From positions 2,942,501-3,006,500 of the forward strand of contig NZ_CAMTTE010000001.1 of the NCBI RefSeq assembly GCF_947077775.1: 64,000 bases of DNA. The letters run 5' to 3'. The position numbers were made by a program, and so were the translations under genes. The notes under the pieces are model-generated. The model saw only the letters and a program-made list of their open reading frames with translations, did not search any database and had not been told where the DNA came from. This document shows, piece after piece, positions 1-64,000 of the stretch (position 1 is its first letter; every line of letters begins with the position of its first letter). The DNA comes from Salinibacter pepae. Its GTDB lineage: Bacteria; Bacteroidota; Rhodothermia; Rhodothermales; Salinibacteraceae.

Positions 1-1794
<1,794 letters not shown>

Positions 1795-1823
1795 CGCGTC
1801 CTCACATTCTGTGTCTTCCTGTC

Positions 1824-1859
1824 CCCCCGGCTGGGCGTTCCGGTCGGGGGATTTTGTTT
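1824..1859 (+). terminator. Rho-independent terminator after hppA
   Basis: An 8-bp stem (CCCCCGGC at 1824-1831 against GTCGGGGG at 1843-1850, one G-T pair) is followed directly by ATTTTGTTT. It lies 29 bases after the hppA stop, between convergent genes. Confidence 0.7.
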
Positions 1860-1883
1860 GAGGCCCACGCCGGCGGAGGCGCG

Positions 1884-2450
1884 TCAGTTGAAGCGGTTCA
1901 TCGCCGCGTCGATGTCGTCCCGGGCCATCGTGAGGACGGCGTCCTCGGCGTCCTCACGGGCCGACCGGGCCGCCGGCCGCTGCTCGTCGGTGAAGGGGGA
2001 GAGGACGTAGTCGGACTGGCGGCCGTCGGGAAAGTCGTCACCGATGCCGACGCGGAGGCGGGAGAATTCGGTGGTGCCGAGCCGCTGGGCCACGTGGGCG
2101 AGGCCGTTGTGCCCCCCGCTGCTGCCCGACGGGCGGAGCCGAATGGTGCCGACGGGAAGGTGCAGGTCGTCGACGATGACGAGCAGCCGGTCGATTGGAA
2201 GGTCGTAGTGGTCCCGAAGGCCCGCGACGGCGTCGCCGCTCCGGTTCATGTAGGTGAGCGGCACGGCCAGCCCGATCTTCTGATCGACGTACCGCCCCCA
2301 GCCGACGAGCGCGTCGGACTGGTGCTGGAGCGAGATGTCGAGGCGTCCGGAGAGCCCGTCGATGACCTGATGGCCGACGTTGTGGCGCGTGTCTTCGTAC
2401 TCGGCGCCCGGGTTGCCGAGGCCAATGGCGAGCAGGGAGGGGGTGGACAT
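1884..2450 (-). CDS. pth: Peptidyl-tRNA hydrolase
   Basis: Releases tRNA from peptidyl-tRNA that drops off the ribosome; cytoplasmic and normally essential. The 188-residue product has the usual bacterial Pth length. The N-terminus reads LLAIGLGNPGAEYEDTRHNV, with the Asn, Tyr and catalytic His of the family, and later motifs TYMNRSGDAV, VIVDDLHLPVG and GHNGL match conserved Pth blocks. It lies downstream of rplY on the same strand, a pairing common in bacteria, but a terminator-like hairpin separates the two, so it may depend on readthrough or on its own promoter. Confidence 0.97.
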   Translation of the reverse strand: MSTPSLLAIGLGNPGAEYEDTRHNVGHQVIDGLSGRLDISLQHQSDALVGWGRYVDQKIGLAVPLTYMNRSGDAVAGLRDHYDLPIDRLLVIVDDLHLPVGTIRLRPSGSSGGHNGLAHVAQRLGTTEFSRLRVGIGDDFPDGRQSDYVLSPFTDEQRPAARSAREDAEDAVLTMARDDIDAAMNRFN

Positions 2451-2477
2451 GCGGTCTCAAGGAGTGGGGGGAGACAT

Positions 2478-2507
2478 AGAAAAGGGCGACCGGGGTCGGC
2501 CGCCCTT
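2478..2507 (-). terminator. Hairpin terminator between rplY and pth
   Basis: On the minus strand AAGGGCGGCC pairs with GGTCGCCCTT (10 bp, one G-T pair) around a 6-base loop and runs into TTTTC. It sits between the rplY stop and the pth start, so it would end or attenuate rplY transcripts. Confidence 0.6.
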
Positions 2508-2550
2508 CTGGGGGTAAAATGGAGGGGCGTCGGCGCGCGGCCGGCTGTGC

Positions 2551-3246
2551 TTACTGATACTCCTCGTCCGCGCCGCCCTCGCCGGCTGCCTCCTCGCCCT
2601 CGGCGGGCTCGCCCTCTTCCGTGTCGACGGCCTCGCCCTCTTCGGCAATCTCCTCCTCTGTGAGCTCCCCCTCTTCCTCTTCGGCCTCGGTCGTGGGGGC
2701 GGTCTCGATCTGCGGCGCCACCACCGTGACGAGCGTCTGGTCCCTCGACGTTTTGATCTCGTAGTCGGTCTCGAGGTCGTAGACGTGCAGCGAGTCGCCG
2801 ATGACGAGCTCGCCGATGTCGACCTCGATCTGGGCGGGAATGTTTTCGGGCAGCACCGAGATCGTGAGCTCACGGGCGATCTGCTGCGTGTCGCCGCCGT
2901 TCTGCTGGCCCACCGGAATCCCGGTGTAGTTCAGCGGCACCGTCAGCGTAACCTCGTCGCCCTCTTCGAGCGCCTGAAAGTCGGCGTGCAGGGGCCGGTC
3001 CGTGAGCGGGTGCAGGTCGTAGTCCTTCAGGATGCAGTTCCACGTGTCCCCGTTCATCTCGACCTCAGCCACCGGGGCCGAGCGCCGGTAGATCAGCTTG
3101 TTGAGGGCGGCGATCGGAATCTGCAGCGGGGTCGACTCCACGGTGCGCCCGTACAGCACGCACGGGACGCGGTCGTTGTTGCGGATTTCGCGGGCGGCCT
3201 TCGAGCCGGTCTCGCGCGGCTGGGCTTCGATGACGGGGGCGTCCAT
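2551..3246 (-). CDS. rplY: 50S ribosomal protein L25 (Ctc type)
   Basis: 5S-rRNA-binding large-subunit protein of the long Ctc type: an L25 domain (about residues 1-95) followed by the beta-rich TL5 C-domain (about 100-185). The start chosen is the ATG giving [20 protein letters not shown], which matches the usual N-terminus; an upstream in-frame ATG would add 29 unrelated residues. The sequence [10 protein letters not shown] and the [19 protein letters not shown] block are typical. The last 45 residues or so are almost entirely Glu, Ala and Gly, an extreme acidic tail that fits halophilic adaptation. Confidence 0.95.
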
Positions 3247-3471
3247 GACGGGAAGACGGTCCGGTGAAAAGGGTGACAGCAACCGGGGCAGATGACCGAT
3301 CGCCTCTCTATGCAGAATGCATGCTAAGTCCACCCCTCCGTTTGGTTCCAGGGGGGCGGGATCGATTCAAGCAAAATAGACGCCGACGGGCTGGTGGGGC
3401 CCATCCGGGCCGCCCGGGCGCCTCGCCCCAGCCCCCCCCCTGGTTCCTGCCGCACGGGAGAGCGGGCCCTG

Positions 3472-4419
3472 CTAGTCGGTAAAGAGCGTGGAGACCGACC
3501 GGTCGGTGTAAATGTGGCGGATGGCCTTGGCGAACAGGTTTGACACGCTTACCACCTCGATGCAGTCGGACGGGCGCTTGAGGGGCACCGTGTCGGTGAT
3601 CATGAGTCGCTCAAGGGGGGAGTCCTCGATGCGGTCGTAGGCCGGGCCGGAGAGGAGGCCGTGCGTGCAGGCCGCCATGATTTTCAGGGCGCCGTGGTCC
3701 TTGAGCGCCTTCGCGGCGCGGGTCAGGGTGCCGGCCGTATCGACGATGTCGTCGATGATGAGGACGTCCTTGCCCTCCACGTCCCCGATCACGTTCATCA
3801 CCCGTGCTTCGTTTTGACGGGGGCGGCGCTTGTCGATGAGGGCCAGGTCCACGCCCAGGCGCTGGGCGTAAGCGCGGGCCATCTTGAGGCCGCCCACGTC
3901 CGGGGCCAGCACGACGAAGTCGTCGAGGTCGAACTGGCGAACGTGGTCGGTCAGCACGGTGGAGCCGTACAGGTGGTCCACCGGGACGTCGAAAAAGCCC
4001 TGGATCTGGGCGGCGTGAAGCTCCATGGTCAGGATGCGATCCACGCCGGCGGAGGTGAGCATGTTGGCCATGAGCTTCGCCGCGATGGAGACGCGCGGCT
4101 GGTCCTTGCGCTCCTGTCGGGCGTAGCCAAAGTAGGGGATTACGGCCGTGACGCGTTCGGCCGAGGCCCGCTTGGCGGCGTCGATCAGGAGGAGCAGCTC
4201 CATCCAGTTGTCCGCCTTCGGATGGGTGCTCTGAATGATAAACAGATCCGCTCCCCGAATGGACTCCTCGAACCGCACGTAGATCTCGCCGTCCGCAAAG
4301 TCGCGGATGCTGAGGTCCCCGAGGGTCGTGCCGTAGGCTTCGGCAATCTTGTTGGCGAGGGCCGGGTTGGAGCGGCCCCCGAAGATGGCGACGCGGTGTT
4401 CATTGCTCGACGCACGCAT
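3472..4419 (-). CDS. prs: Ribose-phosphate pyrophosphokinase (PRPP synthetase)
   Basis: Makes PRPP from ribose-5-phosphate and ATP for nucleotide, His and Trp synthesis. The 315-residue product has the class I length. Visible motifs are the catalytic stretch YARQERKDQPRVSIAAKL, MELHAAQIQGFFDVPVDHLYG-like residues at about 125-145, and the PRPP loop VLIIDDIVDTAGT. The start giving MRASSNEHRVAIFGG is preferred over an ATG five codons upstream. It lies just downstream of tRNA-Gln on the same strand and upstream of rplY, giving a tRNA-prs-rplY-pth order. Confidence 0.96.
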   Translation of the reverse strand: MRASSNEHRVAIFGGRSNPALANKIAEAYGTTLGDLSIRDFADGEIYVRFEESIRGADLFIIQSTHPKADNWMELLLLIDAAKRASAERVTAVIPYFGYARQERKDQPRVSIAAKLMANMLTSAGVDRILTMELHAAQIQGFFDVPVDHLYGSTVLTDHVRQFDLDDFVVLAPDVGGLKMARAYAQRLGVDLALIDKRRPRQNEARVMNVIGDVEGKDVLIIDDIVDTAGTLTRAAKALKDHGALKIMAACTHGLLSGPAYDRIEDSPLERLMITDTVPLKRPSDCIEVVSVSNLFAKAIRHIYTDRSVSTLFTD

Positions 4420-4465
4420 GAGTGGACGGGGCACCGGGGCGGCAGCGGTCAGGGGGATAGAGAGC

Positions 4466-4539
4466 TGGTTGCCCGGGGTGGATTCGAACCACCACTAACG
4501 GCTCCAAAGGCCGCTGTCCTGCCATTAGACCACCGGGCA
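4466..4539 (-). tRNA. tRNA-Gln (anticodon TTG)
   Basis: The minus strand folds into a full cloverleaf. The acceptor TGCCCGG pairs with CCGGGCA, followed by discriminator A and an encoded CCA. The anticodon stem GCGGC/GCCGT encloses loop CTTTGGA (anticodon TTG), and the T arm is GGTGG-TTCGAAT-CCACC. It lies about 45 bases upstream of the prs start on the same strand. Confidence 0.95.
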
Positions 4540-4685
4540 ATGCGGGGCGCGCGGTCTCCTTTTTGTATTCCTCCTGTAGGGTAGAAAAGAACAGGGACTG
4601 AGTCAACGAGCCAACGGGGGATCAGTTCGTGAAGAGGGGCTGAGAAGTACCGGGTTACAGACGGGACGGCCCCCAGGCCCGGCCG

Positions 4686-5969
4686 TCAGGTCCAGGCGCG
4701 GAGTTCGGTGAGCTCCTCCGTTACGGTGTCGATCGCGTCGGTCGTCAGCCTGCCCCGATCGGTAAGCAGGCCCCCGGTGACGAGGGCGGCGGGAGTGGTG
4801 TCAAACCGAGGGGCCCATACCTCCACGTCCCGAGAGCCGTCGTACACGGCCCGGTCCGCGGCGGACTCGCCGGACGCACCGTCGTCCACTGCGATCTTGT
4901 CGACGGCGCACGCGGCGTACACCGGCACATCGGCCCGACGCGCCGCGAGGGCGGCCCCGTACGTTCCGGCCTTATTGACCACCGCCCCCGAAGGCTGCAC
5001 CGTGTCCGCCCCCACGAGCACGGCGTCGACGCTGCCCCCCTGCAGGCGACGCGCGACGGCGGCGTCGGGGAGGAGCGTCACGTCGAGGCCCGCTTCGGTG
5101 AGGCGCTCGGCGACGGCCACGCCCTCGTCTCCGGGCGCCGAGACGGCCACGCTGACAGTGGGCGACGGGTCGGCCGCCTGCAGGGCCGACAACACGGTGC
5201 CGGAGCGGGACAGGGTGAGCACGTGGGTCCCGCTTGTTTGCGCGGCCGCGGTCTCGGCCGCCGCCGCGTCGGCCGCCAGGGCGTTCTGGATGGCCTCGTG
5301 GGCGTTGGTTTCGACGGCATCAGGAAGGAGCTCCGGACCGCTCGCGTGCATGGCGTGGTGCAGCCGGTTCACCAGCGCCGCCATCGACGGGCGGGCCTCC
5401 AGCAGGCGATGCGCGGTGCCGATTAGGCGCCCCCGGGCATCCTCAATTGTGGCGGCCTCGGAATGGGCGAGCATGCCGGCCCGGTCGCGGAGGACCTCCA
5501 GGGCCCGAATGGAGAGGTCGGCCGACCCGTGCGTCGTGTCGTTTGCGAGGCCGAGGATGGACGGCGCCACGCGGCGGTACGAGGTCCACAGGTCCGGCAC
5601 CGTGTCGCGCCGCAACAGTACGGTGGGGGAGGCCCACTCGACCTCCTCGGTCTCCCAGTTCGTCTGGATCGACCGGCTGTCGACGTCGAAGAGGAACGGG
5701 TGCACCCGCCAGTGCGCCCCGTGGTCGTCGTCCTCGACCGTGAACGCCGAGCCCTGCCGCCGGGGATGCACGTCGGCACCACGCAGGCCGGTCTCCTCCT
5801 CCACCTCCCGCAGTGCGGACGCCGTGGGATCGCCGTCCTCGACGTGCCCGGCAACGGCGCCCCACCGACCGGGGTACGAGCCTACCTCTTCGCTGCGGCG
5901 AAGCAGCAACACTTCGCCTCGGTGTCGGAGAAACACGGTGACGACGGGCGTCGGGTCGGCGTCGGGCAT
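4686..5969 (-). CDS. NUDIX hydrolase fused to an eIF2B-alpha/R15P-isomerase-like domain
   Basis: A two-domain protein of 427 residues. Residues about 5-135 are a NUDIX domain: GHVEDGDPTASALREVEEET resembles the NUDIX box, but its spacer is one residue shorter than GX5EX7REUXEEXGU and the first Glu is Asp. Residues about 150-427 match the eIF2B alpha/beta/delta and ribose-1,5-bisphosphate isomerase fold, with LVGADTVQPSGAVVNKAGTY near the end. Where the isomerases I remember carry a catalytic Cys, this protein reads TLSRSGTV, as in eIF2B-type members, so isomerase activity is doubtful. The start giving MPDADPTP is used; an upstream ATG adds 19 unlikely residues. I recall this fusion mainly from haloarchaea. 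Substrate unknown. Confidence 0.8.
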   Translation of the reverse strand: MPDADPTPVVTVFLRHRGEVLLLRRSEEVGSYPGRWGAVAGHVEDGDPTASALREVEEETGLRGADVHPRRQGSAFTVEDDDHGAHWRVHPFLFDVDSRSIQTNWETEEVEWASPTVLLRRDTVPDLWTSYRRVAPSILGLANDTTHGSADLSIRALEVLRDRAGMLAHSEAATIEDARGRLIGTAHRLLEARPSMAALVNRLHHAMHASGPELLPDAVETNAHEAIQNALAADAAAAETAAAQTSGTHVLTLSRSGTVLSALQAADPSPTVSVAVSAPGDEGVAVAERLTEAGLDVTLLPDAAVARRLQGGSVDAVLVGADTVQPSGAVVNKAGTYGAALAARRADVPVYAACAVDKIAVDDGASGESAADRAVYDGSRDVEVWAPRFDTTPAALVTGGLLTDRGRLTTDAIDTVTEELTELRAWT

Positions 5970-6084
5970 GAGAGAAAGACCAGAACACGTGCAGGGAAGC
6001 AATGCGACGAAGGGACTGCCTCGCACGTGCCCCGCCGCTCAGCGATCCGCCTCTGAAAGAGCACGGTTGGAAATTTTGCGTCCG

Positions 6085-6107
6085 ATTACTACTACAGAAG
6101 TAGTAAT
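6085..6107. promoter_or_regulatory. Perfect 9-bp palindrome between divergent genes (candidate operator)
   Basis: ATTACTACT (6085-6093) and AGTAGTAAT (6099-6107) form a perfect inverted repeat around ACAGA. It lies in an AT-rich patch between the NUDIX fusion (start 5969, minus) and the TPR gene (start about 6152, plus). The half-site TTACTAC/GTAGTAA resembles the half-sites of BlaI/MecI operators, but the spacing is 3 bases longer. No T-run follows, so an operator is more likely than a terminator. Confidence 0.55.
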
Positions 6108-6151
6108 AAAGTAGAGGCACCTGCCGCCACGTCGATCCTTCCCGATTTTCT

Positions 6152-6820
6152 TTGGCTCCTGCTGGACTGCGCGTGGTGGACACCACCCTGACCCACCAGT
6201 CGGGGGATCCCCGCCTGTGGCGCCGTCGGGCCGACCTCGCGTTCGAACGAGAGAATCTCAAGAGGGCGCGTCGCGCGTACGTCCGCACGCTGGCCGCGGG
6301 CGACTCGTCGGCGACGGTGTACCGACGGATTGGGCTCGTCGACGTGCGCCGCCAGCAGTATGCCCGAGCCCTCCCGTTCCTGCGGCAGTCCCTGCGGCGC
6401 GACTCCAGTCACGCCCGTACGACCCTCTATCTGGGCGTTACGTACCTGCGGCTCGACAGCCTGCGCCGGGCGAGCACGTACCTTCAGAGGACCATCGACC
6501 AGGAGGCGCGCGGGCCGATCACGAAAGCCCTGGAGCACCACGGGGCCGTGCACAGTCGGCGCGGGGACGTCTCCGCCGCGATTGACGCCTACCAGACGGC
6601 GCTTCATCTCCGACCGGAGCGGACGGCCCTCTACTTCCGCCTCGCGACGGTCTACGACGAGCACTACCGGGACAAGACGCCGGCGGCCCGCTACTACCGC
6701 CGGTTTCTCCGGGCACACGAGGGGGCCCTTCCTGAGCTGCGCCGGTACGCGACGTCTCGTCTGAAGGCCCTCCGCCCCACCCTTCACATGCAGCAGGGCC
6801 CCGCGTCGTCGAACGAGTAG
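6152..6820 (+). CDS. Tetratricopeptide-repeat protein
   Basis: About 222 residues built from roughly five TPR-like helical pairs, such as ATVYRRIGLVDVRRQQYARA, ARTTLYLGVTYLRLDSLRRA and ALYFRLATVYDEHYRDKTPA. TPRs are protein-interaction scaffolds, and no enzymatic motif is present. The only plausible start is TTG at 6152; the frame stays open upstream to a stop at 6107 and no ATG lies there. There is no signal peptide, although exported TPR proteins are common in this group, so the N-terminus may be lost or misassigned. It is divergent from the NUDIX fusion across the palindrome. Confidence 0.7.
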   Translation: MAPAGLRVVDTTLTHQSGDPRLWRRRADLAFERENLKRARRAYVRTLAAGDSSATVYRRIGLVDVRRQQYARALPFLRQSLRRDSSHARTTLYLGVTYLRLDSLRRASTYLQRTIDQEARGPITKALEHHGAVHSRRGDVSAAIDAYQTALHLRPERTALYFRLATVYDEHYRDKTPAARYYRRFLRAHEGALPELRRYATSRLKALRPTLHMQQGPASSNE

Positions 6821-6990
6821 GGGCGGGATCCCAGTGAGGACGGCCTTGTTAGAAGGTTGTGCAAAGCGAATGATCCTCGGGCACGGCGGAGCGGGGGGCG
6901 ACGAATGCCTCGCCGCTAGCTGGCCCGGACTGCCTGAGCACGTCCATTCGACGCTTCGAAGGGCCTTCCCTGGACTCGACTTTTCGCTTT

Positions 6991-7614
6991 ATGCGACGGA
7001 CCGCTGCGCTTCTCGTCTTCTTCGGCCTTGTTCTAAGCACGCGCGTGTCGGCGCAGCCGGCGGTCTCCGTCCGCGGAAATGTAGGGGCGGCGTTCTTTCA
7101 GTCGCCCGAAGGCCTGAACAATGTCTTGAACTCCGGGGTGGACCTGGGGCTTGGGGCAGGGCTCGAGGTGTACGATGGGTTGGAGGTCGTCCTGCAGGGG
7201 AGCTACGACCGGTTTACCCTGAACAGCGACAACGTCGCGCTTCTGGACGACAACCTACCGGTCGGGACGTCGGTGGAGGGCGGTGCGCTGAACCTCATAA
7301 ACGGGACCGTCGGGTTGCGCTACACCCTCAAGAATCAGAGCGATGCCCATCCGTACGTGGCGGGGGGCATCGGGCTGTACCGGACCGAGCTCGCGGAGGC
7401 ACAGGTGCGCCAGGGGGACAATCTACTTCCGGAGCGGTCCACGAGAGGAAGGGGCTTTCACCTCGCGGTCGGGTCTAACTTTCGGGTCGATGAGACCTAC
7501 GGGGTCTTTTTCGAGCCGCGGTACGTCGTCGTCGACACGGACGGCTCGGATCTTCAGACGGGGACTTCGACCCGCTATGTCACCGTTCGCCTGGGGATGG
7601 AGGTGCAGTTTTGA
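6991..7614 (+). CDS. Outer-membrane beta-barrel protein
   Basis: A 207-residue protein with a clear signal peptide (MRRTAALLVFFGLVLSTRVS, cleavage expected after AQP or nearby). Alternating amphipathic strands follow, such as VDLGLGAGLEVYDGLEVVLQ and LINGTVGLRYTLKN, and it ends in RLGMEVQF. A terminal Phe is the usual outer-membrane insertion signal. The size suits an 8-stranded OmpX/OmpW-like barrel. I do not recognise a specific family member. It converges with nfu. Confidence 0.75.
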   Translation: MRRTAALLVFFGLVLSTRVSAQPAVSVRGNVGAAFFQSPEGLNNVLNSGVDLGLGAGLEVYDGLEVVLQGSYDRFTLNSDNVALLDDNLPVGTSVEGGALNLINGTVGLRYTLKNQSDAHPYVAGGIGLYRTELAEAQVRQGDNLLPERSTRGRGFHLAVGSNFRVDETYGVFFEPRYVVVDTDGSDLQTGTSTRYVTVRLGMEVQF

Positions 7615-7687
7615 TCCCCCAGGATCGGCAGAGAAGGCGTCGACTGGGGCGCACGACGAAAGCAGATGGCGCAGAGGGTACAGCGGC

Positions 7688-7993
7688 CTATGCGGCCGCC
7701 GCGGCGTTGACCGCCTCGACCCGCTTTATTTTCGGGACCGACCGCTTGAGGGCCTGCTCGATGCCCGCGCGCAGCGTCATGGTGCTCATGGGGCACGACC
7801 CACAGGCCCCCAGCAGCTCGAGCTCCACGACATAGTCGGCGGTCACGTTCAGCAGCCGGACCGACCCGCCGTCCGCCATGAGGTAGGGGCGGATCGTGTC
7901 GAGGGCCTCCTCGATGTTGTCGCGCAGTTCCGGGTCGATGTGTGGGGACGACCCGTCTTCGGTGTCGGGGGAGGAAGGCACGTCGTCGGACAT
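7688..7993 (-). CDS. NifU C-terminal-domain Fe-S scaffold (Nfu type)
   Basis: A 101-residue stand-alone Nfu domain that carries and delivers Fe-S clusters. The motif LLGACGSCPMSTMTLRAGIE contains the CxxC pair that binds the cluster, and IRPYLMADGGSVRLLNV is the typical preceding block. The start giving MSDDVPSS is chosen; the longer open frame upstream encodes implausible sequence. It lies 145 bases downstream of mrp on the same strand, so scaffold and carrier for Fe-S clusters are probably expressed together. Confidence 0.92.
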   Translation of the reverse strand: MSDDVPSSPDTEDGSSPHIDPELRDNIEEALDTIRPYLMADGGSVRLLNVTADYVVELELLGACGSCPMSTMTLRAGIEQALKRSVPKIKRVEAVNAAAAA

Positions 7994-8138
7994 AAGGCGT
8001 CGAGGCGATTGCGTGAGGCGGCGTGAACCCGGACATCGTACTTCTTCAGTCCCTAACGGACGGGACGCGGGCGCGTTCGCAACATGTGCGGGGCGCGGCC
8101 CTGTTCGGTGTCGTTCCGGGCCGGCAGCCGGGCGGCCC

Positions 8139-9263
8139 TTATTCGTAGAGGATCTCGATCTTCTGCGTCGGGTCGTCCTCGGCGTTGCGGAGGGCAACCT
8201 GCTCGGTGAGCTGATCGGCGATCTCGGCAAACGCCTGGGTCGAGGCGCTGTCCGGGGCGGACCGCACGATGGGGGTGCCCTGGTCGCTGCTCTTGCGGAT
8301 CTCCTGCTGAATCGGCACCTCCCCGAGAAACGGCACGTCGAGCTCCTGGGCCAGCTCCTGGGCGCCCGCCCGGCCGAAGAGGTAGTATTTGCGGTCCGGC
8401 TGATCGGGGGGCGAGAAGTAGGCCATGTTCTCGACCATGCCCACGACGGGCACGTTTACGTTGTCGAACATGGCCTTGCCCTTCCGCGCGTCGGCGAGGG
8501 CGAGGTCCTGCGGCGTCGAGACGATGACGGCCCCGGTGAGAGGGATGGTCTGGACGATGGTGAGCTGGACGTCGCCGGTGCCGGGGGGGAGGTCGAGGAT
8601 CATGTACTCGATGTCGCCCCAGTCCACGTCGCCGAGAAACTGGCGCACGGCCTTCGTGACCATCGGCCCGCGCCAGACGACCGCCTGATCGGGGTCGACC
8701 ATGAAGCCCATCGACAGGGTTTTGACGCCGTGCTTCTCCAGCGGCACCATCTTGCGCTCGTCGTTGACGCGCGGCTTTTCGCCTTCCATCCCCATCATCT
8801 TTGGAATCGAGGGGCCGTAGATGTCGGTGTCCACGAGCGCCACCTCGTAGCCCTGCTCGGAGAGGGACATCGCCAGGTTGACGGCGACGGTGCTCTTGCC
8901 CACCCCGCCCTTGCCGCTGGCTACGGCAATGGTGTTCTGCACGCCGTCCTCGCCGCTCGTCTGCTGCTTCTCGCCCCCCTGATCGCCCACCATCACGTCG
9001 TCTCCCAGCGGAATCATCTCGCTGTCCACCTCCACGTCCACCGTCAGTTCACGGCTCACTTCTTCGTGCAGCAGGCGCCGGCAGGCCTCTTCGACCTGGC
9101 TGGCGAAGGACCCGTCCGGGTCCTTTACGACGACGGTGAATGAGACGTGCCCGTCCTCGATCGTGAGGTCCTTCACCATGTCGAGCCGGATAATGTCCTT
9201 TTCCTCCTTTGGATGCTTGATCTGTCGGAGGACATCCAGAACGTCTTCGCGGGGGACGGACAT
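8139..9263 (-). CDS. mrp: Mrp/NBP35-family P-loop ATPase, Fe-S cluster carrier
   Basis: A 374-residue protein with an N-terminal MIP18/DUF59 domain (about residues 1-85) and a MinD-like ATPase. The deviant Walker A is GKGGVGKSTVAVNLAMSL at about residue 120; YMILDLPPGTGD is the Walker B region. The usual CxxC near the C-terminus, just before the YxFG motif, is absent: the sequence reads ENMAYFSPPDQPDRKYYLFG. As I recall, Bacteroidota homologues share this loss, so it is a lineage trait rather than damage. The next gene on the strand is the Nfu scaffold. The start giving MSVPREDVLDVL replaces a longer frame with 17 unlikely residues. Confidence 0.93.
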   Translation of the reverse strand: MSVPREDVLDVLRQIKHPKEEKDIIRLDMVKDLTIEDGHVSFTVVVKDPDGSFASQVEEACRRLLHEEVSRELTVDVEVDSEMIPLGDDVMVGDQGGEKQQTSGEDGVQNTIAVASGKGGVGKSTVAVNLAMSLSEQGYEVALVDTDIYGPSIPKMMGMEGEKPRVNDERKMVPLEKHGVKTLSMGFMVDPDQAVVWRGPMVTKAVRQFLGDVDWGDIEYMILDLPPGTGDVQLTIVQTIPLTGAVIVSTPQDLALADARKGKAMFDNVNVPVVGMVENMAYFSPPDQPDRKYYLFGRAGAQELAQELDVPFLGEVPIQQEIRKSSDQGTPIVRSAPDSASTQAFAEIADQLTEQVALRNAEDDPTQKIEILYE

Positions 9264-9511
9264 GGAAGCAAAAGAGCCGGTGCGGCAGAATGCTGAAGCG
9301 ATACACTCCACCACAGGAGCGGGTGGATGTTCCTCTCAGCGGCGGAGATTTCCGCCGAATTCCCGCGTCCCGCAACGCCGGGTTGCCGGGGCTGCAGCCT
9401 CTAGAAGGAGGGGGCGATCGGAAACGTGAAGGCACCCGGAACGGCAGGGGGAAAACTGACAGGGAACAGGGCCCGGCGGGCCCGGATGGGCGGCACTCGG
9501 GGGGGCACTGA

Positions 9512-10474
9512 TTAGGACGGGGAGGCCGGCGCCGAGGCCAGAAGGCGGAGGGTCAGGCCGTGCCGCAGTTCGTAGGGGCTCACGCGAAGATCATCCAGGT
9601 CGTAGTGGGCCAGAACGCGGTCGAGAAGGATCACGCCCATCGGAAACACGTCGGCCCGCCCTGCCATCGCCTCCGGGTGCAGCTCAAGGATGCCGTCGAC
9701 GGACCGACCGAGGAGGCGCTCGCGCCAGTCGCGGACGTCCTCCCGAGAGAGCACGAAGCCGCTGCCGTGCAGGGCGTCCCAGGTGCTGGCGGGGCCCGCG
9801 TGGACGAGCGCCAGGGCGGCGGCGGTGCCGGCCGTCCCGATGAGCATGGGGGCATCCCCGACCGCCGGCGCGCGGGCCGCAAGGGCCTCGTCGACGACCT
9901 GCGCGGCCGTCTCAACGGCACCGGGGGACGGGGGCTGCGACGCGAAGCAGCGCTCGGTCAGGCGCACGCACCCGACGTCGAGGCTGGCGTGATCCCGGAT
10001 GGCGTTGGCGGGCGACGAGCGCGTTTGGGCTGGGGCCGTGCCGGCGATGAGTTCCGTGGACCCGCCGCCCACGTCAACGACCAGGCATGCGCCCGAACGG
10101 TCGTCGAACGCCGCGCGGGCCGCCGCAAAGCTCCACGTCGCCTCCTCGGTGCCGGAGAGAAGATCGACGGACAGCCCCAGGGCGTCCCGCACCGACGCGA
10201 GAACGGCGGCCCGGTTCGCCGCGTCGCGGAGGGCACTCGTGCCGGCGGCCGAGACCCGATCCACGTCGTACGTCCGGGCCTCCTGGAGGTGGTCGCGCAG
10301 TGCATCGAGGAGGCGCCCCTGCGCCTCCCGGCCAATGCGGCCCCGGGCATCCATCCCCTCCCCGAGCCGCACGAACCGCTCGGCCGTGTGGAGGCGGCGC
10401 AGCCCGGTTTCGCCCTGTTCAGCAACGAGGAGCTGAGCCGTGTTCGTGCCGATGTCGATGGTGGCGAGGCGCAT
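9512..10474 (-). CDS. Ppx/GppA-family phosphatase (exopolyphosphatase-like)
   Basis: A 320-residue protein of the sugar-kinase/Hsp70 ATPase fold. LATIDIGTNTAQLLVAE is the first phosphate-binding loop and LVVDVGGGSTELIAG the second. It contains only the two-lobed core and lacks the C-terminal HD-like domain of long Ppx enzymes. Family members hydrolyse polyphosphate or pppGpp; the sequence does not decide which. It is last in a tight minus-strand run, 6 bases after prmA. Confidence 0.88.
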   Translation of the reverse strand: MRLATIDIGTNTAQLLVAEQGETGLRRLHTAERFVRLGEGMDARGRIGREAQGRLLDALRDHLQEARTYDVDRVSAAGTSALRDAANRAAVLASVRDALGLSVDLLSGTEEATWSFAAARAAFDDRSGACLVVDVGGGSTELIAGTAPAQTRSSPANAIRDHASLDVGCVRLTERCFASQPPSPGAVETAAQVVDEALAARAPAVGDAPMLIGTAGTAAALALVHAGPASTWDALHGSGFVLSREDVRDWRERLLGRSVDGILELHPEAMAGRADVFPMGVILLDRVLAHYDLDDLRVSPYELRHGLTLRLLASAPASPS

Positions 10475-10480
10475 GGGGCG

Positions 10481-11323
10481 TCAGGGGGATGGGGAGCGAG
10501 CGAATCGACCGGCCCACCATCCCTCCTCCGCAGCCTCTGCGTCGAGGGCAAGGCCGTGGGACGCAGCCGCATCGCGGATGTCGTCGCGCTGTGGCCGAAG
10601 GAGGCCGGAGAGAAGAAGGGCGGCGCCCGGGGCGAGGCGGGCGACGAGGGCCGGCATCAACTCCAGCAGGACGCGTCGCGTGATGTTTGCGGCCACGAGG
10701 TCGTACCGGGTGCCCGGTGCGACGTCCACCGACCCTTCCTGTACGGTGACACAGTCGGTCTCCTCATTCCGGCGTACGTTCTCGCGGGCGTTGCGCACCG
10801 CGTCGGGGTTGGTGTCCACCCCCCGTGCCGCGTCGGCACCGAGGCGGCAGGCCGCGATCGCGAGCACGCCGGTCCCGGTGCCCACGTCGAGCACGCGATC
10901 GCCGGGGGCGAGGGCCTCGGCCAAAAGCCGCAGGGCCAGTCGCGTGGTCGCGTGGTGTCCCGTGCCGAAACTCATTTCGGGATCGATGCGGAGCACCGTG
11001 GCGTCGTCCCGGCCGGACGGAGGGGCCACCGAGGTGGGGCAGACGAGGAACGGCCCGGCCCGCACGGGCGAGAGGGTATCCTCCCAGACGGCGTTCCAGT
11101 TCTTCGGTTCCAGGGGCCGAATCGACAGCGCATCGGGGTGCCCGTCGGCGGCCAGGCGGGCTTTCAACTGCTTCTGATCGACGGCGGCCCAGCGATCGGC
11201 CGGCACGTAGGCGCGGAGTTCGGTGTCGGTCTGCACGAAGCCGGTGGCGGGCTCTTCCAGCTCCGCCAGAAACGGGGCGTGCTCCACGGGCGGAATGGTG
11301 AGAGTGAGCTCGATCGTGTCCAT
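10481..11323 (-). CDS. prmA: Ribosomal protein L11 methyltransferase
   Basis: SAM-dependent enzyme that trimethylates L11. The N-terminal substrate-recruiting region (about residues 1-95) is followed by a Rossmann methyltransferase: [20 protein letters not shown] is the hallmark PrmA block, [15 protein letters not shown] is motif I and [16 protein letters not shown] is the post-I region. Length (280) fits. It is the middle gene of menG-prmA-ppx, with gaps of 25 and 6 bases. Confidence 0.93.
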
Positions 11324-11348
11324 CTCATCACGCAGGCGTCGTTGTGCT

Positions 11349-12083
11349 TCATCGCACCCGACCCGTGTAGAGGGAGGCGATGCCGAACGTGAGGGGCGTC
11401 CACGTTAGGTCGACGAAGCCGGTCCCCTCCATCCGCCGAAGAAAGTCCACCCCGTCCGGAAATGCCGCGACCGAACTGGGCAGGTACTCGTAGGCCCCCT
11501 GGTCGGGGCTCAGCAGGCCGCCGACGCGGGGCAGGACGTGGCGGCTGTACCACGCGTAGAGCTGCTTGACGGGCGTCGTGCGGGGCGTGCTAAACTCCAG
11601 GACGACGAGGGGGGCGCCCGGCCGCAGGACCCGTCGAATGTCGCCGAGGCCGGCGTCGAGGTCCTCGAAGTTGCGCACCCCAAACGCCACGAAGGCCGCG
11701 TCGAATGCGCCGTCGTCGAACGGCAGGGCGGCGGCGTCTGCCTTCTGGAGCGCAATTCGGGCGGCAAGGCCCGCCTGCTGAATCTTCTCCCGCCCCCGGG
11801 CCAGCATTTTGGCGGAGAGGTCGATGCCGATGGTCTCGCGGGGATGAAGGGCGCGCTGGACCTTGAGGGCCAGGTCGGCGGTGCCGGTCGCCACGTCCAG
11901 CACCCGCCGCGGCTGCTCGGCCCGCAGCGTCCGGACGGCCCGGGACCGCCAGTACCGGTCAATGCCAGCACTGAGGACCCGGTTTAGAAGGTCGTAGCGG
12001 GGGGCCACGGCGTCGAACATAGACTCCACGGCCTCTGCCTTGCCGTCGGCCTCGCCGATGGGGGGATAAGAGGGGTCCGGCAT
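11349..12083 (-). CDS. ubiE: Demethylmenaquinone methyltransferase (UbiE/MenG family)
   Basis: C-methylates the quinone ring in the last step of menaquinone synthesis. The 244-residue product shows [20 protein letters not shown], a strong UbiE signature, then [13 protein letters not shown] (SAM motif I), GIDLSAKML and the late block [20 protein letters not shown]. The start giving MPDPSYPP is chosen; a longer open frame adds 52 residues without homology. It is the first gene of a minus-strand run with prmA and ppx. Confidence 0.93.
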
Positions 12084-12387
12084 CAAGGTGGGGACTGTGA
12101 AAACAACACTGTGAACAACAACGGGAGCGCGCCCGACTGAGCAATCCGTCCTTCTGGCGCATTCGTTTTGACAGGGACGAATGCCCCGGTTAAGGAACAG
12201 CATGGGCTGGGAAAAGGGTCCGACGTACACCCGAGCCAATGTCTGCTGCTCAGGAACGTCTCGCAGGCATCTCTACCTGGTCCTCATATTTCGTCTCTGT
12301 GCCAATGGAGTACGAGAGCGACGCGACGACCACGCCTGGCGCCTACTGAGCCCTGTCCGGGGCATTTTGGGCCCCACCGCCACACGG
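12084..12387. other. Intergenic region between pfkA and ubiE
   Basis: About 300 bases without a credible gene. Short frames on both strands have no protein-like composition. It presumably carries the ubiE promoter on the minus strand, but I cannot point to clear -35/-10 elements. A weak GGGGC/GCCCC hairpin just downstream of pfkA (about 12358-12376) lacks a T-run. Confidence 0.5.
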
Positions 12388-13371
12388 TCAGCTTAAAATT
12401 TGCGTCAGCTTCAGCAGGTCGTAGTCGATCGACTTGCGCCGGCCATAGACGTTGCGGAGGGGCGTGAGCTTGATCTCGTTGTTGGTCATGCCCACCATCA
12501 CATCCGAGTGGCCGTCCATCAAGGACTCGACGGCGGCCACGCCGAGGCGGCTCGCCAGAACCCGGTCGCTGGCCGTCGGGGCGCCGCCCCGCTGCGTATG
12601 GCCGAGAATGGTGGAGCGGAGCTCGATGTCCGAGAAGGCCGCGTCGTCCCGCAGCGCCCGCTCGATGCCCTGGGCCCCGCCCAGCTCGTCCCCCTCGGCC
12701 ACGACCACGATGGTGGAGCGCCGCTGGGCCGTCATGAGGGACAGGATGCGCTCCTTCACCATGTCCATCTCCGTGATGGTTTCGGGGATCAGGATCAGTT
12801 CCGCTCCGCCCCCGATGCCGGAGTTGAGGGCAATAAACCCGGCGTCCCGCCCCATCACCTCCACGAGGAACAGCCGGTTGTGGGCGTCGGCCGTATCGCG
12901 GATGCGGTCGATGTTGTCGATGGCCGTGTTGAGGGCCGTGTCGTACCCGATCGTCTGGTCGGTGCCGTACAGGTCGTTGTCGATGGTTCCCGGGCAGCCC
13001 ACCACCCCGAGCCCGTGTTCGTCGTAGAGCTTCGAGGCCCCCCGAAACGTGCCGTCCCCCCCAATGGCCACGAGGGCGTCGATGCCGTTCTCGCGGAGGC
13101 TGTTGGCCGCCGCCCGGCGTCCCTCCTCGGTGCGAAAGGCCTCCGACCGGGCACTCTTGAGGATCGTGCCGCCCGACTGCAGGATGTTGGAGACCGAGCG
13201 CCGCTCCATCTCTACGAAGTCGGCCTCAATCATGCCCTCGTACCCGCGACGGATGCCCATCACCGCAATGTCGTTGGCGATGGCCGTGCGGACGACGGCC
13301 CGGAGGCATGCGTTCATGCCCGGGGCATCGCCGCCACTGGTGTACACGCCGAGGCACTCGATGTCCTGCAT
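12388..13371 (-). CDS. pfkA: ATP-dependent 6-phosphofructokinase
   Basis: Commits fructose-6-phosphate to glycolysis. The 327-residue product shows YTSGGDAPGMNACLRAVVR, GGDGTFRGA and PGTIDNDLYGTDQTIGYDTA. Gly after GGD and Gly before TIDND, rather than the Asp and Lys of PPi-dependent enzymes, indicate ATP as donor. VEVMGRDAGFIAL is the substrate-binding MGR motif. The start giving MQDIECLGVYTSGG is used in place of an upstream frame with 33 unlikely residues. It lies 61 bases downstream of the DUF1460 gene. Confidence 0.96.
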   Translation of the reverse strand: MQDIECLGVYTSGGDAPGMNACLRAVVRTAIANDIAVMGIRRGYEGMIEADFVEMERRSVSNILQSGGTILKSARSEAFRTEEGRRAAANSLRENGIDALVAIGGDGTFRGASKLYDEHGLGVVGCPGTIDNDLYGTDQTIGYDTALNTAIDNIDRIRDTADAHNRLFLVEVMGRDAGFIALNSGIGGGAELILIPETITEMDMVKERILSLMTAQRRSTIVVVAEGDELGGAQGIERALRDDAAFSDIELRSTILGHTQRGGAPTASDRVLASRLGVAAVESLMDGHSDVMVGMTNNEIKLTPLRNVYGRRKSIDYDLLKLTQILS

Positions 13372-13432
13372 GGTCGGTCGAGAGGGGTCGATGACGGGGA
13401 AAAGAGACGAAAGCAGCGGCCCGGGCTGGCCC

Positions 13433-14398
13433 TCACCGGACGGGCCGAGGGCGCGCCACCACCATACCAATCTGACGATCGATCGTCCGAACGTACCGTT
13501 GAAGATCGGGCGAAACCGTCACGCCGTCGGTGAGAGAGGCGTGCAGGAGGCCGGCCGTGTTCGGCCCGCTACCGGGGGGGACGTAGACGAGCCCGGTGTG
13601 GGCCACGTCGAGCCCGTCGATCGAAGAAACGAGCGCCACGATGTCCCCGGCCCGGAGCTGGTCATAGACGGCACGGATCGAGTCCTGCGGCACGTACCGC
13701 ACCGGATCGTGCCGCTGTTGCGCCCGCAGGCGCGCTTCCATCTCCTGCACGCAGGCAAAGAGGCTGTCGTCGGTGGCGAATCGGTTGTACGCCGACCGGT
13801 GGGCGCTCATGAAGTCGAGCGTATCGCGCAGGGGACGCCCCTCCAGCTGCGCGCCCAGCCGCCGCACATGGCCCCGCTCCGCGTTGTCGGCAATCCACTC
13901 CGTGAAGTAGTGCAGCCGCCCGCAGTAGCCCACCGGCCCGCCCTCGCGGTACCGCTGCTCCGCAAGGCGTCGTGCGAAGCCCGCGTACGTTGTGTCGGAC
14001 GCCTGGGCGCCGCGGGCCAGGGCGAGGGCGGTCTCGACAAACGTCACGCAGTCGAACCCATCGAAGCGAGCGACGAGCGTTTCGGTCGTGGGGGCGTCGA
14101 GCGTGCCGGTGCGGTAGGGACGCCCGCGGAAGTGACGTCCCACGGCCTGCACCACCGGCCCGATTGAGTCGGTGGCCTCCGAGTGCGACAGGGCCGTCTG
14201 CAGGGCCGCCCCGAAGCGATCGGCGGTCGTGTCCGGCGGGGAGAGCACGCTGTCCGGCAGGGCCAGGGACCCACTAGATGGCGAAGACGGGGCCGCTTCG
14301 GTGGGGGCATCAGGGCTGGACTGGCAGCCGCTCAGCAAGGAGAGGCCGACGAGCAGCCCCGGCAGCGCGACGAGCAGGCTTCGGAGAGGTGCGGGCAT
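13433..14398 (-). CDS. DUF1460 lipoprotein (amidase-like)
   Basis: A 321-residue predicted lipoprotein. The signal MPAPLRSLLVALPGLLVGLS ends in a lipobox, LLSGC. The mature part matches DUF1460, an NlpC/P60-like fold often described as N-acetylmuramoyl-L-alanine amidase-like. RFDGFDCVTFVETALALARG carries the likely nucleophile Cys, and later blocks are YFTEWIADN and LRAGDIVALVSSIDGLDVAHTG with the candidate catalytic His. Probably acts on peptidoglycan fragments from the outer membrane or periplasm. It lies 37 bases after aat on the same strand. Confidence 0.85.
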   Translation of the reverse strand: MPAPLRSLLVALPGLLVGLSLLSGCQSSPDAPTEAAPSSPSSGSLALPDSVLSPPDTTADRFGAALQTALSHSEATDSIGPVVQAVGRHFRGRPYRTGTLDAPTTETLVARFDGFDCVTFVETALALARGAQASDTTYAGFARRLAEQRYREGGPVGYCGRLHYFTEWIADNAERGHVRRLGAQLEGRPLRDTLDFMSAHRSAYNRFATDDSLFACVQEMEARLRAQQRHDPVRYVPQDSIRAVYDQLRAGDIVALVSSIDGLDVAHTGLVYVPPGSGPNTAGLLHASLTDGVTVSPDLQRYVRTIDRQIGMVVARPRPVR

Positions 14399-14435
14399 GG
14401 CGGGCGGGGCTGGAGTAGACACGTCGCGTCCGGTT

Positions 14436-15119
14436 TCACCCATTCGGGGGCGACTCGTTTCCGCGCGGGGTGGGGGCCGCGGCGGACAGCTCGGACACGG
14501 GGGTGTCGAGAGCCGCCGCGTCGGCGTCGGCGAGGGGCCACCAGTTGGGGGTGACGTCGAGTGCCCGGATGAGCTTTTGCTCGAACGTGGACCGGGGGAC
14601 GGTCGCTACGCCAAAGCGTTCGAGGTGGTCGGTGGAGTACTGCGTGTCGAGCAGCGTAAAGCCGCCCGCCCGCAGCTGCCGCACGAGATGGACGAGTGCC
14701 ACCTTCGAGGCATTGCTGACCCGGTAGAACATCGATTCGCCGAAGAACGCCCCTTTGAGGCCCACCCCGTAGAGCCCGCCCGCCAGGTCCCCGTCCTGCC
14801 AGCATTCCACGCTGTGGGCGTGCCCGCGCTCGTGGAGGGCGGTGTAGACCCGAATGATGCGCGGGGTGATCCAGGTGCGGGCACGGTCCGCACAGGCCTC
14901 AATGACGGACGTGAAGGCGCGATCGGCGGTCACCGAAAACTCCCGCCGCCGCACCCGCCGACGAAGGTTGTGGGGGATGTGGAACGCATCGAGCGGAAGG
15001 TGCGCCCGCGGGTCCGGAGCGTGCCACCGCACGATGCCGGTGTCGTCGTCCCCCATCGGAAAGACGCCGTTGGCGTAGGCGCGGATCAGGAGATCGGGCG
15101 TAAGGTCATCATCGGGCAT
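14436..15119 (-). CDS. aat: Leucyl/phenylalanyl-tRNA-protein transferase
   Basis: Adds Leu or Phe from tRNA to N-terminal Arg/Lys, marking proteins for ClpS/ClpAP in the N-end rule. The 227-residue product reads LLIRAYANGVFPMGDDD, a diagnostic N-terminal block, then WHAPDPRAHLPLDAFHI, HSVECWQDGDLAGGLYGV and FTLLDTQYSTDHLERFGV. The start giving MPDDDLTPDL is chosen because the upstream extension is basic and unlike the family. First gene of the aat-DUF1460-pfkA run. Confidence 0.95.
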   Translation of the reverse strand: MPDDDLTPDLLIRAYANGVFPMGDDDTGIVRWHAPDPRAHLPLDAFHIPHNLRRRVRRREFSVTADRAFTSVIEACADRARTWITPRIIRVYTALHERGHAHSVECWQDGDLAGGLYGVGLKGAFFGESMFYRVSNASKVALVHLVRQLRAGGFTLLDTQYSTDHLERFGVATVPRSTFEQKLIRALDVTPNWWPLADADAAALDTPVSELSAAAPTPRGNESPPNG

Positions 15120-15268
15120 GGACGGTGGCCGGGAAGGACGGTGAAAGGACGGGGGCGAGCGGAGGGGGGCGATGCGTTTGGGGTCTCGTTTCGGCATAAA
15201 ACTATGCCCACGGGTGTGAGTTTGTGTCGGGTGATCGCGTCGTTTTGCCCCAAACAGATGCTTCCCTC

Positions 15269-15784
15269 ATGGACGCTTCGGACGGTCAGGTCTACCGCGC
15301 GCTCGTCGACGATCGGGCGTTCGATATTGCGATTCAGGACGACCAACTCGTCGTGGACGGCGAGGCGAAAGACTACACCTTCGAAGTGCTGCGGGAGGGC
15401 TACGTGTCGATGATTGTGGACGGCGCGAGCGTGCCCGTGTCGGTGGAGCCGACGGGGGAGGACACACTGCGCGTGACGATCGACGGGCGGCGCACGGAGG
15501 TCCAGGTGAAGGATGAACGCGACCTGCTCGTGGAAGAATTTGGGCTCGGGGAGGAGGCCGTGGCGGGGGGCGAGGTGCGGGCGCCCATGCCGGGCCTCGT
15601 GCTCGACCTGCTCGTGGAGGTGGGCGACGAGGTGGCGGTCGACGAGGGCCTTCTGGTGCTGGAGGCGATGAAGATGGAGAACGAACTGAAGGCCCCGTCC
15701 GGCGGCGTCGTGCAGGCCATCCACGCCGCGAGCGGCGACGCGGTGGACAAAGACGCGCTGCTAATTGAGATTGAGGCCGCGTGA
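15269..15784 (+). CDS. Biotin/lipoyl-attachment protein (biotin carboxyl carrier)
   Basis: A 171-residue carrier. The C-terminal half is a biotinyl domain with VRAPMPGLVLDLLVEVGDEV and the biotin motif LEAMKMENEL, in which Lys of about position 135 is the attachment site. The N-terminal ~90 residues resemble the linker found in acyl-CoA or pyruvate carboxylase subunits. The ATG giving MDASDGQVYRALV is preferred; a GTG at 15224 is an alternative. Its carboxylase partners are not in the window. Its stop overlaps a possible GTG of the next gene, so the two are likely co-transcribed. Confidence 0.9.
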   Translation: MDASDGQVYRALVDDRAFDIAIQDDQLVVDGEAKDYTFEVLREGYVSMIVDGASVPVSVEPTGEDTLRVTIDGRRTEVQVKDERDLLVEEFGLGEEAVAGGEVRAPMPGLVLDLLVEVGDEVAVDEGLLVLEAMKMENELKAPSGGVVQAIHAASGDAVDKDALLIEIEAA

Positions 15785-15810
15785 CCCCCACCGAAGACCG
15801 TCGTCGATCC

Positions 15811-16815
15811 ATGGCTTCTTCCCATTCTGTTCTCGTCACCGGCGCCACCGGCTTCGTCGGCTCCGTCCTCACCCGCCAGCTCGTCGACGCCGGGACCGAC
15901 GTGCGCATCTTCCGGCGCGACACCTCGTCCCTCGACCTCTTGGGCACGTACGCCGAGCGGGTCGACCACGCGGTGGGCGACCTCCGGCGGGCCCGAAGCC
16001 TGTACGAAGCGATGCGGGGGGTCGACCGGGTCTACCACGTGGCGGCCAAGGTGAGTTTTGCGCGGGGCGACCGGGCGGCCGTCCGGCAGGTCAACGCGGA
16101 CGGCACGGCCCACGTCGTCAACGCCGCCCTGGAGGCCGGGGTCGACCGGCTCGTGCACACCTCCAGCATCGCGGCCCTGGGCCGCCCGCCGGAGCCGGAC
16201 GGGACGATTGACGAGACGACCGAGTGGCAGGGCCTGCCCCACCGCTCCGCCTACGCCCGGTCCAAGCGCCGGGCCGAGTTGGAGGTGCACCGCGGCATCG
16301 CCGAAGGGCTCGACGCGACCCTCGTAAACCCTTCGCTCGTCTTCGGGGTGGGCGGGCCCGAGACCAACACGCGCCGCATTGTCGACGCGGTGCGCAGCGG
16401 CTGGCTGCTCGCCGTGCCGCCGGGCGGGACCAACGTGGTGGACGTGCGTGACGTGGCGGCGGGCCTGCGGGCGGCGATGCAGAAGGGCGAGACGGGCCGT
16501 TGCTACTTCCTAGGGGGAGAGAACCTGTCGTGGAGGACGCTCGCCACGACGCTTGCAGAAGCATTTGCGGTGGCGCCGCCGCGCTATACAATTCCGCCGT
16601 CGATTCTACGAGTCGGGGGCATGCTGGCCGAGGGCGTCGCCGCCCTCACCCGCACGCAGCCGATCCTTGCACGCACCACGGCCCGAACCGCCGCCCGCAC
16701 CTACCGCTACGACAACAGCCGTGCCCGCGCCGAGCTTGGGTGCACGTTTCGGCCCTTTGCGGAGACGGTCCGACGCGTCGCTGCCGTGCTGTCCGGGGAC
16801 GCCCCGATGCCGTAG
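15811..16815 (+). CDS. NAD(P)-dependent epimerase/reductase (dihydroflavonol reductase-like)
   Basis: A 334-residue extended short-chain dehydrogenase. VLVTGATGFVGSVLTRQLVD is the nucleotide-binding loop and SAYARSKRRAE holds the catalytic Tyr-x-x-x-Lys; HTSSIAALG supplies the Ser. ALVNPSLVFG-like and VVDVRDVAAGLRAAM blocks place it with the dihydroflavonol-4-reductase/hopanoid-associated reductase group. The exact substrate is not readable. An in-frame GTG at 15781 overlapping the stop of the biotin carrier gene is an alternative start. Confidence 0.85.
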   Translation: MASSHSVLVTGATGFVGSVLTRQLVDAGTDVRIFRRDTSSLDLLGTYAERVDHAVGDLRRARSLYEAMRGVDRVYHVAAKVSFARGDRAAVRQVNADGTAHVVNAALEAGVDRLVHTSSIAALGRPPEPDGTIDETTEWQGLPHRSAYARSKRRAELEVHRGIAEGLDATLVNPSLVFGVGGPETNTRRIVDAVRSGWLLAVPPGGTNVVDVRDVAAGLRAAMQKGETGRCYFLGGENLSWRTLATTLAEAFAVAPPRYTIPPSILRVGGMLAEGVAALTRTQPILARTTARTAARTYRYDNSRARAELGCTFRPFAETVRRVAAVLSGDAPMP

Positions 16816-16884
16816 CCGAATGCGCTCGGGGACACCGCGCGTGGGGACACCGACGCGGCTCTTCCCCCGTGCCCGGGGCCGTCG

Positions 16885-17115
16885 TCAACCCCCGAGCTCG
16901 GAGACGGCCCGTGCGATCGTGTACGGGACGAGCGCGAGGACCAGGCCCAGCACCGCCACGGCGATCTGTTGCTGTCCGCCCCGTACGGCGTAGAAGTGGG
17001 TCGTGACGAAGACGCCGGCCCCCACCGAGCAAAGGATCGAGAGCGTCCAACAGAGGGTGCGGACCGCCCATCCTGCCCACGACAGAATCGACGATGAGGA
17101 GTCGCTGGAAGACAT
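16885..17115 (-). CDS. Small membrane protein, unknown
   Basis: A 76-residue protein with a Ser/Asp-rich N-terminus (MSSSDSSSSILSWAGWAVRT) and two hydrophobic segments at about residues 17-37 and 47-67. It looks like a DUF-type two-helix membrane protein. No family recognised. It converges on the reductase gene and may be co-transcribed with the next small membrane gene upstream on the minus strand. Confidence 0.55.
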   Translation of the reverse strand: MSSSDSSSSILSWAGWAVRTLCWTLSILCSVGAGVFVTTHFYAVRGGQQQIAVAVLGLVLALVPYTIARAVSELGG

Positions 17116-17241
17116 GGCGGGGGATGTAGTCGGTGCAAAAGAGAGGAGGAACGGAACGGGCAGCCCAGGCATCGATCGGACGCGGCATGCCGCCGCCGAG
17201 CGCGGCGCAGAGGCGGGCGTGCCGAAGCGCTCCGGACAGGG

Positions 17242-17478
17242 TCACGTCCCGTCCGGGGTCCGGTTGGGCCGGGACGCATCGGCGAAGACGCGACGCCCGG
17301 CCAGTGCCGTGCCGGCGACCATGGTCAGCCCCCCGCCAACGTACGCCATCGCAACTCCACCGGTCGCGACCCCCAATCGAATGGGGAGGTCTGCGGGCAT
17401 CACGTCAATCACGAGACCGCCCGCGGCCACCGCGGCGCCGACCACGAGGGCAAATCGAGAGAGTCGCTCTACGTACAT
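17242..17478 (-). CDS. Small membrane protein, unknown
   Basis: A 78-residue protein, MYVERLSRFALVVGAAVAAG at the start, with two or three hydrophobic stretches rich in Gly, Ala and Val and a basic C-terminal tail (RRVFADASRPNRT). No catalytic motif is visible and no family is recognised. The alternating Gly-rich helices suggest a real membrane protein rather than a random frame, but confidence is limited. Confidence 0.5.
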   Translation of the reverse strand: MYVERLSRFALVVGAAVAAGGLVIDVMPADLPIRLGVATGGVAMAYVGGGLTMVAGTALAGRRVFADASRPNRTPDGT

Positions 17479-17956
17479 GGAGAGGGACGTCACGGTCGCG
17501 GGGGCGCTGGCGAGAGCCGGAAGTGCGTGGGGCGAGAAGAGTCTTCACGGTCGGGACCCACAGGGTCGCATGCCTCTCCCACGTCCGCTGGAAAAATACG
17601 TTCGAGGCCTCAGCGCCTAGAACCTGAAAGTCAAGCTACGTCCCCGCCGTCGACAGTCGTCGATTGGGTGTTCGGACGCGCGGGGGGCGTCACAGGAACG
17701 GGCCGGATGTTACGGTTCTCCGATTCTTGCGCTCTGCCCCGTCGATCACGAAAGGACTTCCTTCGGGGCGTGTTGACGTAGATCCGTGTTGATCCAAGGG
17801 CAAAAGCAGTTCTGTCGCGTTGTCCCCGGCGTTTGGGTCCGAAGTCCGGAGAAGCGACCGGACGGGGGGCCCCACGCAGAAAAGGAAGCCCGGCTGTTGA
17901 ACCCCGATGCCGACGACGGCGTCGGGCCCGTGTCCTCTTGCTCAGGTGCGTTCGCC
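17479..17956. other. Intergenic region, no recognisable gene
   Basis: About 480 bases between divergent genes. Short frames on the plus strand (for example 17527-17781) and minus strand (17690-17994) have low-complexity basic translations and are rejected. Promoters for both flanking genes should lie here, but no clear motif was found. Confidence 0.5.
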
Positions 17957-18502
17957 ATGCGTGTCGCCGCCCCGTTTTGCCTGTCTCTACTCATGTTCGC
18001 CGTCTCGTGGATGGGGGACGGAGAAGAACGCCGACGGGCCCTCCCCAGCGCTCTGCCTCATTCGAGTCCCCCGACCATGACCACCGCTGCCGATTCTCTC
18101 CCCGAGCCGTCTCCCGACCTGTCCCCGATGCAGGTGATTCGCCTGCAGGTGGAGGCGCTCGGCAGCAACGACACGCCGTACGAGGATGCGGGCATCGAGG
18201 CGGCCTTCAACTTTGCCTCCCCCGCCAACAAACGCGCCACCGGCCCGCTCCGTCGATTTCGACGGCTGTTCGAGACCCCCGCCTACGGGCCCATGGTCGA
18301 CCACGAGAACGCGACCTACAGCGCACCCCAGGTCGAGGGAACCGTGGCCCGCCTGGGGGTGATCCTCACCACCGCGCAGGGCGACCGCGTGGGGTACCTG
18401 TTCCGCCTTTCGAAGCAGGACGGCGGGGCGCACACGGACTGCTGGATGACCGACGCCGTTCAGCGTGTGCCGGTCGATCAGGTCGACACCCAGGAAATCT
18501 GA
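17957..18502 (+). CDS. DUF4864-like protein
   Basis: A 181-residue product from the ATG at 17957, whose first 20 residues ([20 protein letters not shown]) form a hydrophobic, signal-like segment. The conserved domain begins at [20 protein letters not shown] and continues through [20 protein letters not shown] and the strand-rich end, resembling DUF4864 proteins of cyanobacteria, plants and some halophiles. If translation starts at the later ATG (18077) the protein is cytosolic with 141 residues. Function unknown. It precedes a methyltransferase by 48 bases on the same strand. Confidence 0.7.
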
Positions 18503-18550
18503 CCCGTCCCCGACTGCCGCCATTGTTGACGAAAAGACGAGTTTAGACGC

Positions 18551-19210
18551 ATGCCCATGCCTGATGCTGTGCTTACCGATGAGGAGCGCGCCCAACAAGA
18601 CGATCGCCCCGACCGGGCGTTTTACCGGGAGCCGCGCCTCGTGCAGCACGTCGATGAGCAGTTTCGGGAGCGCCTGACCGACCTCTACCGTCGGCAGCTC
18701 GGGGTGGGCGATGAGGTCCTCGACCTGATGAGCAGCTGGGTGTCCCACCTGCCCGACGAGCTGGAGCTGGGGCGCGTGGCGGGGCACGGCATGAACGAGG
18801 AGGAGCTGGCGGCCAACGAGCGACTGACCGAATCCTTCGTGCAGGACCTGAACGAGACGCCGGACCTTCCGCTGGAAACAGGGGCCTTCGACGCGGCCCT
18901 CTGTGCGGTATCGGTACAGTACCTGCGGCACCCCGAGCAGGTCTTCGCCGAAGTGGCCCGCGTCCTGCGGCCGGGCGGACTTTTCGTCGTGAGCTTCTCG
19001 AACCGAATGTTCGCGCAGAAGGCCATCCGCGCCTGGCGGACGGCCTCCAGGCCCGGACGCCTGCAACTCGTGAGGCAGTATTTTGAGGCCGTCGAGGCCT
19101 TTCGGGGCCCCACGACGATCAGCGAGAATCCCTTCGTGCCGCCCACGCGCCGGTTCCTGGGAGGGGCCCCGGACCCCTTTTACGCCGCTCACGCCCGCAC
19201 ACAGGAATGA
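18551..19210 (+). CDS. SAM-dependent methyltransferase, type 11, with atypical motif I
   Basis: A 219-residue class I methyltransferase-like protein. Late motifs are clear: FDAALCAVSVQYLRHPEQVF and EVARVLRPGGLFVVSFSNR. In place of the Gly-rich motif I it reads GDEVLDLMSSWVSHLPDE; I recall the same LMSSWVSHLP in a conserved family of plants, cyanobacteria and haloarchaea, so this is a family trait, not damage. The substrate is unknown. Probably in an operon with the DUF4864-like gene. Confidence 0.8.
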   Translation: MPMPDAVLTDEERAQQDDRPDRAFYREPRLVQHVDEQFRERLTDLYRRQLGVGDEVLDLMSSWVSHLPDELELGRVAGHGMNEEELAANERLTESFVQDLNETPDLPLETGAFDAALCAVSVQYLRHPEQVFAEVARVLRPGGLFVVSFSNRMFAQKAIRAWRTASRPGRLQLVRQYFEAVEAFRGPTTISENPFVPPTRRFLGGAPDPFYAAHARTQE

Positions 19211-19338
19211 GGGGCCGGTGCACAGGCGCGTGCGCCGGAAGGGGCCGGGAAGCGGTCACGGCAGGGGCAGGCCGTCTCCGCCCCAGCCCTTCGAGGGGCT
19301 TCGGCCCAGGGGGGCGGCGTTCCGGTCGCTCGGCGGCT

Positions 19339-21408
19339 CTACAGCGTCGCCTCCTCCGACGGATGCCCGTCCCCGCTGTACCCCTGCGGCACCTCCTCCG
19401 GCGACTGGCCGGCGGAGGGCGACTGGCCTGACGGGGAGGGCTGGCCTGCTGAAGGCGATGGGCCTGCCCCCGCCTCGATCCGGAACTGCCGAACCGTCTC
19501 TTCCAGCTCGGTACTGAGCCGCTCCAGCCGGCCGGCGGTGTCGGACACCTGGGTGACCCCTGCGGCCGACTCCTGGGCCGCCGTCGAGATCGACTCGACC
19601 GACCGAGCGATCTCCTCGCTGGTGGTGGACTGCTGCTCGGAGGCCGCCGCAATCTCGTCGGTCATCTGCTCGACCCGGCTGATCGAGCCGACAATCTCGT
19701 CTAAAACAGCGCTGGCCTCCCGGGAGAGCTCGATCCCCTCCTCCGCGTTGGCGCTGCTCTGGCGGGCCGCCACCACCGCCTCCTGGATCTCGGCCTGGAC
19801 CTCGCCGATGATCTCGGCAATCTCGGTGGTGGCCTGGTCGGTCTCCTCCGCCAGCTGGCGCACCTCCTCGGCCACGACCCCGAAGCCCTGGCCGGTGTTC
19901 TCGCCCCCGGACGTGCCCCCGGCCCGGGCGGCCTCGATCGCGGCATTTAAGGCCAAGAGGTTGGTCTGGCCGGCGATGTCGTCGATCGTGTCGACGACCT
20001 GGCTGATCTCCTCGCTGGAGGCCTGGAGGCGCTCGATGGTCTCGGCGGTGCCCTGGACCTCCTCGGCGATCTCCTCCATCTTGCCGGTCGCCTCGGCGAC
20101 GACCTCCTGGCCCTCCTGGGCCTGCTGGCTGCCGTCGCCGGCGGCGTCGGCGACCTGCTGGACGCTGCGGGCGTTTTCGCCGATCGTCTCGTTCAGCTGC
20201 TCGACGGCGGCGGCCACCTCCTCGGCCTGGGCGGACTGCTCCTCGGCGCTGGCGGCCATCTGCTCGGAGGAGGCACTGATCTGCTCGGTCGCCGAGGCGG
20301 TCGAGCCGGCCGCCTCCCGGACCCGCTCGACGATGGAGCGAAGGCCGGCGACCGCCTCGTTGAAGCCCTCAAAGAGGCGCCCGATCGCCCCGTCCCGGCC
20401 GGTCGGGAGGCGAACCGTCAGGTCCCCGTCGGCAAAGCGGCCGATCGCCTCCAGCATCGTGTCGACGCTCTCCTGCAGGCGCTCCTTCTGCTGTTCGGAC
20501 TCCCGGACGGCCTCCTCCACGCGGCGCTCGACGGAGGCCTTCTCGTCTTCGAGCGCCTCCATGGCCTCGGCAATCTGGCGCTGCTGCTGGTTAAACGCCT
20601 CAGCGACCGCGGTAATCTCACGGGCCCCCTCGACCGAGACGGTCACGTTCTCCTCTTCGCTGTGGGTCAGCTGGCGGGCGAGGGACCGGAGCGGGCTGGT
20701 GACCCGGCTGCGCAGGACGTAGAGGATCGCCGCGATCCCCGCCGCCAGGAGGATGAAGATGCCGACCATGGCCCACCGGACGGTTGCCGACCAGCTTCGG
20801 TTCGACCCGACCTTCTGCGCGGCCTGCTCCTCAATGGTTCGTCGAAACTGCTGCGTCGGCCTCATGATTGCCTCTTTTGCCGCCGCGTACTCCTCCCCAA
20901 ACATCAGCTGTTGGGCCTTGTCGCGCTTCTCCTCGGCGGCAAGGGCCTGGTCGGCCTCATTCAGGTCGGCCTCCGCGACCGCACTGGGCATCTCCGATTC
21001 CGGCACGCCGTTGGCCTCTAGGACGAGGCGCATCGCCTGCATCTCGGTTTTCACGAGCGCATTGGATTTTTTCTTTGCCTCTTTTAGAAACTGAAGCGCC
21101 TCGTCCGACGCTCCCTTCAACTCCAGCTTGTTGACGGCTGTCTTGCGGCGCTGGGTCTCTTGGACCTCCGTCCAGTACTTATCGAGATGCTTCGGGTCGC
21201 CGGTCACCGCAAACAAGCGGGCCTGACGGGTCAGGTAGTCGGAAGCATTCGCGACCTGCTGGCCAAGATTCTGAAAGTCGTATTGTTGTTCGTACGACGA
21301 CTTGAGGGCCTCGGCGGAGCGGGCGTTGACGTACAGTCCCGCGCCGAGAGCGAGCAGGAGTATCGTGAGGGCAACTGCGGCCCGGCGGGTGATCTTGGAA
21401 AGCTGCAT
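19339..21408 (-). CDS. Methyl-accepting chemotaxis protein
   Basis: A 689-residue transmembrane chemoreceptor. The first membrane helix is at about residues 9-27, followed by a helical periplasmic domain of some 180 residues rich in Lys, Glu and Gln. The second helix is WAMVGIFILLAAGIAAILYV, then HAMP, a coiled coil, a second HAMP-like block (GRFADGDLTVRLPTGRDG) and the signalling domain. The hairpin tip reads DDIAGQTNLLALNAAIEAAR and GFGVVAEEVRQLAEETDQAT, the CheA/CheW contact region. The last ~40 residues are Pro/Ser/Gly/Gln repeats ending in EEATL without a clear CheR-binding pentapeptide. No che genes are in the window. Confidence 0.93.
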   Translation of the reverse strand: MQLSKITRRAAVALTILLLALGAGLYVNARSAEALKSSYEQQYDFQNLGQQVANASDYLTRQARLFAVTGDPKHLDKYWTEVQETQRRKTAVNKLELKGASDEALQFLKEAKKKSNALVKTEMQAMRLVLEANGVPESEMPSAVAEADLNEADQALAAEEKRDKAQQLMFGEEYAAAKEAIMRPTQQFRRTIEEQAAQKVGSNRSWSATVRWAMVGIFILLAAGIAAILYVLRSRVTSPLRSLARQLTHSEEENVTVSVEGAREITAVAEAFNQQQRQIAEAMEALEDEKASVERRVEEAVRESEQQKERLQESVDTMLEAIGRFADGDLTVRLPTGRDGAIGRLFEGFNEAVAGLRSIVERVREAAGSTASATEQISASSEQMAASAEEQSAQAEEVAAAVEQLNETIGENARSVQQVADAAGDGSQQAQEGQEVVAEATGKMEEIAEEVQGTAETIERLQASSEEISQVVDTIDDIAGQTNLLALNAAIEAARAGGTSGGENTGQGFGVVAEEVRQLAEETDQATTEIAEIIGEVQAEIQEAVVAARQSSANAEEGIELSREASAVLDEIVGSISRVEQMTDEIAAASEQQSTTSEEIARSVESISTAAQESAAGVTQVSDTAGRLERLSTELEETVRQFRIEAGAGPSPSAGQPSPSGQSPSAGQSPEEVPQGYSGDGHPSEEATL

Positions 21409-21430
21409 GGACGTCCGGAGAGAGGTGTTC

Positions 21431-21473
21431 TTGAGTGTGTACGACTCGGTTGTCTGAATTATCGCACACTCAA
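21431..21473 (-). promoter_or_regulatory. Inverted repeat upstream of the chemoreceptor gene
   Basis: TTGAGTGTG (21431-21439) and CACACTCAA (21465-21473) are a perfect 9-bp inverted repeat around a 25-base AT-richer spacer, starting 23 bases upstream of the chemoreceptor ATG. It could be a long-spaced operator or a 5'-leader hairpin. No T-run follows on the minus strand, so termination is unlikely. Confidence 0.4.
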
Positions 21474-21542
21474 AGCTGCCTTTTAAGGCGGTCTTTCTGT
21501 AGACTCCGTTAGGGGGAATCGATGGGGCCCTGCGGCGATGCG

Positions 21543-24500
21543 TTACGTCGGCCCGGGGAACCGCACGGTGAAGTGGCTTCCCGCGCCCTTCTCGGTGTCC
21601 ACGTCGATGGATCCACCCATCTGGTCGACGGCCTTCTTGGTGACGGTTAGGCCGAGCCCGGTGCCCTCGTACTCCCGCGCCAGCCCCTCCGACTCCTGAC
21701 GAAACGGATCGAAGAGGGTCTCGACCACTCCTGGATCCATGCCGATGCCGGTGTCTTCGACGTCGAGGACGGCGGCCTCCCCCTCGCGGGCGACCCGAAT
21801 CCGTACCTCCCCGGCATCGGTGTACTTGATTGCATTGGAGACGAGATTTTGCAGTACGATCTGCACGCCCCCCTCATCCGCCTCGGCCCACACGGGGGGC
21901 TCTCTGGCATCCACCCGCAGGCGCAGTCCCTTGCCTTCGGCTTTCGGCCGAAGCTCCTCGGCAATGGTTTCCGCCTGCGTGGCAACGTCCACCGCCGTGC
22001 TCTCCAGCTGCATCTGCCCCGCCTCCAGCTTGGACAGGTTGAGAACCCCGTCGAGCGTGTTCAAAAGCCGGCGGCCGCTCTTTCCGATGAGGTTCGCGAA
22101 ACGAAGAGCGGCCCCCTCCGCGTCCTGCGTCTCCTCCGCGATGGCGTCGGCGAAGCCGATAATCGACGTCAGGGGCGTGCGGATCTCGTGGCTCATGTTT
22201 GCGAGCATGGCGGACTTGGCCCGGCTGGCGGCCTCCGCCTCCGCCCGGGCCGTCTCGGCCTCCTCTTTGGCCTCGCGGAGGGCGCCCTCCCGGTCCAGGC
22301 GGCCCAGAACGAGGGCCGCGTAGCTGCTCAAAATCTCCAGCAGGCGAAGGTTGAAGGGATCGAAGCCGCCGCCCTCCGTCTTGCCGACGACCACGACGCC
22401 ACGGGCCCCGATCGGCACGGCCGCCGCGGAGCGCAGCCTCCCGTACTCGATGTCGTTGTCGAGCTCGCCTACGTCTTCGATGATGACCGTGTCCCCGGTC
22501 TGGAGGGCGCGTGCCGAAAGGCTGTCCCCGCTTTTCGGTTGTGGCTCGGGGGCGGGGACGGAAGGGCCTGCGATCGTCGTCCGCGCCGGATGGATGGTGC
22601 TGCCGTCCACGAACCCCGTGTTGCGGAGCGGGTAGTCGAAGATGCTCCCGAGAAGCTCGTGGATGCGATCTGAGACCGCGTCGGGGCCTTCGGCCGTGAG
22701 CACCCGGCGCGTGGCCCTGTACAAGGCCTCGATCTTGTCCTGTCGTTCGTGGAGGGCCTGCTCCCGCTTCTTGCGCTCGGTGATGTCGATTCCGAAGGCC
22801 GCGACATGGGTCACCTCCCCCTCAACGTCGGTGATGGGCTTGTGCGTCCGTAGGAAGTGCCGAACCCCATCCGAGGTCTCCATCCGCTCCTCGAACTGGG
22901 TGGTTCGCTGCTCCTCGGCGGCCGTCCGGATCGCCCGATCTCGGCGGCGCCCAAGCTCCGGGTCCACGTCTCGTTTCCGGCAGTACTCCAGGTTCGTATG
23001 GCCGATGATCCACTCTCTCAGCTCCGGGTCCGCGATGCTCTGCTTGTTGACAAATTCGTACCGGCCATCGGGCTTGAACACCGCGAGGTCCTTTACGGCC
23101 TTCTCCAGGATCTGCTCGTAGTATTGCTTTGTGCTCCGCAGCTCCCGCTCGTCTTCTTTGCGTGCGGTGATGTCGCGGACGACGCAGACGATGCTCCCGT
23201 CTTCGAGGACCGTCAGGGTCAGTTCCTGCGGAAACGACGACCCGTCTTTCCGCACCCCTTGGGCCTCTCCCCGCCACTCTCCGGTCTCCTCCAGGGCCGC
23301 TATTGCCTCCGCTTCCAGGCGCTGCTGCTCCGCCTCCTCGTAGCAGGCCGTCCAGGACCGCCCCACGAGCGCCTCCGGCGCGTCGTATCCGTAGATGCTC
23401 GCGTGGGCCCGGTTGACGTACCGGTAGGTGCCCGCCTCGCCGAGAATCGCAATTCCATCGCTCGCGGCCTCCATGGCACTGGACCGATGCCGGAGGGCCC
23501 GCTCCTTCTGGCGGCGGTCGGTCATGTCCCGAACCGTGCACACGAGCCGGCCCTCGCTCACAACCGTGAGGGAGAGGGCCGCGGGGAAGGTCGTCCCGTC
23601 GGGGCGGCTGCCGGTGACCTCCCCCTGCCAGTGGCCCTCCTCCTCGAGGGTGGGGAAGACCTCTTCTTCGAGGCGGGCCACCTCGTCGTCGGCGTAGAGC
23701 CGTCGCCAGGAGGCCCCGAGCAGCACCTCCGCGTTTTCGAACCCGTACATGTCCGCGTGGGTCTCGTCGACGTAGACGTACCGGCCGTCCTCCAGCACCG
23801 CAATGCCGTCGGCGGCCTCCTCGATCGCTCGCAGCGACGACTCGATTGTGCGTCGGCGTTTCTCCTGCTCGGTGATGTCCCGGAAGATGCCCACTGCGAT
23901 CTGCCGCCCCCCGACCTCCACGGTTGCCGCGCTGATCTCGACCGGCACGTTTTCACCATCGTCGGTCTGGACGTAGATGGAAGAGCCGTCCTCGAAACGC
24001 CGGACGGTCTCCGCCGCGCCCGGCCGGCAGCACGCCTGAAACAGACGCCGGTACCGACCGGCTTCCCCGTCGGGATGCAGGTCCGTCTGGTGCCGTCCGG
24101 CGATTTTCTCCTCGCCGGCCCCGATGAACTCGGCGGCCTTCTGGTTCACTTCGATGAGACGGCCCGTGTCGATGTCGGCCAGAATGACCGGTTCGGGTGC
24201 CGCCTCCAAGAGCAGCTCGTATTTGCCCCGGATCGCGTCGGTCTTCTGCTCCCGCTGGTCCTGCTCCAACACGCGCCCGATCGACTGGGCAAGCAGCTCC
24301 AGGGCGGCCTCGTCGCCTGGGCCCAACGGCGCAGAACGCGGCTCCCGGCTCCCAAAACAAACCGTGCCGTAGACCCGGCCCTCGACGATGATTTTGGTGC
24401 CGAGGTAGCAGGACAGGTCGTACGTTTGGTAGGCCGGGTCCGTCGTCCAGCCCTGCTCCTCTGCATTCTCGATCGAGAGGGCCTCGCTTTGGGTGATCAA

Positions 24501-24932
24501 CTCTCGGCAGTAGGTGTCCGGCAGGTCCGCCTCTGCGCCCCTCTGGAGCTTCGGGTGTGCCCCAACCGCCGCGACGGTCCGGTGGGTCGACTCCGCCAGG
24601 TCAATTTGGGCTAGAAAGCCGACCTCGACCCCAAACCGGTCGACCCCCGCCTGCAGGAGAGCCTGAACCCGTTGCCTGACCGACGAGCCGTCGGTGCCCA
24701 TCACTTGACGGATCCGCTTTCGAAACGAGGCGGCGAATTGACCGGCAGACGGGAGGGTGCTCTCCGGAAAAGGGCCCTCGGTGGTTGTCTCTCTCACGCC
24801 TCCGTCCGATGAGACCACAGTCAGCGACTGAAGCGAGGACAAGCCCGTGGGCCGGAAAGAATTCGGGGACGCCCTCCAGGGCACAGGTGAGAACCGGTGT
24901 GTGAAGGAGGCGGGGTCCCGTGCGTGACTCAT
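21543..24932 (-). CDS. Soluble multi-PAS/GAF sensor histidine kinase
   Basis: A 1129-residue kinase without membrane helices. Approximate layout: GAF (85-225), PAS (235-355), PAS (365-480), PAS (490-605), PAS with PAC (615-735), GAF (745-885), HisKA (903-970), HATPase (1010-1125). His915 in NMSHEIRTPLTSIIGFAD is the phospho-acceptor, NLVSNAIKYT is the N box, VEDTGIGMD the G1 box and GTGLGLTVTKKAV the G2 box. The start is uncertain; MSHARDP is used, but the first ~80 residues look unstructured and a later start is possible. Divergent from a second PAS kinase. Confidence 0.9.
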   Translation of the reverse strand: MSHARDPASFTHRFSPVPWRASPNSFRPTGLSSLQSLTVVSSDGGVRETTTEGPFPESTLPSAGQFAASFRKRIRQVMGTDGSSVRQRVQALLQAGVDRFGVEVGFLAQIDLAESTHRTVAAVGAHPKLQRGAEADLPDTYCRELITQSEALSIENAEEQGWTTDPAYQTYDLSCYLGTKIIVEGRVYGTVCFGSREPRSAPLGPGDEAALELLAQSIGRVLEQDQREQKTDAIRGKYELLLEAAPEPVILADIDTGRLIEVNQKAAEFIGAGEEKIAGRHQTDLHPDGEAGRYRRLFQACCRPGAAETVRRFEDGSSIYVQTDDGENVPVEISAATVEVGGRQIAVGIFRDITEQEKRRRTIESSLRAIEEAADGIAVLEDGRYVYVDETHADMYGFENAEVLLGASWRRLYADDEVARLEEEVFPTLEEEGHWQGEVTGSRPDGTTFPAALSLTVVSEGRLVCTVRDMTDRRQKERALRHRSSAMEAASDGIAILGEAGTYRYVNRAHASIYGYDAPEALVGRSWTACYEEAEQQRLEAEAIAALEETGEWRGEAQGVRKDGSSFPQELTLTVLEDGSIVCVVRDITARKEDERELRSTKQYYEQILEKAVKDLAVFKPDGRYEFVNKQSIADPELREWIIGHTNLEYCRKRDVDPELGRRRDRAIRTAAEEQRTTQFEERMETSDGVRHFLRTHKPITDVEGEVTHVAAFGIDITERKKREQALHERQDKIEALYRATRRVLTAEGPDAVSDRIHELLGSIFDYPLRNTGFVDGSTIHPARTTIAGPSVPAPEPQPKSGDSLSARALQTGDTVIIEDVGELDNDIEYGRLRSAAAVPIGARGVVVVGKTEGGGFDPFNLRLLEILSSYAALVLGRLDREGALREAKEEAETARAEAEAASRAKSAMLANMSHEIRTPLTSIIGFADAIAEETQDAEGAALRFANLIGKSGRRLLNTLDGVLNLSKLEAGQMQLESTAVDVATQAETIAEELRPKAEGKGLRLRVDAREPPVWAEADEGGVQIVLQNLVSNAIKYTDAGEVRIRVAREGEAAVLDVEDTGIGMDPGVVETLFDPFRQESEGLAREYEGTGLGLTVTKKAVDQMGGSIDVDTEKGAGSHFTVRFPGPT

Positions 24933-25575
24933 GCGCCCGTGTGAGCAGATAAGCGGAGAGTGTGTCCTACAGGGCATCGTTTCGGGTCGCGTGCATCCCC
25001 CAAGAGAGACACGGCCCTCACGGCATGCTCCCTGCGTCATCGCGGACGATCGGCGCTAGACGGACCGTCCGTACGTATCCTTTAGACAACCAAACTGGGA
25101 AAATGTTTTCCTATAACCACGAATAAAATCCGCCTGAACGCGCACCGGTGGCAATCCTCGCCTCCCCTAATGCCCAGGCCCGGTGGGCCCGGCGGCCCGA
25201 AAGTGGCGCCAATGGACAACACCGCAAATACCATGCGCGTCGCCGTGACTGGGAAGCGCGTCGTCGTTTTCGGCCGATTCGGTTCGTTCCCCCGACGCAA
25301 CGACCCGTCTGGCGGGCCGGATCGTGCCGCGGGTGGGGGCCCGTCAGCGTCCCCGATGGCATGGGGTTTGACGCCTACACAGAGGCCAGTGCAGACGAAG
25401 ATCGTTGGGTGGGTTCCACCGACGAGCGCAGTCAACAGGTGTTGCTGTCGGTGCGGATCGTCCGTGGACGGCCCCCTCGGCCCGTCGCGCTCTGAGGATT
25501 GCATTCGACGGCCGCGTTCAGGTCCTCCAGGGCAGTGCGCGAAGCCACTGTTTCTGAAAAACGCTTCCCCAGTTC
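24933..25575. other. Divergent intergenic region between two histidine kinases
   Basis: About 640 bases with no convincing gene. A 140-codon minus-strand frame (25082-25504) has an improbable composition. An AT-rich patch at 25078-25135 is the most promoter-like part. It must hold the promoters of both kinase genes, which makes shared control possible. Confidence 0.5.
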
Positions 25576-28023
25576 ATGAATCTGTTTCACGCCCTCGACC
25601 CGACGCACGTCACATACCTGCTTGTCTTTGGAGCTGGGGCAGCGGGGGGACTACTCGGCCTCATGGCCTTCGGACTTGTGGGACGCCCGGCAGAAAACCG
25701 GCGACGTGAGGCGGCCCCGGACGGTCGGCAAGCGGCGCGGAATGCCCGCCTGGAGGCCCTCACCGAAACCATGCCCGGCGTGCCCTACGAATTTCGGGCC
25801 GGGCCGGACGGGGAGCAGGCCATCGCGTTCATCGGCGACGGGGCCACCGAGCTCCTGGGGCTTGCCCCCGAGCCGGACGGGTTCTACGAACGGTTCGTGG
25901 AGCACATTCCGGAGGGCCACCACCGGGAGGCGTTTCTTCAGTCGGTGGAGGAGGCGGTCACGACGCGCTCGCACTGGCGACACGAGGTTCCGTTCGATCG
26001 GCCCGACGGGACGCGCATCTGGCTCCTCGGCTCCGCAGAACCGGATCCCCAAGAGAAAGGAGTGCTGTTTCGGGGACTTCTCCTCAACATCACGGAGCGA
26101 ATCGAGGAGGAGCGTCGCCGCGAACAGGTCATCCGACGTGTCACCGACGCGATCGTCGAGGTGGACGCCGAGTGGGGCTTCACGCTCGTCAATGACCAGG
26201 CCGAAGCGCTCTACGGAATGACGGAAGAAAATCTACTCGGGAGGACCCTCTGGGACGTATTTCCCCAGGCGAAAGGGACCCGTTTCGAGAAAGAATACCG
26301 GCGGGCGATGCGGTCCCGCGAGCCGGTTCGGTTCGAAGAGCACTTTGAGAGAATGGGCGCGTGGTTCGACATTCAGATCTATCCAAATCCGGACGGGGGC
26401 CTGGCCTTCTACTTCGACGACGTCACGAAGCGGAAAGAACGGGAAGAACAGCTTCGGGAGCGCGAGGAACTGCTCCGGTCGATCACCGAAAACGTGTCCG
26501 AAGGCATCTATCGGTCGACCGCGGAGGAGGGAATCGTGTACGCCAATTCCGCCTTCGTCGAGATGTTCGGGTACGAGAGTCGCGACGAGCTACGGGCGGC
26601 CGACCCGTCAACGTTCTACGCCGATCCCGGCAAACGGAAGGCACTCTATCGGCAGGAGGACGAGCAGGGCGGGCTCGACGGGGTCGAAGTGCAGTTCCAG
26701 CGGAACGACGGGTCGACGTTCACGGGCCTGCTCAGTACTCAACGGGTCGATGCGCCGGATGGAAACCAGGTGTACAACGACGGTGCCGTCACCGACATCA
26801 CCCAGCGCAAGCGGCGGGAGCAGATGCTCAAGAGCCGCCGGCGAAAAATTGAGGCGCTCTACCGGGCGACCAGCGGGCTCCTCGCCGTTGAGAACCGGGA
26901 TGCCGTTCCGGACCGCATCGCCGAGGTTTTGCAGGAGGTGTTCGGCTTTCCACTCCGGCACGTTGGCCTGGTTGAGGACGAGATGTTGGTTCCCAAAGAG
27001 ACGGTGGGGGAGGGCCTCTCGCGCATGCCGGAGCCGAAGGCCCAGCCCCTAAGCGAAGACCTCGTGGCGACCCGGGCGATTCAGGCGGGAGAGGCCGTTG
27101 TGGTGGAATCGACCGGCGGCCTGGAAAACGACCTTGACTACGGCACGCTCTCCACCCTGGCGGGCATTCCAATCGGGGGGCACGGGGCGGTGGTTGTCGG
27201 GAAGGAGGCCGGCACCTTCGACGCGCTGGACCTGCGCCTTCTGGAGGTGCTCGGGGGCTACGCGACACTGGTGCTCGGCCGGCTCGAACGGGAAGAACGG
27301 CTCGTCCAGGCCCGGGAGGAGGCCGAGGAGGCTGCCCAGCTCAAGTCGGCGATGCTCGCCAACATGAGCCACGAGGTCCGCACCCCTCTCATGTCGATGA
27401 TCGGGTCGGCGGACCTGCTTAGGGAAGACCTGGAGGAGGGGGGGCTGGAGGGGGAGCCCGCCGACATGGCCGAGCAAATCTTCCGGAGTGGGCAGCGCCT
27501 GCGGGACACGCTCGACTCAGTGCTTGAGCTTTCCCGGCTTGAAAGCGGGGCCTACACCCTCGACGACGACTCCGCCTACCTGGACGTGGTCGTTCGGGAA
27601 GTGGCCCAGGAGCTGAACCTGAGGGCCCACGAGAAGGGAGTTCAGCTGGAGGTGGACGGCCCGCCGACATCGGTGGAGGCGCAGCTGGACGAGACGGCCG
27701 TGCGCCGAATTGCGACCAACCTCGTCGAGAACGCCATCAAGTTCACGCCAGAAGGAGGAGAGGTGCGGGTGCGGGCTGAGCCCGAAGACGAGGAAACGGC
27801 CCTGCTGGCGGTGGAGGACACGGGCGTCGGAATTGCGGAGGAGGCCCGAGAGGACATCTTCGACGCGTTCAAGCAAGAGTCCGTGGGGCTCAACCGAGAA
27901 TACGAGGGAAGCGGGCTTGGTCTGTCGATCGTACACCGACTCACGACCATGATGGACGGGACCATCGAGGTCGAGAGCGAGAAGGGCGTCGGGACCCGGT
28001 TTGCCGTACGGCTCCCCCGATAG
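25576..28023 (+). CDS. PAS/GAF sensor histidine kinase with N-terminal membrane helix
   Basis: An 815-residue kinase. One membrane helix at about residues 12-34 (LLVFGAGAAGGLLGLMAFGL) is followed by three PAS domains (about 50-175, 180-290, 295-410), a GAF domain (425-570), HisKA (588-655) and HATPase (700-815). His599 in NMSHEVRTPLMSMIGSAD is the phospho-acceptor; NLVENAIKFT, VEDTGVGIAE and GSGLGLSIVHR are intact. The GAF-HisKA core resembles the kinase on the other side of the divergent promoter region, so the two probably arose by duplication. No receiver is attached; the downstream REC protein at 28.3 kb is a candidate partner. Confidence 0.9.
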   Translation: MNLFHALDPTHVTYLLVFGAGAAGGLLGLMAFGLVGRPAENRRREAAPDGRQAARNARLEALTETMPGVPYEFRAGPDGEQAIAFIGDGATELLGLAPEPDGFYERFVEHIPEGHHREAFLQSVEEAVTTRSHWRHEVPFDRPDGTRIWLLGSAEPDPQEKGVLFRGLLLNITERIEEERRREQVIRRVTDAIVEVDAEWGFTLVNDQAEALYGMTEENLLGRTLWDVFPQAKGTRFEKEYRRAMRSREPVRFEEHFERMGAWFDIQIYPNPDGGLAFYFDDVTKRKEREEQLREREELLRSITENVSEGIYRSTAEEGIVYANSAFVEMFGYESRDELRAADPSTFYADPGKRKALYRQEDEQGGLDGVEVQFQRNDGSTFTGLLSTQRVDAPDGNQVYNDGAVTDITQRKRREQMLKSRRRKIEALYRATSGLLAVENRDAVPDRIAEVLQEVFGFPLRHVGLVEDEMLVPKETVGEGLSRMPEPKAQPLSEDLVATRAIQAGEAVVVESTGGLENDLDYGTLSTLAGIPIGGHGAVVVGKEAGTFDALDLRLLEVLGGYATLVLGRLEREERLVQAREEAEEAAQLKSAMLANMSHEVRTPLMSMIGSADLLREDLEEGGLEGEPADMAEQIFRSGQRLRDTLDSVLELSRLESGAYTLDDDSAYLDVVVREVAQELNLRAHEKGVQLEVDGPPTSVEAQLDETAVRRIATNLVENAIKFTPEGGEVRVRAEPEDEETALLAVEDTGVGIAEEAREDIFDAFKQESVGLNREYEGSGLGLSIVHRLTTMMDGTIEVESEKGVGTRFAVRLPR

Positions 28024-28298
28024 GCTGAAGGCCCGCGGCGTGACAAGATCTGTGTCGTGCACGCGCAGGCGCCGGGTGTGCGAACCTAGGGCACGGCCAA
28101 TGCGCCCCGGCGGTTGGCGCCCCAAGCGCGTCTTGGAGGCCACCCAAACGCTACGACGTTGCTTTGTGTTACGTGGAAGTGAAGACATGGCGCGCGCACA
28201 TCCACCGTAGATTTTGTCGCCCCTAATGTTGTGTTTTTAAGTGCACAAATCAAACTAAATGCTACTCTAGTAGGCCGTTACTCAAGGCGTTTATCTTT

Positions 28299-30389
28299 AT
28301 GGCTTCGGAGTATTTTACCGAGAATAGTCAGGCGACCGAAGGGGCCGCAAGTGTCGAGCGTGATCTGGAAGCCGTGCTGTCCGGACAGGACACCCCCTCC
28401 TTCATCGCACGCCTGGGCCGCGAGGCGGAGACGGCCCTCGGGTCTATTCTCGAGCTGGTGGGTCGACTGCAGGACGCTTCCGCCGACATCGACGCGGTGA
28501 CGACGAAAATTCAGGGGCGCGGCGAAGCCCTTCGCAGAACCTTTCGGTCTCTGAGGCACCTTGCACGTCTGTCCGACGAGGACAGCGCCCCCGATCCCGA
28601 AGAGGTCGATGCCGTCGCCCTGGCCCAGGAATGCCTCGATGAACTCGATTCGGCCGCCCGCGGTACGGGACTCGAACTTGCCCTCGAGGCGCCGTCGTCC
28701 CCCGTCGAGATCACGACGAACGGGGCGACGCTGCGCCAGGCGCTGCGCCACCTTCTGGCAAATGCGATCACGTCCACCGCCCAGGGAGCGGTGACTCTTC
28801 GCGTCGACGACGAGGACGTCGGGATCGCCTTTCGCGTCGAGAGCACCGGTACTGGGGGGCTTGGGGCGCCCGACGGGGATCGTTCGTCGCTGTTTGAGCC
28901 TTTTGGGCAGCGAGAGCCGGAACAGGGGGCATCGCCAAAAGGGCTCGGGCTCGGCCTGCCGCTCGCCAACGCCTTTTCCGATTACCTAGGGGGAGCCCTT
29001 GACGTTGAGAGCGGGCCTGAGGACAGGCAGGGGGTTACGCTACGCGTGCCCCGTGACACTGTAGGGGCCGCCCAGGAGGACACCGACACGGGGGACGACC
29101 GAGACGCAGTTCGTCTGCTGGTCGTGGAGGACAACGACGTCACCCGCCGGCTGCTCCGCCGAATGCTCGAGGACGCCTACCACGTCGACATGGCCGAGGA
29201 GGCCGGGGAGGCGATCCAGCAGGCCGAAGAGGAGGCCTACGACGTGTTCATTCTGGACGTTAACCTGAAAGACCGCCGCACCGGTGTAGAGGTGCTTCAG
29301 GCAGTGCGCAGGATGGAGGGGGGCGGGGCCACCCCTGCGGTCGCCTGCACGGCGTACGCCCTGGACGACCACCGCGAGCATTTTCTCCGGGCCGGATTCG
29401 ACGATGTCGTGGCGAAGCCGGTCACCAAGCGCGAAATTCTCGATGTCGTCGATCAACGGCTCGAAGAGCCTGCTTCGTCGGAGGTGGAGGCCCCGGAAAT
29501 ATCACTGTCGGGGATTGAACTCCCCCCAATCCCGAGCACGCTCGTTGAGGTCGCGAGTCTCGCGTCCAGCCCCGAGTCCCCCGACGTGGAGGCGCTCACG
29601 GAGGCGTTGCAGAAGGACGCGGTGGTGTCGCAGTGGCTCATTCGCCACATCAACTCGGCGTACTACAGCATGCGGGAGTCCATCGATACCGTCGAGCGGG
29701 CCGTGCGGTACCTCGGCTTTCAGCCGGTGTGCAACCTCATCCTGACGAAAGTGATTGGGGAGAGCTTTTCCGGTGCCGAGGGGCCGGACGGGGAGCAGGT
29801 CCAGCAGTACATCATGAAAACCAGCGTGCTGGCGGCCTACGTGGCCCGCGAGCTGTCGAAGGAGATTGGCTTCGAGGAGCCCGGCGTGGCCTATACCGGC
29901 GGTATTTTTGCCCAAATCGGCCGGCTGGCCCTGCTCGAAGACGAGGGCGAGACCTACGTCGACCTTTGGTTTGAGGAGCAGGACCGGTCGGCGTCCTTTC
30001 GGGGCCCGCCCCCGCAGGGACAAGAGATTCTGCACTTCGAAGAGGACTACGTGCAGAACGGCCTTGCGGTGGGGCAGGCGTGCGGCGTCTCCGACAAATT
30101 GCAGGCTGTCCTCCGGGCCCACCACCGTCCCGCCCGGGCCCGCACGGCGTTCCGCCCGCTCGTCCCGCTCGTTGCGGTGGCCTTCACGGTGGCCCACCAC
30201 GCCGGCGACCTTGAAGACGAGAATCCGTGGGACGGCGAGGAGGCCCTCGCCCGCGACCTTCAGGGGGTCCCGGTGACCCGTCACGTAGTTGAAGGGCAGC
30301 CCCTTTCCGAGCGGAAGCTGATCGCGCTGGTCGTGGACATCGTCGGGGACGCCATCGAGTTCGTCGACGAGGTTCTGGATGCGGCCTAG
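28299..30389 (+). CDS. Degenerate histidine-kinase core fused to REC and HDOD domains
   Basis: A 696-residue protein. Residues about 20-260 look like HisKA plus HATPase, but the H-box reads LGREAETALGSILEL with Arg41 where the phospho-acceptor His should be, and the G1 motif VESTGTGG has lost its Asp. GLGLGLPLA (G2) and HLLANAI (N box) remain. Residues 270-390 are a receiver domain with an intact acceptor, Asp320 in FILDVNL, and the TAY and AKPV switch positions. Residues 405-690 are an HDOD domain (LPPIPSTLVEVASLA, VRYLGFQPVCNLIL). The protein probably receives phosphate rather than making it, with HDOD as output. Confidence 0.85.
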   Translation: MASEYFTENSQATEGAASVERDLEAVLSGQDTPSFIARLGREAETALGSILELVGRLQDASADIDAVTTKIQGRGEALRRTFRSLRHLARLSDEDSAPDPEEVDAVALAQECLDELDSAARGTGLELALEAPSSPVEITTNGATLRQALRHLLANAITSTAQGAVTLRVDDEDVGIAFRVESTGTGGLGAPDGDRSSLFEPFGQREPEQGASPKGLGLGLPLANAFSDYLGGALDVESGPEDRQGVTLRVPRDTVGAAQEDTDTGDDRDAVRLLVVEDNDVTRRLLRRMLEDAYHVDMAEEAGEAIQQAEEEAYDVFILDVNLKDRRTGVEVLQAVRRMEGGGATPAVACTAYALDDHREHFLRAGFDDVVAKPVTKREILDVVDQRLEEPASSEVEAPEISLSGIELPPIPSTLVEVASLASSPESPDVEALTEALQKDAVVSQWLIRHINSAYYSMRESIDTVERAVRYLGFQPVCNLILTKVIGESFSGAEGPDGEQVQQYIMKTSVLAAYVARELSKEIGFEEPGVAYTGGIFAQIGRLALLEDEGETYVDLWFEEQDRSASFRGPPPQGQEILHFEEDYVQNGLAVGQACGVSDKLQAVLRAHHRPARARTAFRPLVPLVAVAFTVAHHAGDLEDENPWDGEEALARDLQGVPVTRHVVEGQPLSERKLIALVVDIVGDAIEFVDEVLDAA

Positions 30390-30480
30390 CCCCGCCCCCG
30401 GAGGCGCCTGCGCAGCCGCTTCTGGTTGCCCGGCACGCCCACACCTCCCTGCCTCGGGGGGCAACGGGACGCACAGGCGG

Positions 30481-32958
30481 CTAGGAGGAGGGCCCGGCCG
30501 TGGCGGACCGGCGGGCACTGAGCTGTAGCACCAGCCGTCGCGTGCTGGTGAGGAGGTCGGGCTCGAGGATGACGTTGCGGGCCGGAAGGCCCAACTCGCC
30601 GAGGCGGGCCGTTACGTCGGTGCCGTTGCTGTGCTGGGTCGTCACGGCGAGCAGGTGCTCGGGGTCGATCTGGGCCTCGTCTACGAGCCAGCGCGTGATG
30701 CGGAGGGCCTGCGACGGGGCGGAGGGGTCGACGTGGAGGACAAGGTCGCGCACCTCTCCCATGCGGTCCCGGCGGCCCTTCAGGGTAGCGGCGCTGCAGG
30801 AGCGTACGTCGAAGTGGGCAACCACCTTCTCGTCGTGCTCCAGGTAGCGGGCGAGGCCCCCCTGGGCGCGGGGCGTCTGCTCGACGACCAGGATGGGATG
30901 GCGGTCGGCACTGGGGCGCGGGGCGGGCGGGAACGTGTGGGCTACGGACTCCTCCAGCGCCACGTCGTAGAGAAAGTCCGCCACCTGGTCGGGGAAGGCC
31001 CCCTCGTCGGTGTTCCAGTCGGACTGAAACGGGTTCATCAGGCAGGTGCGGAGGAGGGTCAGCGACGCCCCGTTCTCCGCGGCCGCCTGCACCACGTCCG
31101 TGGGCAGCAGGTCCTCCAGGATGTGCGCGTAGCCGGCCACGTCGACCTCGGTGCGGGAGAGCAGGAAGGCGTACTGGTTGATGTCCTCCCGCCCGTCGAC
31201 GGTCATCTGCTGCCAGATCCGGTTCGTGTAGTCGTTCAGGGAGGCGACACTTTCGACGCCCGGGCCCGGGGCGATGACGAAGCAGAACGCGACCGTCTCC
31301 GGGTGGTGGAACGGGCGCAGGTCCAGCTCTCCCTCGGCGGCGGAAAAGCGCTCCGTCAGTGCCGCAAAGAGCTGCTGGTTGGCCCGGATGCAGTTTTCCA
31401 TGAAGCGCCCGTGCCCGTCGGGCGTGAGGGGCACCATCGCCTGCGACAGGTAGCAGCTGACGGCCACGGCGCCGGGGCGGGAGCCCTCCAGCGTCCACTG
31501 CCCCAGGAAGCCGCCGAACCCGGACTGGTCCTCGTCGGCGAGGTACGGCGCCTTGTACGCGATGGCGTCGCGGACGTGGTAGTCCCGGAAGAGAACGGCA
31601 CCTGCGGGGTAGGGCACGTAGCCGAACTTGTGGGGGTCGATCGTGATGGAGTCCGTCGCGGCGAGCGTCGCGAGGGCCTCCGCGTCGTCGGCGGGCAGGA
31701 GGCCGTCGGGACCCGCGAGGTCGTCGTCGAGCTGGGCGGGCGGGACGAAGTCCCCGTCCTCCGTCTTCGGGAGAAGGGAGGCGAAGAAGCCCCCGAAGGC
31801 GGCGTCGCAGTGGTGCCAGAACGTGAGGCCGGCGTCGCCGACCTCCTGGCGCACGGCCTCAATCTCGTGCAGCGGGTCGATGGCGCCCTCCTCCGTGGTG
31901 CCCACGATGGAGACGACCCCGAGCACCGGCTGCCGGTTCTCAATGCACGCGTGGAGCCGCTCGCGCAGCGCGTCGGTGTCGAGGCGGATGCGGTCGTCCA
32001 CGGGAATGGTCTCCAGCGCGTCGGCCCCGAGGCCCACCACGTCCATGTTCTTCTGCCAGCAGTAGTGGGTCGCCTGCGAGATAAACACCTTCGGCAGACG
32101 GGCGGGGTCGTCGGGAAATGCGCGGTTGTACTGGAGCAGAAACGAGGCGAGCCCGGCCTGCCGCACGCTGGGGAGCGCCTCCTGAAACGCCTGCGCCCGT
32201 GCCGGCGGCCCCTCCTGCAGGGTCGCCTTGATGCGCAGGTGCAGGTCGGTGATGGCGTCGATCGGGAGGTTGGAGAGGCGCCACGTAGACAGGGCGTCGA
32301 GGGCCGCACGCTCGCCGGTGGCGGTCGTCACCTCCAGGTCGGCAAACGACGCGAACGGGTCGGCCTGGTGGGCGACGAGGCGGACGGCCAGCGGGTAGAG
32401 CCGAATGTTGCGGGCGATCCAGAGCGTTTCCAGGTTTGCCACCGTACCGCCGCTGCAGAGGTGCCCCCAGCTGTAGGCCGGGCGCCGCGCGTGGGCGTCT
32501 CGGGGCAGCGTCTCGGGAAGAAACGTAGGATAGCCCACCATCTCGGCGAGGGCCTTGAAGTACGCCCGTTCCTCCCGCACCGTCTCCGGAGACACCTCCG
32601 CGACCACGTTGTTTTGGTTGTAGAGGAGCCCGGCAAAGTAGCCCACGAAGGCGGGCAGCGACGGGTCGCTCACGATGTGGGCCACCTGCCGCGGCGAGTA
32701 GAGCGGGGCCGCGCGCTTCAACTCCGCCAGAATTTTCGAAAGCTCGTCCCGAAGCCGGGCCGACATGTCGTCGAACGCCTCGGTCCGCTTGTCCCGCTCG
32801 TCGATCAGGCGGGGGTCCCGCGGGTGAAAGTTGCGGCGCCAGAAGACGTGGTCGCGGAGCACTTCGAGGAGCAGGCGCTCCAGCTCGTCGGCGTTCTCGC
32901 CCTTCGGGCCGAGAAAGGCGGCCTTGTGGAGTGCGTCGGAGGACGGGGGGGAGGACAT
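30481..32958 (-). CDS. Group II PLP-dependent decarboxylase with C-terminal extension
   Basis: An 825-residue member of the glutamate/aromatic/diaminobutyrate decarboxylase family. Residues about 85-620 form the catalytic region: SGGTVANLETLWIARN, HHCDAAFGGFF (the Asp that contacts the PLP ring nitrogen) and TIDPHKFGYVPYPAG, in which Lys444 is the PLP lysine. The substrate (Asp, Glu, Tyr or other) cannot be read off. Relatives are usually 480-620 residues; here about 200 more follow, with VVAHFDVRSCSAATLKGRRD and LVLHVDPSAPSQALRITRWL, which I do not recognise. It is divergent from the PTS IIA gene. Confidence 0.85.
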   Translation of the reverse strand: MSSPPSSDALHKAAFLGPKGENADELERLLLEVLRDHVFWRRNFHPRDPRLIDERDKRTEAFDDMSARLRDELSKILAELKRAAPLYSPRQVAHIVSDPSLPAFVGYFAGLLYNQNNVVAEVSPETVREERAYFKALAEMVGYPTFLPETLPRDAHARRPAYSWGHLCSGGTVANLETLWIARNIRLYPLAVRLVAHQADPFASFADLEVTTATGERAALDALSTWRLSNLPIDAITDLHLRIKATLQEGPPARAQAFQEALPSVRQAGLASFLLQYNRAFPDDPARLPKVFISQATHYCWQKNMDVVGLGADALETIPVDDRIRLDTDALRERLHACIENRQPVLGVVSIVGTTEEGAIDPLHEIEAVRQEVGDAGLTFWHHCDAAFGGFFASLLPKTEDGDFVPPAQLDDDLAGPDGLLPADDAEALATLAATDSITIDPHKFGYVPYPAGAVLFRDYHVRDAIAYKAPYLADEDQSGFGGFLGQWTLEGSRPGAVAVSCYLSQAMVPLTPDGHGRFMENCIRANQQLFAALTERFSAAEGELDLRPFHHPETVAFCFVIAPGPGVESVASLNDYTNRIWQQMTVDGREDINQYAFLLSRTEVDVAGYAHILEDLLPTDVVQAAAENGASLTLLRTCLMNPFQSDWNTDEGAFPDQVADFLYDVALEESVAHTFPPAPRPSADRHPILVVEQTPRAQGGLARYLEHDEKVVAHFDVRSCSAATLKGRRDRMGEVRDLVLHVDPSAPSQALRITRWLVDEAQIDPEHLLAVTTQHSNGTDVTARLGELGLPARNVILEPDLLTSTRRLVLQLSARRSATAGPSS

Positions 32959-33243
32959 GGTGGACGGAAGCTGTTGGCGGGAAGCAGGAATGAGCCCTAC
33001 GGGAAGGGGCGAGAATCTTTTCGGTGTGGCGGATTTTCACGGAGGGGACGGGGGGGCGGCCGGCCCCTGGCCAACGAGATCGTGAATTCTTCGTCGTGGA
33101 CAGGGGGACACCCGTGCTGTGGAGCGGAACCCGGAGGGGGCTTGGGCGAATACCTGAAATCGACCGTGCCCTGTTCTATCCTGTGGCGTGCCGGCTGCCC
33201 AGTCGGCCTGCGTTCTGTCTGCCTCACCGACCCGGTCGCGCGC

Positions 33244-33729
33244 ATGCCGACGACCCAGACCACCAAGATCAACCAGCTGCTGGACCCGGAGCACGTCCGC
33301 ATCGGGCTGGCTGAGCCCTCGAAGCCCGCAGTGATCGATGCGCTCGTCGACGTGCTCGCCGGCCACGGGGCCATCAGTCGCCTCGACGATGTGCGGGCGG
33401 CGATTTTTGCGCGGGAGGAAAAGATGTCGACCGGGGTGGGGAAGGGGCTCGGCCTCCCTCACGCCAAGACCCCGGCGGCCTCCGATACGGTCGCGGCCTT
33501 CGCGACCACCGACGCGCCGGTCGACTTCGGGGCGGTCGACGACGTGCCCGTGCAGATTCTCCTCCTGCTCGTGGGGCCGGAGGAGCACAAGTCGCAGCAC
33601 GTCAAAATCCTGGGCCGCATCTCGCGGCTCGTAAGCCGGCAGCCGCTGCGGGAGCGCCTCCTGGACGCCGAGACGCCGGAGACGGTGATCAAAACCCTCC
33701 GCGAGGGGGAGGCCGCGCTTCGGAGCTGA
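33244..33729 (+). CDS. PTS EIIA domain protein (PtsN/fructose type)
   Basis: A 161-residue stand-alone EIIA of the mannitol-fructose/PtsN type. The active-site region GVGKGLGLPHAKTPAASD carries the phospho-acceptor His, and VQILLLLVGPEEHKSQHVKI is the typical following block. Stand-alone EIIA proteins of this type often regulate nitrogen, potassium or carbon metabolism rather than transport sugars; no EIIB or EIIC lies nearby. It is divergent from the PLP decarboxylase and 70 bases upstream of hisS on the same strand. Confidence 0.85.
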   Translation: MPTTQTTKINQLLDPEHVRIGLAEPSKPAVIDALVDVLAGHGAISRLDDVRAAIFAREEKMSTGVGKGLGLPHAKTPAASDTVAAFATTDAPVDFGAVDDVPVQILLLLVGPEEHKSQHVKILGRISRLVSRQPLRERLLDAETPETVIKTLREGEAALRS

Positions 33730-33799
33730 GGCCGGAGGCGGTACGCAGGAGGGGGCGGGGACCCACTTCTCTGATCTTCTTGAGCGATTCCTGTTGCCA

Positions 33800-35107
33800 G
33801 TGAGCACTTCGTTCCAAAACATCAAGGGCACCTTCGACATCCTGCCGGACGCCTACACCGACGACGGGGGGACGCGGGTGGCCGCCAGTGCCGAGTGGCG
33901 CCACGTGGAGGCCACGGTCCGCGACGTGATGCGCCGCCACAACTTCGAAGAGATTCGGACGCCTGTGCTGGAGCCCACCGAGCTCGTGGCGCGTGGGGTG
34001 GGCGAGTCGACCGACATCGTGCAGAAGGAGATGTTCGCCTTCGAGCGGAGCGACACACAGTACGTCCTGCGGCCCGAAATTACGGCGCCGGTCGTGCGCT
34101 CCTTCCTCCAGCACCACCTCGACCAGCGCGGCGGGGTGCAGAAGTTGTTCTACATCGGCCCGTGCTTCCGCGCCGAGCAGCCGCAGAAGGGGCGCTACCG
34201 GCAGTTTCACCAGTTCGGCATCGAGGTCCTGGGGGCGGATCAGCCCCGGGCCGATGCCGAGACCATTGCCGTGCTGATGGCCGTGTGCGAGGCGCTCGGC
34301 CTGTCCGACCTGCGCCTCCGCCTCAACACGCTCGGGACGCCGGAGCGTCGCGAAGAGTACGTCGCCGCCCTGCAGGACTACCTGGCGCCCCACGCCGACG
34401 AGCTGTCGGAGACGAGCCGCCGTCGCCTGGAGCAAAACCCGCTGCGCATCCTCGATACGAAGGTGGAGCACGAGCAGGCGCTCCTGCGTGACGCGCCCAC
34501 GCTCATCGACTTCGTCAGCGACGACAGTCGCGCCCACTACAATGAGGTGAAGGGGCTGCTCGGCGATCTGGGTGTCGAGTACGACGAAGACCCGCACCTC
34601 GTGCGGGGGCTCGACTACTACACCGAGACGACCTTCGAGCTCGAACACCCGGGCCTCGGGGCGCAGAGCGCACTCGCGGGCGGCGGGCGCTACGACCGGC
34701 TCGCGGAGGTGCTGGGCAGCGACGCGCCGGTGCCCGCGGTCGGCTTCGCGGCGGGGATGGAGCGCCTCTTCCTTGCGCTCGACGCGGCGGAGGCGGACCG
34801 GCCCGGGGCGGCCGCGCCCGATGTCTTCATCGCGGCCCTCGGCGACGAGGCGGAGGCGTGGTGCTTCCGCACGGCCCAGGAACTGCGCGCGGCGGGGCTG
34901 CACGTGGCCCACGACCTCATGGGCCGCTCGCTCAAGGCGCAGATGAAGGAGGCCAACCGACAGGACGCCCCGTACACGATGATCATCGGGGGCAACGAGC
35001 TGGAGGCCGAGGCCGCGACCGTCAAAGAGATGGAGAGTGGGGCGCAGAAGGACGTCCCGTTTGACGACCTGGCCGCGTACCTCACCGGTCCCGCCGAATC
35101 CGCTTAG
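33800..35107 (+). CDS. hisS: Histidine-tRNA ligase
   Basis: Class II aminoacyl-tRNA synthetase. The 435-residue product has motif 2 (YIGPCFRAEQPQKGRYRQFH), the histidine-specific LVRGLDYYTETTFEL and AGGGRYDRL, and a C-terminal anticodon-binding domain starting near VFIAALGDEAEAW. No ATG is available: translation starts at GTG 33800 or TTG 33794, both giving a normal N-terminus before FQNIKGTFDILPD. It follows the PTS IIA gene and precedes a lipoprotein gene. Confidence 0.95.
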   Translation: MSTSFQNIKGTFDILPDAYTDDGGTRVAASAEWRHVEATVRDVMRRHNFEEIRTPVLEPTELVARGVGESTDIVQKEMFAFERSDTQYVLRPEITAPVVRSFLQHHLDQRGGVQKLFYIGPCFRAEQPQKGRYRQFHQFGIEVLGADQPRADAETIAVLMAVCEALGLSDLRLRLNTLGTPERREEYVAALQDYLAPHADELSETSRRRLEQNPLRILDTKVEHEQALLRDAPTLIDFVSDDSRAHYNEVKGLLGDLGVEYDEDPHLVRGLDYYTETTFELEHPGLGAQSALAGGGRYDRLAEVLGSDAPVPAVGFAAGMERLFLALDAAEADRPGAAAPDVFIAALGDEAEAWCFRTAQELRAAGLHVAHDLMGRSLKAQMKEANRQDAPYTMIIGGNELEAEAATVKEMESGAQKDVPFDDLAAYLTGPAESA

Positions 35108-35162
35108 CAGGGATCCGCACTGGGGAATGGTTGCTGACTGTCGACAATTGTCTCTCGTCTCA

Positions 35163-36398
35163 ATGCCGAAGAAGGTGTGGGTGCTTTTTCTCTTGTGCGC
35201 GGGACTGGTGCTAGGGTGTCGGGCCCGTGAGCAGGCCATGAATGGGGAGGGGACACCCGTGCGGGCCATGACCTACAACATCGAGGACGTGCGCACCGCC
35301 GACCTGCGCCGGGCCGACCATCCGCGCCTCCGGCGGGCGGCGGCGCGCATCCAGCACCTCGCGCCCGATGTGCTGCTCGTTAACGAGATGACCTACGACC
35401 AGCCGGGCGACCCTGGCTACCGGGCCGGCGATCCGGAGGGCCGCAACGCCCATCGGTTCGCGCATCATTACCTCTCCACCCCGCAGGCCGACTCCCTCGA
35501 CGGCCTCTCGTACCGGACGGTGATGCTGCCCGTCAACACCGGGCTGCACAGCGGGCTCGATCTCAACAACGACGGGCAGGTCGTCCCGGCCGTCCCGGAG
35601 ATCCCCGGCGCGCCCGAGGACGGCAGCGTGCCCCCACAGACCGACGCGGGGCGCACCTACGGCAACGACGCGTGGGGCTTCGGCACCTTTCCGGGGCAGT
35701 ACGGCATGGCGCTCCTCGTCCGTGACGATTTGACGGTGCTCCGCGACTCGATCCGCACGTTTCGGCTCCTGCCGTGGCACGAGAAGCCGAACGCGTCGGT
35801 GCCCCTCGACACCACGTCGTTTGAGCCCTGGTATAGCCCCAACGAGTGGTCGGAGATGCGCCTCTCGTCCAAGAGCCACTGGGACGTGCCGGTGCGACTG
35901 CCCAACGGAGAGGTCCTGCACGTGCTGGTGAGCCACCCCACGCCGCCCGGATTCGACGGGAGGGCCCGACGCAACAACCACCGCAACCACGACGAGGTGC
36001 AGTTCTGGAGCGACTACCTGAACCAGGCCCCGTACGTGGAGGACGACTCCGGCCGGACCGGCGGGCTTCACGCCAACGCCCGCTTCCTCGTCATGGGCGA
36101 CCTGAACGCCGACCCGGACGACGCGTCGATCTTTCGGAACGCCATCCGGCACCTGATCGGCCACGAGCGCGTCGACGGGGACGCGGTGCCCGAGGCTTCG
36201 CCGGCGCGGCAGGCGGATTACCCGGACCTTGACCCCGACGACACCTCGCGCTGGCAGGCCCGCATCGACTACGTGCTGCCCTCGTCCAATCTATCGGTTC
36301 AGGACGCGGGGGTCTGGCGCCCCCGTCCGGCGTCGGTCCCCGACGTCCCCGTGAGCGACCATTTTCCGGTCTGGATGGACGTGCGCGTCGGCCCGTAG
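35163..36398 (+). CDS. Endonuclease/exonuclease/phosphatase-family lipoprotein
   Basis: A 411-residue secreted lipoprotein. The signal MPKKVWVLFLLCAGLVLGC ends in a lipobox Cys. The mature part is an EEP-fold phosphoesterase: MTYNIEDVRTADL (metal-site Asn), VLLVNEMTYD (metal-site Glu), FLVMGDLNADPDD (catalytic Asp and Asn) and VSDHFPVWMDV (catalytic Asp-His). Likely outer-membrane-anchored phosphodiesterase or nuclease; substrate unknown. The long central insertion between the Glu and GDLNADP motifs is typical of secreted family members. Confidence 0.85.
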   Translation: MPKKVWVLFLLCAGLVLGCRAREQAMNGEGTPVRAMTYNIEDVRTADLRRADHPRLRRAAARIQHLAPDVLLVNEMTYDQPGDPGYRAGDPEGRNAHRFAHHYLSTPQADSLDGLSYRTVMLPVNTGLHSGLDLNNDGQVVPAVPEIPGAPEDGSVPPQTDAGRTYGNDAWGFGTFPGQYGMALLVRDDLTVLRDSIRTFRLLPWHEKPNASVPLDTTSFEPWYSPNEWSEMRLSSKSHWDVPVRLPNGEVLHVLVSHPTPPGFDGRARRNNHRNHDEVQFWSDYLNQAPYVEDDSGRTGGLHANARFLVMGDLNADPDDASIFRNAIRHLIGHERVDGDAVPEASPARQADYPDLDPDDTSRWQARIDYVLPSSNLSVQDAGVWRPRPASVPDVPVSDHFPVWMDVRVGP

Positions 36399-36444
36399 CA
36401 CGAATGCTCAGCGTTACGCCCTCTTTCAACACCCCCTTCTCGTT

Positions 36445-36873
36445 ATGGAGTGGAGACAGGACACCGTCCGCCTCGCCCCAAAGTCCCGCGGCTTTCACCT
36501 CGTGACCGATGAGGTGCTGGGCCAGGGGCCCCGAATCGACGACCTTCGAGTGGGGCTCCTCCATCTCTTCATCCAACACACCTCCGCCTCGCTTACAATT
36601 AACGAAAACGCGGCCCCCGCGGTGCGCGGCGACATGGAGCGCCACTTCAACGAGATGGTGCCTGAGAACCAGCCCCACTACCAGCACACTGTGGAGGGCC
36701 CCGACGACATGCCCGCCCACATCAAGGCCTCGATGCTGGACACGAGCCTCTCGGTTCCAATTCAGGACGGGCAGCCGGCCTTCGGCACGTGGCAGGGCAT
36801 CTACCTGAACGAGCACCGAGACCACGGTGGCGCCCGCTCGGTGGTGGTGACCATTCGCGGCGAGACGACGTAG
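36445..36873 (+). CDS. YjbQ/UPF0047 family protein
   Basis: A 142-residue protein matching the secondary thiamine-phosphate synthase (YjbQ) family. Diagnostic stretches are LLHLFIQHTSASLTINENAA, HIKASMLDTSLSVPI and GTWQGIYLNEHRDHGGAR. The family forms trimers with a metal-binding pocket (conserved His and Glu seen here) and low thiamine-phosphate synthase activity; the physiological role is unsettled. It lies between the EEP lipoprotein and an epimerase on the same strand. Confidence 0.92.
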   Translation: MEWRQDTVRLAPKSRGFHLVTDEVLGQGPRIDDLRVGLLHLFIQHTSASLTINENAAPAVRGDMERHFNEMVPENQPHYQHTVEGPDDMPAHIKASMLDTSLSVPIQDGQPAFGTWQGIYLNEHRDHGGARSVVVTIRGETT

Positions 36874-36929
36874 CCGCGCGCTCGGCGTCGACCCCGACCC
36901 GCAATCCGCTTGCAAAATCCCATCGCTCC

Positions 36930-37883
36930 ATGCGAGTTCTCGTCACGGGGGCGGCAGGCTTTATTGGCTCACACCTGGCTGAGGCGCTGGCCGACGCGGG
37001 ACACGACGTGACGGGCCTCGATGCCCTGACCGGATACTACGACCGGTCCCTGAAGCGAGAGAACGTTGGCCGGCTGGCGGCCCGGGGCATCGAGACGGCA
37101 CGACTCGACCTCGCGGCGGACCCGCTCGGCCCCGTCCTGAGTGAGGTCGAGGCGGTGTACCATCTGGCTGCCCAGCCCGGCTTGTCCCCCGATACCGACC
37201 GTCGCGCCTTCGTCCGCAACAACGTCCGCGCGACCGAGCGGCTCCTGGACGCCCTGGCGGGACACCCCCATCTCCAGGCGTTTCTCTTTGCCTCGTCCTC
37301 GTCCGTGTACGGGCGGGAGGCGACCGGGGCCGAAGACGTGGAGCTCTCCCCTGCGTCCGTCTACGGCCGTACGAAACGCCGGGCGGAGGCGGCCGTGCGG
37401 GCCCGCGCCGCGTCCGAGCGGTGGGACAGCTGCATTCTCCGGCTTTTTTCCGTGTATGGCCCCCGCGAGCGGCCCGACAAGCTGATTCCGAAAGCCCTTC
37501 GCTGTGCCCGGAGGGGACAGGCCTTTCCACTGTTTGAGGGAAGTGAGCACCATCGGCGGAGCTTCACGTACGTCGGGGACGCCGTAGAGGGACTGGTGGC
37601 CGCACTCGCCCGCTTTCCGCGCTGTGCAGGGCAGGCCATCAACATCGGGGCTCCGTCCTCCACCTCTACACTCCGCGTGCTGGAACGGGTGGCGGAGGTG
37701 GTGGGCCGGCCGCTCTGCATCGAGCGCAGACCGCCCCGGCCGGGGGACCAGCAGAACACCCGCGCCCAGATCGAGACAGCCCGGCGGCTTCTTGATTTTG
37801 CCCCGGCCACGCCGCTCCGGGACGGCATTGCCCGGGAGGCGAACTGGTTGGAGCGAACCCGAACCGGCCAAGCAGCGCCGTAG
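36930..37883 (+). CDS. NAD-dependent sugar-nucleotide epimerase/dehydratase
   Basis: A 317-residue extended SDR enzyme. VLVTGAAGFIGSHLAEALAD is the NAD loop and SVYGRTKRRAE contains the catalytic Tyr-x-x-x-Lys, with FASSSSVYG supplying Ser. RLFSVYGPRERPDKLIPKAL and RRSFTYVGDAVEG match UDP-glucose 4-epimerase and UDP-glucuronate epimerase relatives. Its likely role is making nucleotide sugars for surface glycans; the convergent FAD enzyme and GT39-like gene fit that theme. The exact sugar is unknown. Confidence 0.88.
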   Translation: MRVLVTGAAGFIGSHLAEALADAGHDVTGLDALTGYYDRSLKRENVGRLAARGIETARLDLAADPLGPVLSEVEAVYHLAAQPGLSPDTDRRAFVRNNVRATERLLDALAGHPHLQAFLFASSSSVYGREATGAEDVELSPASVYGRTKRRAEAAVRARAASERWDSCILRLFSVYGPRERPDKLIPKALRCARRGQAFPLFEGSEHHRRSFTYVGDAVEGLVAALARFPRCAGQAINIGAPSSTSTLRVLERVAEVVGRPLCIERRPPRPGDQQNTRAQIETARRLLDFAPATPLRDGIAREANWLERTRTGQAAP

Positions 37884-37889
37884 GCCGCG

Positions 37890-39251
37890 TTAGGCCGCCG
37901 GGGGGGTGCGTGCAGCGAGCGACTGAGTGAGGGTCCTGGCGTCCGAATAGAGATCGTGGGTGTGCGTGTAGGCAAAGTCTGCGCTTCGGCCCAGGCGGTG
38001 GAGGTTGTCGAAGCGGTCCAGGTACTGCTTGAGCCGCCCTGCTTTCTCCGCGGCCCCGACCTCCAGGATTGGGTAGGCAAAGGGCACCTCGTGGTGCGTA
38101 GACGCCACCACCTCGTCGCGCGCAACAAGTCCGTGGTCGGCCAGGAGAGATACTGCTTCGGCCCGCAAGGCGTCGTCCGGCTGTTGCCAGGCAGTGGTGT
38201 CCGGATGGCACGGGCGCTCGAGGACGACGACGGTCTGGCCGTCGGGGGCCATGTCGGGGCTGCGGTTCTTCGGCTCGTAGAGGCGGGTGAACGGGACCGA
38301 CCGTTCGGGAAAGTACAGCGAGGCATTCGGGGTGAGGCGCGATCGGTCCAGCCCCAGCACCACGAGGCGAAGGTGACGAAAGCGCATCGACCCGGCCACG
38401 GCCTGAACCTCAGTGGGGGGCGGGGGATCGAGGAGGCGCAGCACGAGGGGAAGTGGCAGGGTGCTCACGACCGTCTCCGGGTCGACGGAGTGGGTGTCGT
38501 TGATCGTGACGCGTTGGATGCGCGCCCCGTCGTGGGCGATGCCCGTGACACGGGCGCCGGTGCGGATGCGCTCCCGGCCGATGGCGTCGGCGGTGGCCTC
38601 GGCGATCTGGCCGTAGCCGTGCTTGGGGTAGTAGAAGGAGCCGTCGAGGTGGCGTGCCTTCGTCTTCGAACCGCCGAAGGCCTCCAGGAGGAAGGTCTTC
38701 AGGTCGAGGCCCTCCAGGCGATCCCCGGCCACGCGGGGCGAAAGCGTGTCGGCGTCGGCGCCCCATAGCTTCTCAGTGTAGTTCAGGAGGAAGAGGTTGG
38801 CGAGCGTAGGCCCGTAGCTCTGCAGGGCCATCTCTTCGAAGTGCTCGGCGTTCTCGGAGACGCGAGGAATGGAGAGTTGCTCCCACGCAATCTGCACGAG
38901 GAGGGACAGCGGAAGCTCCCGCACCAGGTTGTAGGGGGCCAGCGGAAAGTCGATGCGCCGCCCGCGCCAGCAGATTTGGCTGGGGGCATCGATGCGGCGG
39001 AGGTCGGCGCCCAGAAGCGCCTTCACGTCGGCGGTCACCGCGTCGTTCTTGTCGTGGAAGCGGTGCGCGCCGGTGTCGTAGCGGAACGGGCCCATCTGGA
39101 GCGTCCGCGCGTTGCCGCCCACGGCGTCCGCGGCCTCGAAGAGGCGCACGTCGAGCCCCTGCTTCCGGGCGTAGAACCCGGTCGCGAGCCCGGCGGGGCC
39201 TGCCCCCAGTACGGTCAGAGGGGACTCCTGCGGGTCAGTGGTCGTAGACAT
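37890..39251 (-). CDS. FAD-dependent amine-oxidase/UDP-galactopyranose-mutase-like protein
   Basis: A 453-residue flavoprotein. VLGAGPAGLATGFYARKQG is the FAD-binding loop and VGGNARTLQMGPFRYDTGAH the following conserved block. NYTEKLWGADADTLSPRVAG is typical of a subgroup of NAD(P)-binding protoporphyrinogen-oxidase-like proteins found next to glycan genes; the substrate is not established. Its start overlaps the end of the GT39-like gene by 17 bases, so the pair is probably translationally coupled. Confidence 0.85.
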   Translation of the reverse strand: MSTTTDPQESPLTVLGAGPAGLATGFYARKQGLDVRLFEAADAVGGNARTLQMGPFRYDTGAHRFHDKNDAVTADVKALLGADLRRIDAPSQICWRGRRIDFPLAPYNLVRELPLSLLVQIAWEQLSIPRVSENAEHFEEMALQSYGPTLANLFLLNYTEKLWGADADTLSPRVAGDRLEGLDLKTFLLEAFGGSKTKARHLDGSFYYPKHGYGQIAEATADAIGRERIRTGARVTGIAHDGARIQRVTINDTHSVDPETVVSTLPLPLVLRLLDPPPPTEVQAVAGSMRFRHLRLVVLGLDRSRLTPNASLYFPERSVPFTRLYEPKNRSPDMAPDGQTVVVLERPCHPDTTAWQQPDDALRAEAVSLLADHGLVARDEVVASTHHEVPFAYPILEVGAAEKAGRLKQYLDRFDNLHRLGRSADFAYTHTHDLYSDARTLTQSLAARTPPAA

Positions 39252-40782
39252 AAACGGTTACCTTGGGCCACATGCGATTGACGTGCGGGTTGTGGTAGAA
39301 CGTGCGGGTGCGGGCCGGGGCCCGGTCGAGCAGCGATGCGTAGGTGCCCACCACCAGGGTGCGTCCCGTCTCCGCTTCCCGCAGGCGGCGCACGTCGGAC
39401 GAGTCCTCAATTGAGAGAAACCGGGCCCCTACCTGCTGGGTTCGGAGGTACGTGTTGACGAGCGGAACGGACGCGACGCGCGTCGGCCCGGAATCCGTCC
39501 GGGCCGTGGTCTCGACAAACGCCTTGGCCTGGGCGATGGCCGACGGGCTGCGGTGCTGGGCCACGAGCACGAGCGTGACCGCGGCGTAGGCCCCAGCGGC
39601 CGCCAGGATTGCCCCGCGGATGGGCCACGCACGGGCCCGCCACAGGGCCGCCGCGCCCGCCGCCAGCACCGGGAGCAGCAGTGCCAAGAGGGGGAGCACG
39701 TGCCGGCTCTTGTGCACCACGTTCTGGAAGAAGAACATCCAGAGGGCGTAGGGGGCCGCGCCGGCCACGATTATCCAGGCACGGGAGCCGGAGAGGGCCC
39801 CGCTCCGCCACAGCCGCCACGTGCCGGCCCCACCGGCCGCCACCCCTCCCGCCCCCACGAAAGCCGTGCTCCAGTGACGCCCCGGCCACCAGCCGCCGAG
39901 GCCGTCGGCCCACAGCCCCTGCGCGGTGCCGGCGAGGCGGCGCCCGAGGTCCGACTCCGTCTGCACCGTGCCGCCAAAGTCCGTAAAGTGGCCGGTGGTC
40001 TGGCCCCACGCCACGTCGATCAGGGTCCACAGGCCCGTGTCCAGCACCATCGGCACGAGCCACACCCCCACGCCGGCCGCCCCCGCCGCGATGAGGCGGA
40101 CGGGTCGGGCGGAGCGCCCCAGCACGAGGAGCGCCGGGATCACCACGAGGGGCAGGTACGAGAGCCGAAGCCCGGCCAGCAGTCCGGCCAGGGCCATGCC
40201 CCCGAGCGCGGCCCGTCGTTGTGATGGCCCCTCGTCGTCCCAGGCCCGAACCAGAACCGCCAGCGTCGCCACGGCCCACGCCGTCCCCAGGAGGTCGGGC
40301 ATGTAGCGGTTGGCCATCAGCCACAGGAGCGGGTTCAGGGCGACGGCGCCGGCCAGCGCGGCCCCGTCGACCGAGCGCAGCGGGCGGCCCCACAGGCGCA
40401 GGAGCGCCCAGACGAGGCCGACGGTGGCGAGCCCGCCGACCAGCGAAAAGCTGGTGCTAAACGAGCCGGTGGGGAGGTAGAAGAGCTCCGCCGCGGCCCA
40501 GAAGAGAGGGTATCCCGGGAAGTGCGGCTGCAGCGCCGCGATGTCGTACGTGTCCGCCACGCTGAGGGCGAAGCGCAAGCTGTCCGGGTCCTCAATGTAC
40601 GTAATCGTGGTGGCGAGGCGGCTGGCGATGCAGACCACGGCCAGCGCGCCCCATGCCACGCCGGGCGCCCGCCCGATCCGCCGAAGCATCCGGCGCCAGG
40701 GCGACGCATCGGCAGCGGTCACCGGCGAGGCTGTGTCGCGCGTGCTCACGAGGTCGAACGGGCACGTTGGGGAAACAGACAC
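39235..40782 (-). CDS. Polytopic membrane glycosyltransferase-like protein (GT39/ArnT type)
   Basis: A 515-residue membrane protein with about ten or eleven hydrophobic helices. The first loop after helix 1 contains IEDPDSLRFALSVADTYD and PHFPGYPLFW, the position where dolichol- or undecaprenyl-phosphate-sugar-dependent transferases keep their acidic catalytic residues. The C-terminal ~120 residues are soluble and presumably outside the membrane. It likely transfers a sugar from a lipid carrier to a surface acceptor. A downstream ATG (40689) is an alternative start. It is coupled to the FAD enzyme by a 17-base overlap. Confidence 0.78.
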   Translation of the reverse strand: MSVSPTCPFDLVSTRDTASPVTAADASPWRRMLRRIGRAPGVAWGALAVVCIASRLATTITYIEDPDSLRFALSVADTYDIAALQPHFPGYPLFWAAAELFYLPTGSFSTSFSLVGGLATVGLVWALLRLWGRPLRSVDGAALAGAVALNPLLWLMANRYMPDLLGTAWAVATLAVLVRAWDDEGPSQRRAALGGMALAGLLAGLRLSYLPLVVIPALLVLGRSARPVRLIAAGAAGVGVWLVPMVLDTGLWTLIDVAWGQTTGHFTDFGGTVQTESDLGRRLAGTAQGLWADGLGGWWPGRHWSTAFVGAGGVAAGGAGTWRLWRSGALSGSRAWIIVAGAAPYALWMFFFQNVVHKSRHVLPLLALLLPVLAAGAAALWRARAWPIRGAILAAAGAYAAVTLVLVAQHRSPSAIAQAKAFVETTARTDSGPTRVASVPLVNTYLRTQQVGARFLSIEDSSDVRRLREAETGRTLVVGTYASLLDRAPARTRTFYHNPHVNRMWPKVTVYVYDH

Positions 40783-40784
40783 CG

Positions 40785-40818
40785 ACGCCCCTCCCCCGCC
40801 GGGGCGGAAGAGGGGCGT
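40785..40818 (-). terminator. Strong hairpin between the DUF4856 gene and the membrane glycosyltransferase gene
   Basis: ACGCCCCTC and GAGGGGCGT (40785-40793 and 40810-40818) are a perfect 9-bp inverted repeat with an inner GC-rich stem. It follows the DUF4856 stop by about 50 bases but has only a weak T-run, and it lies 3 bases from the annotated start of the next gene. Likely an intrinsic terminator or mRNA-stabilising hairpin. Confidence 0.5.
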
Positions 40819-40865
40819 TAGTCGTTATCTCATCAGTGTACTCGCCATGCGGTTCTCTCGTCGGT

Positions 40866-42146
40866 CTACCACGCGCTCACGTTCGCGTCCTCGAAGCTGT
40901 ATGCGCCCTGGATCTCTTCCTTCACCTTGTCGAGATCACCCGAGTAGGTTGATGAATCCACTCCTTCACCGTACGGCGGATCGTTCCCGAGTTGATCGTG
41001 GATGGTCCGAAGCTGATCGTCGTCCAGCGTGCTGTTATCATTGAACTGGAGGGCCCAGGCAAACGCCTTGGCCTCGCCCCAACTGTCCTCAAAGCCGCCG
41101 GGGCTGTCGAGTTTCTCTTTTGTGACCTCACCACTGACGTTCTCCAGGGCTGATTGCATTCCATTCACGTAGTGAATCACATTCACTGCCACTGTAGCCT
41201 CCCAGGCGTTGAGGGCCGTTCGGGCGTGGTCGGAGGGATCATTCCCGTTTGCGATGTCCTCTCGGCCCTGGCGGAACGCCTCAAAGGCCCGCCGAGCAAA
41301 GTCGTTGGGGTTGCCGGTGCCCTCGGCCGCTGCCGCCCGCTCTGCGGTGTAGCCGGCCCAGATGTAGACGGCCTCGCTGGTGAGGTCGATGCCGCCGTCC
41401 CCGTCCACGTCCTGGAACGAGCCGACGAGTCCCTCCCCGCTGCTGTAGTCGAGGAACGCCGCGAAGTCGCGGGGTGCCCCGAAGTGGCCGAAGGCTTCGT
41501 TCCACTTGTCGGCCGGGTCCGACGCGACACTGCCGTCGTCGGCGAAGTCGTTCAGGATCTCCGCGCCTTCGTAGTAGCTGAGGGCGCCGGCCACCCCTTT
41601 CTCACTCAACTGGCTGAAGTCAACGCCGTTGGACGAAGTTTCTTGCGCCTGACTGAGGTAATAGCTGATCAACTGATCCGCGTTTCGGAGCTGGCCCTGC
41701 TGATCGGTGTCCGCAGCCACCAGCTGGTCGCTTCGCAGGAGGTTTTCTGTGGAAATGGCGGCCGAGAGGTCCACCCCACCTCCAATATCGCTGTACGTCG
41801 TCTGGTCGAAGGTCAGGCTCGATCCCGAGATGCGCCGGATCGAGCGGTCGCTGGACGGACCGGTGTAAATCTCCTGCAGTATGCTGGCGGACGGATTGTT
41901 TTCCAGCCGAATTCCGAGGCCCGCGGATTGTAGGTTGATGGCGACCTCGTCGGCGTAGCTGCTTGCGCTGGCGGGATACGTGCCCTGAATGGCGATGTCC
42001 TCATTGCCGGAATCTCCGCCGTTGTCGTCCATATTGCTCCCGGTGCTATCGCAGCCCGTGAGCACCAGCCCCACGGCAAGGAGGGGAAGCAGGAATGCGG
42101 TCGTGTAGCGAAAAAGGGAACGTTGCATAGGAGTTGATGCGTTCAT
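40866..42146 (-). CDS. DUF4856 lipoprotein (imelysin-like)
   Basis: A 426-residue predicted lipoprotein. The signal around MQRSLFRYTTAFLLPLLAVG ends in LVLTGC; both the ATG at 42146 and the one at 42128 keep this signal intact. The mature protein is acidic and helical and matches DUF4856: YEGAEILNDFADDGS, KWNEAFGHFGAPRDF and LNAWEATVAVNVIHYVNGMQ. The domain is related to imelysin-type, iron-associated surface proteins. The neighbouring TonB receptor supports a role in capturing a metal or metal complex. A strong terminator separates it from the receptor gene. Confidence 0.8.
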   Translation of the reverse strand: MNASTPMQRSLFRYTTAFLLPLLAVGLVLTGCDSTGSNMDDNGGDSGNEDIAIQGTYPASASSYADEVAINLQSAGLGIRLENNPSASILQEIYTGPSSDRSIRRISGSSLTFDQTTYSDIGGGVDLSAAISTENLLRSDQLVAADTDQQGQLRNADQLISYYLSQAQETSSNGVDFSQLSEKGVAGALSYYEGAEILNDFADDGSVASDPADKWNEAFGHFGAPRDFAAFLDYSSGEGLVGSFQDVDGDGGIDLTSEAVYIWAGYTAERAAAAEGTGNPNDFARRAFEAFRQGREDIANGNDPSDHARTALNAWEATVAVNVIHYVNGMQSALENVSGEVTKEKLDSPGGFEDSWGEAKAFAWALQFNDNSTLDDDQLRTIHDQLGNDPPYGEGVDSSTYSGDLDKVKEEIQGAYSFEDANVSAW

Positions 42147-42163
42147 GAAAGTGTATCTGTGTG

Positions 42164-42209
42164 AAAAAAGCGCTCCGCCTCCCACGATTCGGGGGGCGGA
42201 GCGTTTTTC
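42164..42209. terminator. Strong, probably bidirectional terminator
   Basis: CGCTCCGCCTCCC (42171 on) pairs with the GGGGGGCGGAGCG that ends at 42203, flanked by AAAAAA on the left and TTTTT on the right. It lies between the TonB receptor stop (42219) and the DUF4856 start, so receptor transcripts should end here or read through partially. Confidence 0.85.
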
Positions 42210-42218
42210 TGTGTGGGG

Positions 42219-44780
42219 TTAGAAGTCGTACTGAATCGAGAGATTGACCTGGCGGCGGGCACCGGGGATGATGCCCGTACTCAGGTTGGCACTCGGCTGG
42301 CTAGGGTTGGAGTGCAGCCGCGAGCCGATGTACACGTTGTCCGTCACGTTCTTGGCGGTAAGCTGGATGCTGAGGGCGTCGGAGTACGCGTAGGTCGCCC
42401 CGGCGTCGATCACCGTATGGGCCGGCACAGGCCCCCGCTCGCCCCGGTTGTTGGTGGCCTCCAGGTTTTCGAGGTCCGTGTAAAAGCGGCCGGTGTAGCT
42501 GAGGTCGGTCGACAGGGTGAGCCCGATGTCCGAGAAGGCTTTCGACAGGCCCACCGTGGCGGTGTGACGCGGGGCTGCCGGCAGCTCGTTGCCGGTGATG
42601 TCCTCCGGCAGGCCGTCGATCGCGCTTGAAATGACGCCCTGCACGACCGACGATTGCAGGTAGGTATACGAGACGTCCAGCGTGGGGAGGGGAGCGGCAA
42701 AGACCCCGCCTTTCACCCGGGTTCGGGCCTCCAGGCCGTAGCTCTCCACCACCCCTAGGTTTTGCTGGAAGCTCGTGCGGCCGCCCACCAGGTCCTCCAC
42801 GTAGAGGTAGAAGCCAGTGACCTCGAACTGGCCGGCGTCAGAGCGGCCCCGCACGCCGAGCTCGGTATTCCAGCTCTTCTCGGCCTTCAGGTCGAATCCG
42901 CCGTCGCCCGCGCCGGTGGCGCTGGGCGGATCGAAGCCCACGATGGCGAAGGTGGCACTGGAGGGCGGCGTGTAGCCGCGGTGGACGCCGCCGAAGAGGC
43001 GGAAGTTGCTTTCGCTCAGCGACGGGCCCAGGTCGGCGGTGCCCATGTTCCAGTTAAAGCCGAGCCGGGGCAGGGGGACGACGCTCGTCTGGTCGCGGTA
43101 CTGGCTGCCGTTGAGGCGGTTGATCTGGGATTGCTTGAAGGCCTCCAGCCGAAACCCTGGTGAGAGGCGAAGCGGGCCCCACTGTACATCCTCCAGCGCG
43201 TAGAGGGAGAGCGCACGTGTCTCGTAGACCGAGCTGCCGCCGATGATCGTGACGGGGTCGGAATCGGACACGTCGCCCCGAAAGAACACCCCCTCTCGCA
43301 CCCCCACCTCGTCGCTGATCTTGCGGTTGTCCTTGAAGCGTTCCCAGTGCAGGCGACCGCCCACCTCCAGGTCCGCCTCCTGCCCGAGCAGGCTGTGCTG
43401 AATGCCCATCGAATGTTCGACGCCGGTAACGTAAAAGGTGCGCACGTTGCCGAAGTACGGCTTGTCATCCAGCGTGATGTTTGCCTGGTTTCTCACGTCG
43501 CTGATGCCGACCCGCATGAGCGGCCCCGGTTTGTTCGGAGCGACCGGCTCGGCGTCCCTGTCTGGGGCCTGGTAGGCCTCTGCATCCACGAACACATCCT
43601 TCTCTCGCCACCACGGGCGGTGGAAGACGTTGGCGTAAAGCCGCGTGGTGCCCTGCACGGCGTCGCTGTAACGGCGGTTGTAGATCGTTCCCAGCGACGC
43701 CCGGTAGATCTGGTAGAGATCGTCGTCCTTGGGGTTGAAATCCGGGTCGGTGCGGAAGGAGTACGGCGTGAGGCCGGTATATGTGGCGTTCAGCCGCTCG
43801 TAGTTGGCATTGGTCTTGACGTACAGCGATCGATTGGCGCCGAGATCGGCCTGCAGCTTAGCAGTGCCATTGACCTGGCGGAAGTCGTTGTGCTGGCGAA
43901 AGCCGTTTCCCCGCTTGAAGAGCAGCTGGACCTGTGGGCGCACGTCGTCGGTCCCAAAGCCGCCGACCTCCCCGAAGGCGCTGACGTAGCCGTTCGTGCC
44001 GGGGGTGAGTTCAAAGGTGCCCCCCGGCGAGCGGCGCTGTGGGCGGCTGGTGACGTAGTTGATCACGCCGGCCATTGTCTGCGGGCCGTGCCGGATCGTG
44101 GAGCTGCCCTTGATGACCTCGATCTCCTCGATGCGCTCGATGGGCGGGTTGTAGTAGAGCGGCGAGAAGACGTACGGGGCGGGCTGGATGGGCATTCCGT
44201 CTTCCATGACGAGAACACGCTGGGTCCGGCGGGGCTGCAGGCCCCGGATGCCCACCGACATGCGGGTTTGCGACATGCCGTCGTCGGCCAGGCCATAGAC
44301 GCCGGGCACGTGCTTGAGGGCGGCCTGGGTGCCGATGGGGTCCATCTGGTCCAGGGCGGCGGCGTCTACCTTCGTGGCCGCCCCCGGAAGGGCCGTCCGG
44401 ATGCCGCGCGTGGCGCCGGTAATCTCGAGTCCTGACAGCTCTACGGTGGCGCTTGCCAGTTCTATGGTCAGGCGCGCCGCCTGGCCGGCCCGGACCTGGA
44501 CCGTACGCGTGGTCGTGACGTAGCCCACGTGGCGGACTTGCAGGGTCGTGCGCCCGGGCGGCAGGTTGGTGAGCACAAAGCGACCGTCCGCGTCGGTGAC
44601 GGTGCCTTGGGGCCGGTTGCTCCCATCAATCCCCACCGTTGCGTCGGCAAGCGCCCCTCCTGTTTCTGCGGTAACGACGCGGCCTTCTACACGACCCGTC
44701 GGTCCCTCCTGGCCCGCCGCCGGCCCATTATTTAGACCAAATACAAAAAAGAAGAGAGCGAGAACGTATATGACGCGCAT
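42219..44780 (-). CDS. TonB-dependent outer-membrane receptor
   Basis: An 853-residue receptor. The signal peptide is MRVIYVLALFFFVFGLNNGP; then a carboxypeptidase-regulatory-like beta domain (GRVEGRVVTAETGGALADAT, about residues 28-110), a plug domain (about 120-235; GSSTIRHGPQTMAGVINYVT) and a 22-strand barrel ending in RRQVNLSIQYDF with terminal Phe. The plug resembles siderophore or metal-complex receptors such as FecA. A short lipoprotein lies upstream and a DUF4856 lipoprotein downstream on the same strand, making an uptake cassette. The ATG at 44780 is chosen because it starts the signal peptide; the frame continues upstream without sense. Confidence 0.92.
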   Translation of the reverse strand: MRVIYVLALFFFVFGLNNGPAAGQEGPTGRVEGRVVTAETGGALADATVGIDGSNRPQGTVTDADGRFVLTNLPPGRTTLQVRHVGYVTTTRTVQVRAGQAARLTIELASATVELSGLEITGATRGIRTALPGAATKVDAAALDQMDPIGTQAALKHVPGVYGLADDGMSQTRMSVGIRGLQPRRTQRVLVMEDGMPIQPAPYVFSPLYYNPPIERIEEIEVIKGSSTIRHGPQTMAGVINYVTSRPQRRSPGGTFELTPGTNGYVSAFGEVGGFGTDDVRPQVQLLFKRGNGFRQHNDFRQVNGTAKLQADLGANRSLYVKTNANYERLNATYTGLTPYSFRTDPDFNPKDDDLYQIYRASLGTIYNRRYSDAVQGTTRLYANVFHRPWWREKDVFVDAEAYQAPDRDAEPVAPNKPGPLMRVGISDVRNQANITLDDKPYFGNVRTFYVTGVEHSMGIQHSLLGQEADLEVGGRLHWERFKDNRKISDEVGVREGVFFRGDVSDSDPVTIIGGSSVYETRALSLYALEDVQWGPLRLSPGFRLEAFKQSQINRLNGSQYRDQTSVVPLPRLGFNWNMGTADLGPSLSESNFRLFGGVHRGYTPPSSATFAIVGFDPPSATGAGDGGFDLKAEKSWNTELGVRGRSDAGQFEVTGFYLYVEDLVGGRTSFQQNLGVVESYGLEARTRVKGGVFAAPLPTLDVSYTYLQSSVVQGVISSAIDGLPEDITGNELPAAPRHTATVGLSKAFSDIGLTLSTDLSYTGRFYTDLENLEATNNRGERGPVPAHTVIDAGATYAYSDALSIQLTAKNVTDNVYIGSRLHSNPSQPSANLSTGIIPGARRQVNLSIQYDF

Positions 44781-44829
44781 GCTGCGAGGTCCGGTTCTGT
44801 GTCCGTGCAAGAGGCGCCCACCGCCGAGA

Positions 44830-45066
44830 CTAGAAGCGGGCCGGGTTCGTTGTCGTACTATCCGCCTTTGACGAGGACTGGCTGGAATCCACGGTGGTGG
44901 CAGGTGGAGACAGGCGGTTGAGGGTACTGTAGCTACCTCCTTCCTCGGAAGCTCCGTCTGATGGGCCCAGGACGGGATCGTCCGAACACCCCGGCAGAAC
45001 GACGAGCAGAAGAAGCAGTGCCCCAAGCGCCGCCCCTATAGAACGACGTACGAACGAGTGGTCCAT
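44830..45066 (-). CDS. Small lipoprotein, unknown
   Basis: A 78-residue predicted lipoprotein: MDHSFVRRSIGAALGALLLL is the signal and VVLPGC the lipobox. The mature ~50 residues are Ser/Thr/Asp-rich without recognisable domains. Its stop is 49 bases upstream of the TonB receptor start, so it is probably the first gene of the receptor transcript. Function unknown; a short gene of this kind can mark an iron-regulated leader or a receptor accessory. Confidence 0.6.
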   Translation of the reverse strand: MDHSFVRRSIGAALGALLLLLVVLPGCSDDPVLGPSDGASEEGGSYSTLNRLSPPATTVDSSQSSSKADSTTTNPARF

Positions 45067-45240
45067 GCAGGATGCAGGGGTAGTTTCTGACTATTTAGAC
45101 CACTTATAGATAAGAGGGGTTTTTTCGACGATCAACCGCGGATCATACAGAAGCTGTAAAATTGAGGAGAGGGCGGCGCGTACAGCGGGGCCCCAAGGCC
45201 TTCGTCTTCGTTCCTCGGAGGCGGGGTAGGCCCGGACGGA

Positions 45241-47109
45241 CTACTCGGCCGGCTCCAGGACCAGGGCCCCGAGCGGGGGGAGCGTGAGCTCCAGCGAGTG
45301 GGAATGCCCGTGCTGCCCGATCGGGTCGCTGTGGACGAGGCCTTGATTGCCTACGTTGCTGCCGCCGTAGGCGTGGCTGTCGCTATTGAGCCGCTCGTGC
45401 CACCGGCCGCTCCCCGCAGTCCCGATGCGGTAGTTCTCGCGGACGACGGGGGTAAAGTTGAGCACAAAGACGAGCGACCGGTCCCCGTTGAGGCGGCGGT
45501 AGGTGAGGACGCTGTTCTCGCGGTCGTCGTACGCGATCCACTCGAAGCCGTCCTCCTGGTCGTTCCAGAGCGCCGGTGCATTCTGGTAGAGGTGGTTGAG
45601 GTCGCCGAGCCACTCCATCAGGCCCTCGTGCAGCGGCTCCTCCGTGAGCCTCCATTCCAGCTCCTCGTCGTGGTTCCACTCGTGGTACTGCCCGAACTCG
45701 CCGCCCATGAAGAGAAGCTTCTTGCCGGGGTGGCCGAACATGTGGGCGTAGAGGAGCCGCAGGTTGGCCGCCTTCTGCCAGTCGTCGCCCGGCATTTTGC
45801 TCCAGAGGGAGCTCTTGCCGTGCACCACCTCGTCGTGGGAGAGGGGGAGCGTGTAGTTTTCGGAGAACGCCCAGCTGAGGGTCCAGGTCAGGTCGCCGTG
45901 GTGGTGCTTGCGGTGGACCGGCTCCGTGCTCGCGTACTCGAGCGTGTCGTGCATCCAGCCCATGTTCCACTTGTAGAGGAAGCCGAGGCCGCCGTGCTCG
46001 GTGGGGGTGGTGACGCCGGGCCAGGCGGTCGACTCCTCGGCCAGCATGATCGCCTCGGGGTACTCGTCGTAGACGCGCTCGTTGGTGTCCTGGAGGAGGC
46101 TGATGGCGCCCAGGTTTTCGCGGCCGCCGTGCACGTTGGGCGACCAGTCGCCCTCCCGGGAGTAGTCGCGGTAGAGCATGGAGGCGACCGCGTCGACGCG
46201 CAGGCCGTCCACGTGGTACTTGTCCATCCAGAAGAGGGCGTTGGAGAGGAGGAAGTTGCGCACGCCGTTCTTGCCGAAGTCGAACACGCGCGTGCCCCAG
46301 TCCGGATGCTCCCGCATGAGCGGGTCCTCGTATTCGAAGAGGTGCGAGCCGTCGAAGTAGGTGAGCCCCTGCGGGTCGGTGGCGAAGTGGCCGGGCACCC
46401 AGTCCATGATGACCCCGATGCCACGCTGGTGCAGCGTGTCGATGAGGTGCATGAGGCCTTCGGGGTCGCCGTAGCGGAAGGTGGGGGCGTAGTAGCCGAG
46501 AATTTGGTAGCCCCACGAGCCGTAGTACGGGTGCTCGGCGAGGGGCAGAAACTCGACGTGGGTGAAGCCGAGGTTCTGCACGTGGTCGGCCAGCGGCTCG
46601 GCGACCTCCCGGTAGCTTAAAGATTCGCCGTGCTCCTCGTGGCGCCACGAGCCGAGGTGCACCTCGTAGATGGAGAGCGGTCCGTCGATCCCGCTGGGGC
46701 CCTCCCGCTCGTTCATCCAGGTGGTGTCGCCCCACGTGTAGGTGTCGAGGTCGGTGATGAGGGCCGAGAGGCCCTCGTAGGTGTTCTGGGCGGGCGGCTC
46801 CATGCGGAAGGCGTAGGGGTCGGTGCGGTCGAACCACTCGCCGTCGGCCCGGAGGTGGTACTTGTACTTGTCGCCCGGCTGGGCGCCGCGGACGTAGCCC
46901 TCCCAGAGGCCGCCCTCGCGGCGCTCCAGCACGTCGGCCCCGAAGCGCCAGTCGTTAAAGTCGCCCGTTACTTCCACCCGGTCGGCATTGGGGGCCCAGA
47001 CGCCAAACCAGGTGCCCCGCTGGTTGGGGTGCGCCCCCATCCGCTCGTAACTGTGGGCATGGGTGCCTTGCCGCCAGTAGTAGATGTCGTCGTCGGTGAG
47101 ATGGGGCAT
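45241..47109 (-). CDS. glgB: 1,4-alpha-glucan branching enzyme
   Basis: Introduces alpha-1,6 branches into the linear glucan. The 622-residue GH13 enzyme has an N-terminal CBM48 ([20 protein letters not shown]), then the catalytic barrel with [50 protein letters not shown] (nucleophile Asp), [14 protein letters not shown] (acid Glu) and [12 protein letters not shown]. The length matches the shorter GlgB form without an extra N-terminal module. The start giving [13 protein letters not shown] is clear. Last gene of the glgE-treS-glgB run, 44 bases after treS. Confidence 0.96.
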
Positions 47110-47153
47110 GGGGGGAGAAGAGTGGGGGAGCGGGACACTCGGGCGGGGAGGGA

Positions 47154-50100
47154 TCAGGCGTCGAGGGGGTCGGAGGCGGTCGCGTCCCGAGGGGCGAGCA
47201 GGCGGTGGAGGCCGTGCAGCGGAAGCCAGGCCCAATCGGGACGGTGGTGGAGCTCGTAGCGGACCTCGTAGAGGGCCTTGTCGAGCAGGAAGGCCCAGAG
47301 GAACGAGTAGCGGGCGGGGGCGGCCGGAAGGAAGGCGGCGTCGCCGGTCGTGTCGGCGTAGGCGTCGAGGAAGGTGGTCTCCGTCCAGTAGAGCAGCGCG
47401 TCGATCCACGGCTCGTAGTCCGGGTCCACGTCGGCGTGATCCTGCCAGGACGCGAGAACGGCGTACTCCAGGGATCGAAGCATGCCCGCGACGTCGCGCA
47501 GTGCATTCTTGCGCCGCCGCCGCTCTTCGAGGGGGCGGGTCGGCTCGCCTTCGAAGTCGAGGACATAGATGTCGCCCTCGGCCCGCAGAAGCTGGCCGAG
47601 GTGATAGTCGCCATGGATCCGGATGCGGTCGTGGGTTCCGGGCACGTCGTTGAGGGGGGCGAGGCGATCGCGGGCCGCCCTCCACGCCGGGTCGGACGGC
47701 ACGTGCCCGGAAGCGGGGTCCGGCTGCCGATCCAGAAGTGCGCGGGTCTCTTCCATCTCGGTCCGGATGCGCGCGCCCAGCTCCGCCCCCGCGTCCGTCG
47801 GTGCCTCGATGGGGCGCATGTCGTCGCCCCCGGCCCGAGCCAGCGCGTGGTGCATCTCGGCGGTGCGCACCCCGAGCGTCCGCGCGAACGAGATCAACTC
47901 GGGGGCCAGGTCTTCGAGCCACACCGGCACGGTCGCCTCCGAGAAGCGGTCCGCCGTCCAGTGCGGGCCATCCGCCGACGGGCCCGTGTTTTTGGCCTGC
48001 TCGTGCGGGAACGGCGAATTTTCGACGCGGTCGAGGAAGGTGGTCGTGCAGGAGAGGGCGTAGCTCCAGGCGTCGGCATCCACCGCGAGGGCTTCCTGAA
48101 GCACGCCCAGGGTGTACTGGCGGCGGCGGCGCCGAAAGTGGAGCGTGCCGTGGAGCCGGGGCGAAAACGTAAACTCGACGTCTGTAAGGTGCTCCAGGAG
48201 CTCTTTCTCGGGGTTGGGGCCCTCCTCCAGGCGGCGGTAGAGCTTGAGGAAGTAGTCGTTGTTGACGATGGCCGAGGTGTTGCTCTGCTCGCCGGTAAAG
48301 AGGCGCACGTCGTGGGGGGGCTCGTTGCCCATCGCCTCGGACGGCTCGGCCGTATAGAGGCCTTTCAGCGAGCGGCCGGTGCCGCCCCGCTGCCACCAGC
48401 GGAAGAGGGTGGCCCAGAACTGAGGGTTGACCGTGGCGTCGTAGACGAGCCGACGCTCTTCGGTGTCGTCCACCTCCAGCCACGCCAGGGTGGCGTTCGG
48501 GTGTTCGTCGAGAATGTCGGGGGCCTCCGGCTCGGGGGCCGCCATCAGGGGGAGGGTGTAAAACGACGTGTCCTCCGGCAGGTCGACCCGGAGCACCGAC
48601 AGGTAGACCACGGGGTCGCTCTGGAGGCGCACCGCGTCCTCGACCTCGACCCCTTCGATGCCCTCGCCCTTGCCGCCGAACCAGCGCTGCTCGTTGATAA
48701 ACTCGGGGAGGAGGGCCTCGATCTGTTCGGGGCCGCGGCGCTGCGCCATCGTGGGCACGAGTACGTTCTGCAGGCCCTCGGCGACCGGCAGGACCGGACG
48801 GGTGCGGCCGTTTTTGTCCTCGAGGGGCTGAAGGCCGCTGCGGCGGGTGTCGTCGCGCTGTACGTCCTCTTTGGGCACGAGCTTGAACCAGTAGAAGTGG
48901 TGGGGGCCAACGGTCAGGTGATAGTCGTCGTTGTCGATGGGCGGGAACGCGGACTGGCCGGACAGCTCGACCGGCGCCAGGCCCTGCAGGTCCTCCCGGG
49001 CCGGAATGTGGACCGACTGCGTGAAGCGGGACAGGTTGTTCACCACCAGGATGCGCTCGCCCTCGTACTCGCGGAGAAACGCGAGGATGGACTGGTTCTC
49101 CACGGGCAGGAGCTCGAGGCTGCCCCGGCCGAAGATGTTTTTGTGTTGCTGCCGGAGGGCGATGAGGCGGCGCATGAAGTGGAGCAGCGAGTACGGGTCC
49201 GCCTCCGCGTCCTCCACGTTCACGAACTCGTAGCTGTACTTGCCCCGGTTGATGGGCGGCATGAACAGCTTGTGGTGCGGGGCCCGCGAGAAGCCGCCGT
49301 TCTTGTCGGGGCTCCACTGCATGGGGGTGCGCACCCCGTTGCGGTCGCCGAGGAAGGGGTCGTCGCCCATTCCGATCTCGTCGCCGTAGTAGATGATGGG
49401 GCTCCCTTTGAGGCTCAGCAGCAGCGCGTTCATGAGCTCGATGCGGCGGCGCTCGCCCCCGAGCAGGGGCGTCAGGCGGCGCCGAATGCCCACGTTGATG
49501 CGGAAGCGATCGTCGGCGCCGTACTCGTGGTACATGTAGTCCCGCTCCTCGTCGGTCACCATCTCGAGGGTGAGCTCGTCGTGGTTGCGGAGGAAGAGGG
49601 CCCACTGCGCGTCGTCGGGGATGCCGCTGGTCAGGTCGAGCATCTCCACGATTGGCCGCCGGTTCTCGCGCCGCAGCGCCATGTAGAGCCGCGGCATGAC
49701 GGGAAAGTTGAAGGCCATCTGTACGCCGGTGCTATCCCCGTCCGCGTCCTCGCCGAAGTAGGGAAGCGTGTCCTCGGGCCACTGGTTGGCCTCCGCCAGA
49801 AGCACCTTGCCGGGCCCGTAGCGCTCCTCCACGGCGGCGCGCAGTTCCTTCACGTAGGCGATCGTCTCGGGCAGGTTCTCACTACTGGTGCCCTCCCGTT
49901 CGAAGAGGTAGGGCACCGCGTCGAGCCGGAGGCCGTCCACCCCCATGTCGAGCCAGAAGAACATGACCTCCTTCATCTTCTCCCGGACCTCGGGGTTGTC
50001 GAAATTGAGGTCGGGCTGGTGGGAGAAGAAGCGGTGCCAGTAGTACTTCTCCGCCTTCGGGTCCCACGCCCAGTTCGAATCCTCCGTGTCGGTGAAGATG

Positions 50101-50534
50101 ACACGGACGTCGTCGTACCGCTCGTCCGTGTCGCTCCAGACGTACCAGTCGTGCTTGTCGGAGTCCGGGTCGCGCGCCTCCTGAAACCAGGGGTGCTGGT
50201 CGGAGGTGTGGTTCAGCACCAGCTCCGTGATGACCCGCATGCCGCGGGCGTGGGCGTCGTCGAGAAAGGCCCGGAAGTCGTCGAGGTCGCCGTGGATCGG
50301 CAGGACCTTGAAGTAGTCGGCGGTGTCGTAGCCGTCGTCTCGGAGCGGGCTCTCCAGGAAGGGGAGCAGCCAGAGGGTGTTGACGCCCAGTGATTCGAGG
50401 TAGGGCAGCTTTTCGCGAAGCCCTCGAAAGTCCCCGTAGCCGTCGTTGTTCGAGTCGTAGAAGCTGCGGACGTGCAGCTCGTAGATGACGGCGTCCTTGT
50501 ACCAGAGGGGGTCGTCGAGGAAGTCGTCGGGCAT
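47154..50534 (-). CDS. treS: Trehalose synthase fused to maltokinase (TreS-Pep2)
   Basis: An 1126-residue bifunctional enzyme. Residues 1-550 are GH13 trehalose synthase, which interconverts trehalose and maltose: [19 protein letters not shown] at the start, [14 protein letters not shown] (nucleophile), [11 protein letters not shown] (acid) and [14 protein letters not shown]. Residues about 620-1126 are a maltokinase: [27 protein letters not shown] (catalytic Asp) and YVLDFEGEP (metal Asp), making maltose-1-phosphate from maltose and ATP. Both domains have intact catalytic residues. The fusion delivers the GlgE substrate directly from trehalose. It lies 91 bases downstream of glgE. Confidence 0.96.
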
Positions 50535-50550
50535 TCGGGTACTGCGTTGG

Positions 50551-50580
50551 AAGGTTGGAACGTTGAAGGTTGGCACGTTG
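50551..50580. repeat. Two-copy tandem repeat between glgE and treS
   Basis: AAGGTTGGAACGTTG (50551-50565) is followed directly by AAGGTTGGCACGTTG (50566-50580), 14 of 15 bases identical. Related fragments (GGTTGG, AACCTGCCAAC) flank it to about 50615. It fills the short gap between glgE and treS and does not form a strong hairpin; it may be the remnant of a dispersed repeat family. Confidence 0.6.
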
Positions 50581-50625
50581 ACGGCCGAACGTGAAAACGC
50601 TCAACCTGCCAACGGTCAAACGCCG

Positions 50626-52662
<2,037 letters not shown>

Positions 52663-52886
52663 GCTGGCGTGGGGCAGGGGCGAGATGCGGCGAGCAGGGG
52701 GCGACGACGGATATACACGCTACGCATTGGGGGACAGAAATCCCAACATGAGGGCCACGGGCGCCGAAGCCGCAGATGCAACTGTGGCCGGTTGGGCTCA
52801 TTGTACCCGGGGTCTGCGGCCCGATTTTTGTGGTTCACATTGAGCGCTGCAGACTGCTCTGCGCTTTTGAGTTGTCCCTGTGCTGT

Positions 52887-55070
52887 ATGGACGCGTCCCC
52901 TCCCTCATCGATCGACACGAACCCGCAGAATCGGGGCGACCGTCACATCCAACCCGGCAAGCCCTATCCACGGGGGGCTACGTGGGACGGCATCGGCGTC
53001 AACTTTGCCCTGCACAGCGCCCACGCCGACCGGGTTGAACTGCTTCTCTTTGAGGACGCGGACGCCCCCGAGCCGGCCGTCACGTTCGAGCTGCCGGAGC
53101 ACACCGGTCCCATCTGGCACGGCTACGTCACGAACGTGCGTCCCGGACAGCTCTACGGCTATCGCGTCTACGGCCCCTACGACCCGGCGAACGGGCATCG
53201 GTTCAACCCCAACAAGGTGCTGCTCGACCCCTACGCGAAGGCCATCGGGCGCCCCCTCCGCTGGGACGACAGCCTCTTCGGCTACGACGTGGACGCGGAG
53301 GGGGACGACCGTTCGTTTAACACGCAGGACAGTGCCCCCCACGCCCCCCTCGCGGCGGTGGTGGAGGAGACCTTCGCCTGGGGCAACGACCAGTCCCCCG
53401 AGATCCCGTGGCAGGATACCCTCATCTACGAGACGCACGTGAAGGGGATGACCCAGAAGCACCCGGACGTGCCCGAACGGCTGCGGGGCACGTACCTGGG
53501 AATGGCGTCCGAGCCGGTGCTCGATCACCTCAAGACCCTCGGCGTCACTACGGTGCAGCTCCTGCCGGTGCACGCCAAGCTGCATCGCCGGGAGTTGCTC
53601 CGGAAGGGCCTCCGGGAATATTGGGGGTACAACACCCTTTCCTACTTCGCGCCGGAGCCGGAGTACGCCGCCAACGGCCCGACGAGCGCGGTGCGTGACT
53701 TCAAGATGATGGTCCGTGCCCTGCACGACGCGGGGCTCGAGGTCATCATCGACGTCGTGTACAACCACACCTGCGAGGGCAACCAGATGGGCCCCACGCT
53801 CTCGTGGCGGGGCGTGGACAACCGGACCTACTACAAGCTCAACCCCGACGACGAGCGCTACTACATGGACTACACCGGAACGGGCAATACGCTCGACCCC
53901 GGCGACTCGTACGTCCTGCAGATGATCATGGACAGCCTGCGCTACTGGGTGACGGAGATGCACGTCGACGGCTTCCGGTTCGACCTGGCCTCGGCCCTGG
54001 CGCGCGAACTGTACGACGTGGACATGCTCGGCTCCTTCTTCAAGGTGGTCCAGCAGGACCCGGTGCTGAGCCAGGTCAAGCTGATTGCGGAACCCTGGGA
54101 CGTGGGGCCCGGCGGCTACCAGGTCGGGTCGTTCCCGTGGCAGTGGGCCGAGTGGAACGGCCGCTACCGCGACACCATCCGCCGCTTCTGGCGGGGCGAC
54201 CGCGGGATGAACGGCGACGTGGCCACCCGGGTCACCGGCTCCAGCGACCTCTACGAGCGGTCGGGCCGCCGCCCGTTCGCGTCCATCAACTTCGTGACGG
54301 CCCACGACGGCTTTACGCTGCAGGACCTCGTGAGCTACGAGCGGAAGCACAACGAGGAGAACAAGGAGGGCAACGAGGACGGCCACGACGACAACCACTC
54401 GACGAACTGCGGGGTGGAAGGCCCCACCACCGATCCGGAGGTGATCGAGCGCCGCGAGCGGCGCAAGCGCAGCATCATGGCCACGCTCCTGCTGTCGCAG
54501 GGCGTGCCCATGATTTTGGGCGGGGATGAGCTGTCCCACACCCGTCGGGGCAACAACAACCCCTACTGCCAAGACAACGAGATCAGCTGGTACGACTGGA
54601 CCCTCGACGAACGCGAGCAGAAGTTCCTCGCGTTCGTGCAGCGACTCACGGCGTTCCGGCAGGAGCATCCGAGCTTCCGGCGACGGCATTTTCTGGACCC
54701 GGTCGACGAGTCGGACGGCTCCGGCGACGTGCTCTGGTGGCACCCCGACGGCCGTGAGATCACGGACGGAGACTGGCACGACGAGGGCCTGCACGCCTTC
54801 GGGTACCTGCTCCGTGGGCAGAACCTGGCGCCCGACTCGAAGGGCCGCCCCCGCACCGACGACGCGTTCCTGGTGCTCATGAACCAGGGCGGGGCGCCGG
54901 TCGAGGTTGAGGTGCCGGCGGAAACCAACGAGCTCGACGATGTGCACTGCGTGGCCTGGCACGTGGTGCCGGAGCTGGCCGAGTTTCTGGACGATCCGGG
55001 CCCCGTCGAGCCGGGGGGCGTCCTGACGCTGCGTCCCCATCGACTGCTGGTGCTTCGGGCGGAGCAGTAG
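52887..55070 (+). CDS. glgX: Glycogen debranching enzyme
   Basis: Hydrolyses alpha-1,6 branches in glycogen. The 727-residue GH13_11 enzyme opens with CBM48 ([20 protein letters not shown]) and continues with [32 protein letters not shown] (nucleophile Asp), [20 protein letters not shown] (acid Glu), [20 protein letters not shown] and [20 protein letters not shown]. The ATG giving MDASPPSS is preferred; a longer frame adds 37 residues rich in Cys and hydrophobics with no family match. It is divergent from glgE across 224 bases, so synthesis and breakdown genes share a promoter region. Confidence 0.96.
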
Positions 55071-55210
55071 CGCCGGCGCCCCCTCGTGCCGCGTGGTTCC
55101 GCTCCACAAACCACACCCCGACCGCGCGCCTTCTCGTCCGCGCGCGGCCGGGCGCCGCGGCTCCGGACCCGACGGACTTCGCTGCGCTCCCCAATTGGTC
55201 TCCGTACGGC

Positions 55211-55966
55211 ATGTCCGAACCCACCTCCCGGCGAGAGTTTCTTGAGCGGCCTGGGGCCACCGTAGCCGCGTCGACGGTGGGCGTTCCGTCCGTTCTCCTT
55301 CCTGATGGAGACGACGTCCTCGGGGTGGCCCTCTGTGGCCTCGGCAACTACGCCACGACCCAGCTGGCCCCGGTCTCCAGAAGACCGAGCACTGCGCGCT
55401 GCGTGGCATTGTCACCGGCTTCCCGGAGAAGAGTCCGAGGTGGCAGCGACGGTACGACTTTCCGGGCTCGAATGTCTACAGCTACGACACGCTGCCCGAG
55501 ATTTCCAACAACGCCGCCCTCGATGAGGTGTATGTCGTGACCCCGCCGGGCTTCCATGCGCGGGACGCCATCAGGGCCGCCGAGGCCGGGAAGCACGTCT
55601 GGTGCGAGAAGCCGATGGCCATGACCGCGAGCGAGTGTCGCGCCGTGATCGACGCCGCCGAGAAGAATGGGGGCTAGCTCACCGTCGGCGACCGGATGCA
55701 GCACAAGCCCAACACCCAAACCATCATCCGGTACGGCGAGGACGAGACGCACGGCGCGGTCACCTCCGTCGCGACCGCCGCGGGCCACGACGGAACGCCC
55801 CCCCGACCCGACTGACCAGCAGGCCCGGCAGATGGACAACGACGCCCGAGCTATCAAAAACGACAATGCCCCTCTGGTCCCGGGCAGGGAGGGGCTCGCC
55901 GACATTCGGGTTGTTCGGGCCATCATGGAATCCTCCGCGAACGACGGAGCAAGAATGGAGCTTTGA
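55211..55966 (+). pseudogene. Decayed Tat-exported Gfo/Idh/MocA oxidoreductase
   Basis: The N-terminus (MSEPTSRREFLERPGATVAA) carries a twin-arginine signal and continues to VALCGLGNYATTQLAPVSR near 55378. A shift to another frame then gives LQKTEHCALRGIVTGFPEKS, LDEVYVVTPPGFHARDAIRA and the NAD-linked AGKHVWCEKPMAMTASE. An in-frame TAG at 55675-55677 interrupts this, and LTVGDRMQHKPNTQTIIRYG resumes. After about 55797 the middle of the protein is missing, and QQARQMDNDARAIKNDNAPL through to GARMEL, a typical family C-terminus, follows in the first frame, ending at 55966. An intact homologue would be roughly 370 residues; about 240 remain. Clearly inactive. Confidence 0.85.
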
Positions 55967-56309
55967 GGCACGACGCGGTGGGCCGGCCCATCGCGTCCGG
56001 AAAACGCGTCTGCCCCCGTCCGGTGCCGTCGCGCCCGGCTCTTCTCCTCGTTCCAACCCCCATCTCTTTCTGGCCGGAGCAGGCCGCATCGAATCGTCGA
56101 GGGCCCACTGCCGATTCCGCGCGGAAAGCGCTGCACCCGGCCGCGTCCGGCGAGACGCTATTGGTGTCGCCAAATAGTGAAGATTTGAAGAACCAAACGG
56201 CGGCAAGTTATGAACCACATCTTCACGTGCCTAACACACAAACGGCTCATGAGTGGTTGGGCCGCACTTCTCGCCGGACATGCACTTCAATCGTCGTCTA
56301 CTACGCGCC
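55967..56309. other. Intergenic region, nothing recognised
   Basis: About 340 bases between the pseudogene and the large hypothetical gene. Base composition becomes AT-richer at about 56160-56250, the likely promoter side of the next gene. No repeat, RNA or further pseudogene fragment was recognised. Confidence 0.5.
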
Positions 56310-58175
56310 ATGCGATACACGTTTTTCGGACACCTCTGCGGACAACTCTGTTCGGACTGTCAGGAGGACCTGGCACACGCTACCCTTCGGCTCTACCGAC
56401 CCAAAGACGGGGACGATCAAGTCGTCGCCCGTGCGACCGCGGACACCAAGCACACGCATCAGATTCTCGATGCGGCGGAGGCAGAACAAAAGGCGGATCG
56501 TCTCCTGGTCGAGGCGGGCCTCGACTCGGAGGGCCGCTTCAACGTCGTGCTCGGCGAGGAGGTCGACTACGACGGGGAGGCCATCGAGGCAGACGTGTAC
56601 CTCGAATCGGTCCCCGGGAGGCCGGAGGGCACGGAGGCAGGCCCGCTGCAGGTGAGCATCACCACCCTCCAGCCCCAGTGGCGCAAGGGCGAAGAGGGGG
56701 CTCGATTTGGCTGGGAGTACTGCATTCCCGAGCGGTTCTGGTGCCAGGTTCGGGGGCAGTTCGGGGCCTGGACGATCTGCGGGGACGTAACCCTCTGCGA
56801 GACGGACGCCCCCGTGGAGGGCGTGACGGTCATTGCGTTCGATCGGGACTGGATTCAGGACGATGAGGTCGGGATTGCGACCACCGACGGCAATGGTCGC
56901 TTCCGCATCGACTATTTGCAGCAGGACTTCGAGCCCGGCACCGTGATCGACGTTGAACTGGTGGGCGGGCCGGACCTCTACTTTCGGGTGGAGACGCCGG
57001 CCGGACAGCCCCTGCTCTCCGAAGACCCGTCCGAGGGACGAAGGAGCAGCCGGGAGAACGCCGGGCCCTGCTTCTGTGTGGACCTCTGCCTCGACGAGGA
57101 GCCCGACGACCCGGATCCTGAAGTCTACCCGGCCTTCACCCACGTGGGCGGGTACGACTTTCAGACGGACATCGACAGCGGCCCGGCAGGCACGGGGGAG
57201 ACAGTGCGCGGCGGACGGGCCTTCCACCGCACCCTCCGACTGAATGGGATCATGTCGAAGACCCTAAACGGAAACCCCCTGGAGTACAAGTTTCAGTACC
57301 GAGAGCGAGGGGCGTCGTCCTGGAAGAACGTGACGCCCTCTCAGCTCCGCAAGACGAAGATTGGGGCGCTCGAAAAGGTGGACACTTCTGTCTCGCCCCC
57401 GCGCATCAGCACCAAAGATTACGTCGTGGGGGGAACACCTGACCCCGATGAAGTGGCCGTTACTCCCAACGGGAACTGGATCCCGATGCCCCAGAAGTCG
57501 GGGGTTTTTGGTGGGGATGGGTCGTTCGTGCCGAATCACAACCAGGTCCAACTGGACTCCCGGACGCTGGGGACGTTCACGCCCGCGGTCGACCTGACTG
57601 GCATCGACGCGGGGGACAGTGCCGAGGCCCCCTCCGGGGTGTCCCTCGTACAGAACAAGCATTTCGAGATCCGGATGCTCGTTCGGGAAAACCCTCCGAA
57701 CTCGAGTCCCAGTGCGCCTACGGAGGTGGGCCACCTTGAAAAGATTGCGGTCAACAATCGGCCCTACGACTATGTCCGCCATCCCAATTGGATGAGTCAG
57801 CAGATTGACGACGGGCTCGCCGTGGCGATGGTCAATCTGAAGGAACTGGGCAGCGGTGGGTGCGAGGGCATTCAGGACACCCTGAACGTGCGCTTCACCG
57901 CGGCCCACCCGAACCTGGGAAACGTCAGCATCCGGATTGACGGGCCCGGCGGTCCCTACCGCGTGTCGCCGGCCCCCAGTGATCCGAACGTGAACGGGAG
58001 CCGGGACGAAAACCTGCACGGGTCCGTCGACTTTCAACGCATTTCTGGCGGCAAAAAGGTCGAGGAATTGGAAAACTGCGCCTACAACGTGACCCTCTCC
58101 GTGGGGGTATTGCTCACGAACGGCGATGCCGTGCCGAGCAACCGCCACGATCAGATTGCATTCTGCAAAGGGTAG
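56310..58175 (+). CDS. Large Cys-rich protein with transthyretin-like repeats, unknown
   Basis: A 621-residue acidic protein that I do not recognise. Residues about 1-115 (MRYTFFGHLCGQLCSDCQED, then a beta-rich region) and about 150-245 (WTICGDVTLCETDAPVEGV, GIATTDGNGRFRIDYL) both follow a C-x-x-C, V-x-V, TD-x-x-G-x-F-x-I pattern like transthyretin or carboxypeptidase-regulatory domains. Residues 250-270 contain GPCFCVDLCLDEEPDDPD. The rest is strand-rich, with IRIDGPGGPYRV-like stretches, and ends in IAFCKG. There is no signal peptide or membrane helix. ATGs at 56280 and 56253 are alternative starts. Neighbours are a pseudogene and an M14 peptidase. Confidence 0.7.
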   Translation: MRYTFFGHLCGQLCSDCQEDLAHATLRLYRPKDGDDQVVARATADTKHTHQILDAAEAEQKADRLLVEAGLDSEGRFNVVLGEEVDYDGEAIEADVYLESVPGRPEGTEAGPLQVSITTLQPQWRKGEEGARFGWEYCIPERFWCQVRGQFGAWTICGDVTLCETDAPVEGVTVIAFDRDWIQDDEVGIATTDGNGRFRIDYLQQDFEPGTVIDVELVGGPDLYFRVETPAGQPLLSEDPSEGRRSSRENAGPCFCVDLCLDEEPDDPDPEVYPAFTHVGGYDFQTDIDSGPAGTGETVRGGRAFHRTLRLNGIMSKTLNGNPLEYKFQYRERGASSWKNVTPSQLRKTKIGALEKVDTSVSPPRISTKDYVVGGTPDPDEVAVTPNGNWIPMPQKSGVFGGDGSFVPNHNQVQLDSRTLGTFTPAVDLTGIDAGDSAEAPSGVSLVQNKHFEIRMLVRENPPNSSPSAPTEVGHLEKIAVNNRPYDYVRHPNWMSQQIDDGLAVAMVNLKELGSGGCEGIQDTLNVRFTAAHPNLGNVSIRIDGPGGPYRVSPAPSDPNVNGSRDENLHGSVDFQRISGGKKVEELENCAYNVTLSVGVLLTNGDAVPSNRHDQIAFCKG

Positions 58176-58310
58176 GCTGTGGTCGGGCAAGGACGGCTGG
58201 GTGACGTCTCGGACGTACATGGAGATGACGTCCCGTGCGCCGGGGCCTACTGACGCCTTGCGACTGGGGGCGCTCGTTCTCACCTTGTGGGACGGTCGTC
58301 ACTCCGTCTC

Positions 58311-60983
58311 ATGAGCGCCCCCACCATGCCGTCCCCCTCCCGCCTTCTCCCGATTGCTCTGACCGTCCTGTTCGTGGTGGGCTCCGCCGGGGCCCAGCCC
58401 GCCGACCTGACGCCGGAGCGCTTCTCGTTCGAGCCGAACCTCGCCTACGACAGCAGCGTCCCGTCGCCCGAGGACGCGCTCGGCTACGAAATGGGCACGC
58501 AGTTTACCCTCCACGCCGACGCGGTGGACTACCTGCGCACGCTGGCCGACGCGTCCGACCGGGTTCGGATGGACACCTACGGCGAGACCTACGAGGACCG
58601 CACCCTGCCCTATCTTGTCGTCACGAGTGCACAAAACCAGGGGCGGATCGACCGGCTCAAGCGCAACAGCCGGCGCCTCTCGGCCCCGGCGAGCCTGTCG
58701 GCGTCGGCCCGAGACCGGCTCCTCCAAAACCAGCCGGTGTTCGTCTCCTACAGCTACAACATCCACGGCAACGAGCCGGCCTCGACGGAGGCGGCCCTGC
58801 AGGTGGCCTACCGCCTCGCCGCGGCGCGGGACGACCGCACCCGGGCGCTCCTGCAAGACGCGGTCGTGATCATGTACCCGACCGTCAACCCCGACGGCCG
58901 CGACCGCTACGTCTACTGGGCCCGCTCGATGCAACGGGCGCAGGTGGCCACCGAGCCGGCCGACATCGTCCACGACGAGCCGTGGCCGCAGGGGCGGACC
59001 AATCACTACTGGTTCGACCTCAATCGCGACTGGGTGTGGAACGTGCACCCCGAGATGGAGGGCCTGACCGGTGTGTACCAGGAGTTCATGCCGCAGGTGC
59101 ATGCCGACTACCACGAACAGGGCTACAACGACCACTACTTCACCATGCCCGGCACCACGCCGCGCAACCCGATCCTACCGGACCGCTACGTGGCCTGGGC
59201 CGATACCTTCGGGCGCGCCAACATTGAGGCGTTCGACCAGAACCAAGTCGCCTACTTCACCCGCGAGGCGTTCGACTTCTTCTACCCCAGCTACGGATCG
59301 TCCTACCCCAGCGTGATGGGGGGGATCGGCATGCTGACCGAGCAGGCCGGCATCGGGGCCGGGCGGGCCATCGAGAACAACGACGGCTACACGCTCACCT
59401 TCCGCCAGCGCGTGCACGACCACTACGCCACCTCGCTGGCGACGATCGAGGCGTCCGTCCAGAACCGGCGGGCACTTCTGGAATATGACCTCAACGCTCA
59501 CTCGCAGGCGAGCAACTCGATTGAGACGGCCGCCTACGTCTTTCCCGACGATCAGGGGACCGGCTACCTCTACGACGTGCTCGACATGCTCCGCCACCAC
59601 GGCGTCGAGGTGGAACGGACGACGGGGGCCACCCGCCTCGACAATGCGCTCGACTACCGCACCGGCGAGCGAGCGGATCGTCGGGTGGAGGCCGGGGCGT
59701 ACGTCGTGCCCACCGACCAGCCGCGCCACCTCTTTGTGAACACGCTCCTGCAGCGCCAGGTGGCGTTCCAGGACTCGGTGATGTACGACATGTCCACGTG
59801 GTCGGCCCCGCTGGCCTACAACCTGGAGGCGTACAGCACGCGCGAGTCGGTCGGGGCCGAAACGGAGGTCGTAGAGACGGCCCCCACGCCGGACAGCGGC
59901 GTCACGAATCCCGACGCGCGGTACGCATTCGTCGTGGAGTGGAACCAACGGCACGCCCCGCGCGCCCTGTCGGCGCTCTGGGAGGCCGGGTACCGGGTGC
60001 GGGCGGCCCACGAGCCGTTCAGCACCGGGCCCCGGTCGTTCGGGGCCGGCTCCCTCGTCGTCCTCCTGGGGCGCAATCCGGACCACGACGACCCGGCGGC
60101 CGACATGCGGCGCATCGCGTCGGAGGCCGGCGTTGAGATCGTCGGGCTGGATACCGGTCGCATGGCGGAGGGACCCGACCTGGGCTCGGCCGACAATGCC
60201 CCGGTGAAGCCCCCCGAGGTGGGCATGCTCGTCGACCAGCCCTTCTCCACCTACACGAGCGGACAGATCTGGTACCTGTTCGACCAGGAGACCGAGCTCC
60301 CCATCACCCGCATCCGGGCGTCCAACCTGGAGGAGTCGGCCACCGGGGAGGGGCGGTACGCCCGCTACGGGAAGGCGTCGCTCGACGCGCTCGACGTGCT
60401 CATCCTGCCCGGCGGCTACGGGCTCGATGCGGTCTTCGACTCCACCCGCGTCGACGCCCTGCGTGCGTGGGTGCGCGACGGCGGTACGCTCGTCGGCACC
60501 GAAGAGAGTGCCCGGTTCCTAACGGCGGACGGATCCGGCCTTACGGACGTGGAGGCACTGCCGGACACGACCGACAGTCCCATCGGGCCGTACACCTCGT
60601 ATGCGGCGCGGGACGATTCAAGCGGGCTCGACTATGTGCCGGGCGCGGCCCTCACCGGCCGCCTCGACGCCACCCATCCGCTCACCTACGGAATTGGGGA
60701 CGCGGTCTACACGCTGAAATACGGCGTCTCGGGCCTGGAGCCGAGCCCAGACCTCCAGACGGCCGGCCACTACGCGAGGGACACCGAGGCGCTGCTCGTG
60801 AGCGGCTACGCTTCGCAGGCGAACCTGCAACAGATGGCGGGCACGTCCTTTGCCGGCACGGTCGAGATGGGGGACGGGCGGGTCGTCTTCCTCGTCGACA
60901 ATACGCAGTACCGCATGTTCTGGCGCGGCCCGAGCCGCATGATGCAGAACGCCGTGATGCTCGTGCCGGGACTGGTGAACTGA
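58311..60983 (+). CDS. Secreted zinc carboxypeptidase (M14 family)
   Basis: An 890-residue exported metallopeptidase. The signal MPSPSRLLPIALTVLFVVGS ends near AGAQP; ATGs at 58311 and 58326 both keep it. The peptidase domain follows: SYNIHGNEPASTEAALQ supplies the His and Glu zinc ligands, IMYPTVNPDGRDR and NHYWFDLNRDW the substrate region, PQVHADYHEQGYND the second His, and GGIGMLTEQAGIGAGRAIE the catalytic Glu. The C-terminal half (about residues 520-890) includes a class I glutamine-amidotransferase-like region, LDVLILPGGYGLDAVFDSTR, and is common in long M14 enzymes of this phylum. Probably degrades peptides in the periplasm or outside. Confidence 0.9.
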   Translation: MSAPTMPSPSRLLPIALTVLFVVGSAGAQPADLTPERFSFEPNLAYDSSVPSPEDALGYEMGTQFTLHADAVDYLRTLADASDRVRMDTYGETYEDRTLPYLVVTSAQNQGRIDRLKRNSRRLSAPASLSASARDRLLQNQPVFVSYSYNIHGNEPASTEAALQVAYRLAAARDDRTRALLQDAVVIMYPTVNPDGRDRYVYWARSMQRAQVATEPADIVHDEPWPQGRTNHYWFDLNRDWVWNVHPEMEGLTGVYQEFMPQVHADYHEQGYNDHYFTMPGTTPRNPILPDRYVAWADTFGRANIEAFDQNQVAYFTREAFDFFYPSYGSSYPSVMGGIGMLTEQAGIGAGRAIENNDGYTLTFRQRVHDHYATSLATIEASVQNRRALLEYDLNAHSQASNSIETAAYVFPDDQGTGYLYDVLDMLRHHGVEVERTTGATRLDNALDYRTGERADRRVEAGAYVVPTDQPRHLFVNTLLQRQVAFQDSVMYDMSTWSAPLAYNLEAYSTRESVGAETEVVETAPTPDSGVTNPDARYAFVVEWNQRHAPRALSALWEAGYRVRAAHEPFSTGPRSFGAGSLVVLLGRNPDHDDPAADMRRIASEAGVEIVGLDTGRMAEGPDLGSADNAPVKPPEVGMLVDQPFSTYTSGQIWYLFDQETELPITRIRASNLEESATGEGRYARYGKASLDALDVLILPGGYGLDAVFDSTRVDALRAWVRDGGTLVGTEESARFLTADGSGLTDVEALPDTTDSPIGPYTSYAARDDSSGLDYVPGAALTGRLDATHPLTYGIGDAVYTLKYGVSGLEPSPDLQTAGHYARDTEALLVSGYASQANLQQMAGTSFAGTVEMGDGRVVFLVDNTQYRMFWRGPSRMMQNAVMLVPGLVN

Positions 60984-61021
60984 AGGGCATGGCGGGGCCG
61001 GGATGGCCCCTGGGCGCCGGC

Positions 61022-61405
61022 CTACCCGGCCGGCAAGGCGTCCTCAATGGTGTCCACCAGCCGGTCCCGAGTGAAGGGCTTGCCAACATACTCGTCGAAC
61101 CCCTCCTGGAGAAAGTCGTCCCGGTCCCCAGGCATGGCGAAGGCCGTGACCGCGACGGCCGGAATGTCGTCGATCTGTTCCCGGCTCCGGATCGTGTGGA
61201 GGAGCCCTACGCCCCCGTCTTTCTCACTGAGGTTGATGTCCAGGAGGAGAAGATCGAACGAGTTCGTCGCGATGTGGTCGAGCGCCTCCTCCACGTTCGG
61301 GACGACGGTAACGTCGTATTCGCCTTGTAGCGTGTGCTCCAAAAGGAGACGAGTGTCCGGGTTGTCCTCGACCGACAAGATCCGCGGGGGATCGGATGTG
61401 CTCAT
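61022..61405 (-). CDS. Single-domain response regulator (REC)
   Basis: A 127-residue receiver with no output domain. ILSVEDNPDTRLLLEHTL gives the acidic pocket, Asp56 in LLLLDINLSEKDGG is the acceptor, TAFAMPGDRDDF holds the switch Thr and EYVGKPFTRD the Lys. The start giving MSTSDPPRI is used. Such proteins act in phosphorelays or on chemotaxis-like machinery; the PAS kinases at 21.5-28.0 kb are possible partners but are over 30 kb away. It converges with the M14 peptidase gene. Confidence 0.9.
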   Translation of the reverse strand: MSTSDPPRILSVEDNPDTRLLLEHTLQGEYDVTVVPNVEEALDHIATNSFDLLLLDINLSEKDGGVGLLHTIRSREQIDDIPAVAVTAFAMPGDRDDFLQEGFDEYVGKPFTRDRLVDTIEDALPAG

Positions 61406-61730
61406 GAAATAAGTACAGCCCAACGTTGTGAAATGTAAAATCTATAAGACGGAATATATGATCTACGGGAATCGTTCCATCCCTCATATGCTCATAACGT
61501 TGGGGGTCGGTCCCGGAAAATAATCCCCTGAACAAAATGAGAACTGAAAGGAGAGGCGTCGCATTCGTAGGGGGAAAGCCGTTGGGCCCAGTCCGATGGC
61601 CCGATTCGTGCCTGCGGACGCCTGCTTGAACGCCTTGAAGAGGGTGGGCGCTCGCTCCGAGTCCGTGCCGATGCCGGTGGGCGCGCGCCCCGGCACCGCA
61701 TCCTGAGTGTGCGCCCCGCGCGCCCCGACC
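61406..61730. other. Intergenic region upstream of the response regulator
   Basis: About 325 bases. The first 100 are AT-rich and promoter-like for the minus-strand regulator. CCCAACGTT (61419-61427) and AACGTTGGG (61496-61504) form a perfect 9-bp inverted repeat spaced by 68 bases; both contain the palindromic core AACGTT, so these may be two binding sites. No credible gene. Confidence 0.45.
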
Positions 61731-62408
61731 TCACTCCCAGAATAGCTCTTTGAGGTCGTCCACGGCGTCGGGGCGGGTGGCGATCATGTATTGGCGGCCG
61801 GCCTCGATCACCATGTCCCCATCGGCCAGGTCTTCGGTCCCGAGGTCCGTGATGACGGTGGCCTTCGTCGGCAGGTCGAGCTCCTCGAGCGACCTGCCGA
61901 CGGCCGGGGCGCCGGGCTTCGCCTCAATCTCGACGAGTTCAAACCGGGTTGAGAGATCGGTAATGGGCTGAACCGGAGCCCCGAACACCCGGCCGACCGC
62001 GACGCGCGCCCCAGCACGCTCGGGAAAGACGAACGCCTCCACGCCGTCGGGATTGCCAGTGGCAGCCGGGGGGCGGTGGCTCCGGGCCACGCAGCGGGCG
62101 TCCGGCGCAAAATTGGCCGCCTGCTGGCAGATGGCAACGTTCGTCGTTTCATCGTCGGTCAGGGCGAGGAAGACGTCCGCTTCCCGGATGTCAACAGAAG
62201 TGAGGGTCTCTGCCTCTGTCGCGTCCCCCTGCACGAACGTGACGTCCTCGCGCCGCCCCGAGTGCACCCGGGTGATGCGCGGGTCCTGTTCGATGATCGT
62301 GACCCGGTGGCCGTACGCGGTCATGAGCGTGGCCGTCTCCCGCCCCACGCGCCCCCCGCCTGCGATGATCACATTGAGGGTGTGCTCCCGGTAGTGCGAT
62401 ACGCCCAT
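61731..62408 (-). CDS. TrkA-type potassium-channel regulatory protein (RCK domain)
   Basis: A 225-residue regulator with an N-terminal RCK_N domain (VIIAGGGRVGRETATLMTAY, NAD-binding; ADVFLALTDDETTNVAICQQ) and a C-terminal RCK_C domain (EIEAKPGAPAVGRSLEELDL to the end). It has one RCK unit, whereas E. coli TrkA has two, so it should work as a dimer on a Trk/Ktr channel. No channel gene is in the window. K+ uptake is central to a salt-in halophile. Confidence 0.9.
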   Translation of the reverse strand: MGVSHYREHTLNVIIAGGGRVGRETATLMTAYGHRVTIIEQDPRITRVHSGRREDVTFVQGDATEAETLTSVDIREADVFLALTDDETTNVAICQQAANFAPDARCVARSHRPPAATGNPDGVEAFVFPERAGARVAVGRVFGAPVQPITDLSTRFELVEIEAKPGAPAVGRSLEELDLPTKATVITDLGTEDLADGDMVIEAGRQYMIATRPDAVDDLKELFWE

Positions 62409-62970
62409 GGCAGGTCGGTATGTGGACGTGAGCGGCCAATGAGTTGTGCTTGCGCCTTCTCCATCCTCTTCATCCCCTTATATATATGGGGCCTTTGCGG
62501 GGACTGCTCTCGTTGCCGTCAGGCTTGACCGGACGAGAGGGGGGACCCACGTCTAGCGCCTGGGGCGGTCGTGCGTCCGGTCCGCGCTCGTCTCGAAAAC
62601 ACAAATAGACTTTGCTGAACGCAGAGAAGACGAAAAAGAATTGAGGCCGTCCGTTCCGCCCCGCCGCAGACGTAACCCGCACCGCAAGATGCGCGTCGCG
62701 TGCGGCTGGATCACGGCGGCACGCCGACCGGGGCAAGAGAGGACGCACGGCCCCCCGGAGACGCATGGACCACTGAGAGGGCGCTTCCTTCGAGAGGGCG
62801 CTTCCCTTCGGAAGACCACAACCAGGTGTGGTCCTGCCTGCTCGGACCGCTAATTGTGCCGTCTCCCGCGAAGTCCGCCGTGGGGTAGAGGGAAGAAGGG
62901 AAGAGACACCGCAGCCGTATGCAATTCGGGAAGGGAAGCTCTGTCGATTCCAATGTCCCCGTGGGAACAG
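62409..62970. other. Intergenic region upstream of the TrkA-type gene
   Basis: About 560 bases with no convincing gene; short frames on both strands are low-complexity. CCCCTTATATATATGGGG (62474-62491), an imperfect AT-core palindrome about 65 bases upstream of the regulator start, is the most promoter- or operator-like element. Confidence 0.45.
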
Positions 62971-63001
62971 AAAAACCCGCCTCGGGAGCAACCAAGACGG
63001 G
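62971..63001 (-). terminator. Strong intrinsic terminator after tRNA-Met
   Basis: On the minus strand CCCGTCTTGG pairs with CCGAGGCGGG (10 bp with two G-T pairs) around the loop TTGCTC and runs into TTTTT. It starts 22 bases after the tRNA 3' end. Confidence 0.85.
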
Positions 63002-63022
63002 GTGCAGAAGGGACAGTACCGG

Positions 63023-63096
63023 TAGCGTGGGAGGGATTTGAACCCTCGACCTCCGGGTTATGAATCCGACGCTCTAACCAACTGAGCTACCACGCC
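63023..63096 (-). tRNA. tRNA-Met (anticodon CAT)
   Basis: Cloverleaf on the minus strand: acceptor GGCGTGG against CCACGCT (first pair G-T), D arm GCTC/GAGC, anticodon loop TTCATAA (CAT), T arm GAGGG-TTCAAAT-CCCTC and discriminator A. The anticodon stem TCGGA/CCCGG closes with an A-C mismatch next to the loop. CCA is not fully encoded (ACCG follows), unlike the tRNA-Gln in this window. The fold resembles elongator Met, but a tRNA-Ile2 with lysidine cannot be excluded. Confidence 0.88.
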
Positions 63097-63183
63097 GTCA
63101 AAACCACTAGTTTGTATGCCCGACTGCGCGTCGGGTGTTTCCGGCGTGCGGTGAAAAAGGAGTGGACGGCACCGTGTCCCTGT

Positions 63184-63402
63184 TCAGTTGAGGTGGTCGA
63201 CGTGGCGGAGCGTCGCCGGGTCCATGAGGCGGTTGATCTCGTGGCGCAGCACGTCGCGCAGGTGCCAGCCGCTGGGCAGCTCGCCGTCCGAGACCTCTAC
63301 GAACAGCGTGATGCGTCCCCGCGTGGCCCGGAGGGCATGCTTGTCGGTGTGGGGGGCGTTGGGCCGGTACGCGTGAAATTGGAAGCCACGATGAGAGTCC
63401 AC
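63184..63402 (-). CDS. Small conserved-looking protein, unknown
   Basis: About 72 residues from a GTG start at 63402: FQFHAYRPNAPHTDKHALRA, then RITLFVEVSDGELPSGWHLR and a His-rich end, PATLRHVDHLN. Composition and the alternating pattern look protein-like and no longer frame on the other strand competes. I know no family. The frame continues upstream into sequence that overlaps holB, so the start is unsure. Confidence 0.45.
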   Translation of the reverse strand: MDSHRGFQFHAYRPNAPHTDKHALRATRGRITLFVEVSDGELPSGWHLRDVLRHEINRLMDPATLRHVDHLN

Positions 63403-63585
63403 GGGACAGAAAGGAAGGGTGCACCATTGCGTGAACGAGGATGCCGCCTCGTTCCACGGGGGGCCATGCGGCTGTGTTCGGGGCCCTGTCCATGCGCGCT
63501 GGGCCGGTCTGGGGTTGTCCTCGTAGGCCCTGGGTCGTACGTTACAGGGTCCAGTTATCCCCCAGACAGCCGCCACACACGTCCG

Positions 63586-64000
63586 ATGGGCTGGAGTTCT
63601 GTTCTTGACCAGGAACGGGTTGTTCAAACGCTGCGCCGGGCCCTCACCCAGGAGCGGGTGGCCCACGCCTATCTGTTGCACGGGCCCGACGGGGTGGGCA
63701 AGCGGGCCGTCGCCTACGAGATGGCCCGGGCCCTGCAGTGTCCCGAACAGGCCGACGAGGCCTGCGACGCGTGCCCGACCTGTCGCAAGACCCGGCGCAT
63801 GGTCCACCCGGACGTGCACGTCAACCTGCCGCACCCCTGGAGCCAGGAGAAGGACCGTGACGAAGAAGACATGGGGAAGCGGATCCGCCGGCTCGGCGAC
63901 AACCCGTACGCGGCGATTGACTACGTGCGCCGCCCCTCGCTCGCCGACCCGTCCGAGACATCGAACCAGCAGGTCTACTACCGCATCGACCAGGTGCGGC
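63586..64000 (+). CDS. holB: DNA polymerase III delta' subunit (3' end outside window)
   Basis: The first 138 codons of the clamp-loader delta' subunit. MGWSSVLDQERVVQTLRRAL is a typical beginning, AYLLHGPDGVGKRAVAYEMA is the degenerate P-loop (Arg after GK, as in non-hydrolysing delta'), and CPEQADEACDACPTC is the four-Cys zinc module. The frame runs off the end of the window at base 64000. Confidence 0.9.
   Translation, partial: MGWSSVLDQERVVQTLRRALTQERVAHAYLLHGPDGVGKRAVAYEMARALQCPEQADEACDACPTCRKTRRMVHPDVHVNLPHPWSQEKDRDEEDMGKRIRRLGDNPYAAIDYVRRPSLADPSETSNQQVYYRIDQVR

Follow-up and report, generated by a model that had tools for sequence, protein, structure and literature searches.

The locus and its fusion gene

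The window, by which we mean the whole stretch of 64,000 nucleotides of Salinibacter pepae DNA that was analysed, carries on its minus strand a gene that joins a NUDIX domain to an eIF2B-like (IF-2B) domain (Table 1). The reading frame runs from an ATG at 5969 to a stop at 4686 and is open throughout, and both domains pass their Pfam cut-offs (21.1 bits for PF00293, 22.4 bits for PF01008). A previous reading made from the sequence only (the sequence-only reading) had described one frame joining a NUDIX domain to an eIF2B-alpha-like domain, and translation and Pfam confirm it. The whole fusion is predicted by AlphaFold as a single confident two-domain model (pLDDT 95.9, pTM 0.93). The structural matches of the C-terminal domain in Foldseek are R15P isomerases and archaeal eIF2B-like proteins, including 1vb5 (TM 0.74-0.80 by target length). 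The fusion is not a product of chance since, of the 13 genomes searched in the genus (its own included), 10 carry it, with 60-100% identity; two of the three genomes that do not have it are incomplete. The architecture was already known from annotation, and the Salinibacter gene adds a member.

Table 1. Features of the fusion gene and its neighbours, in window positions
Feature	Position	Strand	Basis
NUDIX + eIF2B-like (IF-2B) fusion gene, 427 aa (P0001)	4686..5969	-	translation, Pfam, conservation, AlphaFold
NUDIX domain, residues 8-131	5577..5948	-	PF00293, 63.8 bits
NUDIX box, residues 41-62 (GHVEDGDPTASALREVEEETGL); Glu55, Glu58, Glu59 present	5784..5849	-	sequence, family comparison
IF-2B (eIF2B-like) domain, residues 146-409	4743..5534	-	PF01008, 144.9 bits; Foldseek
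His147-Gly148, at R15Pi Arg22-Gly23	5526..5531	-	alignment to R15Pi; Arg22 is a 1-phosphate binder (PMC5789824)
Ser254-Arg-Ser256; Ser254 at catalytic Cys of R15Pi/MtnA, Ser256 at 5-phosphate-binding Ser	5202..5210	-	alignment
Glu282, at 1-phosphate-binding Gln of Cys-type isomerases	5124..5126	-	alignment
Gly320-Ala-Asp322 (GAD motif); Asp322 is catalytic/sugar-binding Asp202 of Tk-R15Pi	5004..5012	-	alignment
tRNA-Gln(TTG), between fusion and prs	4466..4539	-	ARAGORN, Rfam; order kept in most genus genomes
prs, ribose-phosphate pyrophosphokinase	3472..4434	-	Pfam, synteny

The adjacency of the fusion and prs is kept within the genus only. It is therefore weak evidence for a PRPP link, ordinary synteny being enough to account for it, and a functional link to prs was dropped on this ground. 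At positions 67-1794 of the window, a gene whose sequence resembles that of a membrane pyrophosphatase is convergent to pth and lies beside the rplY-prs block, an order that is also kept in most genus genomes. Around the haloarchaeal copies the recurrent neighbours are EngB-like GTPase, metallophosphoesterase, F420-related and hydantoinase-like genes (named from their sequences), from which no pathway is apparent.

The catalytic REUxEExGU helix of the NUDIX domain is intact, as REVEEETGL. The complete box reads G41-HVEDGDPTASAL-REVEEETGL, with 12 residues between G and R instead of the canonical 13, so that the sequence-only reading was right in calling the spacer one residue shorter. The exact GX5EX7 spacing is missed (the G-to-R offset is 13, the canonical one 14), and an Asp occupies the Glu position. 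Since loop length varies across the fusion family (offsets of 12 to 22), the short spacer is ordinary. Judging from its residues, the Salinibacter NUDIX domain is most likely active as a hydrolase. ADP-ribose diphosphatases carry a motif Pro about 16 residues past the NUDIX box. This downstream Pro (described in PMC5389931) is absent from the fusion, where residue 78 is Val, nearly invariant in the family. The same NUDIX subfamily is also seen behind a MazG-like N-terminal region in other archaea (L085 1120-1890, L086, L088 and L090), which suggests that this region is a second fusion partner of the subfamily. As a clue to the substrate, the MazG-NUDIX fusion was dropped, its MazG score being 16.7 bits against a cut-off of 22.

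The pocket of the C-terminal domain

Crystal structures of PH0208 from P. horikoshii give the roles of the ligand-binding residues in R15P isomerase (PMC5789824), and these can be carried over to the fusions by alignment. In the Cys133 region, where R15P isomerases have Cys-His/Asn-Ser, the fusion has Ser254-Arg-Ser256; the GAD motif is kept. Both features had been picked out by the sequence-only reading. In PH0208 numbers, the catalytic Cys is replaced by Ser and Gln166 by Glu in 46 of 46 fusions, and Arg22 by His in 41 of 46. The last two positions, Glu282 and His147 respectively in the Salinibacter protein, correspond to ligands of the 1-phosphate, whose other ligands, Arg65 (as Arg or Lys) and Lys215, are kept. 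The 5-phosphate residues Ser256 and Lys358 and the sugar residues Asp322, Asn332 and Lys333 are present in all 46 fusions (roles from PMC5789824). The AMP site of R15P isomerase is not conserved in the fusions. All 56 fusions of a larger set retain eight pocket positions, Ser254, Glu282 and Asp322 among them, one of the eight, position 193, being either Arg or Lys; Ser256 is invariant in this set.

The identities at two of these positions are linked. The residue at Glu282 is Gln in all 25 Cys-type isomerases of the set. Among the 99 sequences compared, Cys-type proteins always have Gln, and the fusions together with 43 stand-alone proteins have Ser with Glu; neither a Ser/Gln nor a Cys/Glu combination occurs among them. 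Two linked residues thus set the eIF2B-like proteins of the Ser/Glu group apart from the Cys/Gln isomerases, and offer an easy check by which erroneous annotation as R15P or methylthioribose-1-phosphate isomerase can be avoided.

On the missing catalytic Cys, the curated family score and the tree, we reject the reading of the fusion as an R15P isomerase. The protein scores 85.8 bits with TIGR00511, the R15P isomerase equivalog of NCBIfam, the cut-off of which is 314.1 bits. In a tree with stand-alone relatives (SH-aLRT support only), its C-domain lies outside the branch that holds MtnA and R15P isomerase. For TIGR00512 (MtnA, NCBIfam) the score is 66.1 bits against 279, and a Ser stands at the Cys position. 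In PH0208, the Cys135Ser substitution yields an inactive protein that retains R15P binding (PMC5789824). The label 'R15P-isomerase-like', given by the sequence-only reading, suits the fold and the sugar and 5-phosphate residues; as to function it is misleading, given the changes at the catalytic Cys and at two ligands of the 1-phosphate.

Stand-alone Ser/Glu-type IF-2B proteins are present in Gammaproteobacteria (L034, L037, L041, L043 and others), with no NUDIX gene of the subfamily in the fetched flanks (up to 6 kb). In Oceanospirillum linum the adjoining gene is, judging from its sequence, KDPG-aldolase-like. In Thermoproteota (L129, L131, L136, L141, L143), IF-2B paralogues occur as tandem pairs, one member being of the Cys/Gln type and the other having altered catalytic residues; the two possibly form hetero-oligomers. 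On a Chloroflexi contig (L045, 1-1276), a GAF-like region precedes the IF-2B frame, possibly as the result of a chimeric assembly. Another contig of the same genome carries a NUDIX fragment at its end (L064).

Distribution, gene exchange and decay of the NUDIX site

Outside the genus, the fusion is found in one other genus of the same family and in another family, where two genera have it; an even sampling of the window's class shows it in only 3 of 71 genera. Of 325 genomes sampled from what we infer to be the phylum Halobacteriota, 40 have it, and we take these carriers to be haloarchaea, judging from the 16S-like probe with which the search centre genome was picked, from acidic neighbour proteins and from the annotation of Haloferax volcanii HVO_1934 (D4GTG3) as a NUDIX family hydrolase/eIF-2B domain protein (PMC8576121). 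These loci share architecture and length, and the aligned proteins are 41-53% identical to that of Salinibacter. The counts and the Haloferax annotation agree with the sequence-only reading that the fusion is mostly haloarchaeal. It also occurs in 2 of 398 genomes of the phylum of the Thaumarchaeota genome and in one Poribacteria genome. Two genomes of the Thermoproteota sample have the NUDIX and IF-2B genes of the family unfused and at separate places (L206 and L208 in G371, L207 and L209 in G355); their NUDIX genes group with the fused N-domains in the NUDIX tree.

When plasmids were searched with the fusion protein, the named matches listed were MtnA and no record covered most of the query. 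The viral contigs searched yielded no match to the fusion, PADLOC returned no match, and a relatives search of one archaeal genome at E<=1e-70 found none. The window's own genome was searched for a second IF-2B gene and for RuBisCO (with positive controls); neither was found, which fits the proposal of the sequence-only reading that the protein acts without RuBisCO-linked salvage.

In the full-length tree, the rhodothermial and haloarchaeal fusions join with 100/100 support against those of Thaumarchaeota and Poribacteria, a split that the NUDIX-domain tree reproduces. The C-domain tree unites all 13 rhodothermial sequences in a clade (99/95) nested within the haloarchaeal ones. In the full-length and NUDIX trees the rhodothermial sequences fall into two groups, with a single clade left unrejected (AU p 0.487). 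Gene exchange between haloarchaea and Rhodothermia is thus well supported by the trees, and this part of the proposal stands. Its direction, from haloarchaea to Rhodothermia, is favoured mainly by the distribution and by the outgroup relatives of both domains, most of which are archaeal. It is unproven because a single haloarchaeal clade is not rejected by the AU test (p 0.465 and 0.337). The same AU result would suit a fusion that arose in Rhodothermia and then moved to haloarchaea. This course of events is nevertheless quite improbable, given that the fusion is widespread in haloarchaea but present in only 3 of 71 genera of the class, that the outgroups are mostly archaeal and that the best trees put the rhodothermial sequences inside the haloarchaeal ones. 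An ancestor of the halophilic Rhodothermia most likely acquired a haloarchaeal-type NUDIX-eIF2B-like protein from haloarchaea. Whatever its direction, the exchange adds a case to those between haloarchaea and halophilic bacteria.

The catalytic glutamates of the NUDIX domain are lost in 10 of the 40 haloarchaeal copies and in one rhodothermial copy (L011). Parsimony on the C-domain tree gives six changes among haloarchaea and seven when L011 is included; the strongly supported branches alone force at least three losses. Mean N-domain identity drops from 0.60 to 0.33 in the decayed copies, against a C-domain value that remains near 0.51. The pocket of the C-domain is intact in 56 of 56 fusions, NUDIX-decayed ones included. 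When an intact N-domain was used to search the ten haloarchaeal genomes with NUDIX-decayed fusions, no further NUDIX of the subfamily turned up. For a decayed N-domain, the predicted fold is still that of a NUDIX domain, in a model whose underlying alignment included intact relatives. Two NUDIX-decayed haloarchaeal fusions, L201 and L202, are near-identical to each other and lie within very long upstream open frames; their start sites are uncertain because the long frames are probably a G+C effect.

Repeated decay of the NUDIX site beside an unaltered C-domain pocket lends no support to the view of the sequence-only reading if cleavage by the NUDIX domain is taken to be necessarily coupled to the C-domain. 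That reading would have been refuted by a dispensable C-domain, and evolution presents the opposite pattern, in which the C-domain is kept and NUDIX catalysis is lost. This suggests that the sugar-phosphate-binding half, and not the NUDIX half, is protected by evolution. In Salinibacter and most other members, the NUDIX domain is still selected, because it is intact there. As far as we have found, repeated NUDIX decay beside an intact C-domain pocket is new here, and this family-level pattern is of more interest than the Salinibacter gene. In the literature, of which coverage was partial, we found no paper on the fusion in Salinibacter and no mention of the Ser/Glu signature or of repeated NUDIX decay.

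Proposed function and known relatives

It appears that the protein may consist of a binding core for a pentose-5-phosphate-type ligand and an optional, auxiliary NUDIX hydrolase, rather than being an R15P isomerase or a translation factor; we regard the chances for and against this model as about equal. The conserved core would be the C-terminal domain, which keeps the R15P-isomerase fold along with the sugar and 5-phosphate residues. Because the Cys is a Ser, two 1-phosphate ligands are replaced and the sugar and 5-phosphate residues are kept, this domain most likely binds a pentose 5-phosphate-type ligand without a 1-phosphate and does not isomerise R15P. Candidates are ribose 5-phosphate or a 5'-phosphorylated ribosyl compound. 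However, a ligand with a 1-phosphate is also conceivable, since the remaining residues that bind the 1-phosphate, Arg193 and Lys333, are retained. The Salinibacter NUDIX domain probably hydrolyses a nucleoside-diphosphate-linked compound, and the protein may serve a regulatory or a processing role. Hydrolysis would be auxiliary, several lineages having discarded it.

No activity is known to us for any protein of the Ser/Glu type. It has to be considered, as a rather unlikely alternative, that the Ser/Glu-type C-domain is itself an enzyme, in which Ser254, Glu282 and Asp322 catalyse a different reaction on a substrate of the ribose-5-phosphate type; the role of the NUDIX domain would then be only to supply or clear a substrate. 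The eight pocket positions kept in every fusion and the Ser/Glu pair shared by the stand-alone relatives would be needless for a mere scaffold, and the strict pairing of Cys with Gln and of Ser with Glu points the same way. However, a binding site would be conserved just as strictly, and human eIF2B alpha, which binds sugar phosphates (work cited in PMC8576121), offers a precedent for binding. The sequence-only reading had proposed that cleavage of a nucleotide, such as ADP-ribose or an NDP-sugar, is coupled to recognition of the sugar phosphate released. A two-step enzyme of this kind, with PRPP as a further possible substrate of the NUDIX domain and with uptake or isomerisation of the product by the C-domain, is unlikely in view of the repeated loss of NUDIX catalysis with an untouched C-domain, the missing isomerase Cys, the end of the prs adjacency at the genus and the nearly invariant Val in place of the Pro of ADP-ribose diphosphatases. 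In its favour are the catalytic glutamates of Salinibacter and most copies, the two genomes of the Thermoproteota sample that have both domains as separate genes, and prs next door within the genus. Moreover, a Nudix hydrolase has been proposed to make R15P from PRPP in Thaumarchaeota (PMC7300363), and a Nudix PRPP pyrophosphatase activity that yields R15P is published (Fisher et al. 2002, as cited in PMC5389931).

Bacteria, in which the fusion also occurs, do not have eIF2. This argues against the fusion being a translation initiation factor (an aIF2B-like regulatory subunit), as it was once annotated in haloarchaea, despite a fold similar to eIF2B alpha/beta/delta in Foldseek. Strains deleted for HVO_1934, alone or with HVO_2706, reportedly show no growth difference from the wild type, and those who made the deletions doubt a role in translation (PMC3828320). 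The protein also makes very few interactions with initiation factors (PMC8576121). The likelihood of a translation factor is therefore minute, and we take it as largely ruled out on these published deletion and interaction data.

Extending the model of a pentose-5-phosphate-binding core to the whole group, we tentatively suggest that the Ser/Glu-type eIF2B-like domain could represent an unrecognised class of enzymes or sensors for a ribose-5-phosphate-type metabolite, common to haloarchaea, halophilic Rhodothermia, Gammaproteobacteria and other archaea. The fused NUDIX domain would then be a detachable accessory that repeatedly loses catalysis. A widespread haloarchaeal protein, treated until now as a possible translation factor subunit, thereby gains a testable reading, that of a protected sugar-phosphate pocket next to a repeatedly lost NUDIX site.

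We know of no measured activity for HVO_1934 or the Salinibacter fusion. The two share the same domains, which for HVO_1934 are taken from its annotation, and differ in their hosts, one haloarchaeal and the other bacterial. With R15P isomerases (Tk-R15Pi, 3vm6; PH0208, 5yfs) the fusion has in common the fold (TM 0.78-0.79 by target length), the Asp/Asn/Lys sugar residues and the Ser/Lys 5-phosphate residues. Unlike them, it has Ser for Cys, Glu for the 1-phosphate Gln and His for Arg22, does not conserve the AMP site and falls outside the isomerase clade. The stand-alone Ser/Glu-type IF-2B proteins (Oceanospirillum L034; Thermococcus L049-L060) share the Ser254/Glu282 signature and the pocket residues, but not the NUDIX domain. 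For the decayed N-domain, the comparison is with NrtR, which is among its Foldseek matches and whose NUDIX domain (3gz8, with ADP-ribose) binds without hydrolysing. In NrtR, the partner of the NUDIX domain is a DNA-binding domain, whereas in the fusion it is an eIF2B-like domain.

Follow-up and report, generated by a model that had tools for sequence, protein, structure and literature searches.

A degenerate histidine kinase core joined to a receiver and an HDOD domain in Salinibacter, and a neighbouring kinase as its candidate phosphodonor

P0001 is a 696-aa pseudo-histidine-kinase-REC-HDOD protein, read from its ATG start and Pfam matches, in a 64,000-nucleotide stretch (the window) of the 3.63-Mb genome of Salinibacter pepae (28299..30389, + strand). 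The explanation that we favour, with slightly better than even confidence, is that P0001 was formerly a self-phosphorylating hybrid kinase and now works as a response regulator that receives its phosphate in trans from the adjacent histidine kinase HK25576, with its HDOD domain acting on motility. The signal to P0001 would then probably come from the neighbouring kinase instead of from within. The observations behind this reading are the loss of catalytic residues from the kinase core, homology to an intact form, conservation of the neighbouring kinase and co-occurrence with flagella and chemoreceptors.

The P0001 frame is not a chance one, because it is conserved at full length in homologues from two other genomes of the genus (G003, 94% identity; G007, 70%). 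Alignment to histidine kinase cores and predicted helices place a DHp-like helical hairpin at residues ~32-97 (28392..28589, +), although HisKA gives no Pfam match at E <= 0.1. A degenerate HATPase_c (CA) domain follows at ~140-253 (28716..29057, +; Pfam 143-252, E 3.6e-13), then the receiver at 271-388 (29109..29462, +; Response_reg 274-384, E 2.5e-20) and the HDOD domain at ~405-612 (29511..30134, +; PF08668 408-610, E 7e-28). A scan of genome contigs returned one full-length relative, from S. altiplanensis, and partial kinase or receiver matches at four other loci. A promoter and terminator scan, probably unsuited to this phylum, found nothing.

The kinase core has lost residues in several of the canonical histidine kinase motifs (H-box, N, G1, F, G2). 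Where kinase cores read LSHE or MSHE, P0001 reads LGRE, so that Arg41 (codon 28419-28421, +) aligns with the phospho-acceptor His. Of 27 other cores from the same neighbourhoods and from relatives, aligned after removal of 22 duplicate or weak ORFs, 26 have His here; the remaining one, the hybrid kinase core L030 of genome G030 (VGNEFKIPL), has Asn. The H-box Pro is Ala46; in the N-box the first Asn is His151 and the Lys is Thr158, with Asn155 retained; and the G1 box reads VESTGTGG vs VEDTGxGI, its Asp replaced by Ser182. HATPase_c is still detectable with a damaged N-box and G1; no loss was seen in the F box or in G2 (GLGLGL). An earlier note on this DNA had described a degenerate kinase core with Arg at the H-box His and Ser at the G1 Asp, and the alignment bears out both substitutions, to which the N-box losses and the H-box Ala46 can be added. 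That the core is dead is supported by this context.

The same note had asked whether Arg41 is conserved, and it is Arg in all four sequences in which this segment survives (P0001, G003, G007 and G002), encoded by both CGC and CGT. Six positions of helix 1 (residues 35-60) are invariant in these four, namely F35, R41, E42, L47, L51 and L58, of which Arg41 and Glu42 are the sole polar residues. The G1 Asp, by contrast, is missing only in P0001 and G003: G007 has the Asp and has lost the second Gly, and G002 reads DGGVG. All four therefore share the loss of the phospho-acceptor, and the nucleotide site has decayed unevenly from one sequence to the next.

Substitution rates show a core that is relaxed and still constrained. 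Between P0001 and G007, dN/dS is 0.31 for the dead core (CI 0.20-0.44), 0.115 for REC (0.05-0.22) and 0.146 for HDOD (0.09-0.23), vs 0.12 (0.07-0.18) for the live core of HK25576 in the same genome pair. The comparison with G002 gives 0.46 (0.30-0.69) for the core, counted from residue 84 on, with 0.139 for REC, 0.128 for HDOD and 0.118 for the HK25576 core. Constraint on the dead core is thus about three times weaker than on its live neighbour, and purifying selection still acts on it; its dS is also higher (1.09 vs 0.58 and 0.53). Identity to G007 is 42% for DHp, the least conserved folded domain of P0001, 55% for CA, 87% for REC and 86% for HDOD.

An AlphaFold2 model built from five aligned sequences has a mean pLDDT of 53.1 and is usable for DHp-CA and partly for REC, its HDOD part being unreliable. 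Mean pLDDT is ~64-92 for the two DHp helices (32-60, 62-92) and for most of the CA blocks, and the ATP lid (185-217) lies below 50. The best Foldseek matches of the model are the hybrid kinase ShkA and HK853, with RetS (7n0e) and DivL (4q20) lower down. The N-terminal part had been proposed to act in dimerisation or nucleotide sensing. Dimerisation is plausible, with the DHp helices predicted and their hydrophobic positions kept; nucleotide sensing is a weak proposal, because the N-box and G1 are damaged and the ATP lid is poorly modelled.

The receiver retains the complete phosphorylation set: Glu277/Asp278, Asp320, Thr351 and Lys373. The earlier note had called both Asp320 and the HDOD domain intact; this is right for the receiver, where the acidic pair, Thr and Lys accompany the Asp, and right for the HDOD fold, but not for the HD dyad. 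The dyad is Ala538-Gln539 in P0001 and likewise in its orthologues, and the HDOD domain therefore looks non-catalytic. Relatives consisting of REC and HDOD in genomes G024, G026 and G040 carry HQ at this place, and the HDOD gene in the flagellar operon of the S. pepae genome itself carries HD. Both ends of P0001 thus look non-catalytic, which leaves REC as the sole recognisable site of phosphorylation chemistry in the protein.

When the REC-HDOD part of P0001 was searched against 114 genomes of the order, near-full-length matches appeared in at least nine, judged on the best 17 or fewer candidates in each genome: five Salinibacter genomes and G425, G026, G040 and G024. The protein of G425, from another family of the order, is encoded by an open frame of 1046 aa (998 aa from a GTG start) with the Pfam architecture REC, PAS, HisKA, HATPase_c, REC, HDOD. 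Its translation contains MSHEIRTPL, NLISNAVRFT, DTGIG and GSGLGL, with the His, N, G1 and G2 motifs all intact, and it aligns with residues 34-633 of P0001 at 31% identity over 648 columns (E 6e-93). The earlier note, which has the pseudokinase and HDOD modules occurring apart from each other in many bacteria, overlooks this protein. A kinase-active homologue with His at the Arg41 position had been set beforehand as refuting the pseudokinase proposal; a His-bearing homologue was found by sequence in G425, and we prefer to see in it the likely ancestral state and not a refutation. The phylum search scored the best two candidates of each genome, so further HK-REC-HDOD proteins may exist beyond those found. 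The proteins of G024, G026 and G040 consist of REC and HDOD with no kinase part; their frames measure 443 to 449 aa, and they are 36-37% identical to P0001 over the two domains.

In the HDOD tree, the HDOD domain of P0001 groups with those of the REC-HDOD proteins, all nine genomes falling in one group (support 100/100), and G425 is sister to the Salinibacter set (92/82), a placement that we regard as suggestive. The kinase-core and REC trees do not place G425 beside the Salinibacter proteins, nor do they reject that placement (p-AU 0.25 and 0.31); domain swapping is for this reason possible, which counts against our preferred explanation. None of the core and REC groupings tested was rejected (p-AU 0.22 to 0.36), a shared origin included, and of the trees the HDOD one alone is informative. 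Left out of the core and REC trees were the truncated row of G004 and three REC rows on long branches, with L041 further omitted from the later core tree; the HDOD trees omit hits under 150 residues and identical sequences, and the later one also L005. Our first guess, that a kinase core had been added onto a REC-HDOD protein, is weakened by the intact G425 protein, and a hybrid kinase that lost its sensors and its catalysis is the simplest reading of the origin of P0001; the REC-HDOD proteins may be older than it or may be trimmed forms.

Within the genus, the gene is present in five of 13 genomes (that of S. pepae, here G000, together with G002, G003, G004 and G007). The G003 and G007 orthologues are full length; G002, from an assembly that is 62% complete, has both parts in two frames with a break near codon 82. 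G004 has lost 3023 bp between the two copies of an 8-base repeat, and the second PAS domain of HK25576 now runs into P0001 at about codon 308 (L040:12232-12702); the kinase, the dead core and half of REC are gone, and the HDOD frame is still open. We rejected an in-frame PAS-REC fusion starting at residue 284 in this genome: the alignment from 284 to ~307 is a chance one, the DNA junction lies at the 8-base repeat, and indels in the first PAS domain shift the frame. Because of the G004 deletion and the G002 frame break, the N-terminal half appears dispensable in some genomes. Six genomes without P0001 (G001, G005, G006, G008, G010 and G012) possess the decarboxylase gene that lies downstream of it, and no histidine kinase, chemoreceptor or P0001 gene was found beside it in the flanks examined, which extend only 0.7 kb in G008 and 4.7 kb in G012. 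In a tree of this decarboxylase from 11 of the 13 genomes (G009 and G011 gave no match), the five P0001 genomes do not form one clade (one-clade p-AU 1e-50; at least two changes), a result from one gene and with the poor G002 assembly included.

The kinase encoded directly upstream, HK25576 (25576..28023, +; 815 aa), is identified by Pfam, motifs and neighbour conservation as a PAS-GAF-HisKA-HATPase protein with no fused receiver. Its H, N, G1 and G2 motifs are intact in all four genomes compared, it directly precedes the P0001 orthologue in G003, G007 and G002, and matches to it at 66% identity or above occur only in these three and S. pepae among the 13 genomes; G004 retains its front part as a remnant of the gene pair. 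P0001 is its only conserved neighbouring receiver. The proposal that phosphate reaches P0001 from a separate kinase gains support from this context, because an intact PAS-GAF kinase without a receiver adjoins P0001 and is kept in each of the three other genomes whose homologue is complete or nearly so; HK25576 is the predicted donor. The 275-bp gap between the two genes, which bears on co-transcription, counts against our preferred explanation. In G026, a GAF-PAS histidine kinase gene lies 168 bp after the REC-HDOD gene on the same strand; in G024, no such kinase was found among the REC-HDOD gene neighbours tested. Also in the window are a second PAS/GAF histidine kinase of 1165 aa (21543..25040, -), on the opposite strand and with nothing found that ties it to P0001, and a 689-aa HAMP-MCPsignal chemoreceptor (19339..21408, -) in the same clade-restricted block as P0001.

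Flagellin (PF00669), chemoreceptors (PF00015), strong HDOD matches and P0001 occur in the same five of 13 Salinibacter genomes, with weak partial HDOD matches only in G009 and G011. A clade-specific gene as the sole cause of this co-occurrence is rejected by the single decarboxylase tree, with the poor G002 assembly in it. Across the 114 genomes of the order, hand-counted with strong HDOD defined as E <= 1e-13, 31 have both strong HDOD and flagellin, five flagellin only, 17 HDOD only and 61 neither (Fisher p 7e-11, with genomes treated as independent despite their relatedness). The five with flagellin only belong to family f13; the 17 of 48 strong-HDOD genomes without flagellin hold mostly single copies in family f5 and count against our preferred explanation. 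Three of the five HDOD genes of S. pepae have a chemoreceptor gene no more than 10 kb away, vs 5.6% of the chromosome, at a cut-off chosen after the distances had been seen and with two partial chemoreceptor matches left out; one of its HDOD genes adjoins a PAS-MCP gene.

In the S. pepae genome, L098:12070-16155 (-; C1:1644069-1648154) has the order flgK, flgL, HDOD, in which the HDOD gene stands alone and overlaps flgL; two flagellin genes lie past it. Many genomes of the order have HDOD, flgL-like and flagellin matches at similarly close coordinates. Elsewhere in the S. pepae genome, an HDOD gene lies beside, and convergent with, a FliA/WhiG-type sigma factor gene (L097:9799-12114), and a PAS histidine kinase gene is followed after 63 bp by one for an HDOD protein without a receiver (L096:6733-9495, +).

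HDOD proteins with effects on motility include GsmR, Cj0248, SadB and PSPTO_4229, according to the available parts of PMC11004494, PMC11813219 and PMC6543031; a further such paper, PMC4114195, describes in its available part GsmR as an HDOD response regulator that lacks the active-site His and regulates motility genes. The context supports the proposal that HDOD is the output of P0001; the link to flagella and the loss of the HD dyad are points that the earlier note missed. In the open-licence literature we found no report joining HDOD to Salinibacter ruber or to a hybrid histidine kinase, and none of an HDOD link to flagella or chemotaxis in this order.

These observations suggest the following course of events. 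An ancestor of the (REC-PAS-)HK-REC-HDOD type, an architecture that G425 retains, would have phosphorylated its own receiver. In a Salinibacter lineage the N-terminal sensors would have been lost; in the core the phospho-acceptor would have gone first, with His replaced by Arg41, followed, in an order that we infer, by other catalytic residues. HK25576 would now supply phosphate to Asp320 in trans, with the leftover DHp-CA module presumably serving as a dimerising scaffold. Phosphorylation of REC would alter the non-catalytic HDOD domain, which may bind a partner or ligand and so control flagella or chemotaxis.

Three other explanations compete with this one. The phosphate donor could be another kinase or an HPt protein, or the P0001 core could heterodimerise with HK25576 and restrain it. 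RetS restrains GacS through heterodimerisation, and RetS is among both the sequence and the fold matches of P0001. HPt proteins can serve hybrid-derived receivers, as discussed for the His-less CCNA_03265 in the available part of PMC11481889. HK25576 nevertheless has no receiver of its own and P0001 is the only conserved one beside it, and we consider a different donor or a restraining heterodimer unlikely. The kinase half could, alternatively, be a functionless remnant on what is a plain REC-HDOD regulator, or the gene itself could be decaying. The faster evolution of the core, the G002 frame break, the G004 deletion and the existence of REC-HDOD relatives without any kinase would all fit such decay. 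Yet the core has a dN/dS of 0.31 to 0.46 whose intervals stay under 1, the frame is open in G000, G003 and G007, in G000 and G007 across a synonymous distance of about 1, and Arg41-Glu42 and the hydrophobic positions have been kept, and so we doubt that the core is mere debris.

The conservation of Arg41-Glu42 brings in a third possibility, in which the core binds a phosphorylated receiver, either that of P0001 itself or a different one, Arg41 lies close to the phosphoryl group, and the state read within the chain is relayed to HDOD. The pair is the only invariant polar feature of helix 1, with its Arg kept through two codons, DivL and RetS are among the fold matches, and DivL, with Tyr at the His site, offers a precedent (PMC4211667, available part). 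According to the same text, however, DivL has retained the H, N, G1, F and G2 boxes, and a patch around its Tyr550 is conserved; in P0001 the face of the helix next to Arg41 shows little conservation, within the least conserved folded domain of the protein. A receiver-reading core is in our judgement improbable. An extended form of this idea sets out an order-wide series, from intact HK-REC-HDOD in G425 through dead-kinase-REC-HDOD with a neighbouring kinase in Salinibacter to REC-HDOD with a neighbouring kinase in G026, in which the dead core with its invariant Arg-Glu would read the phosphorylated receiver and drive HDOD on flagella; we put this forward tentatively, as a long shot worth stating.

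The observation of the earlier note is sound, and its interpretation is correct in outline, with the transfer of phosphate as a putative key step. P0001 ranks above an ordinary degenerate kinase because of its intact relative and its tight link to flagella. Versions with an intact, a dead and an absent kinase can be compared, so that the reason why a dead histidine kinase is retained becomes testable. The case also ties a poorly understood HDOD output to flagella and chemotaxis and offers a concrete candidate pair of kinase and regulator.

Set beside known systems, P0001 departs from a hybrid histidine kinase, as the phospho-acceptor His is absent and HisKA undetected, and agrees with a REC-HDOD regulator in its full set of receiver residues and in the grouping of its HDOD domain. 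RetS is a regulatory kinase core that acts by protein contact. We liken it to P0001 by sequence and fold matches only (6dk7, 6dk8, 7n0e). The G425 protein has the same domain order from DHp to HDOD and differs in its N-terminal REC and PAS and its intact His and N/G1/G2 motifs, which P0001 is without. The REC-HDOD regulators, including those of G024, G026 and G040 and, in the available part of PMC4114195, GsmR of Xanthomonas and DVU0330, share REC and HDOD with P0001 and, unlike it, have no kinase-derived module in front. CCNA_03265 of Caulobacter is a hybrid kinase that, like P0001, lacks the His and keeps its receiver Asp, and it is tied to motility; the available part of PMC11481889 mentions no HDOD domain, which P0001 has. 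DivL of Caulobacter (PMC4211667, available part) shares a DHp-CA fold without the phospho-acceptor His, a likeness that for P0001 comes from a model of moderate confidence. A receiver-docking patch of the DivL type was not found in P0001, where R41-E42 are the only conserved polar residues of helix 1 and the N-box and G1 are lost; and whereas DivL keeps its other motifs and acts on a separate response regulator, P0001 has lost more of them and carries its own REC and HDOD.
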